From NCBI GenBank assembly GCA_015063165.1, contig SUSZ01000003.1, forward strand, positions 62,001 through 126,000: 64,000 nt of DNA. The letters run 5' to 3'. This document shows, piece by piece, positions 1 through 64,000 of this stretch. The notes beneath the pieces were generated by a model. The model saw only the letters and a program-made list of their open reading frames with translations. It had not been told where the DNA came from and searched no databases. The first letter of the stretch is position 1; each line of letters begins with the position of its first letter. A program made the translations under genes and the position numbers. This DNA comes from Thermoplasmata archaeon (GTDB lineage: Archaea; Thermoplasmatota; Thermoplasmata; Methanomassiliicoccales; Methanomethylophilaceae).

Positions 1-193
1 TGACGTAATTGTAGTATGATCCCGTGTAGTCTACGGTGACCGAGTCCCCGTATGCTGCGACCCTGTCGTCATGAGACGCCAGTTGATCGGCTGCATAGAC
101 GCCGAGAACCGCGATCGCCGCGATAACGAAAAGCACGAGACAGACCATGAAGATCGGGTCGTGCTCCTTCTTTTTAGTCTCTTCGCCGGCCAT
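1..193 (-). CDS. FKBP-type peptidyl-prolyl isomerase, membrane-anchored (partial)
   Basis: Only the first 64 codons are present; the gene runs off the left edge. The product opens with a short charged segment (MAGEETKKKEHDP), then one hydrophobic helix at about residues 14-35, then GDSVTVDYTGSYYNY. That last stretch is the usual first strand of an FKBP domain. Such proteins assist folding of exported proteins on the outer face of the membrane. A TATA-like GTTTTATAAG lies about 30 bp upstream of the ATG, giving a very short leader. Too short to know whether an insert-in-flap domain follows. Confidence 0.75.
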   Translation of the reverse strand, partial: MAGEETKKKEHDPIFMVCLVLFVIAAIAVLGVYAADQLASHDDRVAAYGDSVTVDYTGSYYNYV

Positions 194-220
194 TATAACC
201 GTCGCTCGCATTATGATGAC

Positions 221-230
221 CTTATAAAAC
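221..230 (-). promoter_or_regulatory. TATA box of the FKBP gene
   Basis: GTTTTATAAG on the minus strand, centred about 32 bp upstream of the ATG at 193. This fits an archaeal promoter with a leader of only a few bases. Confidence 0.5.
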
Positions 231-276
231 GTTTCTTATCATAATAGTCACGAAATCGTTTTAGAAAACAGCGCAA

Positions 277-867
277 TCAGCGAACTCTGAAAGCCACTCC
301 CATCCTTTGGGCTATGCGAGAGCATTCCTCCTCTGATTCCGGAGGGATGTATCCGCCCACTATGGAGACGGTGACGCCGCCGATGGACTCCCTGCACTTC
401 TCGATGAACTTCAGAACGGCGTCGTAGGAATCTATCCCGAACCTGCTCCTGGTGATCTCGAGGTACTCCTCGGAGCTGGACGCGTTCAGGCTTATAGAAA
501 TCCTGTCGATGCATTCCGCGAGCTCCGGAACGATGTCCCTGCCGTTGATGAGGTCTCCCAGGCCGTTGGTGTCCAGGCGGATGTTCTTTCCGAGCCTCTC
601 CTTGATCATCCTCGCCGTCACCAGCAGGTCGTCCAGCCTTTCCGTCGGCTCGCCGTATCCGCAGAACACTATCTCCCTCGATTCGGACAGGTCTCTTGAT
701 TCGAGGTCCGCCAGTATCTCCTCCGGAGTCGGCTCGTGGTCCAGCCAAAGGCATTCCGCATCGCCGAGGGCGTCCGTGCTGTTCCTGACGCAGAATATGC
801 ATTTGCACGGGCAGCGGTTGGTCATGTTGATGTAATACGTCTTGCCGTAGCGGTAGACGATGGTCAT
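277..867 (-). CDS. Radical SAM protein, TatD-associated type
   Basis: A short radical SAM protein of 196 residues. The CX3CX2C cluster motif is Cys19, Cys23 and Cys26 in NRCPCKCIFC, with an extra Cys21. FCGYGEPT and a conserved RLDTNGLG segment follow, as in the compact radical SAM family usually linked to tatD. The substrate of that family is unknown. I chose the ATG at 867, not the in-frame ATG at 909, because family members begin just before the YINxTNRC segment and a shared TATA sequence at 886-896 places transcription close to 867. It diverges from thiE across a palindrome. No tatD gene is visible here. Confidence 0.8.
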   Translation of the reverse strand: MTIVYRYGKTYYINMTNRCPCKCIFCVRNSTDALGDAECLWLDHEPTPEEILADLESRDLSESREIVFCGYGEPTERLDDLLVTARMIKERLGKNIRLDTNGLGDLINGRDIVPELAECIDRISISLNASSSEEYLEITRSRFGIDSYDAVLKFIEKCRESIGGVTVSIVGGYIPPESEEECSRIAQRMGVAFRVR

Positions 868-884
868 GTACCCGCGATGCGCTG

Positions 885-918
885 GATTATAGATAGCCTT
901 TGCTGGCAAACGCTATCT
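885..918. promoter_or_regulatory. Divergent promoter with nested palindrome between the radical SAM gene and thiE
   Basis: GATTATAGAT (885-894) reads as a TATA box on both strands. An imperfect 28-bp palindrome covers 891-918, with arms AGATAGC/GCTATCT and inner arms TTTGC/GCAAA around a TG centre. For thiE the palindrome sits just downstream of the TATA box over the expected start of transcription, a typical repressor position. For the radical SAM gene it lies just upstream of the TATA box. Operator function is inferred. Confidence 0.45.
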
Positions 919-940
919 ACCAAGCGACCGTTGCAGTGCC

Positions 941-1615
941 ATGTTCGACCTTTATGTGATAACCGATGCGAAGCTTTCCAGAGGACTCTCCGAGGCCGAG
1001 ACAGCCAGGCTCGCCTACGAGGGCGGCGCCGACGTGGTCCAGCTCAGGATGAAAGGCGCCGACGGAAAGGCCATGCTGGAGCAGGCAGAGCTCATCAGAG
1101 GCTATGCTGACGAGTATTCGAGATTCTTCATCGTGAACGACAGGGTGGACGTCGCGATGCTCTCCGGAGCCGACGGTGTCCATCTCGGGCAGTCCGACAT
1201 CCCCGTGGCCAGGGCCAGGGAGCTCATGGGCGAGTCCGCCATCATAGGGGCGTCCGCCAGCACGCTGGAGCAGGCCAGGAAGGCCGAGGAGGACGGTGCC
1301 GACTACATAGGCGTAGGGGCAGTCTTCAAGACCGCCACCAAGCCCGATGCGAACCAGGGCGTAGGTCTCGATGCCGTCTTCGCCATATCCCATGAGGTGA
1401 AGATACCGGTTGTCGCTATCGGAGGGATCAACAGGGGGAACATCCAGGACGTCATAAGGGCAGGAGCGGACGCCGCCGCAGTGGTCTCCGCCGTCGTGGC
1501 CCAGGAGGACGTCAAGGCCGCCGCCCACGAGCTCAGGGACCTTGTCCTCAAGATCAGGCCGCATGTCGCTCCCGACGCCAGAGGCATGACGATCAACAGA
1601 GGGCTGATGTTCTAA
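941..1615 (+). CDS. thiE: Thiamine-phosphate synthase
   Basis: ThiE joins hydroxymethylpyrimidine diphosphate and thiazole phosphate to give thiamine phosphate. The 224-residue protein is a full-length TIM barrel with the family signatures: VQLRMK (about 33-38), VNDRVDVA (65-72), DGVHLGQSD (78-86), IGASAST (102-108), GADYIGVGAVFKTATKPD (119-136) and VVAIGGIN near residue 165. It starts 73 bp from the divergent radical SAM gene and shares its palindromic promoter. No other thiamine gene is nearby. It ends in TAA. Confidence 0.95.
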   Translation: MFDLYVITDAKLSRGLSEAETARLAYEGGADVVQLRMKGADGKAMLEQAELIRGYADEYSRFFIVNDRVDVAMLSGADGVHLGQSDIPVARARELMGESAIIGASASTLEQARKAEEDGADYIGVGAVFKTATKPDANQGVGLDAVFAISHEVKIPVVAIGGINRGNIQDVIRAGADAAAVVSAVVAQEDVKAAAHELRDLVLKIRPHVAPDARGMTINRGLMF

Positions 1616-1722
1616 GATTTCAGCCTAGAAACCTCTTATCCGCCATCCTTTCCCCCTTCTATGAACGCGGCGGATTATCAAGATAATCGGAACAAACCAA
1701 AGGCGAGGAGCCCCCGTCACTT

Positions 1723-2289
1723 TCATTTTTTGCGGAACAGGCATTCCACGCGGGATCTGACCGTTCCGAACCTCGTCGGCTCGTCCTTCCTGAAAGATTC
1801 CACCGTCTCCATGTCTTCGAAAAGGTCGAGAACGTCTTCGAGCTCGAAATACCGGTAGAAGAATCCGCCCCTCCTCTCGCCGGACCTCATGTCGTCGGGT
1901 GTGAAGCAGCGCACGAGAAGGTATCCTCCCGTTCTCAGAACCCTTCTCATCTCCGAAGCGGCTGAAAGGAGCTTCGCGTCGTCCAGATTCTCCATCACAT
2001 GCACAGCGACTACGTAGTCGAACGTTTCGTCCTGGAACGGAAGAGCGGACGCGTCGCATTCGACGAACGTAGCATCCGGATAAGCTTCCTTGCACCTTCC
2101 TACGACGGTCGGGGAGAAGTCCACGCCGGTCACTTCGAGCCCCGCTTCCATCAGGGCCGATACCGTCTTCCCGTTGCCGCAGCCGATGTCCAGCGCTTTT
2201 CCCTCACATGGAACGGGGATCGAGGATGTCCCTCTCCATGCCCTCGGGTTCTGGCGGTAGAACTCGTCCCAGAGGCCCCTCTGCTCCAT
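1723..2289 (-). CDS. Class I SAM-dependent methyltransferase
   Basis: The 188-residue protein has a methyltransferase_11-type fold. Motif I is LDIGCGNGK (33-41), then GVDFSP for the acidic strand-2 residue, ECDASALPF, and a VLRTGGYLLVR strand. The substrate cannot be read from the sequence. The ATG at 2289 is the first that keeps a normal N-terminus (MEQRGLWDEF); the frame is open far upstream but that part is antisense-like. Its first 139 bp overlap the end of the upstream HEPN-like reading frame, so the two are probably cotranscribed. Confidence 0.8.
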   Translation of the reverse strand: MEQRGLWDEFYRQNPRAWRGTSSIPVPCEGKALDIGCGNGKTVSALMEAGLEVTGVDFSPTVVGRCKEAYPDATFVECDASALPFQDETFDYVVAVHVMENLDDAKLLSAASEMRRVLRTGGYLLVRCFTPDDMRSGERRGGFFYRYFELEDVLDLFEDMETVESFRKDEPTRFGTVRSRVECLFRKK

Positions 2290-2906
2290 CGCTGTCTCCC
2301 ATCTACGGCCACAAGCCATCTGTAGAACATCATCGAGGCCATGGACGACAGGATCACATACGTGCTGGGCGGCCCCTTCATCATCCTGTCGGGACGCATG
2401 GATATCCTGAGCTCTCCGAGCTGAAGGATCTCGGACCTGTCGGATACGGCGTTGTTGTGGACGACAAGGTTCCTCATCAGGAGAATCCCTTTCCAGGATT
2501 CCCGGTCGTCGTCCTCCAGGAGGCCCAGCTCGCCGGAGGCCACCAGGATGTCTCTCAAGTACATCCTCCCGCCCTTCTCCGAAGCCTTGGCCCTGACCTG
2601 CGAGGTCTTGTACACCTTCATGCAGTCCCTGGCGCCCTTCTCTATCGACGACATCACGTTCACGAACAGGTTCCTGGTCACGGCCATCATCCTGTCGGAC
2701 ATCTCGTCCTCGGTCCCCTCCTCCCCTTTCCAGGCCTTCTCGTAGAAGCCTATGACCTCGCGGGCCATCACGGCCTGGTTGTGGATGTTCCAGAAGCACA
2801 TCGAGCGAGGGTCGTTCTCCCTGTCGGCGATGCGTGTTCCCACCATGGTCGCCAGCTCCTTGGTCTCGGAGACGAGGGCGTCGATGCGTTCGGTGACGGG
2901 GCTCAT
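2151..2906 (-). CDS. HEPN-like helical protein
   Basis: A 251-residue, mostly alpha-helical protein that I do not recognise as a named family. Residues 145-152 read RNLVVHNN, matching the R(N)x3-4H motif of HEPN domains, many of which are RNases in toxin or defence systems; others are only RNA-binding. The last 50 residues (after FYRWLVA) turn Arg/Ser-rich and overlap the downstream methyltransferase in another frame. The natural end is therefore doubtful: a frameshift near 2310 would terminate the protein almost at once. No antitoxin partner is apparent next to it. It diverges from the phenylacetate-CoA ligase operon. Confidence 0.6.
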   Translation of the reverse strand: MSPVTERIDALVSETKELATMVGTRIADRENDPRSMCFWNIHNQAVMAREVIGFYEKAWKGEEGTEDEMSDRMMAVTRNLFVNVMSSIEKGARDCMKVYKTSQVRAKASEKGGRMYLRDILVASGELGLLEDDDRESWKGILLMRNLVVHNNAVSDRSEILQLGELRISMRPDRMMKGPPSTYVILSSMASMMFYRWLVAVDGRQRWSRGASGTSSTARTRGHGEGHPRSPFHVREKRWTSAAATGRRYRP

Positions 2907-2960
2907 GCCTGTATGACACGATTTCAGTAATTAAGGTTGAGCCGAGTCCGAGTTCTAACA

Positions 2961-3005
2961 GATTAAATATAGACGAAAGGCAGTTGTCGTCCCCAACTTA
3001 AGGAG
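2961..3005 (+). promoter_or_regulatory. Promoter and ribosome binding site of the first paaK operon
   Basis: The TATA-like GATTAAATAT spans 2961-2970. AAGGAG ends at 3004, eight to nine bases before the ATG at 3014. Together these place transcription start near 2993 and a Shine-Dalgarno-led translation start. Confidence 0.55.
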
Positions 3006-3013
3006 TTTGAGCA

Positions 3014-4312
3014 ATGTTTTGGAATACAAAGATCGAATGCATGCCTAGGGAGGAGCTCAGATCGCTCCAGTACCGCGAGCTGAAATCGCTGGTCAACAAC
3101 CTGTATTCGTTCAACAAGTTCTACCACGACAGGATGAAGGCAGAAAACGTGCACCCGGACGACATCACATGTCTAGCCGACAGCTCGAAGCTCCCGTTCA
3201 TGTACAAGCAGGATCTGAGGGACAACTATCCCACCAACATGTTCACCGCTTCCAATTCCGAGGTCGTCAGGTACCACGTCTCTTCCGGAACCACCGGGAA
3301 GCCCACCCTCGTCGGATACACCCGCAACGACCTGGACTACTGGACCGAGGCCCTGGCCAGGTCCCTCACTTCCGTCGGGATCGGATCCGACGACACCATG
3401 CAGGTCTCCTACGGATACGGCCTGTTCACCGGAGGCCTAGGACTTCACTACGGAGCCGAGAAGGTCGGAGCTACCGTCCTTCCCGCAGGAACCGGAAGCA
3501 CCGAGCGCCAGATCGAGCTCATCAAGGACCTCGGAGTCACCGCCATCGCATGCACTCCCTCCTACCTCGTCCACATCGGGGACGTCGCCAAGAAGATGGG
3601 AATCGACATCCGCAGGGACACCAAGCTGAGAAAGGCCGTCCTCGGAGCCGAGCCCTGGTCCGACAACATGAGGAGGCACATCGAGGAGACCATGGGCGTC
3701 AGAGCCTACGACATCTACGGGACCTCTGAGATGGCCGGACCCATGTTCACCGAGTGCGAGGAGAGGAACGGGATCCACATGGCAGGGGACATCGTCTACT
3801 GCGAGATCATCGACCCCGACTCCGGAGAGGTCCTCGAAGAGGGCCAGAAGGGAGAGCTCGTCGTCACCATGCTCAAGAAGGAAGCCATGCCCATGATCCG
3901 CTACAGGATCAAGGACATCACCTCCCTCGACAACGAGGAATGCGCCTGCGGACGCACCTCGCCCAGGATCTCCAGGATCTCCGGACGTTCTGACGATATG
4001 CTTATCATTCGCGGAATCAATGTGTTCCCGTCCCAGATCGAGTACACGCTGCTCCGCATACCCCAGCTTGCTGGCCACTACATGATCTACGTCACCAGGG
4101 AAGGAGCCTTGGACAGGATGGTCATCCAGGTCGAGATCAAGGAGGAGGCGTTCAGCGACAAGATCGAGGACATGAACAAGCTCAGGGCCTACGTCGAGTC
4201 CGAGCTCAAGAAGTACCTCAACATCGCGGCCGAGGTCGAGCTCAAGGCTCCCGGGGAGCTTCCCAGGTTCGAGAGCAAGGCCAAGAGGGTAATAGACAAG
4301 AGGGTGATCTGA
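3014..4312 (+). CDS. paaK: Phenylacetate-CoA ligase (aryl-CoA ligase) 1
   Basis: An ATP-dependent, AMP-forming ligase that activates phenylacetate or related arylacetates to the CoA thioester. The 432 residues match the family length. The P-loop-like SSGTTGKP is at 90-97, then YGYGLFTGGLG, YDIYGTSEM (adenine-binding A5-like), GELVVTMLKKE, RYRIKDI and the hinge motif ISGRSDDMLIIRGINVFPSQ, followed by the small C-terminal AMP-binding domain. It is first in an operon with a double ACT protein (4-bp overlap) and an EF-Tu-like protein. In methanogens such ligases feed IorAB for reductive carboxylation to aryl pyruvates. A paralogue lies at 20.7 kb. Confidence 0.92.
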   Translation: MFWNTKIECMPREELRSLQYRELKSLVNNLYSFNKFYHDRMKAENVHPDDITCLADSSKLPFMYKQDLRDNYPTNMFTASNSEVVRYHVSSGTTGKPTLVGYTRNDLDYWTEALARSLTSVGIGSDDTMQVSYGYGLFTGGLGLHYGAEKVGATVLPAGTGSTERQIELIKDLGVTAIACTPSYLVHIGDVAKKMGIDIRRDTKLRKAVLGAEPWSDNMRRHIEETMGVRAYDIYGTSEMAGPMFTECEERNGIHMAGDIVYCEIIDPDSGEVLEEGQKGELVVTMLKKEAMPMIRYRIKDITSLDNEECACGRTSPRISRISGRSDDMLIIRGINVFPSQIEYTLLRIPQLAGHYMIYVTREGALDRMVIQVEIKEEAFSDKIEDMNKLRAYVESELKKYLNIAAEVELKAPGELPRFESKAKRVIDKRVI

Positions 4313-4740
4313 TGGCAGACGGAAGAATCATTACACAGCTTTCAATATTCGTCAACAACGAGCCCGGGCGTCTCGCTTACATCGCGTCCGTCCTCAAGGA
4401 CTGCGGCATTAACATGCATGCTTTCAACCTCGCCGAGTCGGCGGATTTCGGAATCCTCAGGGCCATCGTGGACGACCCCGAGGCATCCTACGAGAAGCTG
4501 AAGGCGAAAGGCGTCATAGTCAGGAAGACCGACGTTATCGCGGTTTCCATCGAGGACACCCCCGGAGCGCTCTTCATGGCGGCCGACGCGTTCGGAAAGG
4601 CCGGGATCAACATCGAGTACGGATACGCGTACGCTGGAAAGAGCGAGTCCGTGTTCTATATGAGGGTGAACGACTCCAAGAAGGCCGTGGAGGTCCTCGA
4701 GAAAGCCGGAATCAGGCTTGTAACCACTGGGGAAATCTGA
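4312..4740 (+). CDS. Tandem ACT-domain protein
   Basis: A 142-residue protein made of two ACT domains, about 8-70 (TQLSIFVNNEPGRLAYIASVLK start) and 73-140 (VIAVSIEDTPGALFMAADAF start). ACT domains bind amino acids. Stand-alone double ACT proteins commonly sit beside phenylacetate-CoA ligase genes and may sense aromatic or other amino acids. The start codon overlaps the paaK stop (ATGA), so the two are translationally coupled; the regulatory role is inferred from position. Confidence 0.88.
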   Translation: MADGRIITQLSIFVNNEPGRLAYIASVLKDCGINMHAFNLAESADFGILRAIVDDPEASYEKLKAKGVIVRKTDVIAVSIEDTPGALFMAADAFGKAGINIEYGYAYAGKSESVFYMRVNDSKKAVEVLEKAGIRLVTTGEI

Positions 4741-5703
4741 ATGGGAAATCTCAACATAGCGGTCCTCGGCGCGAAGGACTTCGCAGGAAAGGTAGGCAAG
4801 AAAGGCACCATAACCGACATGACCTTCTACGACTACAAGGAAGGCCATGACTCCTTCACCCTGATCGAGCCGTCGAAGTATCCAGAGAAGCTGTCGTCGC
4901 TGTTCTATTCAGCCGCGATGTCCGAGTTCGTCATTCTCGTCGTGGACAAGATAGACTCGTTCCTCGGGGAGACCATAGTGATGGTCGACTCCCTGGGCAT
5001 CGACAGGGGATGGATGATCCTCAGGAACTACATCCAGCCCGAGCAGGTGAAGCCTCTGCTGGCCGGAACATCCCTGGAGGGGTACGAGCTCCGCGAGGAC
5101 GATCCCATCAAGATCCGCGAGGAGCTCATCGCCATGGCCAAGGCCGAGAGCAAGAAGGCCGGCGACGGGACCTGCGGCTCCTGTCCCATCGACTCCCACT
5201 TCAACGTGAAGGGTGTAGGAACGGTCATCCTCGGATCCGTCATAGACGGGTACTTCAAGAAGCACGACAAGATGACCATCTTCCCCGTGAAGAGGGAGGT
5301 CATCCTTAAGTCCATCCAGAAGCACGACATCGATGCCGACGACGGAGTGAAGGGGGACCACGTAGGCCTCGCTCTCCGCGGGATCGAGTCCGACGAGCTG
5401 GACAGGGGATTCGTCGCTACTACCGACCCGTCCGTCAAGATGAGCAGGTCCGTGTCCGGGAAGGTCTCTCTGGTGAAGTATTGGGGCTCTCCTCTGAAGG
5501 AGGGCATGGTGCTCCACATCGGCCACTGGATGCAGATGGTCCCGTGCCGCGTGGCGGCTGTCGACAACGGCGCCGACTTCAGGTCCGCCGAGGTCACCTT
5601 CGAGCTGGATTCCGATATGATCCACAAGCCCGGCGACAGGGCCATCATAATGTACCTGGAAGGCGGGAAGCTCAGGGTGGCAGGCTCGATAGTCCTGCCG
5701 TGA
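4741..5703 (+). CDS. EF-Tu/SelB-like paralogue with degenerate GTPase domain
   Basis: A 320-residue protein whose second half (from about residue 160, NVKGVGTVILGSV) has the beta-barrel signature of EF-Tu domain 2 and continues into a domain 3-like region. The N-terminal part keeps an outline of a translational GTPase, but the P-loop reads GAKDFAGKVGKKGT, the DxxG motif is unclear and no intact NKxD is seen, so GTP hydrolysis is unlikely. A CGSC pair lies near residues 144-147. The start follows the ACT stop directly with no gap, so it belongs to the paaK operon. Its role there is unknown. Confidence 0.65.
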   Translation: MGNLNIAVLGAKDFAGKVGKKGTITDMTFYDYKEGHDSFTLIEPSKYPEKLSSLFYSAAMSEFVILVVDKIDSFLGETIVMVDSLGIDRGWMILRNYIQPEQVKPLLAGTSLEGYELREDDPIKIREELIAMAKAESKKAGDGTCGSCPIDSHFNVKGVGTVILGSVIDGYFKKHDKMTIFPVKREVILKSIQKHDIDADDGVKGDHVGLALRGIESDELDRGFVATTDPSVKMSRSVSGKVSLVKYWGSPLKEGMVLHIGHWMQMVPCRVAAVDNGADFRSAEVTFELDSDMIHKPGDRAIIMYLEGGKLRVAGSIVLP

Positions 5704-5757
5704 GCTCTTAAAACGTTTCATCCAGGGCTGGCTCTTCTCCGGCTCTGGATTCTTTCC

Positions 5758-7572
5758 TCATTCGCAGTGCTCGAACTGGCTGTCGTACAGCTCCTTGTAG
5801 AATCCGCCCTTGGCGAGGAGCTGCTGGTGCGTTCCGCTCTCTATGACGCTGCCCTTCTTCACCACGAGGATCAGGTCGGCGTCCTTGATGGTCGACAGCC
5901 TGTGCGCTATGACGAACGACGTGCGGCCTTTCATGAGGCTGTCCATGGCGTTCTGGATGCGCTTCTCGGTGCGGGTGTCCACAGAGCTGGTGGCCTCGTC
6001 GAGGATCAGCAGAGGAGCGTCCCTGACAAGCGCTCTGGCTATGGTGAGCTGCTGGCGCTGGCCGGCGGACAGGGAATCCGCATCGTTCAGGACGGTGTCG
6101 TATCCGTCTGGCAGAGACCTAATGTACGCGTCTATGCCGACGGCTTCGCAGGCTGTCCTGAGCTCCTCGTCCGACACGTCCGTGCGGTTGAAGGTGATGT
6201 TCTCCTTTATCGTCCCGTTGAAGAGCCAGGTGTCCTGGAGGACCATGCAGAACATCTCGTGGACCTGGGAGCGCTTGATGTCCCTCAGGCTTATGCCGTC
6301 CACGACTATGTCTCCCGAATCCGTTTCGTAGAACCTCATCAGGAGATTGGCTATCGTCGTCTTCCCGGATCCGGTGGGACCGACTATCGCGATCTTCTGC
6401 CCAGGCTCCACCATCAGGCTCATCCCATGGATGATCTCGTTCCCCGGCTCGTACGAGAAGCGGACGTCTCTGAACTCCACCCTCCCTTCGATCTTGTCGG
6501 GCATGTCGGCCTTGTCGTCCTCGTTCGAAAGCTCCGGAGCGTCCAGGAACTCGAACACCCTCTCCGCGGAAGCGGCCACGCTCTGCATGTTGGATATGGA
6601 GTTGGAGAGCCTCTCGAGGGGGTCGCTGAACTCCTTGACGTAGATGATGAACGCCACGATGGAACCGTATCCCATGTATCCGTCCAGGATGAGGATGGAA
6701 CCGACCACGCAGACTATGACGTAGCTGATGTTCGATATGAATCCCATCGTCTGGGGCATCAGGCTGGTCAGGAACCTGGACTTCAGGGCGCTGGAGTAGA
6801 GGTCGTTGTTGACCTCGATGAACTCATCCCTCACATCCTTCCTTCCGTTGTAGGCGTTGACTATGTCGATCCCGTAGTAGGTCTCCTCGACCAGGGTGTT
6901 GATCTTCCCGAGGTCCTGGGACTGTCTGACGAAGTACTTCTGGGAGCGACGGACTATGGTGAGGGTCAGGAAGAAGCCAATGATGGCTGGCACTATGGCT
7001 ATCAGAGCAAGATGCCACTCGGTGTACAGCATCATGACCAGAGACCCGACGATCATGGTGATCGCGGTGATCAAGTTGGAGATGCTGCTCGCCGACTGGT
7101 TCCTGATGGAGCCGGTATCGTTGGTGAACCTGCTCATTATGTCGCCGGTGCGAAGCTTGTCCAGGTATCCCAGCGGGATGCGGGAGAGCTTCCTGGCCAT
7201 GTCCTTGCGCATGACGTTCCCGTTGTACTCGGAGGCAGACGGGGTCAGGATGCTCGATATGGAGCGCATGATCGCGGTGAGCAGATACAAGCCCGCCAGT
7301 ATCAGGACGTACCTGGTCACGGCGTCCATGTCCATGGTAGCGGATTCCCCGATGCCGGCGGATATGGTGTCCGTCAGCTCCTTTAGGTACTGTGGGGCTA
7401 CCAGGGTGACCAGGGACGTGGCGAAGGAGATGATTATCCCGAGGTAGATCCAGTACCGGTACTTCCCGATGTACCTGAACAGGCGGAACATCGTGCCCCA
7501 GAGGTTGTTGGCTTTATCGTACTTGGCCCATCTAGGGGTTCCCGCTCCATCGTGAGGCTTAGAGGCGCTCAT
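5758..7572 (-). CDS. ABC exporter half-transporter, catalytically intact subunit
   Basis: A 604-residue type IV ABC exporter subunit: six-helix transmembrane domain (about residues 40-330), then an ATPase with Walker A VGPTGSGKTT, signature LSAGQRQQLTIARA, Walker B LLILDEATSSVD and H-loop IAHRLSTI. All catalytic residues are present. The start at 7572 overlaps the stop of the upstream subunit by 4 bp, so the two are coupled and probably form a heterodimer of the BmrCD/TmrAB kind. Substrates of such pairs are drugs, lipids or peptides; none is indicated here. Confidence 0.9.
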   Translation of the reverse strand: MSASKPHDGAGTPRWAKYDKANNLWGTMFRLFRYIGKYRYWIYLGIIISFATSLVTLVAPQYLKELTDTISAGIGESATMDMDAVTRYVLILAGLYLLTAIMRSISSILTPSASEYNGNVMRKDMARKLSRIPLGYLDKLRTGDIMSRFTNDTGSIRNQSASSISNLITAITMIVGSLVMMLYTEWHLALIAIVPAIIGFFLTLTIVRRSQKYFVRQSQDLGKINTLVEETYYGIDIVNAYNGRKDVRDEFIEVNNDLYSSALKSRFLTSLMPQTMGFISNISYVIVCVVGSILILDGYMGYGSIVAFIIYVKEFSDPLERLSNSISNMQSVAASAERVFEFLDAPELSNEDDKADMPDKIEGRVEFRDVRFSYEPGNEIIHGMSLMVEPGQKIAIVGPTGSGKTTIANLLMRFYETDSGDIVVDGISLRDIKRSQVHEMFCMVLQDTWLFNGTIKENITFNRTDVSDEELRTACEAVGIDAYIRSLPDGYDTVLNDADSLSAGQRQQLTIARALVRDAPLLILDEATSSVDTRTEKRIQNAMDSLMKGRTSFVIAHRLSTIKDADLILVVKKGSVIESGTHQQLLAKGGFYKELYDSQFEHCE

Positions 7573-9308
7573 ATGGTTCCCTCCGTCATCTGGGATATGG
7601 CGATCTCGCGGTACAGCTCGCAACCTTCCATGAGCTCCTTGTGCGTTCCGATGCCTACGACCTTCCCGCCGTCCAGGACGACGATCACGTCGGCATCCAT
7701 GATGGTGCCTATGCGCTGGGCGACCATCACTATGGTGGAGCCTTCGAGCTCCTTCTTCAGGGCGGTGCGGACCGCCTTGTCGGTCTTGAAATCCAATGCG
7801 GAGAACGAGTCGTCGAGGATGCAGATCTCCGCTCTTCTGCACACGGCTCTGGCTATGGAGATTCTCTGCCTCTGTCCTCCGGAGAGGTTCTTCCCCTGCT
7901 GCGACACAGTCGCTTCCAGGCCGTCCGGGAGCTCTTTGACGAACTCCGATGCCTGCGAGACTTCGAGGGCCCTCCAGACGTCGCTGTCGTCCCTCTGCGA
8001 GGCAGTATCCCCGTAGTTGACGTTGTCTCTGATGGTCCCGGTGAAGATTATGCTCTTCTGGGGGACGTACGAGAACCTGGAACCGAGGGAATCCCTGCGG
8101 TACTCCTTGACGTCCATGCCGTCCACGAGGATCTGTCCGGAGGAGGCGTCGTAGATCCTCTGCATAAGCTTGACCAAGGTGCTCTTCCCGCATCCGGTGG
8201 GTCCGATTACCGCCAGGGTCTGGCCTCTCGATACCTTGAAGCTGACGTCGTCGAGGACCTTGGCTTCGGAGTTGGGGTAGCTGAACGAGACGTTCCTGAA
8301 CTCTATCTCTCCCGGGGAATCACCGCCGTCCTCGGTCCCGTCCTTGATGCGAGGCTCGCTGTTGATGACCTCCTCGACCCTCTTGGCGCTGACGGACGCC
8401 TGGGGGTATGCGCGGACGATCTCGGTAACCATAACGAACGCCCTCAGGACCTGGATGGCGTACGACGAGAACACGATCATGTCCGCGAACAGCGTCATCT
8501 GGCTGTCGACGTTCCCGGTGGCCATGATCAGGCCGGCCCCTATCCAGTAGATCGAGAGCGTGAGGAAGTTTGTCACGACCGACGTCATGGTGAACATCGG
8601 GAACATGATCTTGAGGACCGACATGTTGTTGCTCAGGAGGTCGTCCGACGCTATGTCGAACTTTCCTGCCTGGAACTCCTCTGCGTTGTATGCCCTGACG
8701 ACCCTGATTCCGGTTATGCTCTCGCGGGTCTCGCGGTTGACGGCGTCGTTCAGGATCTGGATCCTCTTGTAGTACTTCATCGAGCGCCAGATCACGAAGA
8801 GGATCACCGAGGTCAGGACTACGACTGCAATGGCGGTGGCGAAAGTCCATTCCCAAGCGCTTCCCGATATCTTCATGATGGCCCAGACCGCCATTATCGG
8901 TGACTTCACGGTCACCTGGAGCGCACGCCCTACGAACTGCTGGACCTGGCTGATGTCGTTGGTGCTGCGGGTGATGAGGGAGGCTATGGAGAACCTGTCT
9001 ACGTCCTCCGGCGAGAACCTCTGGACCTGGTCGAGCATCATCAGACGGAGCTTCCGGCTCAGCGACGATGCCACGTCCGCTATGAGGTAGCCTGCTGTGA
9101 GCGACACCACCATGCTCAGGAGGGCGCATGCGAGCATTCCGATGCCGCAGTCCAGGATCGCGTCGGTGGACGTGCCGTTCTCCAGAGCCAAGGTTATCTG
9201 GCTCATGTACTCCGGTATCCTCAGGTCCAGGTACACCTGCAGCACGATGAACACTATGCTTGCCGCGAACAACGCCCATTCTCTTTTACCCAGGTGTCTG
9301 AGTATCAT
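7569..9308 (-). CDS. ABC exporter half-transporter, degenerate-site subunit
   Basis: A 579-residue ABC exporter subunit with an N-terminal six-helix membrane domain and a C-terminal ATPase. Walker A (IGPTGCGKST) and signature (LSGGQRQRISIARA) are intact. The catalytic Glu after Walker B is Asp (CILDDSFSALD) and the H-loop His is Gln (MVAQRIGTI). This is the classic pattern of the non-hydrolysing site in heterodimeric exporters, and fits pairing with the intact subunit that follows with a 4-bp overlap. It lies 61 bp downstream of the ferredoxin-like gene on the same strand. Confidence 0.9.
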   Translation of the reverse strand: MILRHLGKREWALFAASIVFIVLQVYLDLRIPEYMSQITLALENGTSTDAILDCGIGMLACALLSMVVSLTAGYLIADVASSLSRKLRLMMLDQVQRFSPEDVDRFSIASLITRSTNDISQVQQFVGRALQVTVKSPIMAVWAIMKISGSAWEWTFATAIAVVVLTSVILFVIWRSMKYYKRIQILNDAVNRETRESITGIRVVRAYNAEEFQAGKFDIASDDLLSNNMSVLKIMFPMFTMTSVVTNFLTLSIYWIGAGLIMATGNVDSQMTLFADMIVFSSYAIQVLRAFVMVTEIVRAYPQASVSAKRVEEVINSEPRIKDGTEDGGDSPGEIEFRNVSFSYPNSEAKVLDDVSFKVSRGQTLAVIGPTGCGKSTLVKLMQRIYDASSGQILVDGMDVKEYRRDSLGSRFSYVPQKSIIFTGTIRDNVNYGDTASQRDDSDVWRALEVSQASEFVKELPDGLEATVSQQGKNLSGGQRQRISIARAVCRRAEICILDDSFSALDFKTDKAVRTALKKELEGSTIVMVAQRIGTIMDADVIVVLDGGKVVGIGTHKELMEGCELYREIAISQMTEGTI

Positions 9309-9369
9309 CGCGAAACACCCCTCTCCTTCGTATCCCCTGCAGAGACAGGACAGGTTCCTGCGGAAGGTG

Positions 9370-10050
9370 TCATCTGAGGGCCCCGTCGAAGCCCAGGACC
9401 GCTATGCGGACCGGTATGTCCTTCCCTGATCTTCTCACAGCCTCCTCGGCGCGCTTCATGATGGGCGAGCAGCATGGGACCTCCATGCGGACGGCTGTTA
9501 TGCTGCGGATATCGTTGCTTGCGACTATCTCGTCGAGCTTGCTCCAGCATTCCGAAGGGTCCAGCTTGGGACATCCGATCAGCACCCTCCTCCCTTTTAT
9601 GAAATCCTCGTGGAAGGCGCCGTAGGCGAAAGCGGAGCAGTCCGCCGCGATGAGCAGGTCGCATCCGTCGAAGAAGGCGGCCTTTACGGGGGACAGGCGG
9701 ATCTGCACGGGCCACTGGGCGAGCCTGCTGGGGGCAGCGGCGGTCGGGTCAGGCCCATCCTCCCTCGATATGGGCCGGGGGACGGCGCTGGAGCAGGACG
9801 GCTGGACGATGTCTATCCTCATGTCGTTGGCCTTCCCTGGATTCCTGAAAGGCCTAACGTCCCTCTTCTCGATGGATATAGCGTCCGCGGGGCAAGAAGG
9901 CAGGCAGGCACCGAGCCCGTCGCAGTGCTCCTCGGATACCAGGAAGGCCTTGCCGTCGACCATCTTTATTGCGCCTTCGGAACAGGCCTCGGCGCAGGCG
10001 CCGCATCCCGTGCATCTGTCGGCGTCTATCCTGACGACATCGCGCATCAT
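9370..10050 (-). CDS. 4Fe-4S ferredoxin-like protein with extra C-terminal domain
   Basis: The 226-residue protein begins with a dicluster ferredoxin region: CTGCGACAEAC, and a second motif CDGLGACLPSCP in which Leu replaces the second Cys, a substitution seen widely in this family. The rest (about 80-226) is a CO-dehydrogenase-accessory-like domain with DGCDLLIAADCSAFAYG and EVPCCSPIMKRA. Homologues are generally annotated as iron-sulfur binding electron carriers of unknown partner. Two ATGs are adjacent (10050 and 10047). It precedes the ABC exporter genes and diverges from the MATE gene. Confidence 0.8.
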   Translation of the reverse strand: MMRDVVRIDADRCTGCGACAEACSEGAIKMVDGKAFLVSEEHCDGLGACLPSCPADAISIEKRDVRPFRNPGKANDMRIDIVQPSCSSAVPRPISREDGPDPTAAAPSRLAQWPVQIRLSPVKAAFFDGCDLLIAADCSAFAYGAFHEDFIKGRRVLIGCPKLDPSECWSKLDEIVASNDIRSITAVRMEVPCCSPIMKRAEEAVRRSGKDIPVRIAVLGFDGALR

Positions 10051-10152
10051 CTTCTCTCAATCCGATAATTATTGCATAGACTGGGATAAGAACTTAACTG
10101 CGTTCTGACAGCACGGCTGCTGGACCATTCAGCCATATTTTATATAGAATCC

Positions 10153-11637
10153 ATGATAGACATAGCGAGGAATCACTTGGCCGATTCGGAGAAGGAACTG
10201 GAAAGGATGCTGGGCGACCCCAGGAAGGCCATTGCGGCCATGTTTATACCTCTTCTCGCTGCGATGGCAGTGGGACAGGTGAACTCTTTCGTGGACACCT
10301 TCTTCACCAGCGGCCTCGGAGTCGCTGCGAGTTCGGGGCTTTCCACGGCTATACCAATCTACGACATCTTCATCTACATCGGGATAGGGCTCAGCGTCGG
10401 AGCCACGACCACTATCGCCTTCCGCCTGGGAAAGGGAGACAGGGCAGCCGCGGACAGGATAGCTTCCTTGACGGTGAAATGGTCGCTGATCCTCTCCTTG
10501 GTCTCGTCCGTATTCGTCCTACTTTCCACCGACCTAATAATCGATTTGATGGGCGCTGGCGATGTCAGGCCGTACTGCTGGGACTACATTCTGCCTTTCA
10601 TCGTACTTTCTCCCACCATAATAACATACGAGGCTCTGGGAGGCATGCTCAGGGGAGAGGGGGCTGCGAAGCGGTCCACGGCGATCCAGATCTCTGCGGC
10701 CGTGTTCAACATGGCTCTCGACCCCATACTGATCTACGGGCTCGGATGGGGGCTCTCCGGCGCAGCCATGGCCACCTGCATAGCCTATGCGGCCTCCATG
10801 CTCATCGGATTCCGCTGGTACAGGACAGGCTCGACTGTAGTGAAGCTCTCCATGAGGGCCGCCGAAGACGATAAGGGATTCAGCAAGGAGCTGTTCGAGG
10901 TGGCCGGGCCGAAGACCGGCGAGCAGCTCATAACGGCGGTGACGGACATAGTTCAGAGGCTGTTCCTGGTCATCGCAGGAGGAACTCTGGCCATAATGCT
11001 CTACAACTTGCCCTGGAGGTACGTCTCCCTCGTGAATCTCCCCTCCTTGGCCCTGGCCGCGGCGATGATCCCAGTGTGCGCCGCCGCCTTCGGCTCTGGA
11101 AGCATTCCGAAGATGAAGGAGGGGTTCCGCTTCACGTTCAAGTGGTCTTTGGCGGTGACGGTCGCCCTGTCGGTCGTCCTATTCGTTCTGGCGGACTACT
11201 TCGCGATGATATTCACTTACGAGGAGTCCATGATGGAGATCCGTCCCCAGCTCGTGTGGACCATAAGGTGGTTCGCCGTCTTCATCCCTGCCAACTCAGT
11301 GCGCGGGTTCCTCACGTCGACTCTACAGTCCATGAAGCATTCCAAGGACGCCATGAACATCAACCTGGTCTGGTCCATAATCAAGCTGGCCCTTTTCGGC
11401 GCGGTCTGCCAGTACGGGTTCGAGGCCATCATCTACGCCCTGGTGTTCATGAACTACTTCGGGATAGCCCTGAACTACTGGCTTTACCGGCGCGCCTTGG
11501 CCATGTCCGAGAGGGCGGTGCATCCGTCGAGCCGAGGCTCGAGGGCGCTTGACGGCCTTTATAAGGAATCCGCGTCCGGAGATGGCATCCGCGGACGGCG
11601 GGAGCATAGGGTCCTTGAAGACGCTGGCTTCGACTGA
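10153..11637 (+). CDS. MATE family efflux transporter 1
   Basis: A multidrug and toxin extrusion transporter with about 12 transmembrane helices; the 494-residue frame covers both MATE repeats (LGDPRKAIAAMFIPLLAAM and FEVAGPKTGEQLITAV openings; DPILIYGLGWGLSGAAMAT). A TATA box (ATTTTATATAG, about 10135-10145) is so close to the first ATG that the real start may be the ATG at 10207, just before the conserved LGDPRKAI. The last 40 or so residues (after YRRALAMSERA) are hydrophilic, Arg-rich and antisense to the convergent methyltransferase, so the normal stop seems to have been lost. Confidence 0.88.
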   Translation: MIDIARNHLADSEKELERMLGDPRKAIAAMFIPLLAAMAVGQVNSFVDTFFTSGLGVAASSGLSTAIPIYDIFIYIGIGLSVGATTTIAFRLGKGDRAAADRIASLTVKWSLILSLVSSVFVLLSTDLIIDLMGAGDVRPYCWDYILPFIVLSPTIITYEALGGMLRGEGAAKRSTAIQISAAVFNMALDPILIYGLGWGLSGAAMATCIAYAASMLIGFRWYRTGSTVVKLSMRAAEDDKGFSKELFEVAGPKTGEQLITAVTDIVQRLFLVIAGGTLAIMLYNLPWRYVSLVNLPSLALAAAMIPVCAAAFGSGSIPKMKEGFRFTFKWSLAVTVALSVVLFVLADYFAMIFTYEESMMEIRPQLVWTIRWFAVFIPANSVRGFLTSTLQSMKHSKDAMNINLVWSIIKLALFGAVCQYGFEAIIYALVFMNYFGIALNYWLYRRALAMSERAVHPSSRGSRALDGLYKESASGDGIRGRREHRVLEDAGFD

Positions 11638-12987
11638 GAAGCCGATCCCTTCGAGGCAGGACGCGTCCCATCCCGGTCTGTCGGCCTGCGACAGAGGCAG
11701 GCGGGACATTATGTCCTCCGTCACGGCGGTCCCTCCGAACCCCAGGTCGCGACGGACGAACATAGGCATCTTTTCGGCCGGCACCTCTGCGAGAGCCTTC
11801 TTCCACGGGCCGTCGGCGATGAAAAGGGTGCCGCCGTCCTTCAGGACCCTCCAGGCTTCCCCGTAGGCCGTCCTCGGCTCGAAGAGGGCCCATACGACGT
11901 TCCGCATGACCACGGCGTCGAAAGAGCCGTCCTCGAAAGGCAGATCGCATGCGTCGGCTTCTACCAGCTCCGCGCTATTATCGTTCATCCTGGCCATATC
12001 CAGGACGATCTCGTCGTAGTCGGCGCCGATAGCCTTGATCCCGGACCTGCGTATAGCTATGGTGACGGAGCCTCCTCCGCACCCGACATCCAGCGCCCTG
12101 CATCCATCGGGGATGCCAAGAGAGCGCACGAACGCGTCCGCGGAGCCGTTGTCCAGGGCCATGCGGGAATGTGCGCTCATGCATCCGGAGATCCCTTCCC
12201 AGTATTCCTTGAGGAACACGGAGTCGTACTCGTCAGGATGCGGCTTCCTGGCGGACACCGCGAAGTACCCCATGAGGCTGTACGTCCTCTTCGGGCCAGG
12301 TTTCTGGAGCCCTTCGGCTCTCTCCTCTGCAACGATGTCCACGAAACGCAGCCTGCGGAGGACGTTGGCGTCCCATCTGGGACGGTCTGTGCCGGCCATG
12401 GGGCGGGTCTCCCAGTACTCCGCCCTGATATGGAAGTCGTCGCGGTCGTCGTCGTGCAGAGTCCCCTCCAGGATGTCCTGACGCATGAGGCGAAGGTACT
12501 CTTTCCTCTCCGCGTCGTCGAACTGATTGCTGTAGTAGTTGGCATCGACCACCAGTACCACTCCTCCCGGCGCTAGGACCCTGCGCCATTCCCTGTAGCA
12601 TTGCTCCACGTCGGGGAGGGTCCAGGTGACGTTGCGGCTGACCACGAGGTCGAACGAGCCGTCCGGGAAGTCGAGGTCGTCGGCGTTCATCAGACGGAAC
12701 GTAGCCTCCACCCCCTGATTCCCAGCGTTGTCTCTGGCCGCCTCTATCATCGCCTCGGTGGCGTCGATCCCGACACATTCGTGTCCAGCCCTGTTCAGTA
12801 TGATCGTGAAGAACCCGGGGCCGGTGCCGATGTCGAGAATCCTCAGCTTTTTCTTCTCGGGCGCGCGGGACAGAATGAATCCGAGCCATCTCTCCTCCTC
12901 TTCGCCGTTGAAGGACTCCTGGACATGCTTTTTGTATCCTCTTGCCGACCGGGTCCAGTAGTCGACGGTTATCTCCTCCGCGTCCAT
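11323..12987 (-). CDS. Two-domain SAM-dependent methyltransferase
   Basis: Two class I methyltransferase domains in one chain. The first has ILDIGTGPG (50-58) and DLDFPDGSFDLVVSRNVTW; the second, starting near residue 300, has ALDVGCGGG and CDLPFEDGSFDAVVMRNVVW. A fused pair of near-identical domain types is uncommon. I start at 12987 (MDAEEITVDYW) because a TATA-like CTTTTTATTG at about 13022-13032 predicts transcription near 13000, below the ATGs at 13011 and 13035. The last ~90 codons run antisense through the MATE gene and end in TAG; the authentic end is probably near GFLIKAVKRPRA (about 11540-11560). Confidence 0.78.
   Translation of the reverse strand: MDAEEITVDYWTRSARGYKKHVQESFNGEEEERWLGFILSRAPEKKKLRILDIGTGPGFFTIILNRAGHECVGIDATEAMIEAARDNAGNQGVEATFRLMNADDLDFPDGSFDLVVSRNVTWTLPDVEQCYREWRRVLAPGGVVLVVDANYYSNQFDDAERKEYLRLMRQDILEGTLHDDDRDDFHIRAEYWETRPMAGTDRPRWDANVLRRLRFVDIVAEERAEGLQKPGPKRTYSLMGYFAVSARKPHPDEYDSVFLKEYWEGISGCMSAHSRMALDNGSADAFVRSLGIPDGCRALDVGCGGGSVTIAIRRSGIKAIGADYDEIVLDMARMNDNSAELVEADACDLPFEDGSFDAVVMRNVVWALFEPRTAYGEAWRVLKDGGTLFIADGPWKKALAEVPAEKMPMFVRRDLGFGGTAVTEDIMSRLPLSQADRPGWDASCLEGIGFSVEASVFKDPMLPPSADAISGRGFLIKAVKRPRASARRMHRPLGHGQGAPVKPVVQGYPEVVHEHQGVDDGLEPVLADRAEKGQLDYGPDQVDVHGVLGMLHGL
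11527..11542. terminator. Palindrome inside the convergent overlap
   Basis: TCGAGCC-GA-GGCTCGA is a perfect 7-bp hairpin located where the MATE and methyltransferase frames should both end. It looks like a former intergenic bidirectional terminator now read through by both frames. No T-run follows, so terminator activity is uncertain. Confidence 0.35.
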
Positions 12988-13047
12988 AGGGTTGTCTCCG
13001 TATGGATGCATGGTCCAACTGCAATAAAAAGGCATGTAAATGGTTTC

Positions 13048-13064
13048 GAGGGGTGGAACCCCTC
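13048..13064 (-). terminator. Hairpin terminator after the importer operon
   Basis: GAGGGGT-GGA-ACCCCTC forms a 7-bp perfect stem 10 bp past the stop of the ATPase gene, at the end of the minus-strand metal-chelate operon. Confidence 0.5.
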
Positions 13065-13073
13065 CTGTTAGGT

Positions 13074-13898
13074 TCAGTCGGCCCTGTCCATAAGGGCCTC
13101 ATCCAGGATGATGTGCGGAATGGTGACCTTGAAGTCAGGATCCTCCTCGGATACGTGCACATCTTCTATGATGCGACAGTTGACGCCGTACACTTCGGTG
13201 ATATTTTCCTGTGTGAGGACCTCGCTAGGGGATCCGAAAGCGTACACCTTCCCGGGCCTGGCCAACATGATGACCTTGTGCGCGTACTTCGCGGTGATGT
13301 TCAGGTCGTGGCTGATGGTCAGCACTATGAGGTTGCGCTTCTCGCTTACTGCCCTGAGCATCTCCATCACGTAGACCTGGTACTTCACGTCCAGATTGGC
13401 GGTAGGCTCGTCCAGGATGAGCACAGGCGTCTCCTGAACCAGCCCTCTGGCGATGGCCACCTTCTGGTGCTGTCCAGCGGACAGAGCATTGAACTTCTTG
13501 TAGCCCAGCTCCTCGATGCGCATCAGCCGCATGGCCTCGTACACCTTGCGGAGGTTCTCCTCCTTGGTGCATGTCTTGGTGTGGTTGAACCTCCCGACCA
13601 TGATCGTGTCGATGACGTTCATCGAGAACGCGTCCTGCGAGAACACCGGAACGAACCCGACGGTCTTCGAGATGTCGTGGTACTTCAAGGTCGAGATGTC
13701 CACGTCGTCGATCAGGATGTTCCCCTTGAGAGGGATGTTGATCTTGTTCAGGCATTTCACGATGGTGGATTTCCCCACGCCGTTCGGTCCGATGATGCAG
13801 TAGAAGCCTGGCTTGTCTATGGTCAGGTTGATGTCGTGCAGAACCAGGCTGTCGGCGTCGTATCCGAAGTCCACGTGCTTGAATTCTATCTTGGTCAT
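13074..13898 (-). CDS. ABC transporter ATPase, iron-siderophore/cobalamin type
   Basis: The 274-residue ATPase energises the permease encoded just upstream. Walker A is GPNGVGKST (about 38-46), signature LSAGQHQKVAIARG, Walker B VLILDEPTANLD, and switch His in TISHDLN. Overall it matches FepC/BtuD/FhuC proteins of the FecCD class, which import Fe3+-chelates, heme or corrinoids. The start lies 4 bp after the permease stop. With the binding protein at 15.1-19 kb it makes a complete importer. Confidence 0.92.
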   Translation of the reverse strand: MTKIEFKHVDFGYDADSLVLHDINLTIDKPGFYCIIGPNGVGKSTIVKCLNKINIPLKGNILIDDVDISTLKYHDISKTVGFVPVFSQDAFSMNVIDTIMVGRFNHTKTCTKEENLRKVYEAMRLMRIEELGYKKFNALSAGQHQKVAIARGLVQETPVLILDEPTANLDVKYQVYVMEMLRAVSEKRNLIVLTISHDLNITAKYAHKVIMLARPGKVYAFGSPSEVLTQENITEVYGVNCRIIEDVHVSEEDPDFKVTIPHIILDEALMDRAD

Positions 13899-13902
13899 GG
13901 GA

Positions 13903-15054
13903 TCACCATACGTTCTTGCTCTTCCTCAGGATGAGCCAGATGAACACCGGCCCTCCGATGAAGGACATGACGACTCCTACGGGCAGCGGCGTGGAGAGCG
14001 CCACTCTGCCGATCTGGTCGGCGACGATCATCAGCATCCCTCCGAAGAGGGCGGAGGCGGGTATCAGGTATCTGTTGTCAGCTCCGATGAACATGCGGCA
14101 GATGTGCGGGGTGACCAGTCCAACGAACCCGACCAGACCGACGAAGCTGACGACGGCCGCGGCCAGCATTCCAGTGATCAGCAGAAGGATTATCCTCATC
14201 TTGTCGGCGTCGATCCCCAGGGCCTTCGCGCTCTCGTCCCCGGTGGCCAGGACGTTTATCTTACCTGCCATCAGCTGTATGACGATCACACATGCCAGGA
14301 CGGCGACGATGACTATGGGCGCGTTTTCGATGGACACGCCCCCGTTGCCCAATGATCCTACCTGCCAGGCGTAGATCTGCGCCAGGGCCTGGGGGTCGGC
14401 CCACAGCATCATCACCGTTGTCATGGCGTTGAAGATGTACATCGTGCCTATACCGGCCATGATCATCGTCGTCGGGGATGCGTTGGACATCTTGGATATG
14501 GCTATTATGATTCCCGTAGGGATGAGTGAGAAGAGGAATGCGAGGATTATGACTCCGTAGGAGGATCCGACGGCCAGGCCGGTGGTCATCGCAAGGGTGG
14601 CTCCGAATCCGGCTCCAGAGGACACTCCTGTGGTGTAAGAGTCGGCCAGAGGGTTCTTGAGGATGCTCTGCATCACGACTCCGGCCACGGCAAGGCCGGC
14701 TCCTCCGAACACTCCTATGACCACGCGAGGCAGCCTGAGGTTCCAGACGACGTAGTGCTCGGTGGTCAGGTCTTCGGGGATTATCCCGCGGATGTGGTCC
14801 CATATAATCTCGTACGCCTGGACGAACCCAATGTCGTACGACCCTATGGTTATAGAGTATCCGGCTACGATTCCGATGATCGCCGCGCATGCTACTATGA
14901 AGATGTACTTCATCCTCTGTAGGCGCTTGTACTCCTTCACGGTCTCCGTGAAGCTTTTGTCGTCGCTCTGGATCCCGGTGTCCCATTCGTCGATGGTGTC
15001 GACGACCGCCTTGCTGAGCATGGGGTCCTTTTCGAGTTCGTTGTAGAAGGTCAT
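13903..15054 (-). CDS. FecCD-family ABC permease (iron-chelate/cobalamin)
   Basis: A 383-residue permease of the BtuC/FecCD family. A soluble N-terminal tail of about 60 residues precedes the first helix (YIFIVACAAIIGIVAGYSI). Family segments include RLPRVVIGVFGGAGLAVAGVVMQ, NPLADSYTTGVSSGAGFGA, and VVSFVGLVGFVGLVTPHICR near the ATPase-contact loop, then PLPVGVVMSFIGGPVF. About ten transmembrane helices are expected. The start at 15054 is the only ATG before the charged N-terminus; the frame upstream is not protein-like. Confidence 0.93.
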   Translation of the reverse strand: MTFYNELEKDPMLSKAVVDTIDEWDTGIQSDDKSFTETVKEYKRLQRMKYIFIVACAAIIGIVAGYSITIGSYDIGFVQAYEIIWDHIRGIIPEDLTTEHYVVWNLRLPRVVIGVFGGAGLAVAGVVMQSILKNPLADSYTTGVSSGAGFGATLAMTTGLAVGSSYGVIILAFLFSLIPTGIIIAISKMSNASPTTMIMAGIGTMYIFNAMTTVMMLWADPQALAQIYAWQVGSLGNGGVSIENAPIVIVAVLACVIVIQLMAGKINVLATGDESAKALGIDADKMRIILLLITGMLAAAVVSFVGLVGFVGLVTPHICRMFIGADNRYLIPASALFGGMLMIVADQIGRVALSTPLPVGVVMSFIGGPVFIWLILRKSKNVW

Positions 15055-15080
15055 GGTATCGGCCTCGCGACGAAATGCAG

Positions 15081-15112
15081 GGGAAGGCCGCGCCGGAATC
15101 ACGGCCTTTCCC
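15081..15112 (-). terminator. Hairpin between binding-protein and permease genes
   Basis: GGGAAGGCCG and CGGCCTTTCCC pair with a single bulge, starting 11 bp past the binding-protein stop. A strong stem here could lower expression of permease and ATPase relative to the binding protein, or protect the upstream mRNA. Confidence 0.4.
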
Positions 15113-15122
15113 TTTAGTGTTT

Positions 15123-18100
15123 TCAGGAGTTTCCTCCGTAGGCGACGGGCCCGTATCCGCTCATGGTCCTGAGGTCGACGTCCTCGCCGAGGTTGGTGAA
15201 CTTCTGGAAGTAGGTGTTGAGGTACTCCCATCCCTGGTCCTCGTTGAACACGCTGTCTCCCCAGATCATGGATCCCATCAGGGGCATTCCGGAGAGGCCG
15301 GGGACGGTTCCGTAGACCTCGTAGGCCGCGGAGACGACCTGGCCGTTCTTGTAGGCGTTGGTGTTCTTGAAGTAGTCCACCATGGTCTTGATCTTCGAAT
15401 CGTAGTCAGCGCCGTCGAGGGATATCATGTTCCAGGTCTCGACGATGATGACGTCGGGGTTCAGGGTCATGACGTCCTCGATCTCGTAGTTCTCGACGTA
15501 TCCGCTCTCGGCGACGGGGTCGAGGGCGCACTTGAGAGGCAGCCTCATCATGTTGACGACGTCCCCGTACTGGACGACGCCGGTGCCGAGGATGTCCAGG
15601 TCGGTGGTGGTGGGGCTGGAGGGCATGTAGCATATGAGGAAGGTCTTCTCCTTAAGTCCAGACCCGGTCTCTTCTACGATCTTGGCGATTCCGGACTCGA
15701 CCTCCTGGCAGTACTGGACGTACTCCGCGGTCGTGGACTGCCTGTTCATCATGACGCCCATGGTGACGATGGTGTGGGTCCAGTCGATGCCCTCGATGGA
15801 CCTGTTCACTGGCAGCTGGATGCAGTTGACGCTGGGGTCGGCGCTGGTGATGTTGGAGATGAACTCGGGGGTCTGCGCGTATGGGTCTCCGAGCACGATC
15901 TTGGTCTTGAGTGCCAGGATCTTCTCGACGTCCATGGTGTTGGCGCTGTCGGACCTCACGGTCTTCACCTTGGAGGCCATCCCGGGGTAGAGGGTGGAGC
16001 TGTACTTGGAGATAGTCTCGGAGGTATCCTTTATCCCGACGACGTCGTCTAGGCAGTCGAGGATGATCGCTATGTCCATAGCCTGGATGAGGGCTCCGGA
16101 GATGTTCCCAGCGAGCGGGTAGCTGACGCTGCAGACCTCGTCGTACCAGTTGGAGTAGTACATCGTGGCCTTCTGACCGGTCAGGAACTTCTTCACGAGC
16201 TCGACGTCCTTGGAGTCGACCTTCCCGTCGCAGTTGGCGTCGGCGTAGGGGTTGGCGCTGCTGTCCCAGATCCCCTTTCCGTCGACGAGGGCCTGGATGA
16301 ACTTGACATCCTTGGTGTCGAGGTAGTTGTCGTTGTTGGCGTTGCCGTAGACGCGGTTCCTGGTCTCGCTGACGTCGTCGGACGCGAGCTCCTTGCCGTA
16401 AGCTTCGGGTCCGTATCCGATGTAGTTCCTGAGGTCGACGTCCTTTCCGAGGTTGGTGAACTTCTGGTAGTAGGTGTTGAGGTAGTCCCATCCCTGGCTC
16501 TCGTTGAACACGTTGTTGCCCCAGATCATGGATCCCATGAGGGGCATTCCGGAGAGTCCGGGAGCGGTTCCGAAGACCTCGTAGGCTGCGGAGATGACCT
16601 TTCCGTTCTTGTAGGCGCCGGTCTCCTTGAAGTAGCTGACCATGTTCTCGAGGCTCTTCTGATAGTCCTCTCCGTCCATGGACTGCATGTTCCAGGTCTC
16701 GACGATGATGACGTCGGGGTTGAGGGCGATGACCTTCTCGATCTCGTATCCCTCGATGTATCCGCTCTCGTCCATGGGGTCGAGGGCGCACTTGAGGGGC
16801 AGCCTCATCATGTTGATGACGTCCCCGTACTGGGCCTTGCCGGTTCCGAGGATGTCCAGGTCGGTACTGGTGGCGCTGGAAGGCATGTAGCAGATGAGGA
16901 AGGTCTGATCCTTGAGTCCGTCTCCGGTCTCGTCGACGATCTTGGCGATCTTGGACTCCACTTCCTCGCAGTATTGGACGTACTCCTTGGTCGTCGACTG
17001 CTTGTTCATCATGACGCCCATCGTGACGACGGTGTGGGTCCAGTCGATCCCTTCGATGGACCTGTTGACAGGCAGCTGGATGACGCTGATGCTGGGGTCG
17101 GCGGCCTTGATCTTGTTGATGACGTCGGTTCCGACCGCGAAGGGGTCGCTCATGACGATTTTGGTCTTGAGCGAGAGCATCTTCTCGATGTCGAAGGTGT
17201 TGGAGGCGTCGGACCTGACGGTCTTGACCTTCTGCGCCATTCCGGGGTACAGGGTGGTGTTGTACTTGGCGATGGTCTCGGAGGTGTCCTTGATACCGAC
17301 GACGTCGTCGAGACATCCGAGGATGACGGCGAGGTCCATGACCTGGGCGTAGCATCCGGAGATGTTACCGCTCAGGGGGTAGCTGACGGAGCAGACCTCG
17401 TCGTACCAGTTGGAGTAGTACATCGTGGCGCTCTGTCCGCCGAGGAACTTGTTCACGAGTGCGACGTCGTCCGAGGTTATCTTCCCGTCGCAGTTGGCGT
17501 CGGCGTAGGGGTTGGCCGCCTTGTTCCAGGATATCGTCCCGTTGAGGATGGCCTGGATGAAGGCGACGTCGCTGGAGTCGAGGTAGTTGTCGTTGTTGGC
17601 GTTCCCGTAGACGCGGTTCCTGGTCTCGTTGACGTCGTAGGATTCGGGCACGTCTCCGGAGGGGGCAGTTCCGCCGTAGGCCTCGGGCCCGTATCCGACC
17701 ATGTTCCTCAGGTCGACGTTCTTTCCGAGGTTGGTGAACTTCTGGTAGTAGGTGTTGAGATAGTTCCAGCCCTGGCTCTCGTTGAACACGTTGTTGCCCC
17801 AGATCATGGATCCCATGAGGGGCATTCCGGAGAGGCCGGGGATGGTCCCGTAGACCTCGTAGGCCGCGGAGATGATCTGGCCGTTCTTGTAGGCGTTCGT
17901 CTCCTTGAAGTAGTCGACCATGGTCTGGATGTCGTTCTTGTAGGTGTCGCCGTCCATGGAGAGCATGTTCCAGGTCTCGACGATGATCACGTCGGGGTTC
18001 AGCTTCATGACCTTCTCGATCTCGTATCCCTCGATGTATCCGCTCTCGTCCATGGGGTCGAGGGCGCACTTGAGGGGCAGCCTCATCATGTTGACGACGT

Positions 18101-19043
18101 CCCCGTACTGGACCTTCCCAGTACCGAGGATGTCCAGGTCGGTGGTGGTGGGGCTGGAGGGCATGTAGCAGATGAGGAAGGTCTTCTCCTTGAGGTCCTT
18201 GCCGGTGTTCGCGACGATCTTGGCTATCTGAGACTCCACGTCCTGGCAGTATTTGACGTACTCCGCGGTCGTGGACTGCTTGTTCATCATCACTCCCATG
18301 GTGACGATGGTGTGGGTCCAGTCGATTCCCTCGATGGACCTGTTCACAGGCAGCTGGATGCAGTTGACGCTGGGGTCGGCGCTGGTGATCTTCGAGATGA
18401 ACTCGGGGGTCTGGGCGTAGGGGTCCCCCATGACGATCTTGGTCTTGAGTGTCAGGATCTTCTCGACGTCCATGGTGTTGGCATTGTCGGACCTGACGGT
18501 CTTGACCTTGCTGGCCATGCCAGGGTAAAGGGTGGAGTTGTAGTTCAAGATGGTCTGGGCGGTGTCCTTTATCCCCACGACGTCGTCGAGGCATCCGAGG
18601 ATGATGGCCATGTCCATAACCTGGACGAGGGCTCCGGAGATGTTGCCTTTGAGCGGGTAGCTGACACTGCACTTCTCCCCGTACCAGTTGGAGTAGTACA
18701 TGGTCGCGGACTCGCCTTTCAGGAACTTGTTGACGAGGTCGACGTCCTCAGAGGTAATTTTTCCGTCACAGTTGGCATCGGCCAGAGGGTTGGCGGTCTT
18801 GTTCCAGGAGGACTTCCCGTTGACTATGGTCTGGATGAAGCTGACGTCTTTCGAATCCAGATAGTCGTCGTTGTTCGCGTTTCCATAAACCAGATTCCTG
18901 GTGCTGCTGAACGGTTCCGAGTCGGTGTTACCCTTGTCGTTATCGTTATTCCCGTTGTTGTTCATCAGTAAGAAAGCGGCGGCGGCCGCGATTATTACGA
19001 TAGCAGCAACGGCAGCGATTATCAATGTCTGTTTGCTTGCCAT
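15123..19043 (-). CDS. Triplicated dockerin / periplasmic-binding-domain protein of the metal-chelate importer
   Basis: A 1306-residue exported protein. Residues 8-27 form an N-terminal membrane anchor, followed by an Asn/Asp-rich linker. Then come three homologous units of about 420 residues, starting near 48, 475 and 895. Each unit opens with a dockerin type I-like EF-hand pair (VYGNANNDNYLDSSDV ... ADANCDGKITSDDV) and continues with a FepB/BtuF-type binding domain (CLDDVVGIKDTSETI, RLPLKCALDPM, LNPDVIIVETWNM, SGMPLMGSMIWG). Gene order with the permease and ATPase identifies it as their substrate-binding component. Single dockerin-binding-domain proteins are known in methanogens; three in one chain are unusual. 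Cohesin partners are not visible here. Confidence 0.88.
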   Translation of the reverse strand: MASKQTLIIAAVAAIVIIAAAAAFLLMNNNGNNDNDKGNTDSEPFSSTRNLVYGNANNDDYLDSKDVSFIQTIVNGKSSWNKTANPLADANCDGKITSEDVDLVNKFLKGESATMYYSNWYGEKCSVSYPLKGNISGALVQVMDMAIILGCLDDVVGIKDTAQTILNYNSTLYPGMASKVKTVRSDNANTMDVEKILTLKTKIVMGDPYAQTPEFISKITSADPSVNCIQLPVNRSIEGIDWTHTIVTMGVMMNKQSTTAEYVKYCQDVESQIAKIVANTGKDLKEKTFLICYMPSSPTTTDLDILGTGKVQYGDVVNMMRLPLKCALDPMDESGYIEGYEIEKVMKLNPDVIIVETWNMLSMDGDTYKNDIQTMVDYFKETNAYKNGQIISAAYEVYGTIPGLSGMPLMGSMIWGNNVFNESQGWNYLNTYYQKFTNLGKNVDLRNMVGYGPEAYGGTAPSGDVPESYDVNETRNRVYGNANNDNYLDSSDVAFIQAILNGTISWNKAANPYADANCDGKITSDDVALVNKFLGGQSATMYYSNWYDEVCSVSYPLSGNISGCYAQVMDLAVILGCLDDVVGIKDTSETIAKYNTTLYPGMAQKVKTVRSDASNTFDIEKMLSLKTKIVMSDPFAVGTDVINKIKAADPSISVIQLPVNRSIEGIDWTHTVVTMGVMMNKQSTTKEYVQYCEEVESKIAKIVDETGDGLKDQTFLICYMPSSATSTDLDILGTGKAQYGDVINMMRLPLKCALDPMDESGYIEGYEIEKVIALNPDVIIVETWNMQSMDGEDYQKSLENMVSYFKETGAYKNGKVISAAYEVFGTAPGLSGMPLMGSMIWGNNVFNESQGWDYLNTYYQKFTNLGKDVDLRNYIGYGPEAYGKELASDDVSETRNRVYGNANNDNYLDTKDVKFIQALVDGKGIWDSSANPYADANCDGKVDSKDVELVKKFLTGQKATMYYSNWYDEVCSVSYPLAGNISGALIQAMDIAIILDCLDDVVGIKDTSETISKYSSTLYPGMASKVKTVRSDSANTMDVEKILALKTKIVLGDPYAQTPEFISNITSADPSVNCIQLPVNRSIEGIDWTHTIVTMGVMMNRQSTTAEYVQYCQEVESGIAKIVEETGSGLKEKTFLICYMPSSPTTTDLDILGTGVVQYGDVVNMMRLPLKCALDPVAESGYVENYEIEDVMTLNPDVIIVETWNMISLDGADYDSKIKTMVDYFKNTNAYKNGQVVSAAYEVYGTVPGLSGMPLMGSMIWGDSVFNEDQGWEYLNTYFQKFTNLGEDVDLRTMSGYGPVAYGGNS
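15126..18905 (-). repeat. Three tandem ~1.26-kb coding repeats
   Basis: Units begin near 18900, 17620 and 16360. They share long almost identical stretches, for example TCGTACCAGTTGGAGTAGTA at 17401 and 16141 and nearly the same at 18680, and the block around GGGGCATTCCGGAGAG. The spacing is about 1260-1280 bp. Such similarity suggests recent duplication or gene conversion and is a recombination hotspot and an assembly risk. Confidence 0.85.
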
Positions 19044-19051
19044 TGAATACC

Positions 19052-19080
19052 TTGGATTAGGTATCCAATTAGTATAAAAT
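19052..19080 (-). promoter_or_regulatory. Promoter and candidate operator of the metal-chelate importer
   Basis: The TATA box ATTTTATACT (19080-19071, minus) is followed by the inverted repeat TTGGATTAGGTATCCAA (19052-19068) and then the ATG at 19043. The repeat covers the expected transcription start, a typical repressor site. Its 6-bp arms with a 5-bp spacer resemble metal-dependent repressor sites in general form; the binding protein is unknown. Confidence 0.5.
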
Positions 19081-19214
19081 ACGACTGGATATAACCGTTA
19101 TGGGAGTTGGATTATTGTAATAGTCGGTAATATGCGATTATTATTTTACTCTTAGAACATTAAAATTGATAACTTGTGGGTTTATCATCCAACGATGGCA
19201 ATAGATACCTGAAC

Positions 19215-20606
19215 ATGATGTTCGGTTTCATGTCAGAGAGGATCGGAAGGAAGGACGTCGACATCCTTCTAGGAAACCCGCGCAGACCGGTCCTAACCAT
19301 GTCTGTGCCGCTGTTCTTCGCCTTTCTCGTGGAGCAGGTCCAGCTTTTTGTGGACGCCATGTGGTGCTCCGGTCTGGGTCCCGACATGCTGTCCGCTCTG
19401 ACGATCGCCAGCCCTGTGTACATGCTGGTCACCTCTGTCGGTATAGCCATGGGTATCGGGATCTCGGCTTCGGCAGCCATGGCGCTGGGCGCAGAGGACA
19501 AGGTCCGGGCCGAGAGGCTGGTTTCCCAGGCGATGGTTTCCGCCGTGTTCCTGTCGTTGTTGCTGTCCTGCTTGCTCTTCACGGTCAGCGGGTTCATCAT
19601 CGAGATATCGGGAGGCGGGAACAACCTGGACCTGTGCATGGACTATGTGACGCCCTTTCTTCTGATGTCCGTTCCGATAACGCTATACAACGTTGTTCTG
19701 GGATCCTTCCGTGCTGAAGGCGCGGCGAGGACGTCCATGGTCCTTTCAGTGTCAGCGTCAGCTATCAATCTCGTCCTGGACCCTATCCTGATCTACGGAT
19801 TGAACCTGGACATACTGGGCGCTTCGATCGCAACTTGCGTCTCCTTCACCTCGATGATGCTGGCTGGCCTGTGGATTTACTGCTCCGGAAGGGCCTTTCT
19901 ACGCCCGTCCTTCCATGGATTCCGCTTCGATGCAGGTCTCTTGAAGGACATCGGATCCGTCGCTCTGCCACAGTTCGTGATGGGATTCGCTATGCCCCTG
20001 ATGGTCGCTCCGGAGCACTACATGGTGGTGAGCTGCGGAGGGCCAGAGGGGCTCATCACCTACATGGACACATTTCGCTTCGTGAGTTTGGCCCTAATAC
20101 CGATCAATGCTGTTGCAGCCGCCATGCTGCCGATTGTTTCGGCGGCATATGGCCAGCGCGATTTTGCCAAGATGAAGGAAGCCTACTGGTTCGCTATGAA
20201 GGCCACTCTCACGATTGCCGTATGCTGCGGAGCGGTCATGCTGCTGTTCGCCGATCAGCTGGTCCTGGTCTTCACCTATTCCGACGATATGGTGCATCTG
20301 CGGGACGAGATGGCTTTGGCTCTACGCATATATGCCGTCATTCCCTTCGTCCATACGATAACCCGCATAAGCAACTCATTCATGCAAGCGGCGACGTACA
20401 GCAAGCTGGCCATGCTATCGACGTTCTTCCAGGACGGGCTCTTCCTGCTGTTCTTCTGGTTCGCTTCGAAGATCTCTATGACGGCCATATACGTCTCGGC
20501 CTCGGTAATCGACACCCTGCTAGCCATATTCGCCTTGGTTCTGGCGATATGGGTGATCAGGATGGTCTCGAGGAAATTCGATGACAGTGCCCCGTCCGGC
20601 CATTGA
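19215..20606 (+). CDS. MATE family efflux transporter 2
   Basis: A full-length MATE transporter of about 463 residues with 12 predicted helices. Typical segments are LGNPRRPVLTMSVPLFFAFLV, GSFRAEGAARTSM, DPILIYGLNLDILGASIATC and LKDIGSVALPQFVMGFAMP. It is paralogous to the pump at 10.2 kb and has a normal C-terminus. Possible starts are the ATGs at 19215 or 19230 (MSERIGRKDV) and a GTG at 19176; no Shine-Dalgarno decides between them. It diverges from the importer operon. Substrate unknown. Confidence 0.85.
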   Translation: MMFGFMSERIGRKDVDILLGNPRRPVLTMSVPLFFAFLVEQVQLFVDAMWCSGLGPDMLSALTIASPVYMLVTSVGIAMGIGISASAAMALGAEDKVRAERLVSQAMVSAVFLSLLLSCLLFTVSGFIIEISGGGNNLDLCMDYVTPFLLMSVPITLYNVVLGSFRAEGAARTSMVLSVSASAINLVLDPILIYGLNLDILGASIATCVSFTSMMLAGLWIYCSGRAFLRPSFHGFRFDAGLLKDIGSVALPQFVMGFAMPLMVAPEHYMVVSCGGPEGLITYMDTFRFVSLALIPINAVAAAMLPIVSAAYGQRDFAKMKEAYWFAMKATLTIAVCCGAVMLLFADQLVLVFTYSDDMVHLRDEMALALRIYAVIPFVHTITRISNSFMQAATYSKLAMLSTFFQDGLFLLFFWFASKISMTAIYVSASVIDTLLAIFALVLAIWVIRMVSRKFDDSAPSGH

Positions 20607-20697
20607 GTTTGCGCGGTTCTTTCGCAACCCTTTAAGTATAGTTCAACATAAAGGGTTTCATAGTGTGCTATTTGATAGCACGGAACAAGGTGTGAAC

Positions 20698-21999
20698 ATG
20701 GCTTTCTGGCACAAAGAACTTGAGACGATGCCCCGCGAGGAACTGGAAAAGATGCAGCTTGAGCTCATCAAGGCTAAGGTCCGCGAGATGTATGGCCTCT
20801 CCGAGTTCTTCCGCAAGAGGATGGAGTCCGTCGGACTGACCCCTGACGACATAGACAGCTTCGAGGCGTTCAGGAAGATCCCCTTCATGAAGAAGTCCGA
20901 CCTCAGGGACAACTATCCCGACAAGCTGTTCGTAGTTCCCTACGACGACCTTGTCAGGATCCACGTGTCCTCCGGTACGACCGGGAAGCCCACCGTCGTC
21001 GGATACACCAAGAACGACCTGGACAACTGGACGGATGCCCTGGCCAGAGGGATGACCTCCTTCGGGATGACCAGGAAGGACGTCATGCAGAACTGCCACG
21101 GTTACGGCCTGTTCACCGGCGGACTGGGAGTCCATTACGGAGCCGAGAGGATAGGAGCCACCGTCATCCCCACCAGCACCGGGAACACCTCCAGGCAGAT
21201 CCAGCTCATACAGGACCTGCCCGTGACCGCCATCGCAGGCACTCCTTCGTACATGTTCCACATCGCGGACGTCTGCGACCAGATGGGCGTTGACATTCGC
21301 AGGGACACCAAGCTCAAGCTGGCCATAGCCGGCGGAGAGCCCTGGTCGGAAAGCATGAGGCAGAAGCTCCAGAACAGGACCGGAATCAGGGTCCACAACT
21401 GCTACGGGGCCAGCGAGTACTACGGCCCCATGTTTCTGGAGTGCGACCAGCAGTGCGGCCTCCACATCTGGGCGGACCTGTGCTACATGGAGATCCTGGA
21501 CAAGGATGGAAACCCTTGCAAAGACGGGGAGAGGGGAGAGATCGTCGTCACCATGCTCAAGAAGGAGGCGTTCCCTCTAATCAGGTACAAGATCGGAGAC
21601 ATCTCCGCTCTGGACTGGACCCCCTGCAAGTGCGGAAGGACCCACCCCAGGCTGATGAGGATCTCCGGACGCACCGACGACATGCTCGTGGTCCGCGGAG
21701 TCAACGTGTTCCCGTCCCAGATCGAGAGCGTCATCGGAGAGCTTCCGTACCTCTCGCCGTTCTACCACATCACCCTGGAGAACAAGAACTACATGGACTC
21801 CATGACCGTGGCCGTCGAGCTCGCCGAGGAGTACCTCACCGAGGACACCGTCGAGATCAACAGGATGACCAACGAGCTCTCCAGAAGGCTCAAGGACGTC
21901 TTGAACATCAAGGCAGATGTGAAGCTGGAGCTCCCCGGAACCCTAGAGAGGTTCGAGGGCAAGTCATGCCACGTCACCGACAACAGGAGCTACGAGTGA
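20698..21999 (+). CDS. paaK: Phenylacetate-CoA ligase (aryl-CoA ligase) 2
   Basis: A 433-residue paralogue of the ligase at 3 kb with the same motifs: SSGTTGKPTVVGYT, NCHGYGLFTGGLG, NCYGASEYYGP, RYKIGDI and ISGRTDDMLVVRGVNVFPSQ. The substrate-pocket region differs from paralogue 1 (NCYGASEYYGPMF versus DIYGTSEMAGPMF), so the two may prefer different aryl acids. A TATA-like TTTAAGTATA at 20631-20640 and AAGGTG just before the ATG support this start over the open frame further upstream. It is a single-gene unit closed by a strong hairpin. Confidence 0.92.
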   Translation: MAFWHKELETMPREELEKMQLELIKAKVREMYGLSEFFRKRMESVGLTPDDIDSFEAFRKIPFMKKSDLRDNYPDKLFVVPYDDLVRIHVSSGTTGKPTVVGYTKNDLDNWTDALARGMTSFGMTRKDVMQNCHGYGLFTGGLGVHYGAERIGATVIPTSTGNTSRQIQLIQDLPVTAIAGTPSYMFHIADVCDQMGVDIRRDTKLKLAIAGGEPWSESMRQKLQNRTGIRVHNCYGASEYYGPMFLECDQQCGLHIWADLCYMEILDKDGNPCKDGERGEIVVTMLKKEAFPLIRYKIGDISALDWTPCKCGRTHPRLMRISGRTDDMLVVRGVNVFPSQIESVIGELPYLSPFYHITLENKNYMDSMTVAVELAEEYLTEDTVEINRMTNELSRRLKDVLNIKADVKLELPGTLERFEGKSCHVTDNRSYE

Positions 22000-22003
22000 T
22001 TAA

Positions 22004-22021
22004 GGAGGGGGTTCCCCCTCC
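22004..22021 (+). terminator. Hairpin terminator after paaK 2
   Basis: GGAGGGGG-TT-CCCCCTCC, an 8-bp perfect G/C stem starting 4 bp past the stop. Similar short G-run/C-run hairpins follow other genes in this window. Confidence 0.55.
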
Positions 22022-22041
22022 ATCCTCCATCCTGTTCCGGT

Positions 22042-22374
22042 TCACTCCAGGAACGGGATGCTGTCCTTTATGAAGTCCGACCTAAGCTCGGCAACGGACA
22101 CGCCTGAAGCCTCCTCCATGCTGCAGAACATGGCGGCGCACCTCTCTCCGTTGGGGGTGAGGTCGTAGATCTCCCTTCTGGAGCCGACCTCCTTAGGTCT
22201 TTTCGCCACCAGCCCGTGGGCTTCCATGAGGTCCAGCTTCTCCGCCATCCGAGGATTGGTGGATACGGCTCTGTAGATGTCTGATTTCGATTTCGGTCCG
22301 CACAGGTGGAGGAACACCAGTATGCGGAGCACGTGCTTGGTCTCGAACAGTCTGAAGTTAGCTTCGGATGTCAT
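22042..22374 (-). CDS. Winged-helix transcriptional regulator
   Basis: A 110-residue DNA-binding protein. Residues 15-75 form a winged helix (HVLRILVFLHLCGPKSKSDI, then MAEKLDLMEAHGLV as the recognition part and RREIYDLTPNGERCAAMF as wing), like HxlR/PadR-type regulators. I begin at the ATG at 22374; the ATG at 22407 would add residues not typical of the fold. It converges with paaK 2. A perfect palindrome 50 bp upstream may be its own operator. The controlled genes are unknown. Confidence 0.75.
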   Translation of the reverse strand: MTSEANFRLFETKHVLRILVFLHLCGPKSKSDIYRAVSTNPRMAEKLDLMEAHGLVAKRPKEVGSRREIYDLTPNGERCAAMFCSMEEASGVSVAELRSDFIKDSIPFLE

Positions 22375-22424
22375 GTAATGAGAAACATGGAAGCACGTTA
22401 AAACCAAGGGCGGGCGGAAATAAG

Positions 22425-22438
22425 GTTGTTAAAACAAC
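22425..22438 (-). promoter_or_regulatory. Palindrome upstream of the winged-helix gene
   Basis: GTTGTTAAAACAAC is a perfect 14-bp inverted repeat just upstream of a TATA-like GGTTTTAACG in front of the regulator gene. Autoregulation is inferred from location only. Confidence 0.35.
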
Positions 22439-22469
22439 AATGGGTTTCAAGAACCTTCGAAGAAGATTG

Positions 22470-22519
22470 AAACGTGAAGAAAAAGGGGAAGGTGCGGCCC
22501 CGTAGGACCGCTTTAAAAA
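22470..22519 (-). terminator. Hairpin and pyrimidine tract after the synthase-like gene
   Basis: On the minus strand GCGG and CCGC pair around a 10-base loop, starting a few bases past the stop, and are followed by CCTTCCCCTTTTTC. Modest stem; typical archaeal T/C-rich end. Confidence 0.35.
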
Positions 22520-23749
22520 TCACTCTTCGTCGTCCTCGTCCTTGGAATCGATCTTGACGAAATCCTCATCGTCCTCATCATCCTCGTCGTCGAAGATGCT
22601 GCCGGTCATGAGGTCGTCGTAAAGCTCGGTCAGGTCGTCGGTGGTGAGGCTGCGGTGCAGGTCGGAAGCGTTCTGCTTGACGAGCGCGGTCAGTTCTTCG
22701 GCCTTGTCGGGATCGATGTTGATGTTCAGGGTGCTCAGGGTGTAGATCACGCTCTCGACGCTGCAGTGCTTACCGAGAACGATCTCCCTGACTCCTCCGA
22801 CGACGGCGGGGTCGTAAGGCTCGAGGACGTCGTTGGAATCGGCGTCTCCGGCGGTGTTGATTCCGCTCTCCTGGGCGAAGCATCCGCTTCCGAAGACGGG
22901 CTTGGACTCCCAGATCTTGCGTCCGGAGGCCTTGGCGAGGGCGACAGCGACGTTCTTCAGCGCGGGAAGGTCGATCTTGGTGTCGATGTTCAGGAGCTCC
23001 TCGGCGATCAGAGCGACCTCCTCGAGGGGCGCGTTTCCTGCCCTGGATCCGATTCCCATGATGGATGCGTCCACGAACCTGGCCCCGGCCTTCATGGCGG
23101 ACAGGGTGTTCGCGGTGGCCATGCCGAAGTCGTTGCGCATTTGGACGCCGACGTCCATCTCGGTGACCTCTCTCAGCATCTTGATCTTGTCGTAGGTGGC
23201 GTTGGGCTCTCCGACTCCTACGGAATCGCTGTAGACGATGCGGTCGACGCCCAGCTCCTTGGCGTCCATGGCGCACCTCATCAGGAACGCGGTGTTGGCG
23301 CGAGGAGCGTCCTCCATCACGTAGGACACGTAGAGGCCGTGGTCCAGAGCGTATTCGGCGGTCTCGTAGAATTTGTCCATGACCCATTTGCGGGTCCACT
23401 GCCTAACCTCCAACTGGATGTCGGAGATGGGGAGGGCGATGGAGACCGCATCCACTTCGCAGGCGAGGCTCTCATCGATGTCCGACTTCTCGGCCCTGTT
23501 GGAAGACATTATGGAAGCCTGGAGGCCCATGCGGGCGATGCGCTTCACGGTCTTCTTCTCTTCGGCGCTGGCCATGGGCATTCCGACGTTGATCTGGGCG
23601 ATTCCGGCGTTGTCGAGAAGCTTTGCGATCTTGTACTTCTCGGTGTTGGAAAGTACAACACCAGATGCGTTCTCAGAATCCCTGATGGTAGTGTCACATA
23701 TGCAGATATCTCTGTTCAGGCATGCGATGACTTCGTCTTTGCTTTTCAT
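22520..23749 (-). CDS. Homocitrate synthase / isopropylmalate synthase-like DRE-TIM protein, altered metal site
   Basis: A 409-residue member of the DRE-TIM family. Conserved parts are CDTTIRDSENASGVVLS (catalytic Arg-Asp-x-Glu region), NVGMP, YSDSVGVGEP, GIGSRAGNAPLEEV, and KASGRKIWESKPVFGSGCFAQESGI. Related enzymes condense acetyl-CoA with a 2-oxo acid (homocitrate, citramalate, isopropylmalate). Here the metal-binding HxH that should precede ND reads VQMRND, so both His ligands are missing. A very acidic tail (Asp/Glu runs after residue 385) ends the protein. The start at 23749 is chosen because upstream sequence overlaps the pelota stop. Confidence 0.75.
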   Translation of the reverse strand: MKSKDEVIACLNRDICICDTTIRDSENASGVVLSNTEKYKIAKLLDNAGIAQINVGMPMASAEEKKTVKRIARMGLQASIMSSNRAEKSDIDESLACEVDAVSIALPISDIQLEVRQWTRKWVMDKFYETAEYALDHGLYVSYVMEDAPRANTAFLMRCAMDAKELGVDRIVYSDSVGVGEPNATYDKIKMLREVTEMDVGVQMRNDFGMATANTLSAMKAGARFVDASIMGIGSRAGNAPLEEVALIAEELLNIDTKIDLPALKNVAVALAKASGRKIWESKPVFGSGCFAQESGINTAGDADSNDVLEPYDPAVVGGVREIVLGKHCSVESVIYTLSTLNINIDPDKAEELTALVKQNASDLHRSLTTDDLTELYDDLMTGSIFDDEDDEDDEDFVKIDSKDEDDEE

Positions 23750-23859
23750 TGGATTTTGCCCCCGGAGTACGCCCACTCTCCGAGCGGGGTATCGGAATGG
23801 AATCGGTATGGTCAGGCGAAATGATAACTGTTGCGGATTGTGAACGGTTGTATGCCGCT

Positions 23860-24888
23860 TCACTCCATTCTGTATCTCAGCATGGCGGCGACGCCCCCGA
23901 GGGCAGCCAGCTCCTTCCCGCCGTCATGCTGGCCAGACACCACGACAACCTCCCCTTTCTGGGATTCGACCGCGCGGACCATATCGTCCAGGTTCTGTTC
24001 CCTGAGCTTGCTGTCCAGCACCAGAAGCTTCTCCACGGCGCCCGCCAGCGCTGCTTCCATCACCTGGTTGGGGCCGTAGGTGGCGAGTCCGTTCTTCCCT
24101 ATCGCCGTCATGAGGGCTTCCATGGATTCCAGCTCTCCGCCCACAGCGGACTGCCTGAGGACGTCCGCGCCCATCCCGGTCTTCATGAGCTCGTTTATGC
24201 CGACCATGCCTGATTGGCCGGTGTGGTAGACGTACGTCTTCTCGCCCGTCTTCTTAAGGTCTTCCGCCAGGGACTCCTTCTCGAACCCGGGACCGAGCAG
24301 CACCAGGGGCATGTTCGGGCCCATGACGGCCTTGAGCTTCTCCATTATCTCGGCGTGGTACCCGTCGACCTGTGGCTTCTCGGAGTACTGCTTCCCGGAC
24401 CTCCCGGAGCGCACGGAGGCGATCTCCTTCAGGCCGAACTGCCTCAGGACGGCGATGGTGGCCTCGTCCTGGTCCAACGAGACGAAGACTATGCGGGGCT
24501 TGTTGGAGTCCGAGACGGCCCTCCTGACCCTCTCGATCTGGGTCTCCCTCCAGCTCTTCTTGGAGATGGTCATGGAGTCCCCCTCCTCGAAGATGAGGGT
24601 GTGGTGCTGACCGATGTCCTGAGGGCCGTTCTCTATCGTTCCCAGAAGCTTCAGCCTGAGGTCGTCCTCAGAGAATTCTATCTTCTCTATGCGTATGCCG
24701 AGCGTCATCCTCTTCTTCTCAGATCTCTCGGCGCGGATCTTGTCCGTGGCCTTCTCCTCGCGTCTGGTCGTCGATGCGGTGACTAGGTCTCCAGTCTCGA
24801 CGATGTTGTAGAGGTGCCACAGGTCCTCGTCGCTCTCCACACGGAGCGTGACGTCGCCTGTCGAGGGGTCTTCGTGCAATACGCGCAT
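23860..24888 (-). CDS. pelA: mRNA surveillance protein pelota
   Basis: Archaeal pelota, an eRF1 relative that with aEF-1alpha or ABCE1 rescues stalled ribosomes. All three domains are present in 342 residues: Sm-like N-domain (DLWHLYNIVETGDLVTASTTRR about 22-43, LRLKLLGTIENGPQDIGQHHTL), a central domain (PRIVFVSLDQDEATIAVLR, LLGPGFEKESL), and a C-domain (GLATYGPNQVMEAALAGAVEKLLVLDS). As expected, the eRF1 GGQ is absent. It diverges from carA. Ends in TGA. Confidence 0.95.
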   Translation of the reverse strand: MRVLHEDPSTGDVTLRVESDEDLWHLYNIVETGDLVTASTTRREEKATDKIRAERSEKKRMTLGIRIEKIEFSEDDLRLKLLGTIENGPQDIGQHHTLIFEEGDSMTISKKSWRETQIERVRRAVSDSNKPRIVFVSLDQDEATIAVLRQFGLKEIASVRSGRSGKQYSEKPQVDGYHAEIMEKLKAVMGPNMPLVLLGPGFEKESLAEDLKKTGEKTYVYHTGQSGMVGINELMKTGMGADVLRQSAVGGELESMEALMTAIGKNGLATYGPNQVMEAALAGAVEKLLVLDSKLREQNLDDMVRAVESQKGEVVVVSGQHDGGKELAALGGVAAMLRYRME

Positions 24889-25050
24889 GCTCGAACAACA
24901 GTTTTCCGATAGTTATGCTTATCCAGAAACGGACGGTCCGTGCTGCGATTTCGTCGCATGCACGCATAACTCTATCACTAGTACGATAGGCAGATGTTTG
25001 TCGGCTATTGGACAACCTTTCGATTTGGTTGTCACATCAAAATCATAGGG

Positions 25051-25060
25051 ATTATATACG
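25051..25060 (+). promoter_or_regulatory. TATA box of the carAB operon
   Basis: ATTATATACG is centred about 29 bp before the carA ATG at 25085, so the transcript should start at or a few bases before the start codon (leaderless or nearly so). Confidence 0.55.
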
Positions 25061-25084
25061 GTATCCGAATCTGATTTAATCCCG

Positions 25085-26167
25085 ATGGCATGCGGTTATT
25101 TGGTCCTCGAAGACGGGACAGCTTACAAAGGCGAGCTGTTCGGTTCCGAGGCAGATGCATTCGGGGAGGTCGTCTTTTCCACTGGAATGGACGGTTATCA
25201 GGAGAGTTTAACGGACCCCTCCTTCAGGGGTCAGATTCTCGTTACTACGTATCCTCTGGTCGGAGATTACGGTACTGTGGACGAGTTCGATCAGTCGTCC
25301 GCGGTGCACACTCGCGGCCTGGTCGTCAGGGAGTACTGCAGGAACCCCTCGGCCATGTACAAGGGGGATACATTGGATTCATACATGAAGAGGCACGGAA
25401 TACCCGGAATCTCAGGTATCGACACCCGCGACCTCGTCATCAAGCTCCGCACTAAGGGAACCGTGAGGGGAGCTATCGTCGGAGACGTGGACGTAGAAGA
25501 GGCTATCAAGAAGGTCAGGTCCATGCCTCTGCCCTCCGACGGGAACCTCGTCGCAGAGGTCTCATGCAAGAGCGTCCAGTACTACAACGACGGAAAGGGA
25601 TGCAAGGTCGGAGTCCTGGACTGCGGAACCAAGTCAGGGATAATCAGGGACATGCGCGCCAGGTTCGACGTCGTCCAGTTCCCTTACGACACCCCTGCCG
25701 ACGTCATCGTCGAGTCCGGAGTGAAGGGAGTCCTGGTCACCAACGGACCCGGGGACCCTTCTCATCCCGCCATAGGCAAGACCGTCGTGAAGGCAATCTC
25801 CGACCTGAGCTCCCAGATGCCCCTGTATGGCATCTGCTACGGAAGCCAGGTGATCGCACGCGCCCTCGGTGCGACCACATACAAGATGAAGTTCGGCCAC
25901 CGCGGATGCAACCAGCCCGTGAAGTATGAGGGACGCGTGTACATCACCTCCCAGAACCATGGATACGCTGTGGACGAAGCGAGCCTGGACGGCACCGGAT
26001 TCGTCGCGGACCAGATCAACGTCAACGACGGCACCGTGGAGGGCGTATGCCACAAGAACCTGCCCATCTTCACCTCGCAGTACCACCCCGAGGCCTCTCC
26101 CGGACCCACCGACACCGCATTCCTGTTCGACAAGTTCGCCAAGATGATCAAGGAGGCGAAACAATGA
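25085..26167 (+). CDS. carA: Carbamoyl-phosphate synthase small subunit
   Basis: The glutaminase subunit supplies ammonia to CarB for carbamoyl phosphate, used for arginine and pyrimidines. At 360 residues it is full length: N-terminal CPSase domain (GYLVLEDGTAYKGELFG, FSTGMDGYQESLTDPS), then a class I amidotransferase with VTNGPGDPS, the nucleophile in YGICYGSQ (Cys about 251) and the His/Glu pair in SQYHPEASPGP. The usual GICLGHQ is GICYGSQ here, keeping the catalytic Cys. It overlaps carB by ATGA. Confidence 0.96.
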   Translation: MACGYLVLEDGTAYKGELFGSEADAFGEVVFSTGMDGYQESLTDPSFRGQILVTTYPLVGDYGTVDEFDQSSAVHTRGLVVREYCRNPSAMYKGDTLDSYMKRHGIPGISGIDTRDLVIKLRTKGTVRGAIVGDVDVEEAIKKVRSMPLPSDGNLVAEVSCKSVQYYNDGKGCKVGVLDCGTKSGIIRDMRARFDVVQFPYDTPADVIVESGVKGVLVTNGPGDPSHPAIGKTVVKAISDLSSQMPLYGICYGSQVIARALGATTYKMKFGHRGCNQPVKYEGRVYITSQNHGYAVDEASLDGTGFVADQINVNDGTVEGVCHKNLPIFTSQYHPEASPGPTDTAFLFDKFAKMIKEAKQ

Positions 26168-29100
26168 GGAAGGATTACAAGAAGCTCCTGGTCATCGGAT
26201 CGGGACCTATAGTCATCGGGCAGGCAGCCGAGTTCGACTTCTCCGGAACCCAGGCCTGCCGCTCGCTCAGGGAGGAGGGCTACAAGACCGTCCTCGTCAA
26301 CTCCAACCCCGCCACCATTCAGACCGACACCGACACCGCCGACAGCGTCTACATCGAGCCTCTCCTGGCCGAGAACGTGGCCCGCATCATCGAGAAGGAG
26401 GGCGTCGACGGAGTCATATCAGGCATGGGAGGGCAGACCGCTCTGAACATCTGCTCCGAGCTCGCCGATTCGGGTGAGCTGGAGAGGCTCGGGGCCGTCC
26501 TCGTCGGAACCCAGCCCGACGCCATCGCCATGTCCGAGGACAGGGAGCTGTTCAAGGAGACCATGGAGAGGATCGGAGAGCCCATCCCCGTTTCCAGGAG
26601 CGTCAACTCCATCGAGGAGGCCAAAGAGGCCGTCAAGATCATCGGGAAGTACCCTGTGCTCATCAGGCCCGCGTACACCCTCGGAGGAACCGGCGGAGGG
26701 ATCGCCCACAACGAGGAGGAGCTCGAGGAGATCTGCGCCCGCGGTCTCGCCTACTCCAGGATACACCAGGTTCTCATCGAGGAGAGCGTCCTCGGATGGA
26801 AGGAGTACGAGTACGAGGTCATGAGGGACTCCAACGACAACTGCATCATCATCTGTAACATGGAGAACCTTGACGCCATGGGGATCCACACCGGAGAGAG
26901 CATAGTCTGCGCTCCGTGCCTCACGCTGTCCGACAAGGACCATCAGCGCCTCAGGACCGCCGCCATCAAGGTCATCCGCGCCCTCAACATCGACGGAGGG
27001 TGCAACGTCCAGTTCGCCTACAACCCCGCGAACGGCGACTACCGCCTCATCGAGGTCAACCCCCGCGTGTCCCGTTCGTCCGCTCTGGCATCCAAGGCCA
27101 CCGGCTACCCCATCGCCAGGGTGGCCACCAAGATCGCCGTCGGATACACCCTTGACGAGATCCCCAACAGGATCACCGGCACCACCTACGCCGCCTTCGA
27201 GCCCGCTGTGGACTACGTCGTCATCAAGATCCCCCGCTGGCCCTTCGACAAGTTCCGCACCGTGGACCGCCACCTGGGGACCCAGATGAAGTCCACCGGA
27301 GAGGTCATGTCCATCGGAAGGACCTTCGAGGAGGCGCTGCTGAAAGGGCTCAGGTCCCTCGAGATCGGGGTCAAGGGTCTGGACAGGGTCCAGGTCGACG
27401 AGGACGCCATCAAGAAGGAGCTCCTCAACGCCACCGACAAGCGCATATTCGTGATGGGAGAGGCCCTCAGGATGGGATGGTCCGTCGAGAAGGTCGCCGA
27501 TATGGCTAAGTGGGACGCGTTCTTCGTCCAGAAGCTCAAGAACATCGTCGACATGGAGGAACGGATCAAGAAAGGCCTCACCTCCGAGGTCCTGCTCAAG
27601 GCCAAGTCCATGGGATTCTCCGACGACACCATCGGAGAGCTCTGCGGAATGCAGCCCCTCGAGGTCCGCGCCAAGCGCAAGGTCGAAGGATTCGTGCCCG
27701 TGTACAAGATGGTCGACACCTGCTCCGCGGAGTTCGCCGCACAGACCCCCTACTTCTACTCCACCTACGGACGCTCGACCGAGGTCGTGCCTTCCAGCAA
27801 CAAGAAGGTCGTCATCATCGGAGGAGGGCCCATCAGGATCGGACAGGGAATCGAGTTCGACTACTGCTGCGTCCACGGAGTCATGGCTCTCCAGGAGGAG
27901 GGCGTGGACGCCATAATCATCAACAACAACCCCGAGACCGTCTCCACCGACTACGACATCTCCGACAGGCTGTACTTCGAGCCTCTGACCCTGGAGGACG
28001 TCCTCAACGCCATCGAGTCCGAGGATGCCGACGGTGTCATCGTCCAGTACGGAGGGCAGACCTCGGTCAACCTGGCCGTGGACCTCGAGAAGGCCCTTGC
28101 GGGAACCAAGACGAAGATCCTCGGAACCAGCCCCGACAGCATGGATGTCGCAGAGGACAGGCGCAGGTTCTCCAAGCTCATGGACGATCTCCAGATCAAG
28201 CAGCCTCAGTCCGGAACAGGATACTCCTTCGAGGAGGTCAAGGCCATCGCCGAGGACATCGGATACCCCGTCCTCGTCAGGCCTTCGTACGTCCTGGGAG
28301 GAAGGGCGATGGAGATAGTCTACTCCACCGCAGAGCTCAAGACCTACGTCGAGACCGCTGTGAAAGTCTCCAGGAACCATCCGATCCTCGTGGACAAGTA
28401 TCTGACCGAGGCCATCGAGATCGATGTGGACGCCCTCTGCGACGGAACCGACGTCTATGTCGGAGGGATCATGGAGCACGTGGAGTACGCAGGATGCCAC
28501 TCCGGAGACGCCACCATGGTGCTCCCCCCGTTCACCCTGTCCAAAGCCATCGTCGAGGAGATCATCGACATCACCAGTAGGGTCGCCCTGGCTCTGCATA
28601 TCCATGGGCTGATGAACCTCCAGCTCGCCGTGAAGAACGGCCAGGTCTACATGATCGAAGCCAACCCCAGGGCGTCCAGGACCGTTCCGTTCATCTCCAA
28701 GGCAACCGGGATACCCCTGGCCAAGATCGCCACCAAGCTCATGCTCGGCAAGACCCTGAAGGACTTCGGCCTGAGCGGATACCGCGCGATCGACCACTAC
28801 GCCATCAAGGCTTCCGTGTTCCCGTTCCTGAAGCTGCCTGGAGTCGACTCCATCCTCACCCCCGAGATGAAATCCACCGGAGAGGTCATGGGAATCGACG
28901 AGGACTTCAGCAAGGCCTGCTACAAGGCGCTCATCGCCGCGGGGAACAAGCTCCCCACCGAGGGCGGAATCTACGTGACCGTCAATGACCAGGACAAGGA
29001 GAAGATCCTCGCGCCTGTCAAGGCCCTCAAGGAGATGGGATTCACCATCTACGCCACCAAGGGGACCTCCACCTACCTCAGGGGATGCGGAGTCGAGACC

Positions 29101-29367
29101 ACGACCGTGTTCAAGCTCGACGAGGGCCAGAAGCCCAACGCAGTCGGCCTGATGAGGGACGGCAAGATCAACCTGGTCATCAACACGCCTTCCCAGAGGT
29201 CCGGTGCGATCCGCGACGGATACACCATCCGCAGGCTCGCAGTGGAGCTCGAGATACCCTTCATGACCACCGTCCAGGGTGCGGACATCGCCGTTCGCGC
29301 CATCAAGGTCGCCAAGTCCGGCGGCCTGGGCGTGAGAAGCATGAAGGAGTTCCACGGACTGGTCTGA
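26164..29367 (+). CDS. carB: Carbamoyl-phosphate synthase large subunit
   Basis: The 1067-residue synthetase has the standard duplicated ATP-grasp architecture. The N-half opens with LVIGSGPIVIGQAAEFDFSG and the C-half with VIIGGGPIRIGQGIEFDYC near residue 550. Each half has an ATP-grasp (IRPAYTLGGTGGG; VRPSYVLGGRAME), and the C-terminal 130 residues are the MGS-like allosteric domain (GFTIYATKGTSTYLRG). The ATG at 26164 overlaps the carA stop, so the two are cotranslated. Confidence 0.97.
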   Translation: MRKDYKKLLVIGSGPIVIGQAAEFDFSGTQACRSLREEGYKTVLVNSNPATIQTDTDTADSVYIEPLLAENVARIIEKEGVDGVISGMGGQTALNICSELADSGELERLGAVLVGTQPDAIAMSEDRELFKETMERIGEPIPVSRSVNSIEEAKEAVKIIGKYPVLIRPAYTLGGTGGGIAHNEEELEEICARGLAYSRIHQVLIEESVLGWKEYEYEVMRDSNDNCIIICNMENLDAMGIHTGESIVCAPCLTLSDKDHQRLRTAAIKVIRALNIDGGCNVQFAYNPANGDYRLIEVNPRVSRSSALASKATGYPIARVATKIAVGYTLDEIPNRITGTTYAAFEPAVDYVVIKIPRWPFDKFRTVDRHLGTQMKSTGEVMSIGRTFEEALLKGLRSLEIGVKGLDRVQVDEDAIKKELLNATDKRIFVMGEALRMGWSVEKVADMAKWDAFFVQKLKNIVDMEERIKKGLTSEVLLKAKSMGFSDDTIGELCGMQPLEVRAKRKVEGFVPVYKMVDTCSAEFAAQTPYFYSTYGRSTEVVPSSNKKVVIIGGGPIRIGQGIEFDYCCVHGVMALQEEGVDAIIINNNPETVSTDYDISDRLYFEPLTLEDVLNAIESEDADGVIVQYGGQTSVNLAVDLEKALAGTKTKILGTSPDSMDVAEDRRRFSKLMDDLQIKQPQSGTGYSFEEVKAIAEDIGYPVLVRPSYVLGGRAMEIVYSTAELKTYVETAVKVSRNHPILVDKYLTEAIEIDVDALCDGTDVYVGGIMEHVEYAGCHSGDATMVLPPFTLSKAIVEEIIDITSRVALALHIHGLMNLQLAVKNGQVYMIEANPRASRTVPFISKATGIPLAKIATKLMLGKTLKDFGLSGYRAIDHYAIKASVFPFLKLPGVDSILTPEMKSTGEVMGIDEDFSKACYKALIAAGNKLPTEGGIYVTVNDQDKEKILAPVKALKEMGFTIYATKGTSTYLRGCGVETTTVFKLDEGQKPNAVGLMRDGKINLVINTPSQRSGAIRDGYTIRRLAVELEIPFMTTVQGADIAVRAIKVAKSGGLGVRSMKEFHGLV

Positions 29368-29376
29368 TCCGGTCCT

Positions 29377-29440
29377 GCCTGCGGGATTGCCATCGTCCCG
29401 CAGGCTCTCCTTTCCTTCTATTCCTTTCTAAGCCTTCAAG
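29377..29440 (+). terminator. Terminator of carAB
   Basis: GCCTGCGGGA (29377-29386) and TCCCGCAGGC (29396-29405) form a perfect 10-bp stem with a 9-base loop, followed by a pyrimidine-rich tract (TCTCCTTTCCTTCTATTCC). It begins 9 bp past the carB stop. Confidence 0.7.
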
Positions 29441-31022
<1,582 letters not shown>

Positions 31023-31030
31023 TCCAACCG

Positions 31031-31047
31031 AGGGGGCCAGTCCCCCT
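31031..31047 (+). terminator. Terminator of gdhA
   Basis: AGGGGG-CCAGT-CCCCCT, a 6-bp G/C stem 9 bp past the stop, followed by TTCCAAACCTTTTATA. Confidence 0.5.
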
Positions 31048-31128
31048 TTCCAAACCTTTTATACCATTATATTTTTCCAGGTCTCGCACAGATTATATAC
31101 GGTCGTGCGATTGAGAACGGTGATTGCC

Positions 31129-32343
31129 ATGAAGAAGCAGATTAAGGCGTCCAGAAGGTCCTTGGGAATGAATTATGCGATCCGCGAAGTCACGGTTCCC
31201 GCCGCCGAGGCCGCCGCTGCTGGCATGAAGCTCCTCAGCCTCAACATCGGGGACCCCAACAAATGGGACTTCGAGACCCCCGAGTACTTCAAGCAGACCC
31301 TGAGGGAGGCGGTCGACCAGGTGGACAACGGATACGGCGACTCCCAGGGCCAGCACGACCTGAGGGAGGCGATCGAGCGCAGGGAGTTCAAGAAGAACGG
31401 CGTCTCCATCTCGCCCGAGGACGTGTACGTCACCGCAGGCGTGAGCGAATGCATCAACGTTATGATGGGCACTTTCATCGAGCCCGGGGACGAGGTCCTC
31501 GTTCCAGGACCCGGATACCCCTCGTACGCGCAGTACATAAACTTCTACGAGGGGAGGACGGTGCCTTACAGGCAGATCGAGGAGGAGGACTGGAGGCCCG
31601 ACGTGGACATGATCCGCAAGAGGATCACCAACAGGACCAAGGCGCTCATCGTCATCAATCCGAACAACCCTACCGGGGCGGTGTACGACCCCAAGGCAAT
31701 CAAGGAGTTCGGGGACATAGCCGCCGAGTACGACATCCCTCTGATTTCCGACGAGATCTACGACAAGATCGTCTTCGACGGGGAGTTCTACTCCGCATCC
31801 AAGCTCCCGTCGGACGTCCCCCGGATAATCCTGAACGGGTTCTCCAAGGTTAACCTCATGCCCGGATGGAGAGTCGGATACTGCTACTTCATGGACGAGG
31901 CAGGGCTCATGGACGAGATCCGCACCGGGATGATGAAGCAGTTCCGCGCGAGGATATGCCCGAACGTCCCTTGCCAGGCAGCCGCAAGGGCTTCTCTGGA
32001 AGGGCCCCAGGACTACATCGTCGACATGAACAGGAAGCTCAAGGAGCGTGCGAACTACACGTACAAGAGATTCAACGAGATCCCCCTGCTCAGCTCCAGG
32101 AGGGCGAAGGGAGCGCTGTACATGTTCCCCAAGATCGACCTCAAGGGAACCAACTGGAAGGACGACAAGGACTTCGTCGTGGACCTCATCAAGGAGGAAG
32201 GCGTGGTCTACGTCCACGGTTCCGGATTCTGCGAGGAGTTCGGCAAGGACCACTTCCGCACGGTGCTTCTGGCTCCGATAGACATTCTCGAAGAGGCGTT
32301 CGACAAGACCGAGCGTTTCATAAAGAAGCATAACGCCCTTTGA
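31129..32343 (+). CDS. PLP-dependent aminotransferase, class I/II
   Basis: A 404-residue fold-type I aminotransferase. Features are LNIGDPNKWDFETP, the VTAGVSECINVMMGT cofactor segment, NPNNPTGAVYD, the ISDEIYDKIV strand, the PLP lysine in NGFSKVNLMPGWRVGY, and Arg in the C-terminal HFRTVLLAP. It is closest in pattern to the archaeal alanine/aspartate/aromatic group; specificity cannot be fixed. TATA GATTATATAC (31091-31100) gives a leader of a few bases before the ATG at 31129; the frame upstream overlaps gdhA and is not coding. It could supply the amino group in arylpyruvate transamination. Confidence 0.9.
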   Translation: MKKQIKASRRSLGMNYAIREVTVPAAEAAAAGMKLLSLNIGDPNKWDFETPEYFKQTLREAVDQVDNGYGDSQGQHDLREAIERREFKKNGVSISPEDVYVTAGVSECINVMMGTFIEPGDEVLVPGPGYPSYAQYINFYEGRTVPYRQIEEEDWRPDVDMIRKRITNRTKALIVINPNNPTGAVYDPKAIKEFGDIAAEYDIPLISDEIYDKIVFDGEFYSASKLPSDVPRIILNGFSKVNLMPGWRVGYCYFMDEAGLMDEIRTGMMKQFRARICPNVPCQAAARASLEGPQDYIVDMNRKLKERANYTYKRFNEIPLLSSRRAKGALYMFPKIDLKGTNWKDDKDFVVDLIKEEGVVYVHGSGFCEEFGKDHFRTVLLAPIDILEEAFDKTERFIKKHNAL

Positions 32344-32351
32344 AGGACGGC

Positions 32352-32438
32352 TGGTGCAGAGGATGGGATTTGAACCCATGAACCGCTAAGGACAGGATCC
32401 TAAGTCCTGCGCCTTTGACCAGGCTTGGCAACCTCTGC
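32352..32438 (-). tRNA. tRNA-Leu (UAG anticodon)
   Basis: The acceptor stem GCAGAGG/CCTCTGC, discriminator A and encoded CCA are present. The anticodon loop CTTAGGA gives UAG, reading CUA/CUN Leu codons, and there is a type II long variable arm as expected for tRNA-Leu. The T-arm has GGGTTCAAATCCC. It stands convergent with the aminotransferase gene. Confidence 0.93.
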
Positions 32439-32478
32439 ACTGACCGCCCCATAAGCATGACACTTATTTAAAAGTCCG

Positions 32479-33213
32479 TCAGATGACGTATTTGGAGATG
32501 CTGGCTTTGGCCTTCTCCGACGGCGGAGCCGACTTCACGCTCCCTATGGGGCAAGACGAGACGCATCTTCCGCAGGGGGATATCCCTTTCTTGGCCAGCT
32601 CCTCGTTGCAGTCCAGGCATTTGGTCACGTCTATCCTCCAATCGTCGGATATGGCCCCTGACGGACAGGCTTCGGCGCAAAGGCCGCATTCGGTGCACAG
32701 CGGATCGGACATGGGCTTCTGACAAGGAAGATCGGCTGACGTCAGCACGGATACGAACCTCATCCTGGGCCCGTGCTTCTCGGTCAGGATCAGCCCGTTC
32801 ATCCCGAAGGTTCCCATCCCCGCGTAGTACGCTGACAGCTTTTGCGAGAACATCGAGTCGTTGTTCATGCGGAGGCCCTTTATCCCTCTGTATCCGTCGC
32901 GAGGGGTGTACACGGCATCATATCTCAAGATATTCAGCTCCAAGGCGATCCTCTCGGCTGCTTGGTCCAGGCTGTTGTTCACGACGCTGTACAGGTGGCT
33001 GTAATAGATGGAAGGCGCCGTGTCGACGATGGTCTTCTGCAAGGGTATTCCCAGCACCACGACGGTTCTGCAGGAGGTCAGGATATCCTTCGGGCGCTTG
33101 CCCTCTATCGCTCTGCCGTCGTTCCAAGCATCTGCCGAAGCCACTCCGATATCGACGATTCCGAGGAAGCGAGCTATTGTTCTGAGATTGTCCAGCGTCT
33201 CTTCCGGGTCCAC
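32479..33213 (-). CDS. Epoxyqueuosine reductase (QueG)-like iron-sulfur protein
   Basis: The 244-residue protein has an N-terminal domain as in QueG-like/reductive-dehalogenase-related proteins (SCRTVVVLGIPLQ, YYAGMGTFGMNGLILTEKHGPR) and a dicluster 4Fe-4S region (CTECGLCAEACPSGAI and CLDCNEEL...CGRCVSSCPIG). Archaeal members lack a known substrate; many are annotated simply as 4Fe-4S proteins. It is about 100 residues shorter than bacterial QueG and lacks the HEAT-repeat C-terminus, so true epoxyqueuosine reduction is doubtful. Divergent from iorA. Confidence 0.78.
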   Translation of the reverse strand: MDPEETLDNLRTIARFLGIVDIGVASADAWNDGRAIEGKRPKDILTSCRTVVVLGIPLQKTIVDTAPSIYYSHLYSVVNNSLDQAAERIALELNILRYDAVYTPRDGYRGIKGLRMNNDSMFSQKLSAYYAGMGTFGMNGLILTEKHGPRMRFVSVLTSADLPCQKPMSDPLCTECGLCAEACPSGAISDDWRIDVTKCLDCNEELAKKGISPCGRCVSSCPIGSVKSAPPSEKAKASISKYVI

Positions 33214-33254
33214 ATTCGGTCTATGGACTTTAGTTCTAAATAGGTTTCCAAATG

Positions 33255-33300
33255 ATTAGAGACATCAGGGCAACTCTAATTTGCTCTAATCTGCCCTAAT
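33255..33300. repeat. 46-bp palindrome-ended element, copy A
   Basis: Starts ATTAGAGACA and ends TGCCCTAAT, with internal AGGGCAACTC and GCTCTAAT segments. An element of the same length and ends occurs at 41092-41137. This copy lies between the divergent QueG-like and iorA genes, above the iorA TATA box (ATTATAACAG, 33338-33347). Confidence 0.35.
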
Positions 33301-33383
33301 AATTTCAACGATAATTGCGGGGTCAAGATGCGAACCAATTATAACAGTGTTCCAAGATACGCACGTATAAGAGGTCATGACAG

Positions 33384-35198
33384 ATGGTGAATCTGCTGAG
33401 CGATGGAGGAAAACAGCTCCTCCTCGGAAACGAGGCTATTGTCCGCGGTCTCATCGAGGCCGGCATCGGTTTCGCCTCGACATATCCTGGTACTCCCTCT
33501 TCAGAGATCGGTAACATCCTAGAGAAGATATCCTCTGAAGCCGGATTGTATTTCGAATTCTCCACGAACGAGAAAGTCGCCATGGAGGTGTCCGCAGCCG
33601 CGGCGTCCTCCGGCGTCAGGTCGTTCGTTTTCATGAAGCACGTCGGACTCAACGTCGCCGCCGACCCCATGATGACCCTAGCTTATGCCGGCGTCAGGGG
33701 CGGAATGCTCATAATGAGCGCCGACGACCCTTCTGCGCACAGCTCCCAGAACGAGCAGGACAACAGGTACTACTCCACGCTGGCTCTCATCCCTATGATG
33801 GAGCCGTCCACCCCTGCCGACGCCAAGGAGATGATCGCTGAAGCGTACAGGGTTTCCGAGGAGACCCAGTTGCCTCTCCTGTTCAGGACGACCACCCGTA
33901 TGAACCACGCCCGCGGAGTCGTCTCGTTCAAGCCCGCCCCCGCGCCCAAGGCCAAGGGGCACTTCGACAAGGACGTCGCACGCTTCGTGAACATTCCCGC
34001 GTACGCCAGGCTCAACAGGAACATCTTGCTCGAGAGGTACGCCAAGGCGGCCGAGCTGTCTGAGAAGTCCGCTCTCAACTATGTCGAAGGAGAGGGGGAC
34101 ATTGGAATCATCGCTTCCGGCGTGTCTTACGCATACGTAAAGGAGTTCGTCTCCGGAGTTTCCATCCTGAAGCTGGGGTTCACCAACCCGCTCCCCGAGA
34201 AGAAGATCGCCGAGTTCGTACGCTCCAAGAAGGCCGTCATAGTCGCCGAGGAGCTGGAGCCCTTCGTGGAGGACCAGGTCCTCAGGATCTGCGCCCAGAA
34301 CGGCATCTCCGTGCCCGTGTACGGCAAGAGGACCGGACACATGCCCAGGGCCTGGGAGTACTCTCCCGACACCCTCAAAGGGATCGCCGGGCTGGTCAAG
34401 GTCCAGAGCTTCCCCGAGCCAATGTCCGCTCCCACCATGAAGCTGCCCAGCAGGCCTCCGACGCTCTGCGCAGGATGCCCCCACAGAGGAATGTATGCCG
34501 CAGCCAAGAGGGCAGTCGGCAAGAAGGACGTCGTATACTGCTCTGACATCGGTTGCTACACTCTGGGAGTCCAGCCTCCGTTCCAGACAGCGGATTTCAT
34601 CATCTGCATGGGAGGAGGAGCCGGAGCCGCGGGAGGATTCGCCACCGCGACCGACCAGAAGGCCATAGCGTTCATGGGAGACTCCACGTTCTTCCACGCA
34701 GGGGTGCCGCCTCTCGTCAATGCGCTGTTCAACGACCACCACATCGTCATGGTCATCCTGGACAACCGTACGACGGCTATGACCGGCCATCAGCCTAATC
34801 CCGGAACAGGAAGGGAGTTCGGCGGCATCACCACCCCGCCCATCGATATCGAGTCCCTGGTCAAGGGCGTCGGAGTCAAGTTCGTCAAGACGGTCAACCC
34901 GTACGACGTCAAGCTGGCCACCCAGACCTTCAAGGAGGCCCTGGAGTTCGACGGCGTCGCTGTCATCATATCCAAGTGCCCCTGCCCGCTGGAGCTCAAG
35001 AAGCAGAAGCTCCTCGTCCCCGGCAGGTGCGAGGTGGACGCCTCCAAGTGCATCCTGTGCGACACCTGTCTGAAGACGATCGCCTGCCCCGCCCTGTTCA
35101 AGAAGGACGGAAAGATCACGCCCGACCCTGTGCAGTGCATCGGATGCGGAATGTGCGCTTCTGTCTGCCCCAAGGGAGCCATCGAGGTGAAGAGATGA
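33384..35198 (+). CDS. iorA: Indolepyruvate:ferredoxin oxidoreductase alpha subunit
   Basis: With IorB this thiamine-diphosphate enzyme interconverts aryl pyruvates and arylacetyl-CoA using ferredoxin. The 604 residues contain a pyrimidine-binding domain (STYPGTPSSEIG), the CAGCPHRGMY segment, the ThDP motif GDSTFFHAGVPPLVNALFN...ILDN, and a C-terminal dicluster ferredoxin (CILCDTCLKTIACP, CIGCGMCASVCP). GAGGTC seven bases before the ATG is the ribosome binding site. It overlaps iorB by ATGA. In methanogens the reverse direction makes aryl pyruvates for aromatic amino acids. Confidence 0.95.
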   Translation: MVNLLSDGGKQLLLGNEAIVRGLIEAGIGFASTYPGTPSSEIGNILEKISSEAGLYFEFSTNEKVAMEVSAAAASSGVRSFVFMKHVGLNVAADPMMTLAYAGVRGGMLIMSADDPSAHSSQNEQDNRYYSTLALIPMMEPSTPADAKEMIAEAYRVSEETQLPLLFRTTTRMNHARGVVSFKPAPAPKAKGHFDKDVARFVNIPAYARLNRNILLERYAKAAELSEKSALNYVEGEGDIGIIASGVSYAYVKEFVSGVSILKLGFTNPLPEKKIAEFVRSKKAVIVAEELEPFVEDQVLRICAQNGISVPVYGKRTGHMPRAWEYSPDTLKGIAGLVKVQSFPEPMSAPTMKLPSRPPTLCAGCPHRGMYAAAKRAVGKKDVVYCSDIGCYTLGVQPPFQTADFIICMGGGAGAAGGFATATDQKAIAFMGDSTFFHAGVPPLVNALFNDHHIVMVILDNRTTAMTGHQPNPGTGREFGGITTPPIDIESLVKGVGVKFVKTVNPYDVKLATQTFKEALEFDGVAVIISKCPCPLELKKQKLLVPGRCEVDASKCILCDTCLKTIACPALFKKDGKITPDPVQCIGCGMCASVCPKGAIEVKR

Positions 35199-35785
35199 AG
35201 TATACAGTTCAGATAGTCGGAGTAGGGGGACAGGGAGTCCTCCTGGCCTCCATGGTCCTTGGAAACGCCGCGATGGCGATGGGCTACGACGTCGCCATGA
35301 GCGAGGTCCACGGAATGGCCCAGAGGGGAGGGAGCGTCCTCTCCACCGTCCGCTTCGGAGACGGCGTCGTCAGCCCTCTGGAAGCCGCCGGTTCAGCCAA
35401 CATGATCCTCGGGTTCGAACCCGTGGAGACCTGCAGGAACCTTCCTCTCGGTAACAAGGACACCGTCGTCCTCATGAACCTGGATCCCGTGCTGCCCTCC
35501 ATGGTCGCCGCCGGGTTAGAGGAGTACCCCAAGATGGAGGAGCTGACAGAGTGCGTCAGATCCAAGAACCCCAACCTGGTGACCATCGATGCGACCGAGA
35601 TCGCCATCAAGGCTGGAAAGGCCGTGGCCGCCAACGCGGTCATGATCGGCGCCGTGGCCGCCATGAAGGGATTCCCCATTCCCAAGGACGTCCTCCACGA
35701 GACGCTGATGTCCCAGGTCCCCGAGAAGTTCAAGGAGCTCAACTCCAAGGCCTTCGAGATGGGATATTCCGCGATCGCCAACTGA
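35195..35785 (+). CDS. iorB: Indolepyruvate:ferredoxin oxidoreductase beta subunit
   Basis: The 196-residue gamma/beta-type subunit (IVGVGGQGVLLASMVLGNAA at 7-26; SEVHGMAQRGGSV) pairs with IorA. The start overlaps the iorA stop by 4 bp. It is followed by an imperfect hairpin (CTCCGG...CCGGAG, 35794-35816) shared with the convergent gene. Confidence 0.95.
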   Translation: MKYTVQIVGVGGQGVLLASMVLGNAAMAMGYDVAMSEVHGMAQRGGSVLSTVRFGDGVVSPLEAAGSANMILGFEPVETCRNLPLGNKDTVVLMNLDPVLPSMVAAGLEEYPKMEELTECVRSKNPNLVTIDATEIAIKAGKAVAANAVMIGAVAAMKGFPIPKDVLHETLMSQVPEKFKELNSKAFEMGYSAIAN

Positions 35786-35816
35786 AACTCATTCTCCGGG
35801 GGCTCGTCCTCCGGAG

Positions 35817-36695
35817 TCACCATCTGTCAGACAGGCTCGTCTGGATTTTCTTCTTCTTTTCGTCCAGCGTGCTGAGGTATCTGAATATCTCGTCGTTGTC
35901 GTGCATCATACCATGCTCCTCGCAGAAGCTGTGGAACAGAGCCATGAGCTCCCTGTTGCGAGGGCTGGACAGCACGTACCTGTCGCCGTACGACCGGCGG
36001 TACCTCTCCGTCATCCCCGGGAATACATCGTCCAGACAGCTGTAGAAATGCTCGCGGCTGCCTCCCCTGAGGGTCAGGCCCATGCCAAAGCAGACGATTC
36101 CTTTCACGCCAGCGTCCGCGCAGCATTGCAGGATCCCTCTGATGTTCTCCTCGGTGTCGTTGATGAACGGCAGTATGGGGCAAAGCCAGACGATCGTGGG
36201 GATGCCTTTGTCGCGAAGAGTACGGAGGACCTCCGCCCTCCTCTTCGTGGTGCACACGTTCGGCTCGACCTTCCTGCAGAGCCCTTCGTCGTATGTCGTC
36301 AATGTCATCTGCACGACGCACTTCGTCCTACTGTTAAGCTCCTCGAGGATATCCAGATCCCTGAGGACCAGGTCCGACTTCGTTATGAGCGTGAAACCGA
36401 ACCCGTGCTTCAGGGCAATCTCCATAGCGCCGCGGACATATCCGAGCTCGGATTCCAAGGGGATGTACGGGTCGGTCATGGAGCCGCAGCCGATCATGCC
36501 CTTCGTGCGTTTCCTCCTCAGAGCGGCGTCCAGAAGCTCCAGGGCGTTCGACTTGACCTCCACATCCTCGAAGTCGTGCTCCATGCGGTAGCAGGCGCTC
36601 CTGGAGTCGCAGTAGATGCATCCGTGGGTGCACCCGCGATAGATGTTCATCCCGTTGGAGGACGACAGAATGGTCTTCGCCTGGACTTGATGCAT
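35817..36695 (-). CDS. Radical SAM protein, spore photoproduct lyase-related
   Basis: A 292-residue radical SAM protein with the NIYRGCTHGCIYCDSRS cluster motif (CX3CX2C) and MTDPYIPLE, TLITKSDLVLRDLDIL and QMTLTTYDE segments. This matches the SPL/Rv2578c-like archaeal family of unknown function, not genuine photoproduct lyase. I start at 36695 (MHQVQAKTILSS): a TATA-like GTGTTATGTAC at about 36728-36738 predicts transcription near 36707, and family members begin shortly before AKTILS. In-frame ATGs at 36716 and 36815 are alternatives. Convergent with iorB. Confidence 0.8.
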   Translation of the reverse strand: MHQVQAKTILSSSNGMNIYRGCTHGCIYCDSRSACYRMEHDFEDVEVKSNALELLDAALRRKRTKGMIGCGSMTDPYIPLESELGYVRGAMEIALKHGFGFTLITKSDLVLRDLDILEELNSRTKCVVQMTLTTYDEGLCRKVEPNVCTTKRRAEVLRTLRDKGIPTIVWLCPILPFINDTEENIRGILQCCADAGVKGIVCFGMGLTLRGGSREHFYSCLDDVFPGMTERYRRSYGDRYVLSSPRNRELMALFHSFCEEHGMMHDNDEIFRYLSTLDEKKKKIQTSLSDRW

Positions 36696-36811
36696 GCGTC
36701 TTCCCGCGTAAGGCATGGCGTCTAGGGTACATAACACCGAACGGGACAGGAGAGGAATAAACAGGGAGAGCGACGCCCTCCCTGCGAGGGGAAAAAAATG
36801 AATCGTTAATT

Positions 36812-37552
36812 TCAAGCGCTGACTATCATGCCGATAGGCAGCACCTCTGACTTCTCGGACTTCCGAGGCTTGTCCTCCACGCTGCGGGACATGGTCTTAG
36901 CGCTCTTGCTTATCCACGCCACGCAGTCGCTGATGTAGTTGACGACGCTCTCGTTGACCTTGTCGAACGCCGCCTTCATGTCGAGATCGTCCATCAGAGG
37001 CATCAGGAGGTCGTTGTCCAGCAGCATCGTGTTGCGGCACACCGCCTTCACGCGCTGGTAAGCCTCCTTCGCCACAGCCTTCCTGCTCCCTTCGAACGAG
37101 AAAGGACTTACAGCGATGGTATAGACCTCGGCGCCCCCGACGGTCGCTGCATCGATGACCGTCGGAAGGGCGCCAGAGCCGGTTCCCCCGCCTAAACCCG
37201 CGAGGACGAACACGAAGTCGTACCCGAGGAGGGAGTCCTTGATCTCCTCTCTGTGGATATCCGCGCATCTTCTGCCGAGCTCGGCATCTCCGCGCGTGCC
37301 CTCTCCTTTCAGGACCGCCTTGCAGATGTAGATCTTCGTGTCGGCGGTCGACCTGTGGAGAGCGTCCTTGTCCGTGTTGATCGCGATGGTGTCAACCGGG
37401 CATCCCGACCCGGCGAAGGCGCTGACTATGTTGCAGCCGGCGCCTCCTACTCCGACAACCGCGACACGGGGACTCTCCGTGTTCGTCTTCTCGCTAGGTA
37501 ACATTTGTGCATCCCCTTCTATGCGGACGGCCAAGGATTCGGATATTCCCAT
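36812..37552 (-). CDS. Small FtsZ-like GTPase lacking the C-terminal domain
   Basis: A 246-residue tubulin/FtsZ superfamily protein. Nucleotide-site loops are recognisable: GVGGAGCN (34-41), INTDKDAL, GEGTRGDAELG (degenerate T3), GLGGGTGSG (119-127) and SPFSFEGSRK. The chain stops after the helix equivalent to H10, so the T7 synergy loop with its catalytic Asp and the C-terminal peptide are missing. It may bind GTP but should not activate hydrolysis in a neighbour as FtsZ does. It lies 13 bp after the ribbon-helix-helix gene, probably cotranscribed. The ATG at 37552 is chosen because earlier frame is inside that gene. Confidence 0.8.
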   Translation of the reverse strand: MGISESLAVRIEGDAQMLPSEKTNTESPRVAVVGVGGAGCNIVSAFAGSGCPVDTIAINTDKDALHRSTADTKIYICKAVLKGEGTRGDAELGRRCADIHREEIKDSLLGYDFVFVLAGLGGGTGSGALPTVIDAATVGGAEVYTIAVSPFSFEGSRKAVAKEAYQRVKAVCRNTMLLDNDLLMPLMDDLDMKAAFDKVNESVVNYISDCVAWISKSAKTMSRSVEDKPRKSEKSEVLPIGMIVSA

Positions 37553-37565
37553 CTGATCTTCCTCC

Positions 37566-37934
37566 TTACTTGAGCTCCGCAGACATCTGGGCGGTCTCGA
37601 ACGCGTTCCTGATAGCCTCTGCCTTCTTCTCATCGGATATCAATACGTCCAGGACGCTCTTTCTAACGAACTCTTCCTCGGTCAGGCAGATGCCCAGCTG
37701 AGTGAGGTGCTTGAGTGCCTGCAGCTGCAGATCGTTGAAGCGGACAAAGATTCCACCCTCCATGGGGACACCAGTGTTCTTGGTCTCGTTCCTCTTGAAC
37801 TCGACGTAACCCCTGATGGCATCACGGATGAAATCGGAACGGTTTCCAATACCGTTGTCGCTCATGAAATCCTCCATGAGCTGGATCTCCTCAGGTCCTA
37901 CCCTGAGGGTGATCTTGGTTCCGTCTTCAGCCAT
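37566..37934 (-). CDS. Ribbon-helix-helix regulator, CdrS-like
   Basis: A 122-residue protein with an N-terminal ribbon-helix-helix (TKITLRVGPEEIQLMEDFM, NRSDFIRDAIRGYV) and a C-terminal helical part (LTEEEFVRKSVLDVLI). RHH proteins of the CdrS type control cell-division genes and are cotranscribed with ftsZ in haloarchaea; the same order here suggests a related role, as inference. The TATA on the minus strand (ATTATATATG near 38005-38015) gives a leader of about 50 bases, long for this window. Ends in TAA. Confidence 0.8.
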   Translation of the reverse strand: MAEDGTKITLRVGPEEIQLMEDFMSDNGIGNRSDFIRDAIRGYVEFKRNETKNTGVPMEGGIFVRFNDLQLQALKHLTQLGICLTEEEFVRKSVLDVLISDEKKAEAIRNAFETAQMSAELK

Positions 37935-38166
37935 TGCGTTATTCTCCTAGCCTTACCGTCGGTCTGTGACCTTCGGCTCCGCTTAGTAAGACAATGTCTG
38001 TCAGCATATATAATAATGACTGACGAAACGTAAGCAAACTGTCCGACGCAATAGGACACCATAATCGCATAATGCTGCGATTTTTCAATTTTTTTCTTGA
38101 AATAATTACAGTCATCGGAGGGTATAATAAGGTTTTCTTCATCCTGCGGGAAAGAAGGAAGTCGAC

Positions 38167-41052
38167 ATGGGAATCGATTACGCAGACATCGAAAAAAAGT
38201 GGCAAAAACGTTGGATCGAGGCGAATTTAGACAAATCCGAGCGTGACGACTCGAAAAAAAAGTTCATGATCATCTTCGCCTACCCGGGTGTCACGGGGTA
38301 TCTCCATGTCGGACACCTCAGAGGATATTCGTACGTCGACGCCATCGGCAGGTACAAACGTATGACAGGATACAACGTCCTCTTCCCCGTGGGAACCCAT
38401 GCCACCGGGAACGGCGGGATCAGCCTGGCGAAGAAGATCGCCTCCGGCGACGAGAAAACGATAGATTATCTGAAGAGGAACGGTTGTCCCGAGGACAAGA
38501 TAGCAGAGCTCGGCAAGCCCATGTCCGTCATCGAGTTCTTCAATAATGTCTATGTAAATGATTATTGGAAGAGGTTCGGATTCCTGTCCGACTGGCGCAG
38601 ATTCACCTGCACCCTCTATCCCGATTACGCCAAGTTCATCGAGTGGCAGTTCAAGAAGCTCATGGACGAGGGGCTGCTCATACAGAAGCCCTACTACGCC
38701 TCCGTATGCCCCAACTGCGGCCCTGTGGCCGTCGACCCTTCCGAGACCGACCTCTCCAAGGGAGGCAAGGCGGAGACCCAGGAATATACCCTGCTGAAGT
38801 TCAGGCACGGGGACGAGTTCCTGGTTGCTGCCACCCTCAGGCCCGAGACCGTCTATGGACAGGTCTGCTTCTGGGTGAACCCCGAGGTGGAGTACAAGAG
38901 GGTCAGGAAGGGATCCGAGGTATGGGTCGTATCGCCTCAGGCGGCTGAGAAGATGGAACTTCAGATGGACGACGTCGAGGTCGTAGGCTCCATCGCCGGA
39001 AAGGACATGATCGGATGGATGTGCGAGGCCCCCATGATCCACAGGGAGATCCCCGTCCTCCCCGCGACCTTCTGCAACCCCGACGTCGGTACCGGACTGG
39101 TCACCTCCGTCCCCTCCGATGCGCCCGATGACTGGGTGTCCCTCGAGGCCATCAAGAAGGATTCCGCCATGGCCGAGAAGTACGGGCTCTCCAAGGAGCT
39201 CCTCGATTCCGTCGTTCCCATATCTATTATAGAAATGAAAGGATATGGCGAGTTCCCTGCCAAGGACATCATCGACCGCATGGGCATCAAGCAGTCCGGC
39301 GATCCCAAGCTCGTCGATGCCAAGAAGCAGGTCTACAAGGACGGCTACCACATGGGCCGCATGAAGGACATCTGCGGACCTTTCGCCGGTATGCGCGTCG
39401 AAGAGGCCAAGGACAAGATGAGGCAGGCCATGATCGACTCCGGAGAGGCGGAGATATTCTACGACCTCACCGAGGAGGTCGTCTGCAGGTGCGGAGCGCG
39501 CGTCCACATCAAGAGGCTGGACGACCAGTGGTTCATCAACTACGCCGATGAAGAGCTCACCAGGAAGACGTCCGACCACTGCCGCACCATGAACATCAAC
39601 CCTCCGGAGTACAGGGAGAATGTCCACGCCGTCCTCAACTGGTACAGGGAGAGGGCATGCGCCAGACAGGGCAACTGGCTCGGAACAAGGTTCCCGTTCG
39701 ACAACAAGTGGATCATCGAGGCCATCTCCGACTCCACACTGTACCCTGTATACTATCTGATATCTCTGTACGCCAACGACGGCTCCATCAAGCCCGAGCA
39801 GATGACCGAGGAGTTCTTCGACTACGTCATCCTCAGCAAGGGAGACGCCAAGGCCGTGTCAGCATCCACAGGCATATCCCAGGAGCTCCTGGAGAAGATC
39901 CACAAGGACGTCCTCTATTGGTACCCCCTGGATATCAACCTCGGAGGAAAGGAGCACATGACCGTGCACTTCCCCGGATTCCTGATGAACCACGTGGCCA
40001 TCCTCCCCCAGGAGATGTGGCCCCGCGGAATCACCGTGAACTGGTACGTCACCGGAAAGAACTCCGACAAGATCTCCAAGTCCAAGGGAGGGGCCCAGCC
40101 CATCCCCGGAGCCGCGGCCAAGTTCGGAGTGGACGCCATGAGGCTGTACTACGCTCACATCGCTTCCATGTTCGTGGACGTAGAATGGAGCGAGGACGCC
40201 GTCATGATGTACAGGCAGAGGGTCGAGAGGATCTCCACCCTGGTCCAGGACCTCATCGACTCCGAGAAGGACTCCGAGGAGACCCCCATGGACTCCTGGC
40301 TCATATCCAGGTTCAACACCCATCTCAACGAGATCCGCGAGGCCATGGATTCGTACGATCTGAGGCAGATGTGCACCATCGTGTACTTCGACATGCTCAA
40401 CGACATGAAGTGGTACAGCAGGCGCGGAGGATGCCGCAAGGAGACGATCATCGAGGCCCTCAGGATCTGGATACAGGCCATGATGCCCGTGACCCCTCAC
40501 ACCGCCGAGGAGCTGTGGGAGCACGCCGGATTCGAAGGCCTGGTCTCCGCTGGACAACTTCCCGAAGCCGATTCCGCCAAGATCTCCTCCGGCGCCGAGT
40601 ATGGCGAGAACCTCATCCGCGACATCATGTCCGACATAGGGGAAGTCAGGAAGATCGCCAAGATCGAGCCTTCCCGCATCATCCTGTACACCTCTCCCAA
40701 ATGGAAGAGGGACGTCATGTCCCGTGCTGTCGAGATGCTGGACAAAGGAGAGCTTTCCGTGCCCGCCCTCACCAAGGCGTGCATGTCCGACGAGGCCATC
40801 AAGAAGAACGGCAAGGCCGCTTCTGAGCTGGCCAAGAAGGTCGCAGTGGACTTCGCAAGGTCCTCCGCTGATTCCAAGAGGCCTCTCTTCGAGACCGACG
40901 AGTTCGCTCTCCTGTCCGGAGCCAAGGATTTCCTGGCTGACGAGACCGGCCTCCCCGTGGAGATCATGGACGCCGACGCAGAGGGAATCTACGATCCCCA
41001 GAACAAGGCGAGAGCGGCAGTCCCCGGAAGGCCTGCCATCTTCCTCGAGTGA
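38167..41052 (+). CDS. leuS: Leucyl-tRNA synthetase
   Basis: Archaeal-type LeuRS of 961 residues, charging tRNA-Leu. The HIGH-like motif is HVGH (47-50) and the KMSKS-like motif KISKS (about 635-639). The CP1 editing insertion has a zinc-type CPNCGP and a second pair CRCGA. C-terminal anticodon-binding helices and an archaeal tail follow. TATA-like GGTATAATAAGG sits about 50 bp before the ATG. Full length for archaea. Confidence 0.97.
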   Translation: MGIDYADIEKKWQKRWIEANLDKSERDDSKKKFMIIFAYPGVTGYLHVGHLRGYSYVDAIGRYKRMTGYNVLFPVGTHATGNGGISLAKKIASGDEKTIDYLKRNGCPEDKIAELGKPMSVIEFFNNVYVNDYWKRFGFLSDWRRFTCTLYPDYAKFIEWQFKKLMDEGLLIQKPYYASVCPNCGPVAVDPSETDLSKGGKAETQEYTLLKFRHGDEFLVAATLRPETVYGQVCFWVNPEVEYKRVRKGSEVWVVSPQAAEKMELQMDDVEVVGSIAGKDMIGWMCEAPMIHREIPVLPATFCNPDVGTGLVTSVPSDAPDDWVSLEAIKKDSAMAEKYGLSKELLDSVVPISIIEMKGYGEFPAKDIIDRMGIKQSGDPKLVDAKKQVYKDGYHMGRMKDICGPFAGMRVEEAKDKMRQAMIDSGEAEIFYDLTEEVVCRCGARVHIKRLDDQWFINYADEELTRKTSDHCRTMNINPPEYRENVHAVLNWYRERACARQGNWLGTRFPFDNKWIIEAISDSTLYPVYYLISLYANDGSIKPEQMTEEFFDYVILSKGDAKAVSASTGISQELLEKIHKDVLYWYPLDINLGGKEHMTVHFPGFLMNHVAILPQEMWPRGITVNWYVTGKNSDKISKSKGGAQPIPGAAAKFGVDAMRLYYAHIASMFVDVEWSEDAVMMYRQRVERISTLVQDLIDSEKDSEETPMDSWLISRFNTHLNEIREAMDSYDLRQMCTIVYFDMLNDMKWYSRRGGCRKETIIEALRIWIQAMMPVTPHTAEELWEHAGFEGLVSAGQLPEADSAKISSGAEYGENLIRDIMSDIGEVRKIAKIEPSRIILYTSPKWKRDVMSRAVEMLDKGELSVPALTKACMSDEAIKKNGKAASELAKKVAVDFARSSADSKRPLFETDEFALLSGAKDFLADETGLPVEIMDADAEGIYDPQNKARAAVPGRPAIFLE

Positions 41053-41091
41053 TTTAACTTATCATGGCGGCTTCGGCCGTCATCTTTTTTG

Positions 41092-41137
41092 ATTAGGGCA
41101 ATAGGGTTGCTCTGATTGAGTCCCTAATTGCCCTAAT
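41092..41137. repeat. 46-bp palindrome-ended element, copy B
   Basis: ATTAGGGCAAT (41092-41102) and ATTGCCCTAAT (41127-41137) are perfect 11-bp inverted repeats enclosing 24 bases. Copy A at 33255-33300 has the same length and similar ends. It lies after leuS and includes the last codons of the convergent zinc-ribbon/LRR gene. Confidence 0.45.
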
Positions 41138-42370
41138 TATTTTACCATTCTTCGGCAGACTTCGCTTCTTTCCGAAAAGCCTGCGGACGCCCTTGTCCCC
41201 TTCCTGAGGATTAGCGTCTTTGCCGTAGTCTTCCGGATCCATCGGCTTGTAGCAAGGAAGTAGCTTCGTCCCATCCGCAAAAGCTCCTTGTTCCATAGCC
41301 GTCTTCCCGTAGACGTACGCCCTGAAGCCGCCTTTTCTTTTCTTGCAGAAAATGGCCTGCTTCCCTATCTTCTTAACCGAGGGCGGAACCACCAGCGTCC
41401 TGAGAAGAGGCACCTCTCCGAAAACCTGGTCTCCTATCTCCTCGACGCCGTCACGGATAGTGACATCATTCAACTTCCTGCATCCGTAGAAGGCGCGGGT
41501 CTCGATCTTTTTGACCTTCGAGGGTATGACGATGGATTCCAGGTCGCTCTCCATGAAAGCCTCCTCCCCGATGCTCTCTAGCTCGTCCGACAGGATTATG
41601 TCTGTTATCCCGCTGGATTCGAAGCAGCGCTTACCGATGCTGAGGACGTCCTTGGCATCAACTCTGAACTTGCCTTTGCATTTGTAGAAATCGTATTCCG
41701 ACAGCTCCGACAGCTTGTACGGTATGCGTATGCAGCCGTCTCCGGTAAGAACCGATACAGGGACGTAGGTCGAGTCCACGACGTCTGTTCTGCTGACCAG
41801 GTCCTCCGTCCTGAGCGTGGTCAGGCTCAGATAGAAGTAGGCGGCCTTGTCGTAGTCTATGTCCGTCCCTATGCCCAAGCCGTAGCAGAAGGTCGTCCAC
41901 CCCATGGCCATCCAGTTCCCCCTCCTCGCCATGGCCTCGTAGAGCGGCAAAGATTCCTTCGGGAAATCGACCTCCTTGCCGGAGAGTGCGACATAGTTGT
42001 AGAAGCAGGACATCGCCTCCTTGGTGGGCTTCAGCGAATAGGATTCCTTGCTGTCCCTGTCCCCGTCGATCCTGAAGCCGTCCCTCAGAGCCAGGCACAT
42101 CCCGCGCATGTACCAGACGTCTGCATCCGCCGCGTTCTCCGAGATCAGCCTGTCGCTGTATTCCAGAGACTTTTCCAGCTTGCCGTCCTGGAAGCTCTTC
42201 TCGACGATAGGCTTGAGGTTCGACAGCTGGGCGCTGACGGATGTTTCGGCTTTCACGTCCTTCTGGACCATTATCTTGGTCCCGCAGTAGAGGCAGAACC
42301 CGAACTCGCGGCTGTCATCCAGCGCTATGTCTCCCGAGCAGTTCGGGCATCTGAGAGCGATGAGCGTCAT
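41093..42370 (-). CDS. Zinc-ribbon protein with TPR-like and BspA-type leucine-rich repeats
   Basis: A 425-residue cytoplasmic-looking protein with no signal peptide. Residues 6-29 form a zinc ribbon (CPNCSG...CLYCGT). A helical TPR/Sel1-like part follows (ADVWYMRGMCLALRDG), then five or so LRR_5 repeats (IGKRCFESSGITDIILSDEL, IGEEAFMESDLESIVIPSKV), ending with a basic tail. The ATG at 42370 follows GAGGTGAT, a strong Shine-Dalgarno. Function unknown; the zinc ribbon and repeats suggest protein-protein contacts. Ends in TAA inside the 46-bp element. Confidence 0.75.
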   Translation of the reverse strand: MTLIALRCPNCSGDIALDDSREFGFCLYCGTKIMVQKDVKAETSVSAQLSNLKPIVEKSFQDGKLEKSLEYSDRLISENAADADVWYMRGMCLALRDGFRIDGDRDSKESYSLKPTKEAMSCFYNYVALSGKEVDFPKESLPLYEAMARRGNWMAMGWTTFCYGLGIGTDIDYDKAAYFYLSLTTLRTEDLVSRTDVVDSTYVPVSVLTGDGCIRIPYKLSELSEYDFYKCKGKFRVDAKDVLSIGKRCFESSGITDIILSDELESIGEEAFMESDLESIVIPSKVKKIETRAFYGCRKLNDVTIRDGVEEIGDQVFGEVPLLRTLVVPPSVKKIGKQAIFCKKRKGGFRAYVYGKTAMEQGAFADGTKLLPCYKPMDPEDYGKDANPQEGDKGVRRLFGKKRSLPKNGKIIRAIRDSIRATLLP

Positions 42371-42420
42371 ATCACCTCGATTCGCCCTCAATGCCGTCTG
42401 CGGATAAACGATAGTTCATC

Positions 42421-43338
42421 TTACAAGAGTCTTAGCATCCTTCTGGCCTTCTCATGACCCTGGTCGGCTGCCTTCGTGTACCACTCTCTTGCCATATGCT
42501 TGGACTTCTCCACTCCGAGCCCTTTCTGGTACGCCCAGCCCATGTTGTACTGCGAGTCGGAATGCCCTTCCTCGGCAGCGAGCCTCCATAGCTTGACGGC
42601 TTCCTCTTCCGATTTCTGGACTCCCCTGCCGTAGAAGTACATCGTACCTAGGTTGCATAGGGCGATATGGTACCCCTGGTCGGCGGCCATCCTGTACAGC
42701 TTTGCCGCCTCCTCGTCCGACTTGGGCGCGCCCTCCCCTTTCTGGTACGCAACGCCGAGATTGCTGAGCGCGGGAGGGAATCCCTGGTCGGCGGCCATCC
42801 TGTACCATCTGACGGCATCGTCGTACGACCGCTTCACGCCTCTTCCGTAATAATACATCCAGCCGATGTTGTACTGCGCGCGGGCATAGCCCTTCTCTGC
42901 AGCCGAGCTGTAGAGCCTCAAGGCTTCCGAATCCGATTGCTCAACGCCGATCCCATGGAGGTACATGCTTCCGAGGCTGCACTGGGCGTCTAGGCTTCCT
43001 TGCTCCGCCGCCCTGCTGTACCATCCGAACGCTTCCGATGGGGACTTCTTGATTCCGAGCCCTTCGAAGTTCGCCAGGCCCAGGAAGGTCATAGCATTGA
43101 CGTTCCCGCCATCCGCGCAGTTTTTCAGCTAGTCCAGAACATCGGTATCGGATTTCGGAAAGTTCCAGCCCTCCTCTGATAGTTCTAGAAAGCGTTTGGC
43201 GGTCGTTGACGACCCTCTGTTCCTCTTGCACCAGGCCATTAGGGCAGGGACATCCGCGGAACCCTTCTCCGCTGCTAATCCGTCGACTTCTGGAGGAGTC
43301 CTATCCTCGTTCTTTCTGCGGAAAAAACCTAATGACAT
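42421..43338 (-). CDS. Sel1-repeat protein with in-frame TAG (possible pyrrolysine codon)
   Basis: Codons from 43338 to 42421 form one frame interrupted only by a TAG at 43129-43131 (codon 70). Upstream lies MSLGFFRRKNEDRTPPEVDG...KSDTDVLD. Directly downstream LKNCADGGNVNAMTFLGLAN continues into six Sel1 repeats (GYARAQYNIGWMYYYGRGV and similar). The first Sel1 unit begins before the first available ATG (43092), so a start at that ATG would cut a repeat. In a lineage that decodes UAG as pyrrolysine this can be one 305-residue protein; otherwise it is a nonsense-mutated gene. Sel1 proteins are scaffold-like; no partner is evident. Ends in TAA. Confidence 0.65.
43129..43131 (-). other. In-frame UAG codon
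   Basis: TAG read in the frame of the Sel1 gene, 12 codons before the nearest downstream ATG. It is the only internal TAG I found splitting a recognisable domain protein in this window. Confidence 0.6.
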
Positions 43339-43511
43339 GATAATCGCCGAAGTGGATTTCGGAATATTGGTTTTTTTCATATGCAGGTTTTATCGTTCAG
43401 CTCTTGAAATGCAGACAAGTACGCTATTGGAATATGTCGCTTACTCATTTATAACGAAATTACTAACGACTGGAAGAATATGGTTATAATCTCCAATGCA
43501 CATTCTCCAAT

Positions 43512-46500
43512 ATGGAGTCGAATTCTGTAAAAAGTATTGCAACTTCATGGACCGGGATTGCGGTTTTAGCAGTCCTGGTAGCTATTTTATTAGCAGTCGT
43601 TCCCGCGTCTTTCGATTCGGACGCAGAGGGCGATAACGAATACCTGATCTACATCGACCTCGGAGGAGAGGTGGCTAGCAAGATCCTCTTCGATGAAACT
43701 GTCGTCGATTACGGAGACCCCGAGTGGGTCACTGTTACCGCAGACAGCGCTAAGAACGCTTTTATCGCCGCCTGCGAGCAGAAGTTCGGAGAGGGAAGCC
43801 TCACGCTCACCTCGTCCGGATACATCGAAACCATCAACGGAATGTCCGGAAACGGTCTCACGTACTTCTCCGACCAGAGCTTCACCGGCGACGCCGACCA
43901 GTACGGAATCACCTACTACCCCATCCAGTTCATAATGGAGGGCGGCAAGTGGACATACGCGAGCACCCCCATCGCAGCCTATGAAGGCGACTCCACCACA
44001 TTCGCCATCGTGTGCCAGCCCTCTTCCATGGACACCGAGGCCGTAGAGTTCACCTTTGAAGACTCTGCCTATGCCTGGGACTATAACTACGACCACGAGA
44101 TGTACATGTCAGACGAATACGATCTCCAGTCCATCTACGATGATTACTTCGTCGGCGTGTACGGCTGGGAGTACGGAACTCCCTCAGAGCCTTATATCGC
44201 GCCCTCCAAGTTCAAGTTCTACATCGACCTCGGAGGCACTGTCTCCGGGTTCTTCCTCGGAACCGATTCGGATTATGGGGCCGGAAGCTGGGTGACCGTC
44301 GCCGCATCCACCGCCAAGGACGCCCTCGCCCTCGCCTGCGACCAGAAGTTCGGAGAGGGAAGCCTCGTCTACAAGACCACCAAATACGGAACCAGCATCG
44401 ACACCATCAACGGAATGTCCGGAAACGGCGGAAGCATGAAGTCCGAGCAGGCCGGATCCTGGGACGACGTCTACTTCTACCCCGTCCAGTTCATCCAGGA
44501 AAACAACACCTGGAGATCGGCCGAGGTCACCATCCCCAACTACCTGGGCAACGCCAGGACCTTCGCCGTCACCTTCATGCCCCTGACCTTCGACGACGTC
44601 GAGCACACCTTCGCCGACGAAGGCGACCAGGCCGTTTACGACCTCCTCAAGACCACCTACGCCTGGCCCGGATACGGACAGTTCGGAGAGCCTTTCTTCT
44701 CCGCCAAGTCCGTCAGCGTCAGCGACAAAGCGATTACTATTGCTCCTGACGACACCTACCAGCTGACCGCGACCGTCAACCCATACACGGCTACCAACAA
44801 GGGCGTCACCTGGCACTCCTACGACGAATCGATCGCCACCGTGGACGAGAACGGTCTCATAACCGCCGTCGCGGTCGGAACAGTCAACATAGAAGTGACC
44901 TCCGACTACGGAAGCTTCACAGCTACGACCGCGGTCACCGTCAAGGAGCCTGTGGAATACAACATCTACATCGATCTCGGAGGAGAGATCGCCAGCGCCA
45001 TCCTTCTCGAGGACGAAGTCACCGACTATGGAAGCCCCGAATGGGTCACCGTCAAGGCCGTCACCGCCAAGGACGCTCTCACCCTCGCATGCGAGCAGAA
45101 GTTCGGAGAGGGTTCACTCGCGCTCACCTCGTCCGGATACATCAAGACCATCAACGGAATGTCCGGAAACGGAATGGCCTTTATGTCCGACCAGGCCTTC
45201 ACCGGCGAGGCCGACCAGTATGGAATCTCCTATTATCCCCTCCAGTTCATCCAGGAGGACGGAGAGTGGGAGTACGCGAGCACCCCCATCGGAGGTTACG
45301 ATGGCAAATCCACCACCTTCGCAGTCGTGTGCCAGCCCTCTTCAATGGACACCGAGGCCGTCGACTTCACATTCTCTGAGGACGGCATGTCCTACGCCAT
45401 GAGCTGGGACACCTTTGACATGTACAAGGCGTCCGACGGCTACGACCTCCAGTCCATCTACGACGATTACTTCGTCGGCGTGTACGGCTGGGAGTACGGA
45501 ATTCCCTCCGAGCCCTTTTTCGCCCCTGTCGAGTACCAGATCTACATCGACCTCGGAGGCTCCATCTCCGGATTCTTCCTGGGAACCGACGCCGATTACG
45601 GATTCGGAAGCTGGGAGACCGTCACCGCATCCAGCGCCAAGGACGCCCTCGCCCTCGCCTGCGACCAGAAGTTCGGAGAGGGAAGCCTCGTCTACAAGAC
45701 CACCAAATACGGAACCAGCATCGACACCATCAACGGAATGTCCGGGAACGGCGGAAGCATGAAGTCCGAGCAGGCCGGGTCCTGGGACGACGTCTACTTC
45801 TACCCCGTCCAGTTCATCTGCGAGGACGACGCCTGGAGGCAGGCCGAGGTCACCATCCCCAACTACGTGGGCAACGCCAGGACCTTCGCCATCACCTTCA
45901 TGCCCCTGACCTTCGACGCGGTGGAGCACACCTTCGCCGACGAAGGCGACCAGGCCGTGTACGACCTCCTCAAGACCACCTACGCCTGGCCCGGATACGG
46001 ACAGTTCGAGACGCCTTTCATCTCCCTGAGCTCGATCTCCGTCGAGGAGTTCGAAGTGGAACTCAAGCTCGCCGACCAGTACGAGATCGAAGTCGTCTTC
46101 GAACCCGCAGACGCGACCAACCAGAACGTCACCTACTCTTCGTCCGACCCCGCCGTCGCCATAGTCACCGTCGATGGAGTCATCCAGCCCATGTCTGCTG
46201 GAACTACCGAGATCACCGTCACGTCCGACTACGGATCCATGACTGCTAAGATCGATGTGACTGTAGTCGAACTGAAGGTCGGAGAGTCCTTCGAGTCCGA
46301 GGGCATCATCTACTACGTGGAGTCCGTCGATCCCAACAAGGTCGTTGTCGCAGGATATGAAGGAGCTATAAAGGATGTCGAGATCCCCGAGTACGTTACC
46401 TACAAGGGATATGACCTCGCTGTGACCGAGATCGGTACCAAGGCGTTCTACGGCTGCAAGACCTTGAAGTCCATCGACCTTGGAAACGTGACCAAGGTCG

Positions 46501-47540
46501 GAGTCAAGGCTTTCGCCAGATGCTCCAGCCTCGAATCCGTCAACGGAGGAGACTCGCTCGCCACCATCAGCGCCTATGCGTTCTTCAAGTGCACGAAGCT
46601 CGTCAACATCGACCTCTACGACGCCGCCGAGACCCTCAGGATCTACGGTTCTTACGCCTTCTACGGATGCGACAACTTGGGCGAGATCATCGTGCCCTCG
46701 TACATGACCCACATCACCAGCAACGCGTTCACCCTGCCCTTCTACGACCAGAGCGGCAACGAGCTGGACGTCTCCGCAGACAGCCTCAAGGGATACCCCT
46801 ACGCGAACATCAACGCGCAGTTCGTCCAGCAGCCTGTGGCGGCGATCGGCACCGTGTTCGTGGACGACACCTTCGAGTACACCATCTCCAGCATCCTGCC
46901 CAACTTCGTCGAGATAACCGGATACGTCGGATCTTCCGCTGATGTCCTGGTCAGCGAGAAGGTCGCCTACGAAGATTGCGACTACAAGGTCTTCGGAATC
47001 GGCGAGGGCGTGTTCAAGGACAACAAGAGCATAACCTCCATCGTTGCACCCGACGTCAGATCTGTCGGAAAGTCGGCATTCTATGGCTGCTCCCACCTCA
47101 AGGTCGCTGTCCTGCCCGGCGCCGAGAAGATCGGAGTGAAGGCCTTCGCCTACTGCAGAGCCCTCGAAGACATCGAGATCGATTCCCTGAAGAACGTGCA
47201 GGCCTACACCTTCTACAGGTGCACCTCGCTCGACACCGTTGTTCTCAACGGCATCACCAACATCGGTACCGCCGCGTTCTACCAGTGCACCTCGCTGGAG
47301 ATCGTCGACCTGGGAGACTCCGTCGCCAAGGTCCTCAACAACGCCTTCACCGGATGCAACAAGCTCGAGCTCGTCGAGTTCTCGCCCACCTTGACCTGGA
47401 TCTCCTCTTCCGCTTTCGGAAGCACCGAGTTCCAGGACATGGACGGAAACACCGTGTCCAGCGCCGAAGACCTCTGCGGAAAGACCTTCATCGGAACGGA
47501 CGGAGTCCTTACCGAGACGGTTCCCAACGAGGACGACTGA
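43512..47540 (+). CDS. Large BspA-like surface protein with duplicated domains, Ig-like and leucine-rich repeats
   Basis: A 1342-residue exported protein. A hydrophobic signal/anchor lies at about 15-36. Four related domains with a YIDLGG start and a FGEGSL...TINGMSGNG core (about 45, 232, 482 and 674) recall DUF4430-type domains and are arranged as two A-B pairs. Each pair is followed by a BIG2-like Ig domain (about 396-477 and 836-917; TVNPYTATNKGVTWHSYDES is typical). LRR_5/BspA repeats fill 923-1335 (IGTKAFYGCKTLKSIDL). There is no C-terminal anchor. Such proteins are thought to mediate adhesion in gut archaea. Confidence 0.82.
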   Translation: MESNSVKSIATSWTGIAVLAVLVAILLAVVPASFDSDAEGDNEYLIYIDLGGEVASKILFDETVVDYGDPEWVTVTADSAKNAFIAACEQKFGEGSLTLTSSGYIETINGMSGNGLTYFSDQSFTGDADQYGITYYPIQFIMEGGKWTYASTPIAAYEGDSTTFAIVCQPSSMDTEAVEFTFEDSAYAWDYNYDHEMYMSDEYDLQSIYDDYFVGVYGWEYGTPSEPYIAPSKFKFYIDLGGTVSGFFLGTDSDYGAGSWVTVAASTAKDALALACDQKFGEGSLVYKTTKYGTSIDTINGMSGNGGSMKSEQAGSWDDVYFYPVQFIQENNTWRSAEVTIPNYLGNARTFAVTFMPLTFDDVEHTFADEGDQAVYDLLKTTYAWPGYGQFGEPFFSAKSVSVSDKAITIAPDDTYQLTATVNPYTATNKGVTWHSYDESIATVDENGLITAVAVGTVNIEVTSDYGSFTATTAVTVKEPVEYNIYIDLGGEIASAILLEDEVTDYGSPEWVTVKAVTAKDALTLACEQKFGEGSLALTSSGYIKTINGMSGNGMAFMSDQAFTGEADQYGISYYPLQFIQEDGEWEYASTPIGGYDGKSTTFAVVCQPSSMDTEAVDFTFSEDGMSYAMSWDTFDMYKASDGYDLQSIYDDYFVGVYGWEYGIPSEPFFAPVEYQIYIDLGGSISGFFLGTDADYGFGSWETVTASSAKDALALACDQKFGEGSLVYKTTKYGTSIDTINGMSGNGGSMKSEQAGSWDDVYFYPVQFICEDDAWRQAEVTIPNYVGNARTFAITFMPLTFDAVEHTFADEGDQAVYDLLKTTYAWPGYGQFETPFISLSSISVEEFEVELKLADQYEIEVVFEPADATNQNVTYSSSDPAVAIVTVDGVIQPMSAGTTEITVTSDYGSMTAKIDVTVVELKVGESFESEGIIYYVESVDPNKVVVAGYEGAIKDVEIPEYVTYKGYDLAVTEIGTKAFYGCKTLKSIDLGNVTKVGVKAFARCSSLESVNGGDSLATISAYAFFKCTKLVNIDLYDAAETLRIYGSYAFYGCDNLGEIIVPSYMTHITSNAFTLPFYDQSGNELDVSADSLKGYPYANINAQFVQQPVAAIGTVFVDDTFEYTISSILPNFVEITGYVGSSADVLVSEKVAYEDCDYKVFGIGEGVFKDNKSITSIVAPDVRSVGKSAFYGCSHLKVAVLPGAEKIGVKAFAYCRALEDIEIDSLKNVQAYTFYRCTSLDTVVLNGITNIGTAAFYQCTSLEIVDLGDSVAKVLNNAFTGCNKLELVEFSPTLTWISSSAFGSTEFQDMDGNTVSSAEDLCGKTFIGTDGVLTETVPNEDD
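43647..46010 (+). repeat. ~1.32-kb tandem duplication inside the surface-protein gene
   Basis: The A-B pair at about 43647-44690 recurs at 44964-46010, offset 1317-1320 bp. Long identical runs include the block beginning GACCAGAAGTTCGGAGAGGG at 44341 and 45661. The two copies are near-identical in their B domains and more diverged in A. Confidence 0.85.
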
Positions 47541-47559
47541 ACCTTGACCTGAATCAAAC

Positions 47560-47630
47560 GAGCGGATTCTTCCCGGCGTCTGCCGAGAGAGGTCCGCTCC
47601 CCTTTTTCCGATTTCTTTTTCGGACGCATG
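47560..47630 (+). terminator. Terminator of the surface-protein gene
   Basis: GAGCGGA (47560-47566) pairs with TCCGCTC (47593-47599), followed by CCCCTTTTTCCG and a T-rich stretch. Confidence 0.5.
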
Positions 47631-47670
47631 TTTTTAACATATGAGCAGGATTCGTTCCTGGAGAAAGGAC

Positions 47671-48468
47671 ATGGGATTTCTGGACGACGTAACCAAAGCC
47701 GTGAAGACCGTCAACAAGGTGACTCGCACAATCAACAGCGTCGAGAGGGCCGGCAAGCAGGTCTCGAACACCGTGAAGAAGGCTTCAAAGGCCGTGAACG
47801 GCACCACCAAGGCCTCGACGTCCAATAAGACGGCGTCGAAGTCCGCTTCGAAGACGTCCTCAAAGCCTTCCTCCAGATCCTCCGCGAAGACAGAGGCTCC
47901 TGTGGAGCAGCCTGAGAAGACAGAGGTCCAGCTTCCTGCGAGGGACACCGAGTACAAGACCAAGGTCCGTCTGACGGAAAAATCCACCGGAGTGGTCATT
48001 GAGAGCCTTCCGATCGATATCAACGAGTTCAAGAGGCTTCCAGAAGCGGCCCTCTCCTCCCCGTTCGACACCGCTGCGCTCACCCTTCTGGCTTTCGCTT
48101 CGTTCCAGGGACGCAGGGAGCTATCCATCTCCATGCTGGAGCATCTGAGAGGCCCCGCAGGCCTGGACCAGGAGGCCATGGCCATCATCGAAGCGGAGAT
48201 CGAGAGGTGCAGCTACGCCCCGAGGTCCTATTTCGCTGGGGCCGTCCCGTCGAACGACTACACACCCTCCTCCCCCTATACCGTGGAGCTCTTCGAAGGC
48301 AACGATTCCTACCTGGAGGAAGGGTACGCCAACCTCTATGTGAGATCCAGCGGAGCCGACGACCCCAGGAGGATAGTCCTCAGGCAGACCAAGAACGGAG
48401 CATGGTACCTCTGGGACCAGGACGTCTTGGACGACGTGAAAGCTCCAGAAGGCGACGTCTGGGTCTGA
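47671..48468 (+). CDS. Protein with Ser/Lys-rich linker and DUF6935-like C-terminal domain
   Basis: A 265-residue protein. The N-terminus is an amphipathic helix (MGFLDDVTKAVKTVNKV), then a low-complexity Ser/Lys/Thr stretch (about 40-90), then a folded domain ending YFAGAVPSNDYTPSSPYTVE, YANLYVRSSGADDPRRI and GAWYLWDQDVLDDVKAP. That C-terminal pattern resembles a bacterial domain I recall as DUF6935 (family name from memory). Function unknown. I chose the ATG at 47671, after GGAGAAAGG, over one at 47641. Confidence 0.7.
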   Translation: MGFLDDVTKAVKTVNKVTRTINSVERAGKQVSNTVKKASKAVNGTTKASTSNKTASKSASKTSSKPSSRSSAKTEAPVEQPEKTEVQLPARDTEYKTKVRLTEKSTGVVIESLPIDINEFKRLPEAALSSPFDTAALTLLAFASFQGRRELSISMLEHLRGPAGLDQEAMAIIEAEIERCSYAPRSYFAGAVPSNDYTPSSPYTVELFEGNDSYLEEGYANLYVRSSGADDPRRIVLRQTKNGAWYLWDQDVLDDVKAPEGDVWV

Positions 48469-48488
48469 TAGGAACGAGGAGCTGCTTC

Positions 48489-48995
48489 TCATTCCTCTAT
48501 CGAGCGCAATTCCTTCTTAGCCCAGTCGACGCCTTTGCGGGAGGCGTGCCACAGGAGCTGCTTGGCCCTTGCGGGATTCTTCTTGACCCCTCTGCCGTCC
48601 TTATGCGCCATTCCGAGCACGGCCAAGGCCATAGGGCTGCCTTCGACCCTGCGTTCGCGAGCCATCTGGAGAACCTCCTCGTCCGGCGTGCTCTCGTCGG
48701 CCCAGAGGGCTTCAAGGAGGTCTTCCTTGGCGGCGGGCGAGCCTGCTTCGACAGACTTTTCAAGATACCAGTGGGATTTCCGGGTGTCGGCTTTCCCATC
48801 CTCGCGCTTCAGCCAGAACACGCCAATGCGCCTCTGTAGCTCGCGTATGGTGACCGGGTCCTCCGTCTTCTTCAGCATCGTCTTGCAAGTCCTTATGAGC
48901 TTGTCGATGCCTTTTGCCGTTTCCGATAGCGAAGACGTTCCTGCACGTGCAGATGTCGGAGATATCGAAAGGAATGCTATCGGTTCTCTTTTCAT
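48489..48995 (-). CDS. Sel1/TPR-like repeat protein
   Basis: A 168-residue helical protein. The C-terminal part has one clear Sel1 repeat (MALAVLGMAHKDGRGVKKNPARAKQLLWHA) and a weaker one before it (REDGKADTRKSHWYLEKSVEAGS). It may be a shortened relative of the Sel1 gene at 42.4 kb. A TATA-like TTAAAATAATAA near 49042-49050 supports transcription from there. Convergent with the DUF6935-like gene, 20 bp apart. Confidence 0.6.
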   Translation of the reverse strand: MKREPIAFLSISPTSARAGTSSLSETAKGIDKLIRTCKTMLKKTEDPVTIRELQRRIGVFWLKREDGKADTRKSHWYLEKSVEAGSPAAKEDLLEALWADESTPDEEVLQMARERRVEGSPMALAVLGMAHKDGRGVKKNPARAKQLLWHASRKGVDWAKKELRSIEE

Positions 48996-49218
48996 TTCCG
49001 GGCGTCTTCGTTGTGGCTACGCGTTCTTCTAGGGCAGATTATTATTTTAATCCCATCATTCCTTTTGTTCTCAACGCAATCGGTTTTTCAAATTGGGTAT
49101 GACTTCCGAGGGGATTTGATTCTTGGTCGAAAGGTTTCATTTGCCTCTGCCTGCAAGTCCCATCCTTTTCCGGTTTTCCTAGCAACCGCCCTATATCAGA
49201 AAGCCCTTGTCAGAAAGA
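48996..49218. other. Intergenic region without a gene
   Basis: AT-rich stretch between divergent genes. It holds the TATA-like sequence of the Sel1-like gene; no convincing reading frame or RNA was seen. Confidence 0.4.
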
Positions 49219-49671
49219 ATGACTGAAGAGATCGGACCGATGTCACTGGAGCACGTCGGAAGGTACGGAGAGATATACGCCGAAGCATTCTCAGGAGAGC
49301 CATGGAACGACCCTTGGAGGAAGGAGGGCGCCTCCGTCCATGTGAGGGAGCTTCTTGAGATGAAGACCGCCTACGGTCTCGAATACATCAATGACGGGAA
49401 GATCGTCGGATTCATTCTCGGCGGTTCGATGCTCTTCCACTACGGCAGGACGTTCGAGATAAACGACCTCGCCGTGGACCCCATCTATCAGCGCAGAGGC
49501 ATTGCGAGCAGGCTTCTAGAGAGAATGCTGACGGACCTCGAAGGGATGGGTATCGTCGGAGTGCATCTTCTGACGGCTCCGGAAGGCGTCCTTCCCGAGT
49601 TCTATGCTAGATACGGGTTTAAGATGGAGTCCAGGATAATACCCATGGGAAAGGATCTCGGAGATAGATAA
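49219..49671 (+). CDS. GNAT family N-acetyltransferase
   Basis: A 150-residue acetyltransferase. The acetyl-CoA site is DLAVDPIYQRRGIASRLLERML (motif A, QRRGIA), with VGVHLLTAPEGVLPEFYARYGF as motif B. The substrate is unknown. The ATG at 49219 is preferred; a TTG at 49207 would add four residues. Ends in TAA. Confidence 0.85.
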   Translation: MTEEIGPMSLEHVGRYGEIYAEAFSGEPWNDPWRKEGASVHVRELLEMKTAYGLEYINDGKIVGFILGGSMLFHYGRTFEINDLAVDPIYQRRGIASRLLERMLTDLEGMGIVGVHLLTAPEGVLPEFYARYGFKMESRIIPMGKDLGDR

Positions 49672-49762
49672 AGCCAGAATAGAAGAAAGGTGGCGTGGCG
49701 GCCATTTGTAAGATTGTCTGGAAACACAGAGTTTACGGCTCTCGTCAAGGCTGTCGCTGAGA

Positions 49763-50110
49763 TCAGTCGCGAAGATAATAGCTGTCCATATGACGGACGT
49801 TGTCCGGAAGGGCTTCATACGAAATGCTTTCTATCAATCTTTTGCACACCGAGTAAACGGGAACAAATACTAGGAGATCATTCGTATTACTGTTTAAGTC
49901 GCCGTAAATCTTTTTTGAAACATTGGGAACCTTAATCACAAATAGACTGAGCGGTTCGATGAATATCTTTAAAAAATCCTTTAGATTTTTACTGTGGCCG
50001 ATGTCCTTCTTTCTTTCCTCGAGTTTTTTTTTCAGACAATGCCCTGTGCAGGACATCGTCTCCAGTCGAGGAGCTCGAGTGAAACTATAGACGGGGATCT
50101 TCCAGATACC
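49763..50110 (-). CDS. Uncertain AT-rich open reading frame
   Basis: A 115-residue frame starting MGIWKIPVYS. The middle is Lys/Ile/Leu-rich (LKDFLKIFIEPLSLFVIKV) and much more AT-rich than neighbours. It matches no family I know. A TATA-like TCTTTATTGTT lies just above. It could be a remnant of a transferred gene or simply chance. The opposite strand also has an unlikely open frame. Confidence 0.25.
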   Translation of the reverse strand, partial: GIWKIPVYSFTRAPRLETMSCTGHCLKKKLEERKKDIGHSKNLKDFLKIFIEPLSLFVIKVPNVSKKIYGDLNSNTNDLLVFVPVYSVCKRLIESISYEALPDNVRHMDSYYLRD

Positions 50111-50193
50111 CATTCTGAACAATAAAGACGTCAGGGGTTGTCGCCCTTAGCCACTGTATCCTGTATTCGTTTTTGGCTTCCGAACACATCTAC

Positions 50194-50385
50194 TATATAA
50201 AACTTAGTTAGTGGGCCCGCCCGGGTTTGACACCCGACGGGCCAGCGATCGGGATACAGGGGGCAACGTGGTCCGGAAAACGCCTGTTGGAGCTGTTGTG
50301 GGGAACTGTCAGAAGGCAGGATGCAGGCCCTGGTGGGACGGGGTCGGGATGAGATGCGACCAAATCATCCAAACAGAACCATGAA
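50194..50385 (+). ncRNA. Possible non-coding RNA with TATA box and tRNA-minihelix-like hairpin
   Basis: The strong TATA box TATATAAAA (50194-50202) precedes a GC-rich stretch with no reading frame. 50214-50243 folds as GGCCCG-CC-CGGGT-TTGAC-ACCCG-A-CGGGCC, 11 paired positions, resembling a tRNA acceptor/T-arm minihelix. I could not match it to SRP RNA, RNase P RNA or a tRNA. It could be a small RNA or the scar of a deleted tRNA. Confidence 0.25.
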
Positions 50386-50533
50386 ATTAACGTAGATAAC
50401 GATATTCTGTTAACTCCTTTAACTCTTTAACAGGCGGCTGCGGCAGGAACCGGCCAGAGGAGGAGCAAAATGGGCTGGAAGCGACGCGCCACGAAGAAGG
50501 GCGGGACGGCGGAGGGCCCGCCGCCGTGGTTTG

Positions 50534-50556
50534 CCCGCCGGGGCCTCCCCGGCGGG
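50534..50556 (-). terminator. Strong hairpin after the GC-rich LRR gene
   Basis: CCCGCCGGGG-CCT-CCCCGGCGGG, a perfect 10-bp all-G/C stem 6 bp past the stop at 50563. Confidence 0.6.
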
Positions 50557-50562
50557 ATGGTC

Positions 50563-53500
50563 TCAGGAGGTCTGGGCGAGGACCTTGCCGGATCCCTCGA
50601 ACGTCTTGCCTGCCAGAGTGGAGGCGGACACGGCGATCCTGCCGCCGTCCGGGTCCATGAAGGTGTACCCGAAGAAGGCCTTGGGATCGACGCTCGACAG
50701 GCCGTCCCCGAAGACAGCCTTCTCCAGGCAGTTCCCAGTGAAGGCCCCGTACCCTATGCTGGTCGCGGACGAGAGGTCCGCCAGCGTCAGGGCGCAGCCG
50801 TAGAAGGCGTGCCTGCCGATGCTGACGACCCCGCTGAGGTCGGCGTTCGTCAGCCCGGAGCATCCGCTGAAGGCGCTCTCGCCGATCTGCGTGGCCGTCT
50901 CCAGGCCGATGAACCATAGGGACCTGCAGTTGGCGAAGGCGTACGCGCCCACGCTGCCGCAGCCGTCCATCACCGCGATCTCCAGCCCCTGGCAGTTCGC
51001 GAACGACTTGAAGCCGATGTCTACCGTGCTGAACACGGACGAGATGGAGCCGTCTCCCATGAAGGCCTTGGCGCCCACGGAGGCGACCTTCCAGCCGAAC
51101 CCCAGGTACTTCACGCTGTCGGGGATGTAGAGCTTGTCCACCGTGGCCCCGTCGGCGAACCCTATCAGGACGACCTCCTTCGCATCGGCGCTCTCGGTTA
51201 TCCTGTAGGAGTAGTCTCCCGCGCGGAAGGTCCCGCCGGCTGCGGGCACGTACACCTCCAGGCTGGAGCTGTCCCTGCCGGTGAACTTGTGGCTCCTCAT
51301 GTCGACGGTGTAGCCTTCAGAAGCGCTGCCGTCCTCCCAATGGAAGGCGCACCCGGAGAACGAGTCCGGCTCGGCTGACAGCATGAAGCCGGGGAACACG
51401 ACGTAGTCGAGCGAGGAGCATCCGGAGAACGCTCCGCCGCCGACTTGGGTCGGCTCCACGCCGTCCCGGTCCTCGAACTTCAGCACCTCCAGGGTGCTGC
51501 CGGAGAAGGCGCCCTCGCCTATCCTGGTGACCGAGGCGGGAATGCTGACGTAGCGGAAGTAGGATATCGGCCCGCTGTCGTGGTCCGCCTTGAGGGCCGC
51601 GCCGGCGTCCTTGAACGCCCCCGCGGCGATCTCCGTGACGGTGGAGGGTATCACCAGCCTCTGCTTCGAGGCCGGGAACTTGAGGAGGACGCTGGCATCC
51701 TTGTCGTAAAGCACTCCGGCGATCGAGGAGTAGGCCGCGTTGCTGGAGGAAATCTCCACGGACCTGAGGTGCGGGCTGTCGAGTGCCCCGTCGCCGATGG
51801 TCGCGACCGTGTCGCCGATGGACACAGAAGTGACGGTGGCGCATCCCGCGAAGGCTGAGTCGGCGATCGAGGTCGGCGCATAGGACTCGCCACCGTCCTC
51901 CACGGAGGAGGGGACGGACAGCGATTCAGGAGACCCCTCGAATCCCACGGCGGACACCTCTCCGTCGGACACTATGCGGTAGACTACGGAGTCCACGACG
52001 AAGGTCAGGGAGCGCTCCCCGAAGACCGCGGTGGCGGTCATGGGCCCGGTTACCTGGACGGAGGGGACCTCCCAGCGGAGGAACACGGGCATGGAGTCCT
52101 CCCCGGGAGCCGCAGGAGTGGCCTCGACGGCCTCGTCCCCGACGTGGAGGACGCCGCCCTCGGCGTACACCGGCGCCCTGTAGGGGGCGACGACCGAGCC
52201 CTTCGAGACGGTGCCGCTCCCCTCGACGCTTATGGCGACCTCGTAGGACCTCTCGGCCGCCACGATGCTCGATGCGATCAAGCAGCCGCCGGCGATAGCG
52301 GTCTCCCCGTCGGGGAGGGGGACTCCGTCCATCGTCCATCCGGAGAACGAGTACGCGTAGCGCCCGTCGTCCTGAGGGACGGAGTTGGTCAGCCTGATCC
52401 CTCCTAACGCCAGGCTCGTGCCGTCCACTACTGCGACGGTCCCGGACGGGACCCTGAACGACATGCTCGTCGAGCTCCCGCTCGCCTTGGCCACGACGAC
52501 CTCGACACTGATCTTCTCGTCCGAGACGGGCGTCCTGTCGAACACCGCCGTGAGGGCCGTGTCCGTCCCTGTGGCCCCGTCCACGAGGCCGGAGGCCTCC
52601 CAGCGGACGAAGCTGTAGACGTACGCGTCCGCCTCGGCGGGCTCGGCGGCGACCTCCGTGCCTCCCACGACTATCGTCGCGGAGGACATGTCCTCCGGCA
52701 GGGCGGTTCCGTAGGGGACGCCCGCGACCTCGGAGACGGAGACCGTCCCGTAGCCGTACGGGGACGCGGAAACCTGCACGGGATACGCCCTGGCGGCGGC
52801 GTCGAACACGGCGGTGTAGGACGCCTCCTTCACGGCGGGCCCGGGCTCTGGGCTCCATCCCGCGAACTCGTACGTGAACCGGTCGGTGGGCTCCTTTGTC
52901 AGGCCGTCGTGCGACGGCGTCTCGCCCTTCCTGACGAAGGTCGTATCGACGAGCGCCCCTGAGTCGTCCATCCATGACGTCTCGAACGACTCGTACAGCT
53001 TCCTGTCTCCGTCGCCGGTGAACGTCCTCCCCTTCAGCGAGCCGGCGTCGGCGGACAGCTGCTCGGAGCCGCTGTAGAAGGACACCGTGAAGGCCATGTT
53101 GACGACCGACTCCAGAGCGTCGGAGAACCTGACGTGCTTCAGAGCGTCGCACTGGTATAACGCGCTGTCCCCTATCGTCGTTGAGGACGACATATCGACA
53201 TACTCCAGGGAGCCGCATCCGAGGAAGGCGCCCCTCCCCACGGAGGTCGCCTCGGGGAGGTCAACGGTCTGGAGGGAGCCGCACATGTAGAAGGCGTTCG
53301 CCCCCACGGAGGTCGCCTCGGGGAGGTCAACGGTCTGGAGGGAGCCGCATACGAGGAAGGCCCCGTACCCCACGGATACCACCGTCCAGGTGGACCCGTT
53401 GAAGTCGAAGGACCCGGACAGCTCGGCGGGGCTGCCCGAATGGCCGACGATCTCGACCTCGTAGGAGTCGAGGTCCGTCACCCTGCACACGAGCTCTCCC

Positions 53501-54831
53501 CCTCCGTCCGGGCTGGCGACGCTGAAATTCACGCCCAGCTTCCCGTCGACGATCCTAAGGAACGTCCCTCCCCTGAGCGAGTCGGCGTCGGCGGCCAGCA
53601 GCTTGTTCGCTCTGTAGAATGACACCGAGAAGGCGTCTCCCCCCACTGATTCCAGCGCGTCGGAGAACTCGACGTACGCCAGCGCGCCACAGCCGTAGAA
53701 GGCGCTGTCCCCTATCGTCGTTGCGGATGACACATCGACATACTCCAGGGAGGCGCATCCGTAGAAGGCGCTGTCCCCTACGGAGGCTATCCTGAAAATG
53801 TACGCCTCTTTCAAGGAGGCGCACTGGTAGAAGGCGAAGTCCCCCAGATCGGTGACATCGGACAGGTAGACGTACTCCAGGGATCCGCACTGGTAGAAGG
53901 CGTGGTCGCCCACAGAGGTCGCCCTGTATGTGTGCACCTCTTTCAAGGAGCCGCACTGGTAGAAGGCGTGGTCGCCCACAGAGGCCGCATCGTACAGGTA
54001 TGCGAACTCTATGGAGCCGCATCCGGCGAATGCGTACTTCCCCACGGATGCCACGGTCCAATCCGATCCCATATAGCTGACGGTCCCGGAGATCTCGGCG
54101 GGGCTCCCTTCGAAGCCGACGATCTCGACCTCGTGCGAGGAGCGGTCCGTCACCCTGTACAGGATGTCGCCTTTCCCGTCAGAGCTGGCAGCGCTGAACG
54201 ACTCGTACAGCTTCCTGTCTCCGTCGCCGGTGAACGTCCTCCCCCTGAGCGAGCCGGCGTCGGCGGCCAGCTGCTCGGAGCCGCTGTAGAAGGACACCGA
54301 GAACGCGAAGACCCCGACCGACTCCAGCTCGTCGGAGAACCTGGCGAACATCAGCGCGTCGCTGCTTTGGAAGGCGTGGTCCCCCACGGAGGTCGCCGAG
54401 CGCAGGTCCGCGGTCGTCAGGGAGTCGCAGTCGAAGAAGGCGGCCTCCCCCACGTAGGTGGCCGAGGGCAGGTCCGCGGTCGTCAGGGATCTGCAGGCGC
54501 TGAAGGCGTTGCCCCCCACGTAGGTGGCCGAGGGCAGGTCCGCGGTCGTCAGGGATCTGCAGCTGCTGAGGGCGTAGTCCCCCACGGACACGACCGTCCA
54601 TTCGGCCCCGCCGTAGCTCACCGTGCCATACACATGCTCGGGGCTGCCCACGTAGCCGGTTATCTCGACCTGGTGCGAGCCCTCGTCCGCCACCTCGTAT
54701 ACGATGCCGTCTACAGTGAACGCTTCGGCGCCCTCCGCGACGGAGACAGCCACGAGGGCCGCGACCAGGGCCAGTGCGAGCGCGAGGAGCGCCCGGGCGC
54801 CGCCCGGATGATTGAATGAATCGTCTTTCAT
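50563..54831 (-). CDS. Giant GC-rich BspA-like LRR surface protein with InlB-type repeats
   Basis: A 1422-residue exported protein. A signal peptide/anchor lies at about 12-35 (ALLALALALVAALVAVSVAE). LRR_5 repeats of 22 residues (SLTTADLPSATYVGGNAFSA) fill about 40-640 in three blocks. About 650-1000 hold InlB B/Flg_new-like repeats (YEFAGWSPEPG, YSFVRWEASG, YSFSGWTMDG), then another LRR region to the end. No C-terminal anchor is seen. GC content is clearly higher than neighbours, with heavy use of GCC/GCG/CGG-type codons, suggesting a different origin. A TATA-like CGTATTATCT (about 54856-54865) gives a nearly leaderless transcript. Probably adhesion or host contact. Confidence 0.8.
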   Translation of the reverse strand: MKDDSFNHPGGARALLALALALVAALVAVSVAEGAEAFTVDGIVYEVADEGSHQVEITGYVGSPEHVYGTVSYGGAEWTVVSVGDYALSSCRSLTTADLPSATYVGGNAFSACRSLTTADLPSATYVGEAAFFDCDSLTTADLRSATSVGDHAFQSSDALMFARFSDELESVGVFAFSVSFYSGSEQLAADAGSLRGRTFTGDGDRKLYESFSAASSDGKGDILYRVTDRSSHEVEIVGFEGSPAEISGTVSYMGSDWTVASVGKYAFAGCGSIEFAYLYDAASVGDHAFYQCGSLKEVHTYRATSVGDHAFYQCGSLEYVYLSDVTDLGDFAFYQCASLKEAYIFRIASVGDSAFYGCASLEYVDVSSATTIGDSAFYGCGALAYVEFSDALESVGGDAFSVSFYRANKLLAADADSLRGGTFLRIVDGKLGVNFSVASPDGGGELVCRVTDLDSYEVEIVGHSGSPAELSGSFDFNGSTWTVVSVGYGAFLVCGSLQTVDLPEATSVGANAFYMCGSLQTVDLPEATSVGRGAFLGCGSLEYVDMSSSTTIGDSALYQCDALKHVRFSDALESVVNMAFTVSFYSGSEQLSADAGSLKGRTFTGDGDRKLYESFETSWMDDSGALVDTTFVRKGETPSHDGLTKEPTDRFTYEFAGWSPEPGPAVKEASYTAVFDAAARAYPVQVSASPYGYGTVSVSEVAGVPYGTALPEDMSSATIVVGGTEVAAEPAEADAYVYSFVRWEASGLVDGATGTDTALTAVFDRTPVSDEKISVEVVVAKASGSSTSMSFRVPSGTVAVVDGTSLALGGIRLTNSVPQDDGRYAYSFSGWTMDGVPLPDGETAIAGGCLIASSIVAAERSYEVAISVEGSGTVSKGSVVAPYRAPVYAEGGVLHVGDEAVEATPAAPGEDSMPVFLRWEVPSVQVTGPMTATAVFGERSLTFVVDSVVYRIVSDGEVSAVGFEGSPESLSVPSSVEDGGESYAPTSIADSAFAGCATVTSVSIGDTVATIGDGALDSPHLRSVEISSSNAAYSSIAGVLYDKDASVLLKFPASKQRLVIPSTVTEIAAGAFKDAGAALKADHDSGPISYFRYVSIPASVTRIGEGAFSGSTLEVLKFEDRDGVEPTQVGGGAFSGCSSLDYVVFPGFMLSAEPDSFSGCAFHWEDGSASEGYTVDMRSHKFTGRDSSSLEVYVPAAGGTFRAGDYSYRITESADAKEVVLIGFADGATVDKLYIPDSVKYLGFGWKVASVGAKAFMGDGSISSVFSTVDIGFKSFANCQGLEIAVMDGCGSVGAYAFANCRSLWFIGLETATQIGESAFSGCSGLTNADLSGVVSIGRHAFYGCALTLADLSSATSIGYGAFTGNCLEKAVFGDGLSSVDPKAFFGYTFMDPDGGRIAVSASTLAGKTFEGSGKVLAQTS
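53239..53350 (-). repeat. 66-bp coding repeats of the LRR gene
   Basis: CACGGAGGTCGCCTCGGGGA and the following ~25 bases occur at 53239 and 53305, 66 bp apart, one 22-residue LRR each. Similar 66-bp periodicity recurs at about 54450/54516 and 53890/53956. Confidence 0.7.
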
Positions 54832-55002
54832 GGTGACGTCTCGACCTGCGGGCAGATAATACGCTCGCCGAGACGCTCCCGCTCCTCGCGGCTCCTGGGC
54901 CGTCCGGGCCCGGATTCGGCCGCCCTAGGCCTCCGGGAAGCCCCCTCCGCTACCCGGAAGAGCCTCGGAAGGGGTTGTTTTAACTCCTAAGAACTCCATG
55001 CG

Positions 55003-55485
55003 CTACCTCTTCCGTCCCCGGCGGGCATCTGGCCATGGCGTCGGGGAGCACGGGTCCAGGACCTCGAGCCCCCCCTGCCCATGGCATCCGGGGATGCCTC
55101 CTCGCCCCCTCCTCGACGCGGACCTCCTGTCCCACACGTACCCGCCGAAGCATCCTCCGCACCGGTCCCCCTCCCAGCAAGGGTTGGACTCCCTCCAGTT
55201 GGAGCAGCCCCTCCGCAGGCATGATTTGCAGGTCCTCTCGTTCGGGTGCATCGAGAGGTTCGCGAGGGCGGGGACGTCGTGCTTCAGTTTCAGCCGTATC
55301 CCCAGCCTCTCGGCGCACTTGCAGATCTGGGAGAACATCCCGTTCGGCGCGAGGATGCCGGGAATCCTCCCCATGGGGTCGATCCTCTTCGCCTCATCCT
55401 CGGTCATCGTCCTGGAGAACGGCCTGAGGGCCTGCGTCCCGTACACGTAGCGCTCCCTCCATGCGAGCATCTCCTCGGGGAGCAT
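55003..55485 (-). CDS. Cys-rich protein of unknown function
   Basis: A 160-residue frame whose middle has ERTCKSCLRRGCSNWRESN then PCWEGDRCGGCFGGYVWD, eight Cys in a zinc-finger-like spacing. The N-terminal 85 residues (MLPEEMLAWRERYVYGTQ...) look like an ordinary folded domain. The last 40 residues are low-complexity. It ends in TAG, which is rare here; the real end may be earlier or the protein uncertain. A TATA box (CTATTTAAAG) and a perfect palindrome precede it. Confidence 0.5.
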   Translation of the reverse strand: MLPEEMLAWRERYVYGTQALRPFSRTMTEDEAKRIDPMGRIPGILAPNGMFSQICKCAERLGIRLKLKHDVPALANLSMHPNERTCKSCLRRGCSNWRESNPCWEGDRCGGCFGGYVWDRRSASRRGRGGIPGCHGQGGLEVLDPCSPTPWPDARRGRKR

Positions 55486-55502
55486 CCGCCGTGCCCCGAT
55501 CG

Positions 55503-55547
55503 CGGTCGGGAATCGGACGGTTCCCGACCGGTGCCCTCTTTAAATAG
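55503..55547 (-). promoter_or_regulatory. TATA box with perfect palindrome over the transcription start
   Basis: Minus-strand CTATTTAAAG (55547-55538) is followed by CGGTCGGGAA (55503-55512) and TTCCCGACCG (55521-55530), perfect 10-bp arms around 8 bases. The predicted start (about 55513) lies in it. Either an operator or a 5'-leader hairpin. Confidence 0.5.
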
Positions 55548-55550
55548 TTC

Positions 55551-56183
55551 CGTGGGCGGGGACAACCCCCTCCTTTTCCGACCGTCGATCCATGGAAGTT
55601 CTCTTTCCGACCGTCCGACTTCTGAGCATATCACTGTCACAGTCGCACGCGAAGCTTCGGAGACTTCACTATATGAGGATATCCACTTGGTCGGAACCTG
55701 ATCCATATCCCGGAAGAAGAAAGGAGATGGGGACTTCCTGCCTTGTTCTCTATAAATGGGCGTCTCGACGTGCACGCCTGCGAAGGAACGCACTGCCAGT
55801 CAGCAGCCGTTCTTTCGATCTCGACGAACGGAGACCGATTCAGCTCTGTAAAGCCCCCTGGCCGATGTCCGCCGACACTTTGATTTCTTGCTGAGTCGTG
55901 CATCCGCAGATGGACTTCACCCCGATCGAGGAGACTTGGGAGATGTCAGCCTACTTCGGGCTTGCGCACTCGTATTAGACCCTAAGGCCGAGGCGTGCTA
56001 AAAATTAGTTGAATGGTTTATATTCGATGTCTCGAAAATCCGCTTTCGATAGTGCCGAAAATGGAGCGGTTTCGCGACCCCTAGATCACGATTTGACAAT
56101 TCGTTTGACAATATTCCGGGTCCTCCGACCGCCGCGGCTATTCTTCCATGGCTCGCCTTTATAAATACTATAAATATTGGAAA
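55551..56183. other. Long gene-poor region
   Basis: No convincing coding frame on either strand. Visible items are two copies of TTTCCGACCGTC (about 55575 and 55603), a TATA-like CTCTATAAATG at about 55749 with no frame after it, and an AT-rich block near 56000-56030 (GGTTTATATTCG). It may be decayed sequence or hold an untranslated RNA. Confidence 0.4.
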
Positions 56184-56260
56184 TGGAGCCACTTGAGGAA
56201 TTCGAATCCCCGACCTGCTGATTACAAGTCAGCCGCACTACCGGGCTATGCAAAAGTGGC
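56184..56260 (-). tRNA. tRNA-Thr (UGU anticodon)
   Basis: Acceptor GCCACTT/AAGTGGC, discriminator U as usual for archaeal tRNA-Thr, CCA encoded. Anticodon stem GCTGA/TCAGC with loop CTTGTAA gives UGU. T-arm GGGGATTCGAATTCCTC. A TATA box (GTTATAAACGG, about 56281-56291 on the minus strand) lies about 25 bp upstream. Confidence 0.95.
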
Positions 56261-56403
56261 GTTGAAGCCTCGTATATGACCGCCGTTTATAACTCTTTCT
56301 TAGTTATTCCTGTTGCTGACACCTTACCTGCCCCTTTTCCGATATATTTAATAAAGTTAACCGCATCGCCAGCCCATCCAATCATCTATATCAAGGTGAA
56401 ATC

Positions 56404-57096
56404 ATGGCTGACGAAGCAAAAAAGCTCATCCGTTTCAATTTCAAGGCATACCTCGCAGACGAAGACAGGCTGTACGACACCAACATTGTCGAAGCGGCCA
56501 AAGAGGCCAACATCTACAACGAGAAGGTTCCCTACGAGCCTGTCGCCCACATCCTTGGCTCCAAGAGGCTCTTCGAGGACCTCGAGAACGCGCTGGCTTC
56601 TGCTGAGATCGGCAAAGAGTACGAGGTCACCATCCCCTGCGAGAAGGCAGCCGGGCCCAGGAACCCCAAGAACGTCGAGTACTACCCCATCAAGAACTTC
56701 ATCGACAGGGAGAGGCAGCAGTACCCCCAGCCCGGAATGACCGTCACCGTAGGCAAGAAGAACGGAACCATCGCTTCCGTCGGAGCCGGACGTGTCAAGG
56801 TCGACTTCAACAACCCTCTGGCCGGTCACGACCTCATGTACAAATTCACCGTCGTCGAAGAGGTCACCGACGCCGTAGAGAAGGCCAAAGCCGTCGTCGA
56901 GGCTGACTTCTCCACCGCCGAGGGATTCGAGTTCGCTGTCTCCGAGGACAAGATCGTCGTCACCGAGCCCGACCTCTGCAAGTACGACTCCAACTGGAAC
57001 ATCGCCAAGTACAAGGTCGTCGCTGACCTCAGGCAGGTCCTCGGCCTCGACAGGGTCGAGTTCGTCCAGGTCTGGGACGTTCCCAAGAAAGAGTGA
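56404..57096 (+). CDS. FKBP-type peptidyl-prolyl isomerase, long archaeal type
   Basis: A 230-residue SlyD-like prolyl isomerase and chaperone of the cytoplasm. The FKBP core (NFKAYLADEDRLYDTN, GSKRLFEDLENALASAEIGKEYEVTIP) is interrupted by the insert-in-flap domain (PGMTVTVGKKNGTIASVGAGRVKVDFNNPLAGHDL), and a C-terminal ~75-residue extension follows as in archaeal long FKBPs. AGGTGA precedes the ATG, and the TATA ATATATTTAATAA is near 56341-56353. Codon use suggests high expression. Confidence 0.93.
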   Translation: MADEAKKLIRFNFKAYLADEDRLYDTNIVEAAKEANIYNEKVPYEPVAHILGSKRLFEDLENALASAEIGKEYEVTIPCEKAAGPRNPKNVEYYPIKNFIDRERQQYPQPGMTVTVGKKNGTIASVGAGRVKVDFNNPLAGHDLMYKFTVVEEVTDAVEKAKAVVEADFSTAEGFEFAVSEDKIVVTEPDLCKYDSNWNIAKYKVVADLRQVLGLDRVEFVQVWDVPKKE

Positions 57097-57098
57097 TC

Positions 57099-57155
57099 CC
57101 AGGGGATTCCCCCTGGATTGAAAACATTTTACGGGGTCCTCCCCCGTTTTATTTT
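57099..57155 (+). terminator. Double hairpin terminator of the FKBP gene
   Basis: First stem CCAGGGG (57099-57105) / CCCCTGG (57110-57116). Second stem ACGGGG (57131-57136) / CCCCGT (57142-57147), followed by TTTATTTTTTTAG. Confidence 0.65.
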
Positions 57156-57161
57156 TTTAGT

Positions 57162-57608
57162 TCACACGTATCTGAAGGATACCTTCTCGATCGGCCCTAT
57201 CTCAAGGCTCTTCGTCGTGTCGGACTCGAAGCGCTCCCTCTCTTCAGGTACGCCCCTCATCACGATCTCGATCCTCCGGAGGCGGACTTCCCCCTTGTCC
57301 CTCGGTACTGCTCCTCCCAGATCCGTGAAAGCCTGGAGCTCGTTGCTGAGCCTTTCCACAGCCTTCGTGATCATCGGGGAGAAACCTCCCTCGAACGCCT
57401 CCGAATGGATCTCCAAGACGTCTGCGTCCATCATCCTGTCCGATATCTCGGGGAACGCGTCCTTGATGACGCATCTCCCAGGGGTCTCCGTGAGGCAGCG
57501 AACGCACCCTACGCATCTCCTGAGCCTTTTCCCGGCTATCGACGCGACGACGTCGCTCTCCTCGGATGGCTCGTCCGTGAAGATCAGACGCCTCTCTTCT
57601 TCTCCCAT
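57162..57608 (-). CDS. NAD(P)H-dependent FMN reductase/flavodoxin-like protein
   Basis: A 148-residue protein with RRCVGCVRCLTETPGRCVIKD, then DRMMDADVLEIHSEAFEG. The C-x2-C-x2-C...GxCxxxD pattern and the DADVL strand match the iron-sulfur-flavoprotein/NADPH-dependent FMN reductase group, but the N-terminal half of the flavodoxin fold is short. It may act in electron transfer or be a shortened relative. It is 18 bp downstream of the 49-residue gene on the same strand. Confidence 0.65.
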   Translation of the reverse strand: MGEEERRLIFTDEPSEESDVVASIAGKRLRRCVGCVRCLTETPGRCVIKDAFPEISDRMMDADVLEIHSEAFEGGFSPMITKAVERLSNELQAFTDLGGAVPRDKGEVRLRRIEIVMRGVPEERERFESDTTKSLEIGPIEKVSFRYV

Positions 57609-57626
57609 AGTTGACCGTATCGCGAT

Positions 57627-57776
57627 TCATTTAAAAAACGCGAGTATCGAATTGATCTCCTGGTTGCGTCTGTTCGTCTGCCTTCTCGCCTGGTACTGTC
57701 CCTTGCCGTACCAGTCCTTGTCGGAGAGGCGCTGTTTCGGCAGAGGGATCAGCACTGTCTGTCTGTACTGTGCCAT
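57627..57776 (-). CDS. 49-residue basic small protein
   Basis: A short frame starting MAQYRQTVLIPLPKQRLSDK and ending in NSILAFFK with TGA. It is Arg/Gln/Asn-rich and basic. Minus-strand GTTATACATG near 57803-57812 is a well-placed TATA box, and the next gene begins 18 bp after its stop, so a two-gene transcript is likely. I recognise no family. It is unusually tidy for a chance frame. Confidence 0.45.
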   Translation of the reverse strand: MAQYRQTVLIPLPKQRLSDKDWYGKGQYQARRQTNRRNQEINSILAFFK

Positions 57777-57867
57777 GTTAGCTTTCCTGCTACTAAGAGC
57801 ATGTATAACATGGCGGAGCGGATATAATAACGTTGATTTGTTATGTTTGTAATACTTGTAATCAATG

Positions 57868-58686
57868 TTATACTGTGTAGAAGGTGTCCAGCACCGTCCT
57901 TCCGAGCTCTGTCACGACGTATTTGCCGCTCCTCTCGTTCTTCTCTATCCATCCGTTCTTGGCCCATTTGTAGATGAAGTCCCTCTGGTAGTACACCGCT
58001 TCCGTCTGGCGGACGGATGCCTTCTTGTCGTCCCTGGGCTCGATCTCCCTGAACCAGATGCCGGCGTCCTTGAGGGCGTCCACCATGTGCGAGCTGCTGG
58101 TGGGCTTCCTCGCCTCGTTCTTCTGGTCCAGGATCCTGAGGCCGCGGACAAGGTGCTCATCGGGTATGTCTATGCTGTAGCTGGGCAGCGTCATGGGCTC
58201 GGAGGAGACTTTGGTGAGGCCAACAGGCTTCCCGTCTATGAAGTAGAGGTCCTTGATGCGACTGTTGTCGACGGTGTACTCCTTGCTGTTGACGGTGAAC
58301 GGCACCGTGCCGGGGACCATCATGGATGCTATCGTGGACGCTGCAGTGTACTCGGAAGTACCTGCGGACACGTTGACATAGATCTCGCATCCCTCCTCGT
58401 TCCTGTTCTCGGACTGGATGATCTCCAGGACCGACCTGAGCATAACGCGGAAGTCGTACACGACCTCGTTGTGCTCCACGATCTCGATGTCGCGCCCGTA
58501 GCCCTCTATGAGCTCCACGACGCGGTCGTAGAAGAGGTTGTATACGTTGTTCTTGTCGGATGGATTCTTGGAATAATGGATGAGATGGATCTTGTTGGCC
58601 TCGTAGAAGCTGACCGGCTCGGTGACCTTGGCGGTCTCGAAGGTGACACAGGCGACCATTATGCGTTTCTTGCGCCCAGAGCTCAT
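57868..58686 (-). CDS. CARF-like domain / winged-helix regulator (HFX_2341/DUF6293-like)
   Basis: A 272-residue regulator. The N-terminal half (IMVACVTFETAKVTEPVSFY, CEIYVNVSAGTSEYTAASTI) is a Rossmann-like domain related to CARF sensors and matches the archaeal DUF6293 regulator family; the C-terminal ~90 residues (YYQRDFIYKWAKNGWIEKNE, YVVTELGR) form a winged helix. CARF domains bind cyclic nucleotides in CRISPR systems, but no CRISPR genes are nearby. The ATG at 58686 is used; one at 58743 would add a non-typical tail. Ends in TAA. Confidence 0.75.
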   Translation of the reverse strand: MSSGRKKRIMVACVTFETAKVTEPVSFYEANKIHLIHYSKNPSDKNNVYNLFYDRVVELIEGYGRDIEIVEHNEVVYDFRVMLRSVLEIIQSENRNEEGCEIYVNVSAGTSEYTAASTIASMMVPGTVPFTVNSKEYTVDNSRIKDLYFIDGKPVGLTKVSSEPMTLPSYSIDIPDEHLVRGLRILDQKNEARKPTSSSHMVDALKDAGIWFREIEPRDDKKASVRQTEAVYYQRDFIYKWAKNGWIEKNERSGKYVVTELGRTVLDTFYTV

Positions 58687-58809
58687 GCGACCGGGTAGCA
58701 CGTATGGGATAATAATCAATCGCTGTAATCTTTGAAATGTCAATGATTCGCGAAAAAACAGCCAGATTGAGAAAAGTTTATAAATGAAATTACCCTCGGG
58801 TGTCTCAGC

Positions 58810-58887
58810 GGACGGGTGGCCTAGTCTGGATATGGCGGCAGCCTCCTAAGCTGCAAGCCGGGGGTTCGAATCCCCTCCCGTTCGCCA
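58810..58887 (+). tRNA. tRNA-Arg (CCU anticodon)
   Basis: Acceptor GGACGGG/CCCGTTC with one G-U pair, T8, discriminator G and encoded CCA. Anticodon stem GCAGC/GCTGC with loop CTCCTAA gives CCU, reading AGG. T-loop TTCGAAT. The TATA TTTATAAAT at about 58777-58785 is well spaced. It sits directly upstream of the reductase gene. Confidence 0.95.
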
Positions 58888-58914
58888 TTGCTTGTTTTGT
58901 TGCGGTGATTCTTC

Positions 58915-59985
58915 ATGGAAGCGTCTAAGGATACTCGTTCGGACGATTTCCTCGAGTGCGACGTCCTCGTCATCGGCTCCGGACCTGCTGGAGCTTCCGT
59001 CGCATACCATCTCGCCTTTCTCGGCAAGGACGACGTCATCGTTCTGGAGAGGCTTTCCGAGAAGCAGCACCGCAGGTACCATTCCATCTGCGGGGAGGCT
59101 GTCAGCGACAGGGTAATGGGCCGCGCAGGGATATCTACGGACCGGATCCTCCGCAGGGTGGACAGCATCGAGATATCCCTGGGTGACGCGAACCCGGCTC
59201 GCGTGAAGGTCAAAGGCTCCATAGTCGAACGCTGGGCCATGCTGGAGGACATCCTGGCATCGTCCAAGGCCAGAAGGGTCCGCGGCAGCGCCAGGCACGT
59301 CAGAAGGCTTCCGGAAGGAGGGTTCGAGGTCGAGGCCACGACATGCAGGATCCGCTGCAGGATCCTCGTCGGAGCGGACGGAGCGTATTCCGTCGTAAGG
59401 AAGGACCTCTTCGGGACCCGTCCGGAATGCATGGACCCGATCGTCAACACCGTGGTTCCGGGAGAGCCAGGTGACGCGCTTCGCTTCTTCGTAGGGGAGG
59501 TACCTGGCGCATACACGTGGAATTTCCCCTCGTCCGAAGGGATGAGGTCCGTCGGATTCCCGAAAGGATTCGAGGAGATCGGGAAGGACGTCGTCCATGG
59601 CGCTCGCTGCATCCCGTCAGGACGCATCCCCAAGGTGTACGACGAAGGATGTCTCCTCGTCGGCGACGCCGCAGGTCTGGCCAATCCTCTCTGCTACGGC
59701 GGGATCGGAGCCGCCCTTCTCTCCGGAAGAAAGGCCGCCGAGGCCGTCGTATCCGGAGACCTCCAAGGGTACGGGAGATGGATTGACAGGGACAGGATGT
59801 TCGACCGCAGGTTCATGGAGGTGCACAGGGAGTTCACTGAATGGACGACCGACGAGATCGAGGACGCCCTGAGCCTGCTTTCCGGCAATGTCAACATTTT
59901 TAAAGGGCTGGTTGCAATGTTGCGCCGTCCAAAGTATTCGAGAATGTATCTGGCTGTATGGCTGGGGTTCAGAGTTGGATGGTGA
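58915..59985 (+). CDS. Geranylgeranyl reductase family FAD-dependent oxidoreductase
   Basis: A 356-residue flavoprotein. The FAD fingerprint CDVLVIGSGPAGASVAYHL is near residues 15-33, and RIRCRILVGADGAYSVVRK and GCLLVGDAAGLANPLCYGGI are the other two FAD motifs. Archaeal members saturate geranylgeranyl chains of membrane ether lipids (digeranylgeranylglycerophospholipid reductase); plant relatives act on chlorophyll or phylloquinone precursors. GGTGA lies 8 bases before the ATG. It follows tRNA-Arg by 27 bp. Confidence 0.88.
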   Translation: MEASKDTRSDDFLECDVLVIGSGPAGASVAYHLAFLGKDDVIVLERLSEKQHRRYHSICGEAVSDRVMGRAGISTDRILRRVDSIEISLGDANPARVKVKGSIVERWAMLEDILASSKARRVRGSARHVRRLPEGGFEVEATTCRIRCRILVGADGAYSVVRKDLFGTRPECMDPIVNTVVPGEPGDALRFFVGEVPGAYTWNFPSSEGMRSVGFPKGFEEIGKDVVHGARCIPSGRIPKVYDEGCLLVGDAAGLANPLCYGGIGAALLSGRKAAEAVVSGDLQGYGRWIDRDRMFDRRFMEVHREFTEWTTDEIEDALSLLSGNVNIFKGLVAMLRRPKYSRMYLAVWLGFRVGW

Positions 59986-60039
59986 ATCCATACAGTATCC
60001 ATCCGCATGTAATTTATTCTTATAGTTAATACTAACTTT

Positions 60040-60435
60040 GTGTACTGCTCTAATTGCGGATACAAACTGGATTCGGACGACGAGTACTGCCCGAACTGCT
60101 CGGCCATGGTGAAGAGAGAGGGGACACCCTACATAGACCCTGAGCACGAGGAGGCGGAGGACTTCGAAGAGAGCCCTCCCGTCACAGTCAGTCGCACGCC
60201 GAACTCCGGCATAGCGATGGTTGTATCCGTGATCCTTCCGGGGATAGGGGCGGTCATAGCAGGCGACTTCAAGGGATTGGCGGTCTTCGCGCTGAGCATC
60301 GTGGCCGCGATAATCGCCAGCACGGAGATCGTGCTGATGCCGTTCTTCGTGTCGGTCATGATCGTCCTATGGATAGTGGGGCTGTCGATGACGCACGACG
60401 CGACGACGGTCAGCTCCGATGCGAGCCCTTGTTGA
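60040..60435 (+). CDS. Zinc-ribbon membrane protein
   Basis: A 131-residue protein. An N-terminal zinc ribbon (CSNCGYKLDSDDEYCPNC, 3-20) precedes an acidic linker and two hydrophobic helices at about 60-75 and 82-115. Starts with GTG; a TATA-like TCTTATAGTT at 60016-60025 suggests a leaderless transcript. This zinc-ribbon-plus-membrane type is common in archaea and of unknown function. Confidence 0.7.
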   Translation: MYCSNCGYKLDSDDEYCPNCSAMVKREGTPYIDPEHEEAEDFEESPPVTVSRTPNSGIAMVVSVILPGIGAVIAGDFKGLAVFALSIVAAIIASTEIVLMPFFVSVMIVLWIVGLSMTHDATTVSSDASPC

Positions 60436-60459
60436 AAATGGATGATTGGGTGTGAGAGG

Positions 60460-60972
60460 ATGGCAGAACGTGAACACGGAGTTCCGATGCATTGCTGCAG
60501 ATGTTCATACGACTGGTTCCCTCGCGGGAGCGAACTACCGAAACGCTGCCCAGAATGCCGTTCCGTGAAATGGAACAGCCCGAATCTGCTCGTAGAATGC
60601 CTCCGCTGCGGCCATAAGTGGAATTCCCAGAAGGGGAATCCGAAGAGATGTCCGAGCTGTGGCTCCAAGTGCTGGAACGTTCCGCCGAAGACACATAGAT
60701 GCATACAGTGTGGACACGAGTGGACGTCATCCAGCGACTGTCGTCCAGGAAGATGCCCCGAATGCGGGACCAAGTACTGGGATTCGATGAAACAGAAGAC
60801 CAAGAGAACCGCAAAGCGCTCCGCAGCCTCTGAGGACAGAGACCTGGAGGAGAACATACTGAATCTGCACTCGCAGGGGCTGTCGATCGTGGAGATCGCG
60901 ATCCGCACAGGGGCTCCCTGCAGCGTCGTCATCGAAACGGTGAAGGAAAACGCTTCAAAGGACAACGCCTGA
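60460..60972 (+). CDS. Multi-zinc-ribbon protein with C-terminal helix-turn-helix
   Basis: A 170-residue protein with several CxxC pairs (CCRCSYDW, RCPECRS, CLRCGHKW, RCPSCGS, CIQCGHEW, RCPECGT), which form three zinc ribbons in two-Cys-pair repeats of about 35 residues. The tail (LNLHSQGLSIVEIAIRTGAP) resembles a helix-turn-helix. A transcription factor is likely, by analogy only. The ATG at 60460 has GGTG seven bases upstream; an ATG at 60442 is alternative. It is transcribed in the same direction as the zinc-ribbon membrane gene, 24 bp away. Confidence 0.72.
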   Translation: MAEREHGVPMHCCRCSYDWFPRGSELPKRCPECRSVKWNSPNLLVECLRCGHKWNSQKGNPKRCPSCGSKCWNVPPKTHRCIQCGHEWTSSSDCRPGRCPECGTKYWDSMKQKTKRTAKRSAASEDRDLEENILNLHSQGLSIVEIAIRTGAPCSVVIETVKENASKDNA

Positions 60973-60977
60973 CTGCA

Positions 60978-61502
60978 TCAGTCGGGCAGATTGTCCCTCA
61001 TGTCCTTGATTTTCTGAAGTATCTCTTCAAATTTCTTATGCTCCGAGTCGGCAGCCGCCTTGCATGTCAGGTGCTGCTCGTGGCATACCTGGGCCTCGTC
61101 CCTGAGCTTTGCCGCCTCGTCCATCAGCTGGCACATCTTCTCGTGGTTTGCCTGTCCGGCGGCGGACATCTGGACGACCTTCTTGTGGTGCTCCTGAGCC
61201 TCCGCGCGGGCCCCGTCTATGTCGCCGTTGCCTCCGCGGGCCCTCATCTGGGCGGCACGGTCGTTGCATTCCTCGCGCTTCTGCTTGGCATCCCTGGCGC
61301 TGGCATTGCATTCGTCCCTCTTCTCGCGATAGGCGCGGGCCTGGTCGGACAGCTCCCTGGCCTTCTGCTGGAGCTTGTTGCGCTTCTCCGCCAGGACGGA
61401 GGCCTGCTGGTGGTACTTGTCCCTGGCTTCGCGGTGCTTGTTGGCCTCCTTGTTCAGCTCGGCCGTCATCTCCTCGAGGCTGCGCATGTCCTCCTCTATC
61501 AT
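60978..61502 (-). CDS. Coiled-coil protein
   Basis: A 174-residue almost entirely helical protein rich in Glu, Lys, Ala and Arg with heptad-like spacing (EEMTAELNKEANKHREARDK, LAEKRNKLQQKARELSDQ). It contains scattered Cys. Similar archaeal proteins are annotated as phosphoserine-phosphatase-like or coiled-coil proteins; no catalytic motif is seen. A minus-strand TATA (ATTTATACG, 61555-61547) fits a start at 61502, not the open frame further upstream. Confidence 0.75.
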   Translation of the reverse strand: MIEEDMRSLEEMTAELNKEANKHREARDKYHQQASVLAEKRNKLQQKARELSDQARAYREKRDECNASARDAKQKREECNDRAAQMRARGGNGDIDGARAEAQEHHKKVVQMSAAGQANHEKMCQLMDEAAKLRDEAQVCHEQHLTCKAAADSEHKKFEEILQKIKDMRDNLPD

Positions 61503-61607
61503 GTCCGATATCAATCTTACACCCTGGACGCCGATGGCGCACCAATCGTATAAATGTGCACCACGGACACCGCAACGGTTAATAAATGACTCACGGTAAG
61601 GGCGGAT

Positions 61608-61844
61608 GTGACGGACGAGAGCTACCGCAAATGCAGGACCTGCAGGCTGTGCAGGCATTCAGAAGACTCCTGGACATGCATCCCCGAGGGCAGGGAGACG
61701 GGTCCCGACTCCTCCTGCGGAAGGTACCGTCCAGGATGCTGCGAGACCTGCGCATCTCATTCCGAAGGAAAATGCGAGCTGTCCGGGCTCGAGGTCTACG
61801 ATCTGGACGTGTGCAGCTTCTACGACCCTTCAGGCCCTCTCTGA
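61608..61844 (+). CDS. Cys-rich small protein, 78 residues
   Basis: Starts with GTG, directly about 25 bp after AATAAATGAC-type TATA sequence, so probably leaderless. Cys occurs in metal-site-like pairs: KCRTCRLC, TC, SC, GCCETC, KC and VC, ten to eleven in all. The frame has no other rival on this strand. It overlaps the convergent DUF5685-like gene by 15 bp. Possibly a zinc or iron-sulfur protein; unknown family. Confidence 0.6.
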   Translation: MTDESYRKCRTCRLCRHSEDSWTCIPEGRETGPDSSCGRYRPGCCETCASHSEGKCELSGLEVYDLDVCSFYDPSGPL

Positions 61845-62741
61845 GTTCCTGTCCTTCCTGTTGGACAGGACGTTCTTGACGCTGGCCTTGGCCTTTGCCT
61901 CGCCCATGAGGACCTTCTTGGCCGACTCCGGTATGCCGTAATACACGATGTTGTCGCACAGGGAGACGTTCCCCTGCATGAGCGGCCTCACCTTGGAGTA
62001 GCTGGACTGGAGGCTTCCCACGGATTCGTTCATGATGGAGGTGAGGCTGTAGATATCGGACTCGATGAACTTCTTGGAGTTCACGTATCCGGTCTCCGGA
62101 AGGAACGGGTTGTAGGTGCCGTCCATGAAGTCGTCGTCCAGGTCGTCCACAGCGTCCATCAGGTAGACGCAGGCCGTGAGCTCCTCGAAGATCCTGTCCA
62201 GGTCGTCGGACGCGTGCTCGCCGGCTATGTCCTTCAGGGCTCCCGTGAGTCCCTTCCCGAACGTGACGCCCATCCTTCTGGCGTCCTTGCAACCGTCCAG
62301 CTCCAGCTTGCGGAGGGCACCGAACCCCTTGCCGACCATCTCGTCGTAATCCGGATACATCTTTTCCGCCTTCTCTATGGCTCTTCCCAAGGCCACGGAA
62401 ATGAGTTTGGTCTTCAGGGACGGCTTGTCGGTCTCGTCGTCGTACAGCTCCCATTTCGTGAGGATTATGGTGTAAGCCGCCATCTTCCTCATGAGCTCGG
62501 AATCCGCCTTCGGCTTGTCCAGGACGCAGATCGTCCTTTCAGTGGGGCCAAACTCCAGGGCCTCCCCTGTGACTCCTGCGAGAAGGATCGTGTTGAAGGT
62601 CATGTCGAAGTTGACGGTCGCCGTTCCAGACAGGCCGAACCCGGCCTTGAGCTGATGGCAGCCCTCGCAGTAGTACCTCCTGTATCTCTTGAGGTCCAAG
62701 GGCGGCAGCCTTTGATATGACGGGACCGTGTATCCGAACAT
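61830..62741 (-). CDS. DUF5685-like helical protein
   Basis: A 303-residue protein beginning MFGYTVPSYQRLPPLDLKRY with a CEGCH pair, as in proteins usually placed in DUF5685 (name from memory). A later segment YLMDAVDDLDDDFMDGTYNP has an Asp cluster recalling metal-binding motifs of trans-isoprenyl or squalene/phytoene synthase folds, but catalysis is not shown. Ends in a basic tail. It diverges from the Cys-rich peptide gene. Confidence 0.7.
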   Translation of the reverse strand: MFGYTVPSYQRLPPLDLKRYRRYYCEGCHQLKAGFGLSGTATVNFDMTFNTILLAGVTGEALEFGPTERTICVLDKPKADSELMRKMAAYTIILTKWELYDDETDKPSLKTKLISVALGRAIEKAEKMYPDYDEMVGKGFGALRKLELDGCKDARRMGVTFGKGLTGALKDIAGEHASDDLDRIFEELTACVYLMDAVDDLDDDFMDGTYNPFLPETGYVNSKKFIESDIYSLTSIMNESVGSLQSSYSKVRPLMQGNVSLCDNIVYYGIPESAKKVLMGEAKAKASVKNVLSNRKDRNSERA

Positions 62742-62878
62742 CGAGGGTCTATCTGCGGGACCGATTTAATTCTTGCCAGAGAAAATCCAAAATGACTGGA
62801 CAGGCAAGAACGTTTCAGTCCAGATATTTCAGAATTCGCCAAGGGTTAAATATCGGTAATCAGTACGGCGACTATTAA

Positions 62879-62895
62879 CCGAATATATTATTCGG
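62879..62895 (+). promoter_or_regulatory. Palindrome in the leader of the Cys-rich peptide gene
   Basis: CCGAATA-TAT-TATTCGG, a perfect 7-bp inverted repeat 13 bp before the ATG, between the TATA-like TTAAATATC (62845-62853) and GGTGA. It may be an operator controlling the peptide gene. Confidence 0.45.
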
Positions 62896-62907
62896 ACGGT
62901 GAATTTC

Positions 62908-63204
62908 ATGTCCAACGATGGAGCTTCTGTAGAGAAACTGACAGCGCTTTACGAGAGTCAATCCCCTTCCGCATTCGTCGCGTTTGCAATGCACGGACTC
63001 CCCGAGAGCGACCATGCCGAGCGTTTCGACAAGGGAGATCACAGCGGCGCCACCAAGTGCGATTATTGCTGCTGTGACGACAAAGGCTGCTGCAACAGCT
63101 CCGGATGGTACGGATGCCTCGCCGGCGGAATCATCTGCTGCTGCGCCTGCTGCTGCTACATCACCCACGGGTTCAACGGCGTCTGGACATACTGGCCTTT
63201 CTGA
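62908..63204 (+). CDS. Cys-rich peptide precursor (candidate RiPP substrate, CbpA-like)
   Basis: A 98-residue peptide with two distinct parts. Residues 1-47 are a soluble leader-like segment (MSNDGASVEKLTALYESQSP, ESDHAERFDKG). Residues 50-98 have 13 Cys (51, 54-56, 61, 62, 70, 77-79, 81-83) among Gly, Ser, Trp and aromatic residues, including CCCACCCY. The radical SAM/SPASM gene begins 45 bp downstream. This matches methanogen Cys-rich precursors next to peptide-modifying radical SAM enzymes (CbpA/CbpB, from memory). GGTGA lies 5 bases before the ATG; a GTG at 62899 would add three residues. No transporter or protease is visible before the window ends. Confidence 0.75.
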   Translation: MSNDGASVEKLTALYESQSPSAFVAFAMHGLPESDHAERFDKGDHSGATKCDYCCCDDKGCCNSSGWYGCLAGGIICCCACCCYITHGFNGVWTYWPF

Positions 63205-63249
63205 TTTTTATTTCCTGTCGCGTGGATTCTGCGCGGCAGGGGGCCATTC

Positions 63250-64000
63250 ATGAAACAATATCTTTCAGTCGTCGTGAAGCCTACACTGCGCTGCGACACC
63301 GACTGCAGGCATTGCTATCACCCTCCCGAGGAACGCGTAGGAGGGGAGATGTCCTTGAAGACGGTGGACAGGCTCATGGAACTCGTAGCGGAAGAGTACG
63401 AGGCGGCCTGGTTCGTATGGCATGGAGGGGAGCCTCTGACGCTCCCCCTGTCGTTCTACAAGGGTGTCGTCGAGCTGGAGGAGAAGCATTTCGGGAAGGG
63501 CACCTACCGCGTCGGGAACACCATCCAGACCAACGGCCTGAACCTCAACAGGAGGCTGATGGCCTACTGCAGGCAGAAGCAGATCAACATAGGGGTGTCT
63601 TACGAGGGCCCCTACAACCACATCCTCAGGGAAGGGGACGTGGCCAAGGCGATAGCGTCGCTGTCGGACAAGGACAACAAGCACTCGGCCAGCTCCACGA
63701 TATCAGCGGAGACCGCCCTCCACCAGAAGGAGATCTACGAGTACTTCCGCGACAAAGGGACCGACGTGTCGTTCTCACCCGTCATACCCGCAGGATGCGC
63801 CAAGTGCAACGGCACCGTTCCGGACCCGGACGACTACATAAAGGGAAGCATAGAGGCCTTCGACGAGTGGCTCACCGATTCCGAGTCCAAGATCCCTCTC
63901 ATCCCCCACTACCTGTACATGCTGAACTATCTCGGCGAGCCAGTGCCCTCCGACTGCGCCCACACCTCCTGCCTAACGAAGTGGATATGCGTCAATCCGG
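63250..64000 (+). CDS. Radical SAM/SPASM peptide-modifying enzyme (CbpB-like, partial)
   Basis: The first 250 residues of a radical SAM enzyme cut by the right edge. CX3CX2C is Cys15, Cys19 and Cys22 in LRCDTDCRHCY; WHGGEPLTL is the SAM-binding GGE motif, and TNGLNLNRRLM follows. Near residues 183-186 CAKC and from about 235 CAHTSCLTKWIC begin the Cys-rich SPASM region that binds auxiliary 4Fe-4S clusters. The closest pattern is anaerobic sulfatase-maturase/peptide-modifying enzymes. It lies directly after the Cys-rich peptide gene and is likely cotranscribed; thioether formation on Cys is the probable reaction by family analogy. Confidence 0.88.
   Translation, partial: MKQYLSVVVKPTLRCDTDCRHCYHPPEERVGGEMSLKTVDRLMELVAEEYEAAWFVWHGGEPLTLPLSFYKGVVELEEKHFGKGTYRVGNTIQTNGLNLNRRLMAYCRQKQINIGVSYEGPYNHILREGDVAKAIASLSDKDNKHSASSTISAETALHQKEIYEYFRDKGTDVSFSPVIPAGCAKCNGTVPDPDDYIKGSIEAFDEWLTDSESKIPLIPHYLYMLNYLGEPVPSDCAHTSCLTKWICVNP

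Follow-up and report, generated by a model that had tools for sequence, protein, structure and literature searches.

Small precursors with a leader-like part, encoded beside radical SAM/SPASM enzymes, occur in the radical SAM RiPP systems, among them sactipeptides, ranthipeptides/SCIFF, DynA, DarE, GrrM, CbpA/CbpB and TIGR04083. Sulfatase maturases of the anSME type (4K36; TIGR03942) form another group of such enzymes. In active isoprenoid synthases, Asp-rich motifs bind Mg-diphosphate. The eukaryotic protein CSP-alpha/DNAJC5 is a cysteine-string protein and is palmitoylated (PMC4447612). The open-access literature searched on DUF5685, on archaeal radical SAM RiPPs of this family and on bacterial cysteine strings yielded nothing on the system described here, an absence that is no proof of novelty.

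The window, that is, the whole stretch of 64,000 nucleotides that was analyzed, comprises bases 62001-126000 of a 137-kb contig, and the radical SAM gene at its end was finished by reading on along the contig. The genome encodes mcrA and PylS and is therefore that of a methanogen with a pyrrolysine system, which we take to be a member of the Methanomassiliicoccales (Methanomethylophilaceae). A preliminary description of this DNA had proposed a gene for a 98-residue peptide with 13 Cys in its last 48 residues, followed after 45 bp by a gene for a radical SAM/SPASM enzyme; peptide length, Cys count and gap to the enzyme's ATG (63250) were all confirmed. The two genes are co-directional, and a DUF5685 gene starts from the intergenic region ahead of them in the opposite, divergent direction (Table 1). 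The peptide/radical SAM-SPASM pair in this methanogen is genuine and conserved. Judged by gene order and co-occurrence, the locus is a three-gene module, with DUF5685 as a third gene that the preliminary description had left unlinked to the pair. A small CxxC-rich protein of 78 aa, for which NCBIfam and Pfam gave no match, adjoins DUF5685 in nearly all genera, the most divergent excepted.

Table 1. Features at the end of the window (window coordinates)
Feature	Position	Strand	Basis or remark
Small CxxC-rich protein gene, 78 aa	61608..61844	+	Convergent with DUF5685
DUF5685 (PF18937) gene, divergent	61830..62741	-	Pfam, alignment, predicted fold
TATA-box-like element TTAAATAT	62846..62853	+	Position conserved, about 60 bp before ATG; by eye
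Stem-loop CCGAATA-TAT-TATTCGG (CCGAATATATTATTCGG)	62879..62895	+	Just before GGTGA (62898-62902)
Cys-rich peptide gene, 98 aa plus stop	62908..63204	+	ORF reading, homologues; ATG begins at 62908, codon 98 ends at 63201 and the stop codon at 63204
Cys-rich core, residues 51-98	63058..63201	+	57 peptides compared
Uncharged hydrophobic 19-residue stretch, residues 68-86, transmembrane-like	63109..63165	+	Kyte-Doolittle
Radical SAM/SPASM enzyme gene, first 250 of 378 aa	63250..64000	+	Pfam, NCBIfam, alignment

The pair is carried almost throughout one methanogen family: the radical SAM enzyme occurs in 79 of 102 genomes of the family, and in 41 of 45 when only good assemblies are counted. Among 60 relatives, 33 have the enzyme and 30 the peptide, the latter count including a weak 31-residue match in a genome outside the family (G058). 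The difference is due to a contig edge (G006) and to divergent peptides in G032, G034, and G035, which were found by eye directly upstream of the radical SAM gene. Peptide homologues are present in every family genome that has the enzyme, unless the contig ends there, and wherever the surroundings of the enzyme gene are readable the peptide gene lies directly upstream. This adjacency holds from 94% down to 27-35% peptide identity and is far beyond chance, although the counts come from related genomes, many of them incomplete, and are not independent events. The possibility, raised in the preliminary description, that homologues of the peptide never sit next to radical SAM genes does not apply; they were always adjacent.

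The third gene follows the same distribution. Across 243 sampled genomes of the phylum, hits to DUF5685 above its cut-off and hits to the peptide profile pick out an identical set of 22, all of this family, and in 20 further family regions the peptide, the enzyme and the divergent DUF5685 gene occur together in all 19 that hold the family radical SAM enzyme; the twentieth (G305:C6) holds a radical SAM enzyme of another type. The pairing is conserved across about ten genera. G015 is rearranged, with DUF5685 about 20 kb from the peptide/radical SAM pair. In G033, NifH-like and then NifD/NifE-like genes, recognized by eye in translation, lie between DUF5685 and the peptide (L056:3900-7200, + strand), and G285 carries the whole three-gene module twice, on different contigs (L280 and L281), with slightly different peptides ending in CWPF and YWPF, respectively.

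The preliminary description had also pointed to a palindrome ahead of the peptide gene as its possible switch. The palindrome is present, and in most species a stem-loop ends 12-14 bases before the peptide ATG, just upstream of GGTGA. The stems differ by species (CCGAATA/TATTCGG, TACCGA/TCGGTA, TATCAG/CTGATA, CTATCG/CGATAG, and others). Compared with dinucleotide shuffles the hairpin has a combined P of about 7e-10, a value computed from related sequences that are not independent. A fixed DNA operator was rejected, because in other species the pairing is rebuilt from unrelated sequence; what had been taken for a DNA switch is more plausibly a hairpin in the 5'-leader RNA. By this comparison, the hairpin is an RNA element lying where the transcript is predicted to begin, and it is the pairing that is kept rather than the sequence. 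No Rfam riboswitch or sRNA was detected in 60000-64000.

The full-length radical SAM enzyme has 378 aa (L002:7251-8387, read along the contig). The CX3CX2C and GGE motifs noticed earlier are present at C15-x3-C19-x2-C22 and, as GGE(P), at 59-62. What had looked like an incipient SPASM region proves to be a complete eight-Cys SPASM domain once the gene is read beyond the window (C236-x4-C241-x15-C257 and C299-x2-C302-x5-C308-x3-C312-x17-C330), with a spacing that we take to resemble that of anSME. All eight Cys are invariant in 24 family members. The protein scores 37 bits with the Pfam Radical_SAM model (cut-off 29.5) and passes the SPASM model TIGR04085 (43.5 against a cut-off of 27); the CX3CX2C motif and the two domains together place it among the radical SAM/SPASM enzymes. 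Downstream of the gene, past the window, an open frame with in-frame TAG codons (L002:8398-8910, + strand) consists of two imperfect repeats (YWVGPCGYRVYEIL... and YCVGPGGRNV[TAG]KIL...). It may encode a pyrrolysine-containing protein, since G026 and G001 share its second TAG and the reading frame that follows, and these genomes encode PylS.

Whether the pair belongs to a described family or a new one had been left to a search of curated models, and that search places it outside them. No cut-off was passed with the cyclophane models (bits/cut-off: DynA 152/450, AmcB 81/425, GrrM/OscB 81/310, YhhB 72/445, DarE 78/650) or the thioether models (SCIFF 56.6/425, PapB 56.3/340, CcpM 36.2/500), and the sulfatase_rSAM model TIGR03942 (148.5/349) was missed as well. 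TIGR04083 (112/300) and other curated maturases were rejected, their scores being under the cut-offs. The CbpA/CbpB pair, suggested earlier as a possible identity, was likewise rejected, with CbpB TIGR04163 at 78.1/375 bits and no NCBIfam match for the peptide. Because no curated maturase cut-off was reached and sulfatases are absent, the enzyme, on these profile scores, is of a family outside the curated libraries tested. Relatives on plasmids were only generic SPASM proteins of 25-26% identity. A distant paralogue (249 bits) in G305 (L282:1007-3627, - strand) lies beside a second radical SAM-like protein, without this peptide or DUF5685, and is possibly part of another peptide-modifying system.

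An ordinary neighborhood, in which a relative of the sulfatase maturases stands beside a small Cys-rich protein by chance, would fit with anSME being the best solved-structure match of the enzyme (4K36, 147 bits). However, a search for PF00884 sulfatases gave hits in 10 of 14 controls and in none of 24 family genomes, and the pairing extends across about ten genera. A sulfatase maturase with a sulfatase partner, an identity for which the preliminary description had allowed, was rejected for lack of PF00884 in those 24 genomes. Conserved pairing, co-occurrence and sulfatase absence together refute a chance neighborhood, which we regard as extremely improbable.

All 13 Cys of the peptide are in residues 51-98. 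Residues 1-50 are leader-like, and this part is nearly Cys-free across the peptides compared. Over 57 peptides, Y15, Q18, C51, C55, C56, C82, Y84, W96, and P97 (the -WP-x end) are invariant and C62 and C81 nearly so, while C70 and C77-79 are freely exchanged with V, L, I, A or other residues. An uncharged hydrophobic stretch of 19 residues (mean Kyte-Doolittle 1.8-2.5) was present in 29 of 29 aligned peptides, ending 12 to 15 residues short of the C-terminus; in the window peptide it is followed by a 12-residue uncharged tail ending ...WTYWPF. The exchange of Cys for V, L or I inside the hydrophobic stretch argues for a membrane nature. Neither Pfam nor NCBIfam matched the peptide, and no J-domain was detected. 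The layout looks like that of a tail-anchor, with a charged leader, a Cys cluster, a transmembrane-like helix containing Cys and an aromatic tail, and the product is probably a tail-anchored membrane peptide rather than a secreted sactipeptide. A diversifying antimicrobial is disfavored by the tail-anchor look, the strong conservation and the family-wide retention.

The radical SAM/SPASM enzyme is intact in nearly all genomes. One genus, represented by a single genome (G032), separates the Cys pattern from the radical SAM chemistry. Its radical SAM gene (L055:7120-8208, - strand) still adjoins the peptide and DUF5685, but an in-frame deletion has removed the CX3CX2C segment, and GFEG stands in place of GGEP. 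All eight SPASM Cys are kept, and Pfam recognizes the SPASM domain alone. As far as its motifs tell, this protein is a catalytically dead pseudo-enzyme. The peptide retains the conserved Cys pattern and DUF5685 is intact, which indicates that in this lineage Cys conservation is independent of radical SAM activity. G032 thus offers a natural experiment that separates the roles of the radical SAM enzyme and DUF5685.

These data bear on the view that the locus is a classical radical SAM RiPP system, in which the enzyme would form thioethers (a sacti- or ranthipeptide), the leader would be cut and an antimicrobial or signal exported, with DUF5685 as a bystander or an immunity or processing protein. 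As in sactipeptide and ranthipeptide systems, a precursor with a Cys-rich core adjoins a radical SAM maturase with a complete SPASM domain, its leader-like N-terminus is nearly free of Cys, and the enzyme weakly matches two models of thioether maturases, SCIFF at 57 bits and PapB at 56. Yet the curated cut-offs are missed by far, the core is conserved rather than diversified, DUF5685 and the peptide co-occur in every sampled genome, and the Cys pattern persists beside the dead enzyme of G032. No transporter or leader protease adjoined the pair in the neighborhoods read; an MFS gene and a CDF-type gene lie several genes downstream in many genomes. We consider a classical system rather unlikely. 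The earlier suggestion that the Cys serve radical SAM thioethers is weakened both by G032 and by bacterial DUF5685 loci, described below, that have Cys tails with no radical SAM gene nearby.

A cyclophane-type radical SAM modification of the aromatic tail (G-x-G-x-W-T-Y-W-P-F) of a membrane-anchored peptide, with the Cys left to DUF5685, would be a more specific version of the radical SAM step in the explanation that we prefer, and overlaps with it. DynA (152 bits), AmcB (81) and GrrM/OscB (81) are among the best NCBIfam scores of the enzyme, but all are far under the cut-offs and the sulfatase maturase model scores equally (148 bits). In the tail itself, position -3 is always W and position -2 always P, and 55 of 57 peptides have an aromatic residue at -4. 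One exception belongs to G032, with its dead enzyme, where the peptide ends in QWPF instead of YWPF. The other is the Cys of the L280 copy in G285, which ends in CWPF next to an intact radical SAM enzyme, so that the QWPF end of G032 gives only a weak lead to a lost aromatic cross-link, and the correlation rests on one lineage. A cyclophane on the -4 aromatic residue, promising when 39 peptides were compared, was weakened by this copy, and we now judge cyclophane modification of the tail quite unlikely.

Because a sequence search of DUF5685 against the PDB gave no meaningful match, predicted folds were compared. In 68 DUF5685 sequences, M1, F2, G3, Y4, Y24, C25, C28, D46, D101, D105, E147, D196, D200, D204, and N211 are invariant, and C72 is nearly invariant. 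AlphaFold models of the window protein (pLDDT 89.8) and a bacterial homologue (pLDDT 94.8) are both all-alpha, the bacterial one with a short beta-hairpin. Among the Foldseek matches listed from the PDB, the top 50 of each model were all of the isoprenoid-synthase type, including polyprenyl and farnesyl synthases, CrtM/HpnC, UbiA-type enzymes and MoeN5. Match probabilities reached 1.00, with individual E-values of 0.001-0.2, none passing E 0.001, and TM-scores of about 0.5 or lower. An hhalign alignment to archaeal GGPP synthases, not significant in itself (P 0.08), placed D101/D105 on the first DDxxD motif and D196/D200 on the second. As the single E-values and TM-scores are weak, the argument is the unanimity of the matches together with the motif register. 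On these models, DUF5685 probably belongs to the isoprenoid-synthase superfamily.

A strict scan for the N-terminal motif pattern, with one genome per species, gave at least 80 bacterial DUF5685 loci, nearly all from Clostridia with a few from Spirochaetes (among the matches listed; L135-L214). Among these, where the next gene could be assigned, a protein with at least 4 Cys in its last 30 residues follows DUF5685 in 62 of 67 loci (median 7 Cys), whereas such a tail occurs in only 5 of the 346 other ORFs of these loci; in L141 and L174 the Cys-tail gene is directly upstream instead. Within the same listed matches, the partner tails are 25% Cys and 10% charged, the remaining sequence of these proteins contains 0.5% Cys, a Cys occurs within the last three residues in 53 of 62 partners, and the final residue is Cys in half. 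The archaeal peptides, in contrast, mostly have no Cys close to the C-terminus. The bacterial partners are J-domain/TPR proteins, recognized by Pfam DnaJ and with HPD in 49 of 62 among the matches listed. No relatives of the radical SAM enzyme were found in the bacterial DUF5685 loci listed. From these associations, in bacteria as in archaea, DUF5685 appears to accompany Cys-rich C-terminal tails, with the radical SAM enzyme as an archaeal addition.

DUF5685 and the Cys-rich tails could instead work together in binding metal or in redox reactions (Zn, Fe-S or thiol-disulfide), with the fold a scaffold that no longer handles isoprenoids. The invariant CxxC (C25, C28) and nearly invariant C72 are consistent with this, as are bacterial tails of 25% Cys among the matches listed, and the conserved CxxC could equally reflect metal handling or redox. 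Both Asp-rich motifs are nevertheless invariant, which a mere scaffold would not need, and the archaeal tail is hydrophobic, C-terminal and anchor-like. A metal or redox system seems to us unlikely.

The explanation that we prefer, tentatively and at somewhat less than an even chance, is that the three-gene module makes a modified, membrane-bound Cys-rich peptide, with DUF5685 acting on the Cys tails and the radical SAM enzyme adding a second modification. The leader-like segment with Y15 and Q18 would be the docking site for the modifying enzymes. DUF5685, as a diverged member of the isoprenoid-synthase superfamily, would act on C-terminal tails rich in Cys. In the simplest case it would be an S-prenyltransferase moving an isoprenoid from its diphosphate to Cys thiols, a transfer suggested by the pairing of bacterial DUF5685 with Cys-string J-proteins. 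The Asp motifs would bind Mg-diphosphate, and C25/C28/C72 may hold a metal that activates the thiol. The radical SAM/SPASM enzyme would install a further oxidative modification, a cross-link or backbone change, in the core. The product would stay in the membrane and fill a conserved role in the cell, connected with chaperoning, the envelope or metals, and would not be a diversifying antimicrobial. Against this explanation stand the weakness of the single fold matches, the mostly missing Cys near the C-terminus of the archaeal peptides, which sets them apart from the bacterial tails, and an adjacency that is not strict, as the distant DUF5685 of G015 shows.

A bolder proposal, which we put forward as possible but somewhat unlikely, is that DUF5685 is a new class of protein lipid transferase that S-prenylates the Cys tails of bacterial J-domain co-chaperones and of a methanogen peptide that is also modified by a radical SAM enzyme. 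DUF5685, an orphan Pfam family mentioned by a single paper in the open-access literature searched, gains a candidate substrate in bacteria and archaea alike. If it prenylates Cys tails, it would represent a second, unrelated enzyme fold for protein prenylation. Such prenylation would then be widespread among both Firmicutes and methanogens, and the J-proteins of bacteria would be lipid-anchored counterparts of cysteine-string proteins.

Compared with the described systems, the locus shares with radical SAM RiPP systems the small leader-like precursor beside a radical SAM/SPASM enzyme, but all curated cut-offs are missed, the core is transmembrane-like and conserved, DUF5685 is a partner, and no dedicated transporter or protease was seen nearby. 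The enzyme resembles the anSME type in domain order, CX3CX2C motif and full eight-Cys SPASM pattern, whereas it reaches only 148 of 349 bits, its genomes have no sulfatase and a dedicated peptide adjoins it. DUF5685 resembles the isoprenoid-synthase superfamily (GGPP synthase, CrtM/HpnC, MoeN5, UbiA) in its predicted fold and two Asp-rich motifs in register; it differs in lacking significant sequence similarity, in its invariant CxxC and in a genetic link that leads to Cys-rich tails instead of lipid pathways. The bacterial DUF5685 partners, like CSP-alpha/DNAJC5, combine a J-domain with a C-terminal Cys string, but they add TPR-like repeats, and the archaeal peptide, at 98 aa, has no J-domain. 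The resemblance of the bacterial partners to CSP-alpha is probably convergent.
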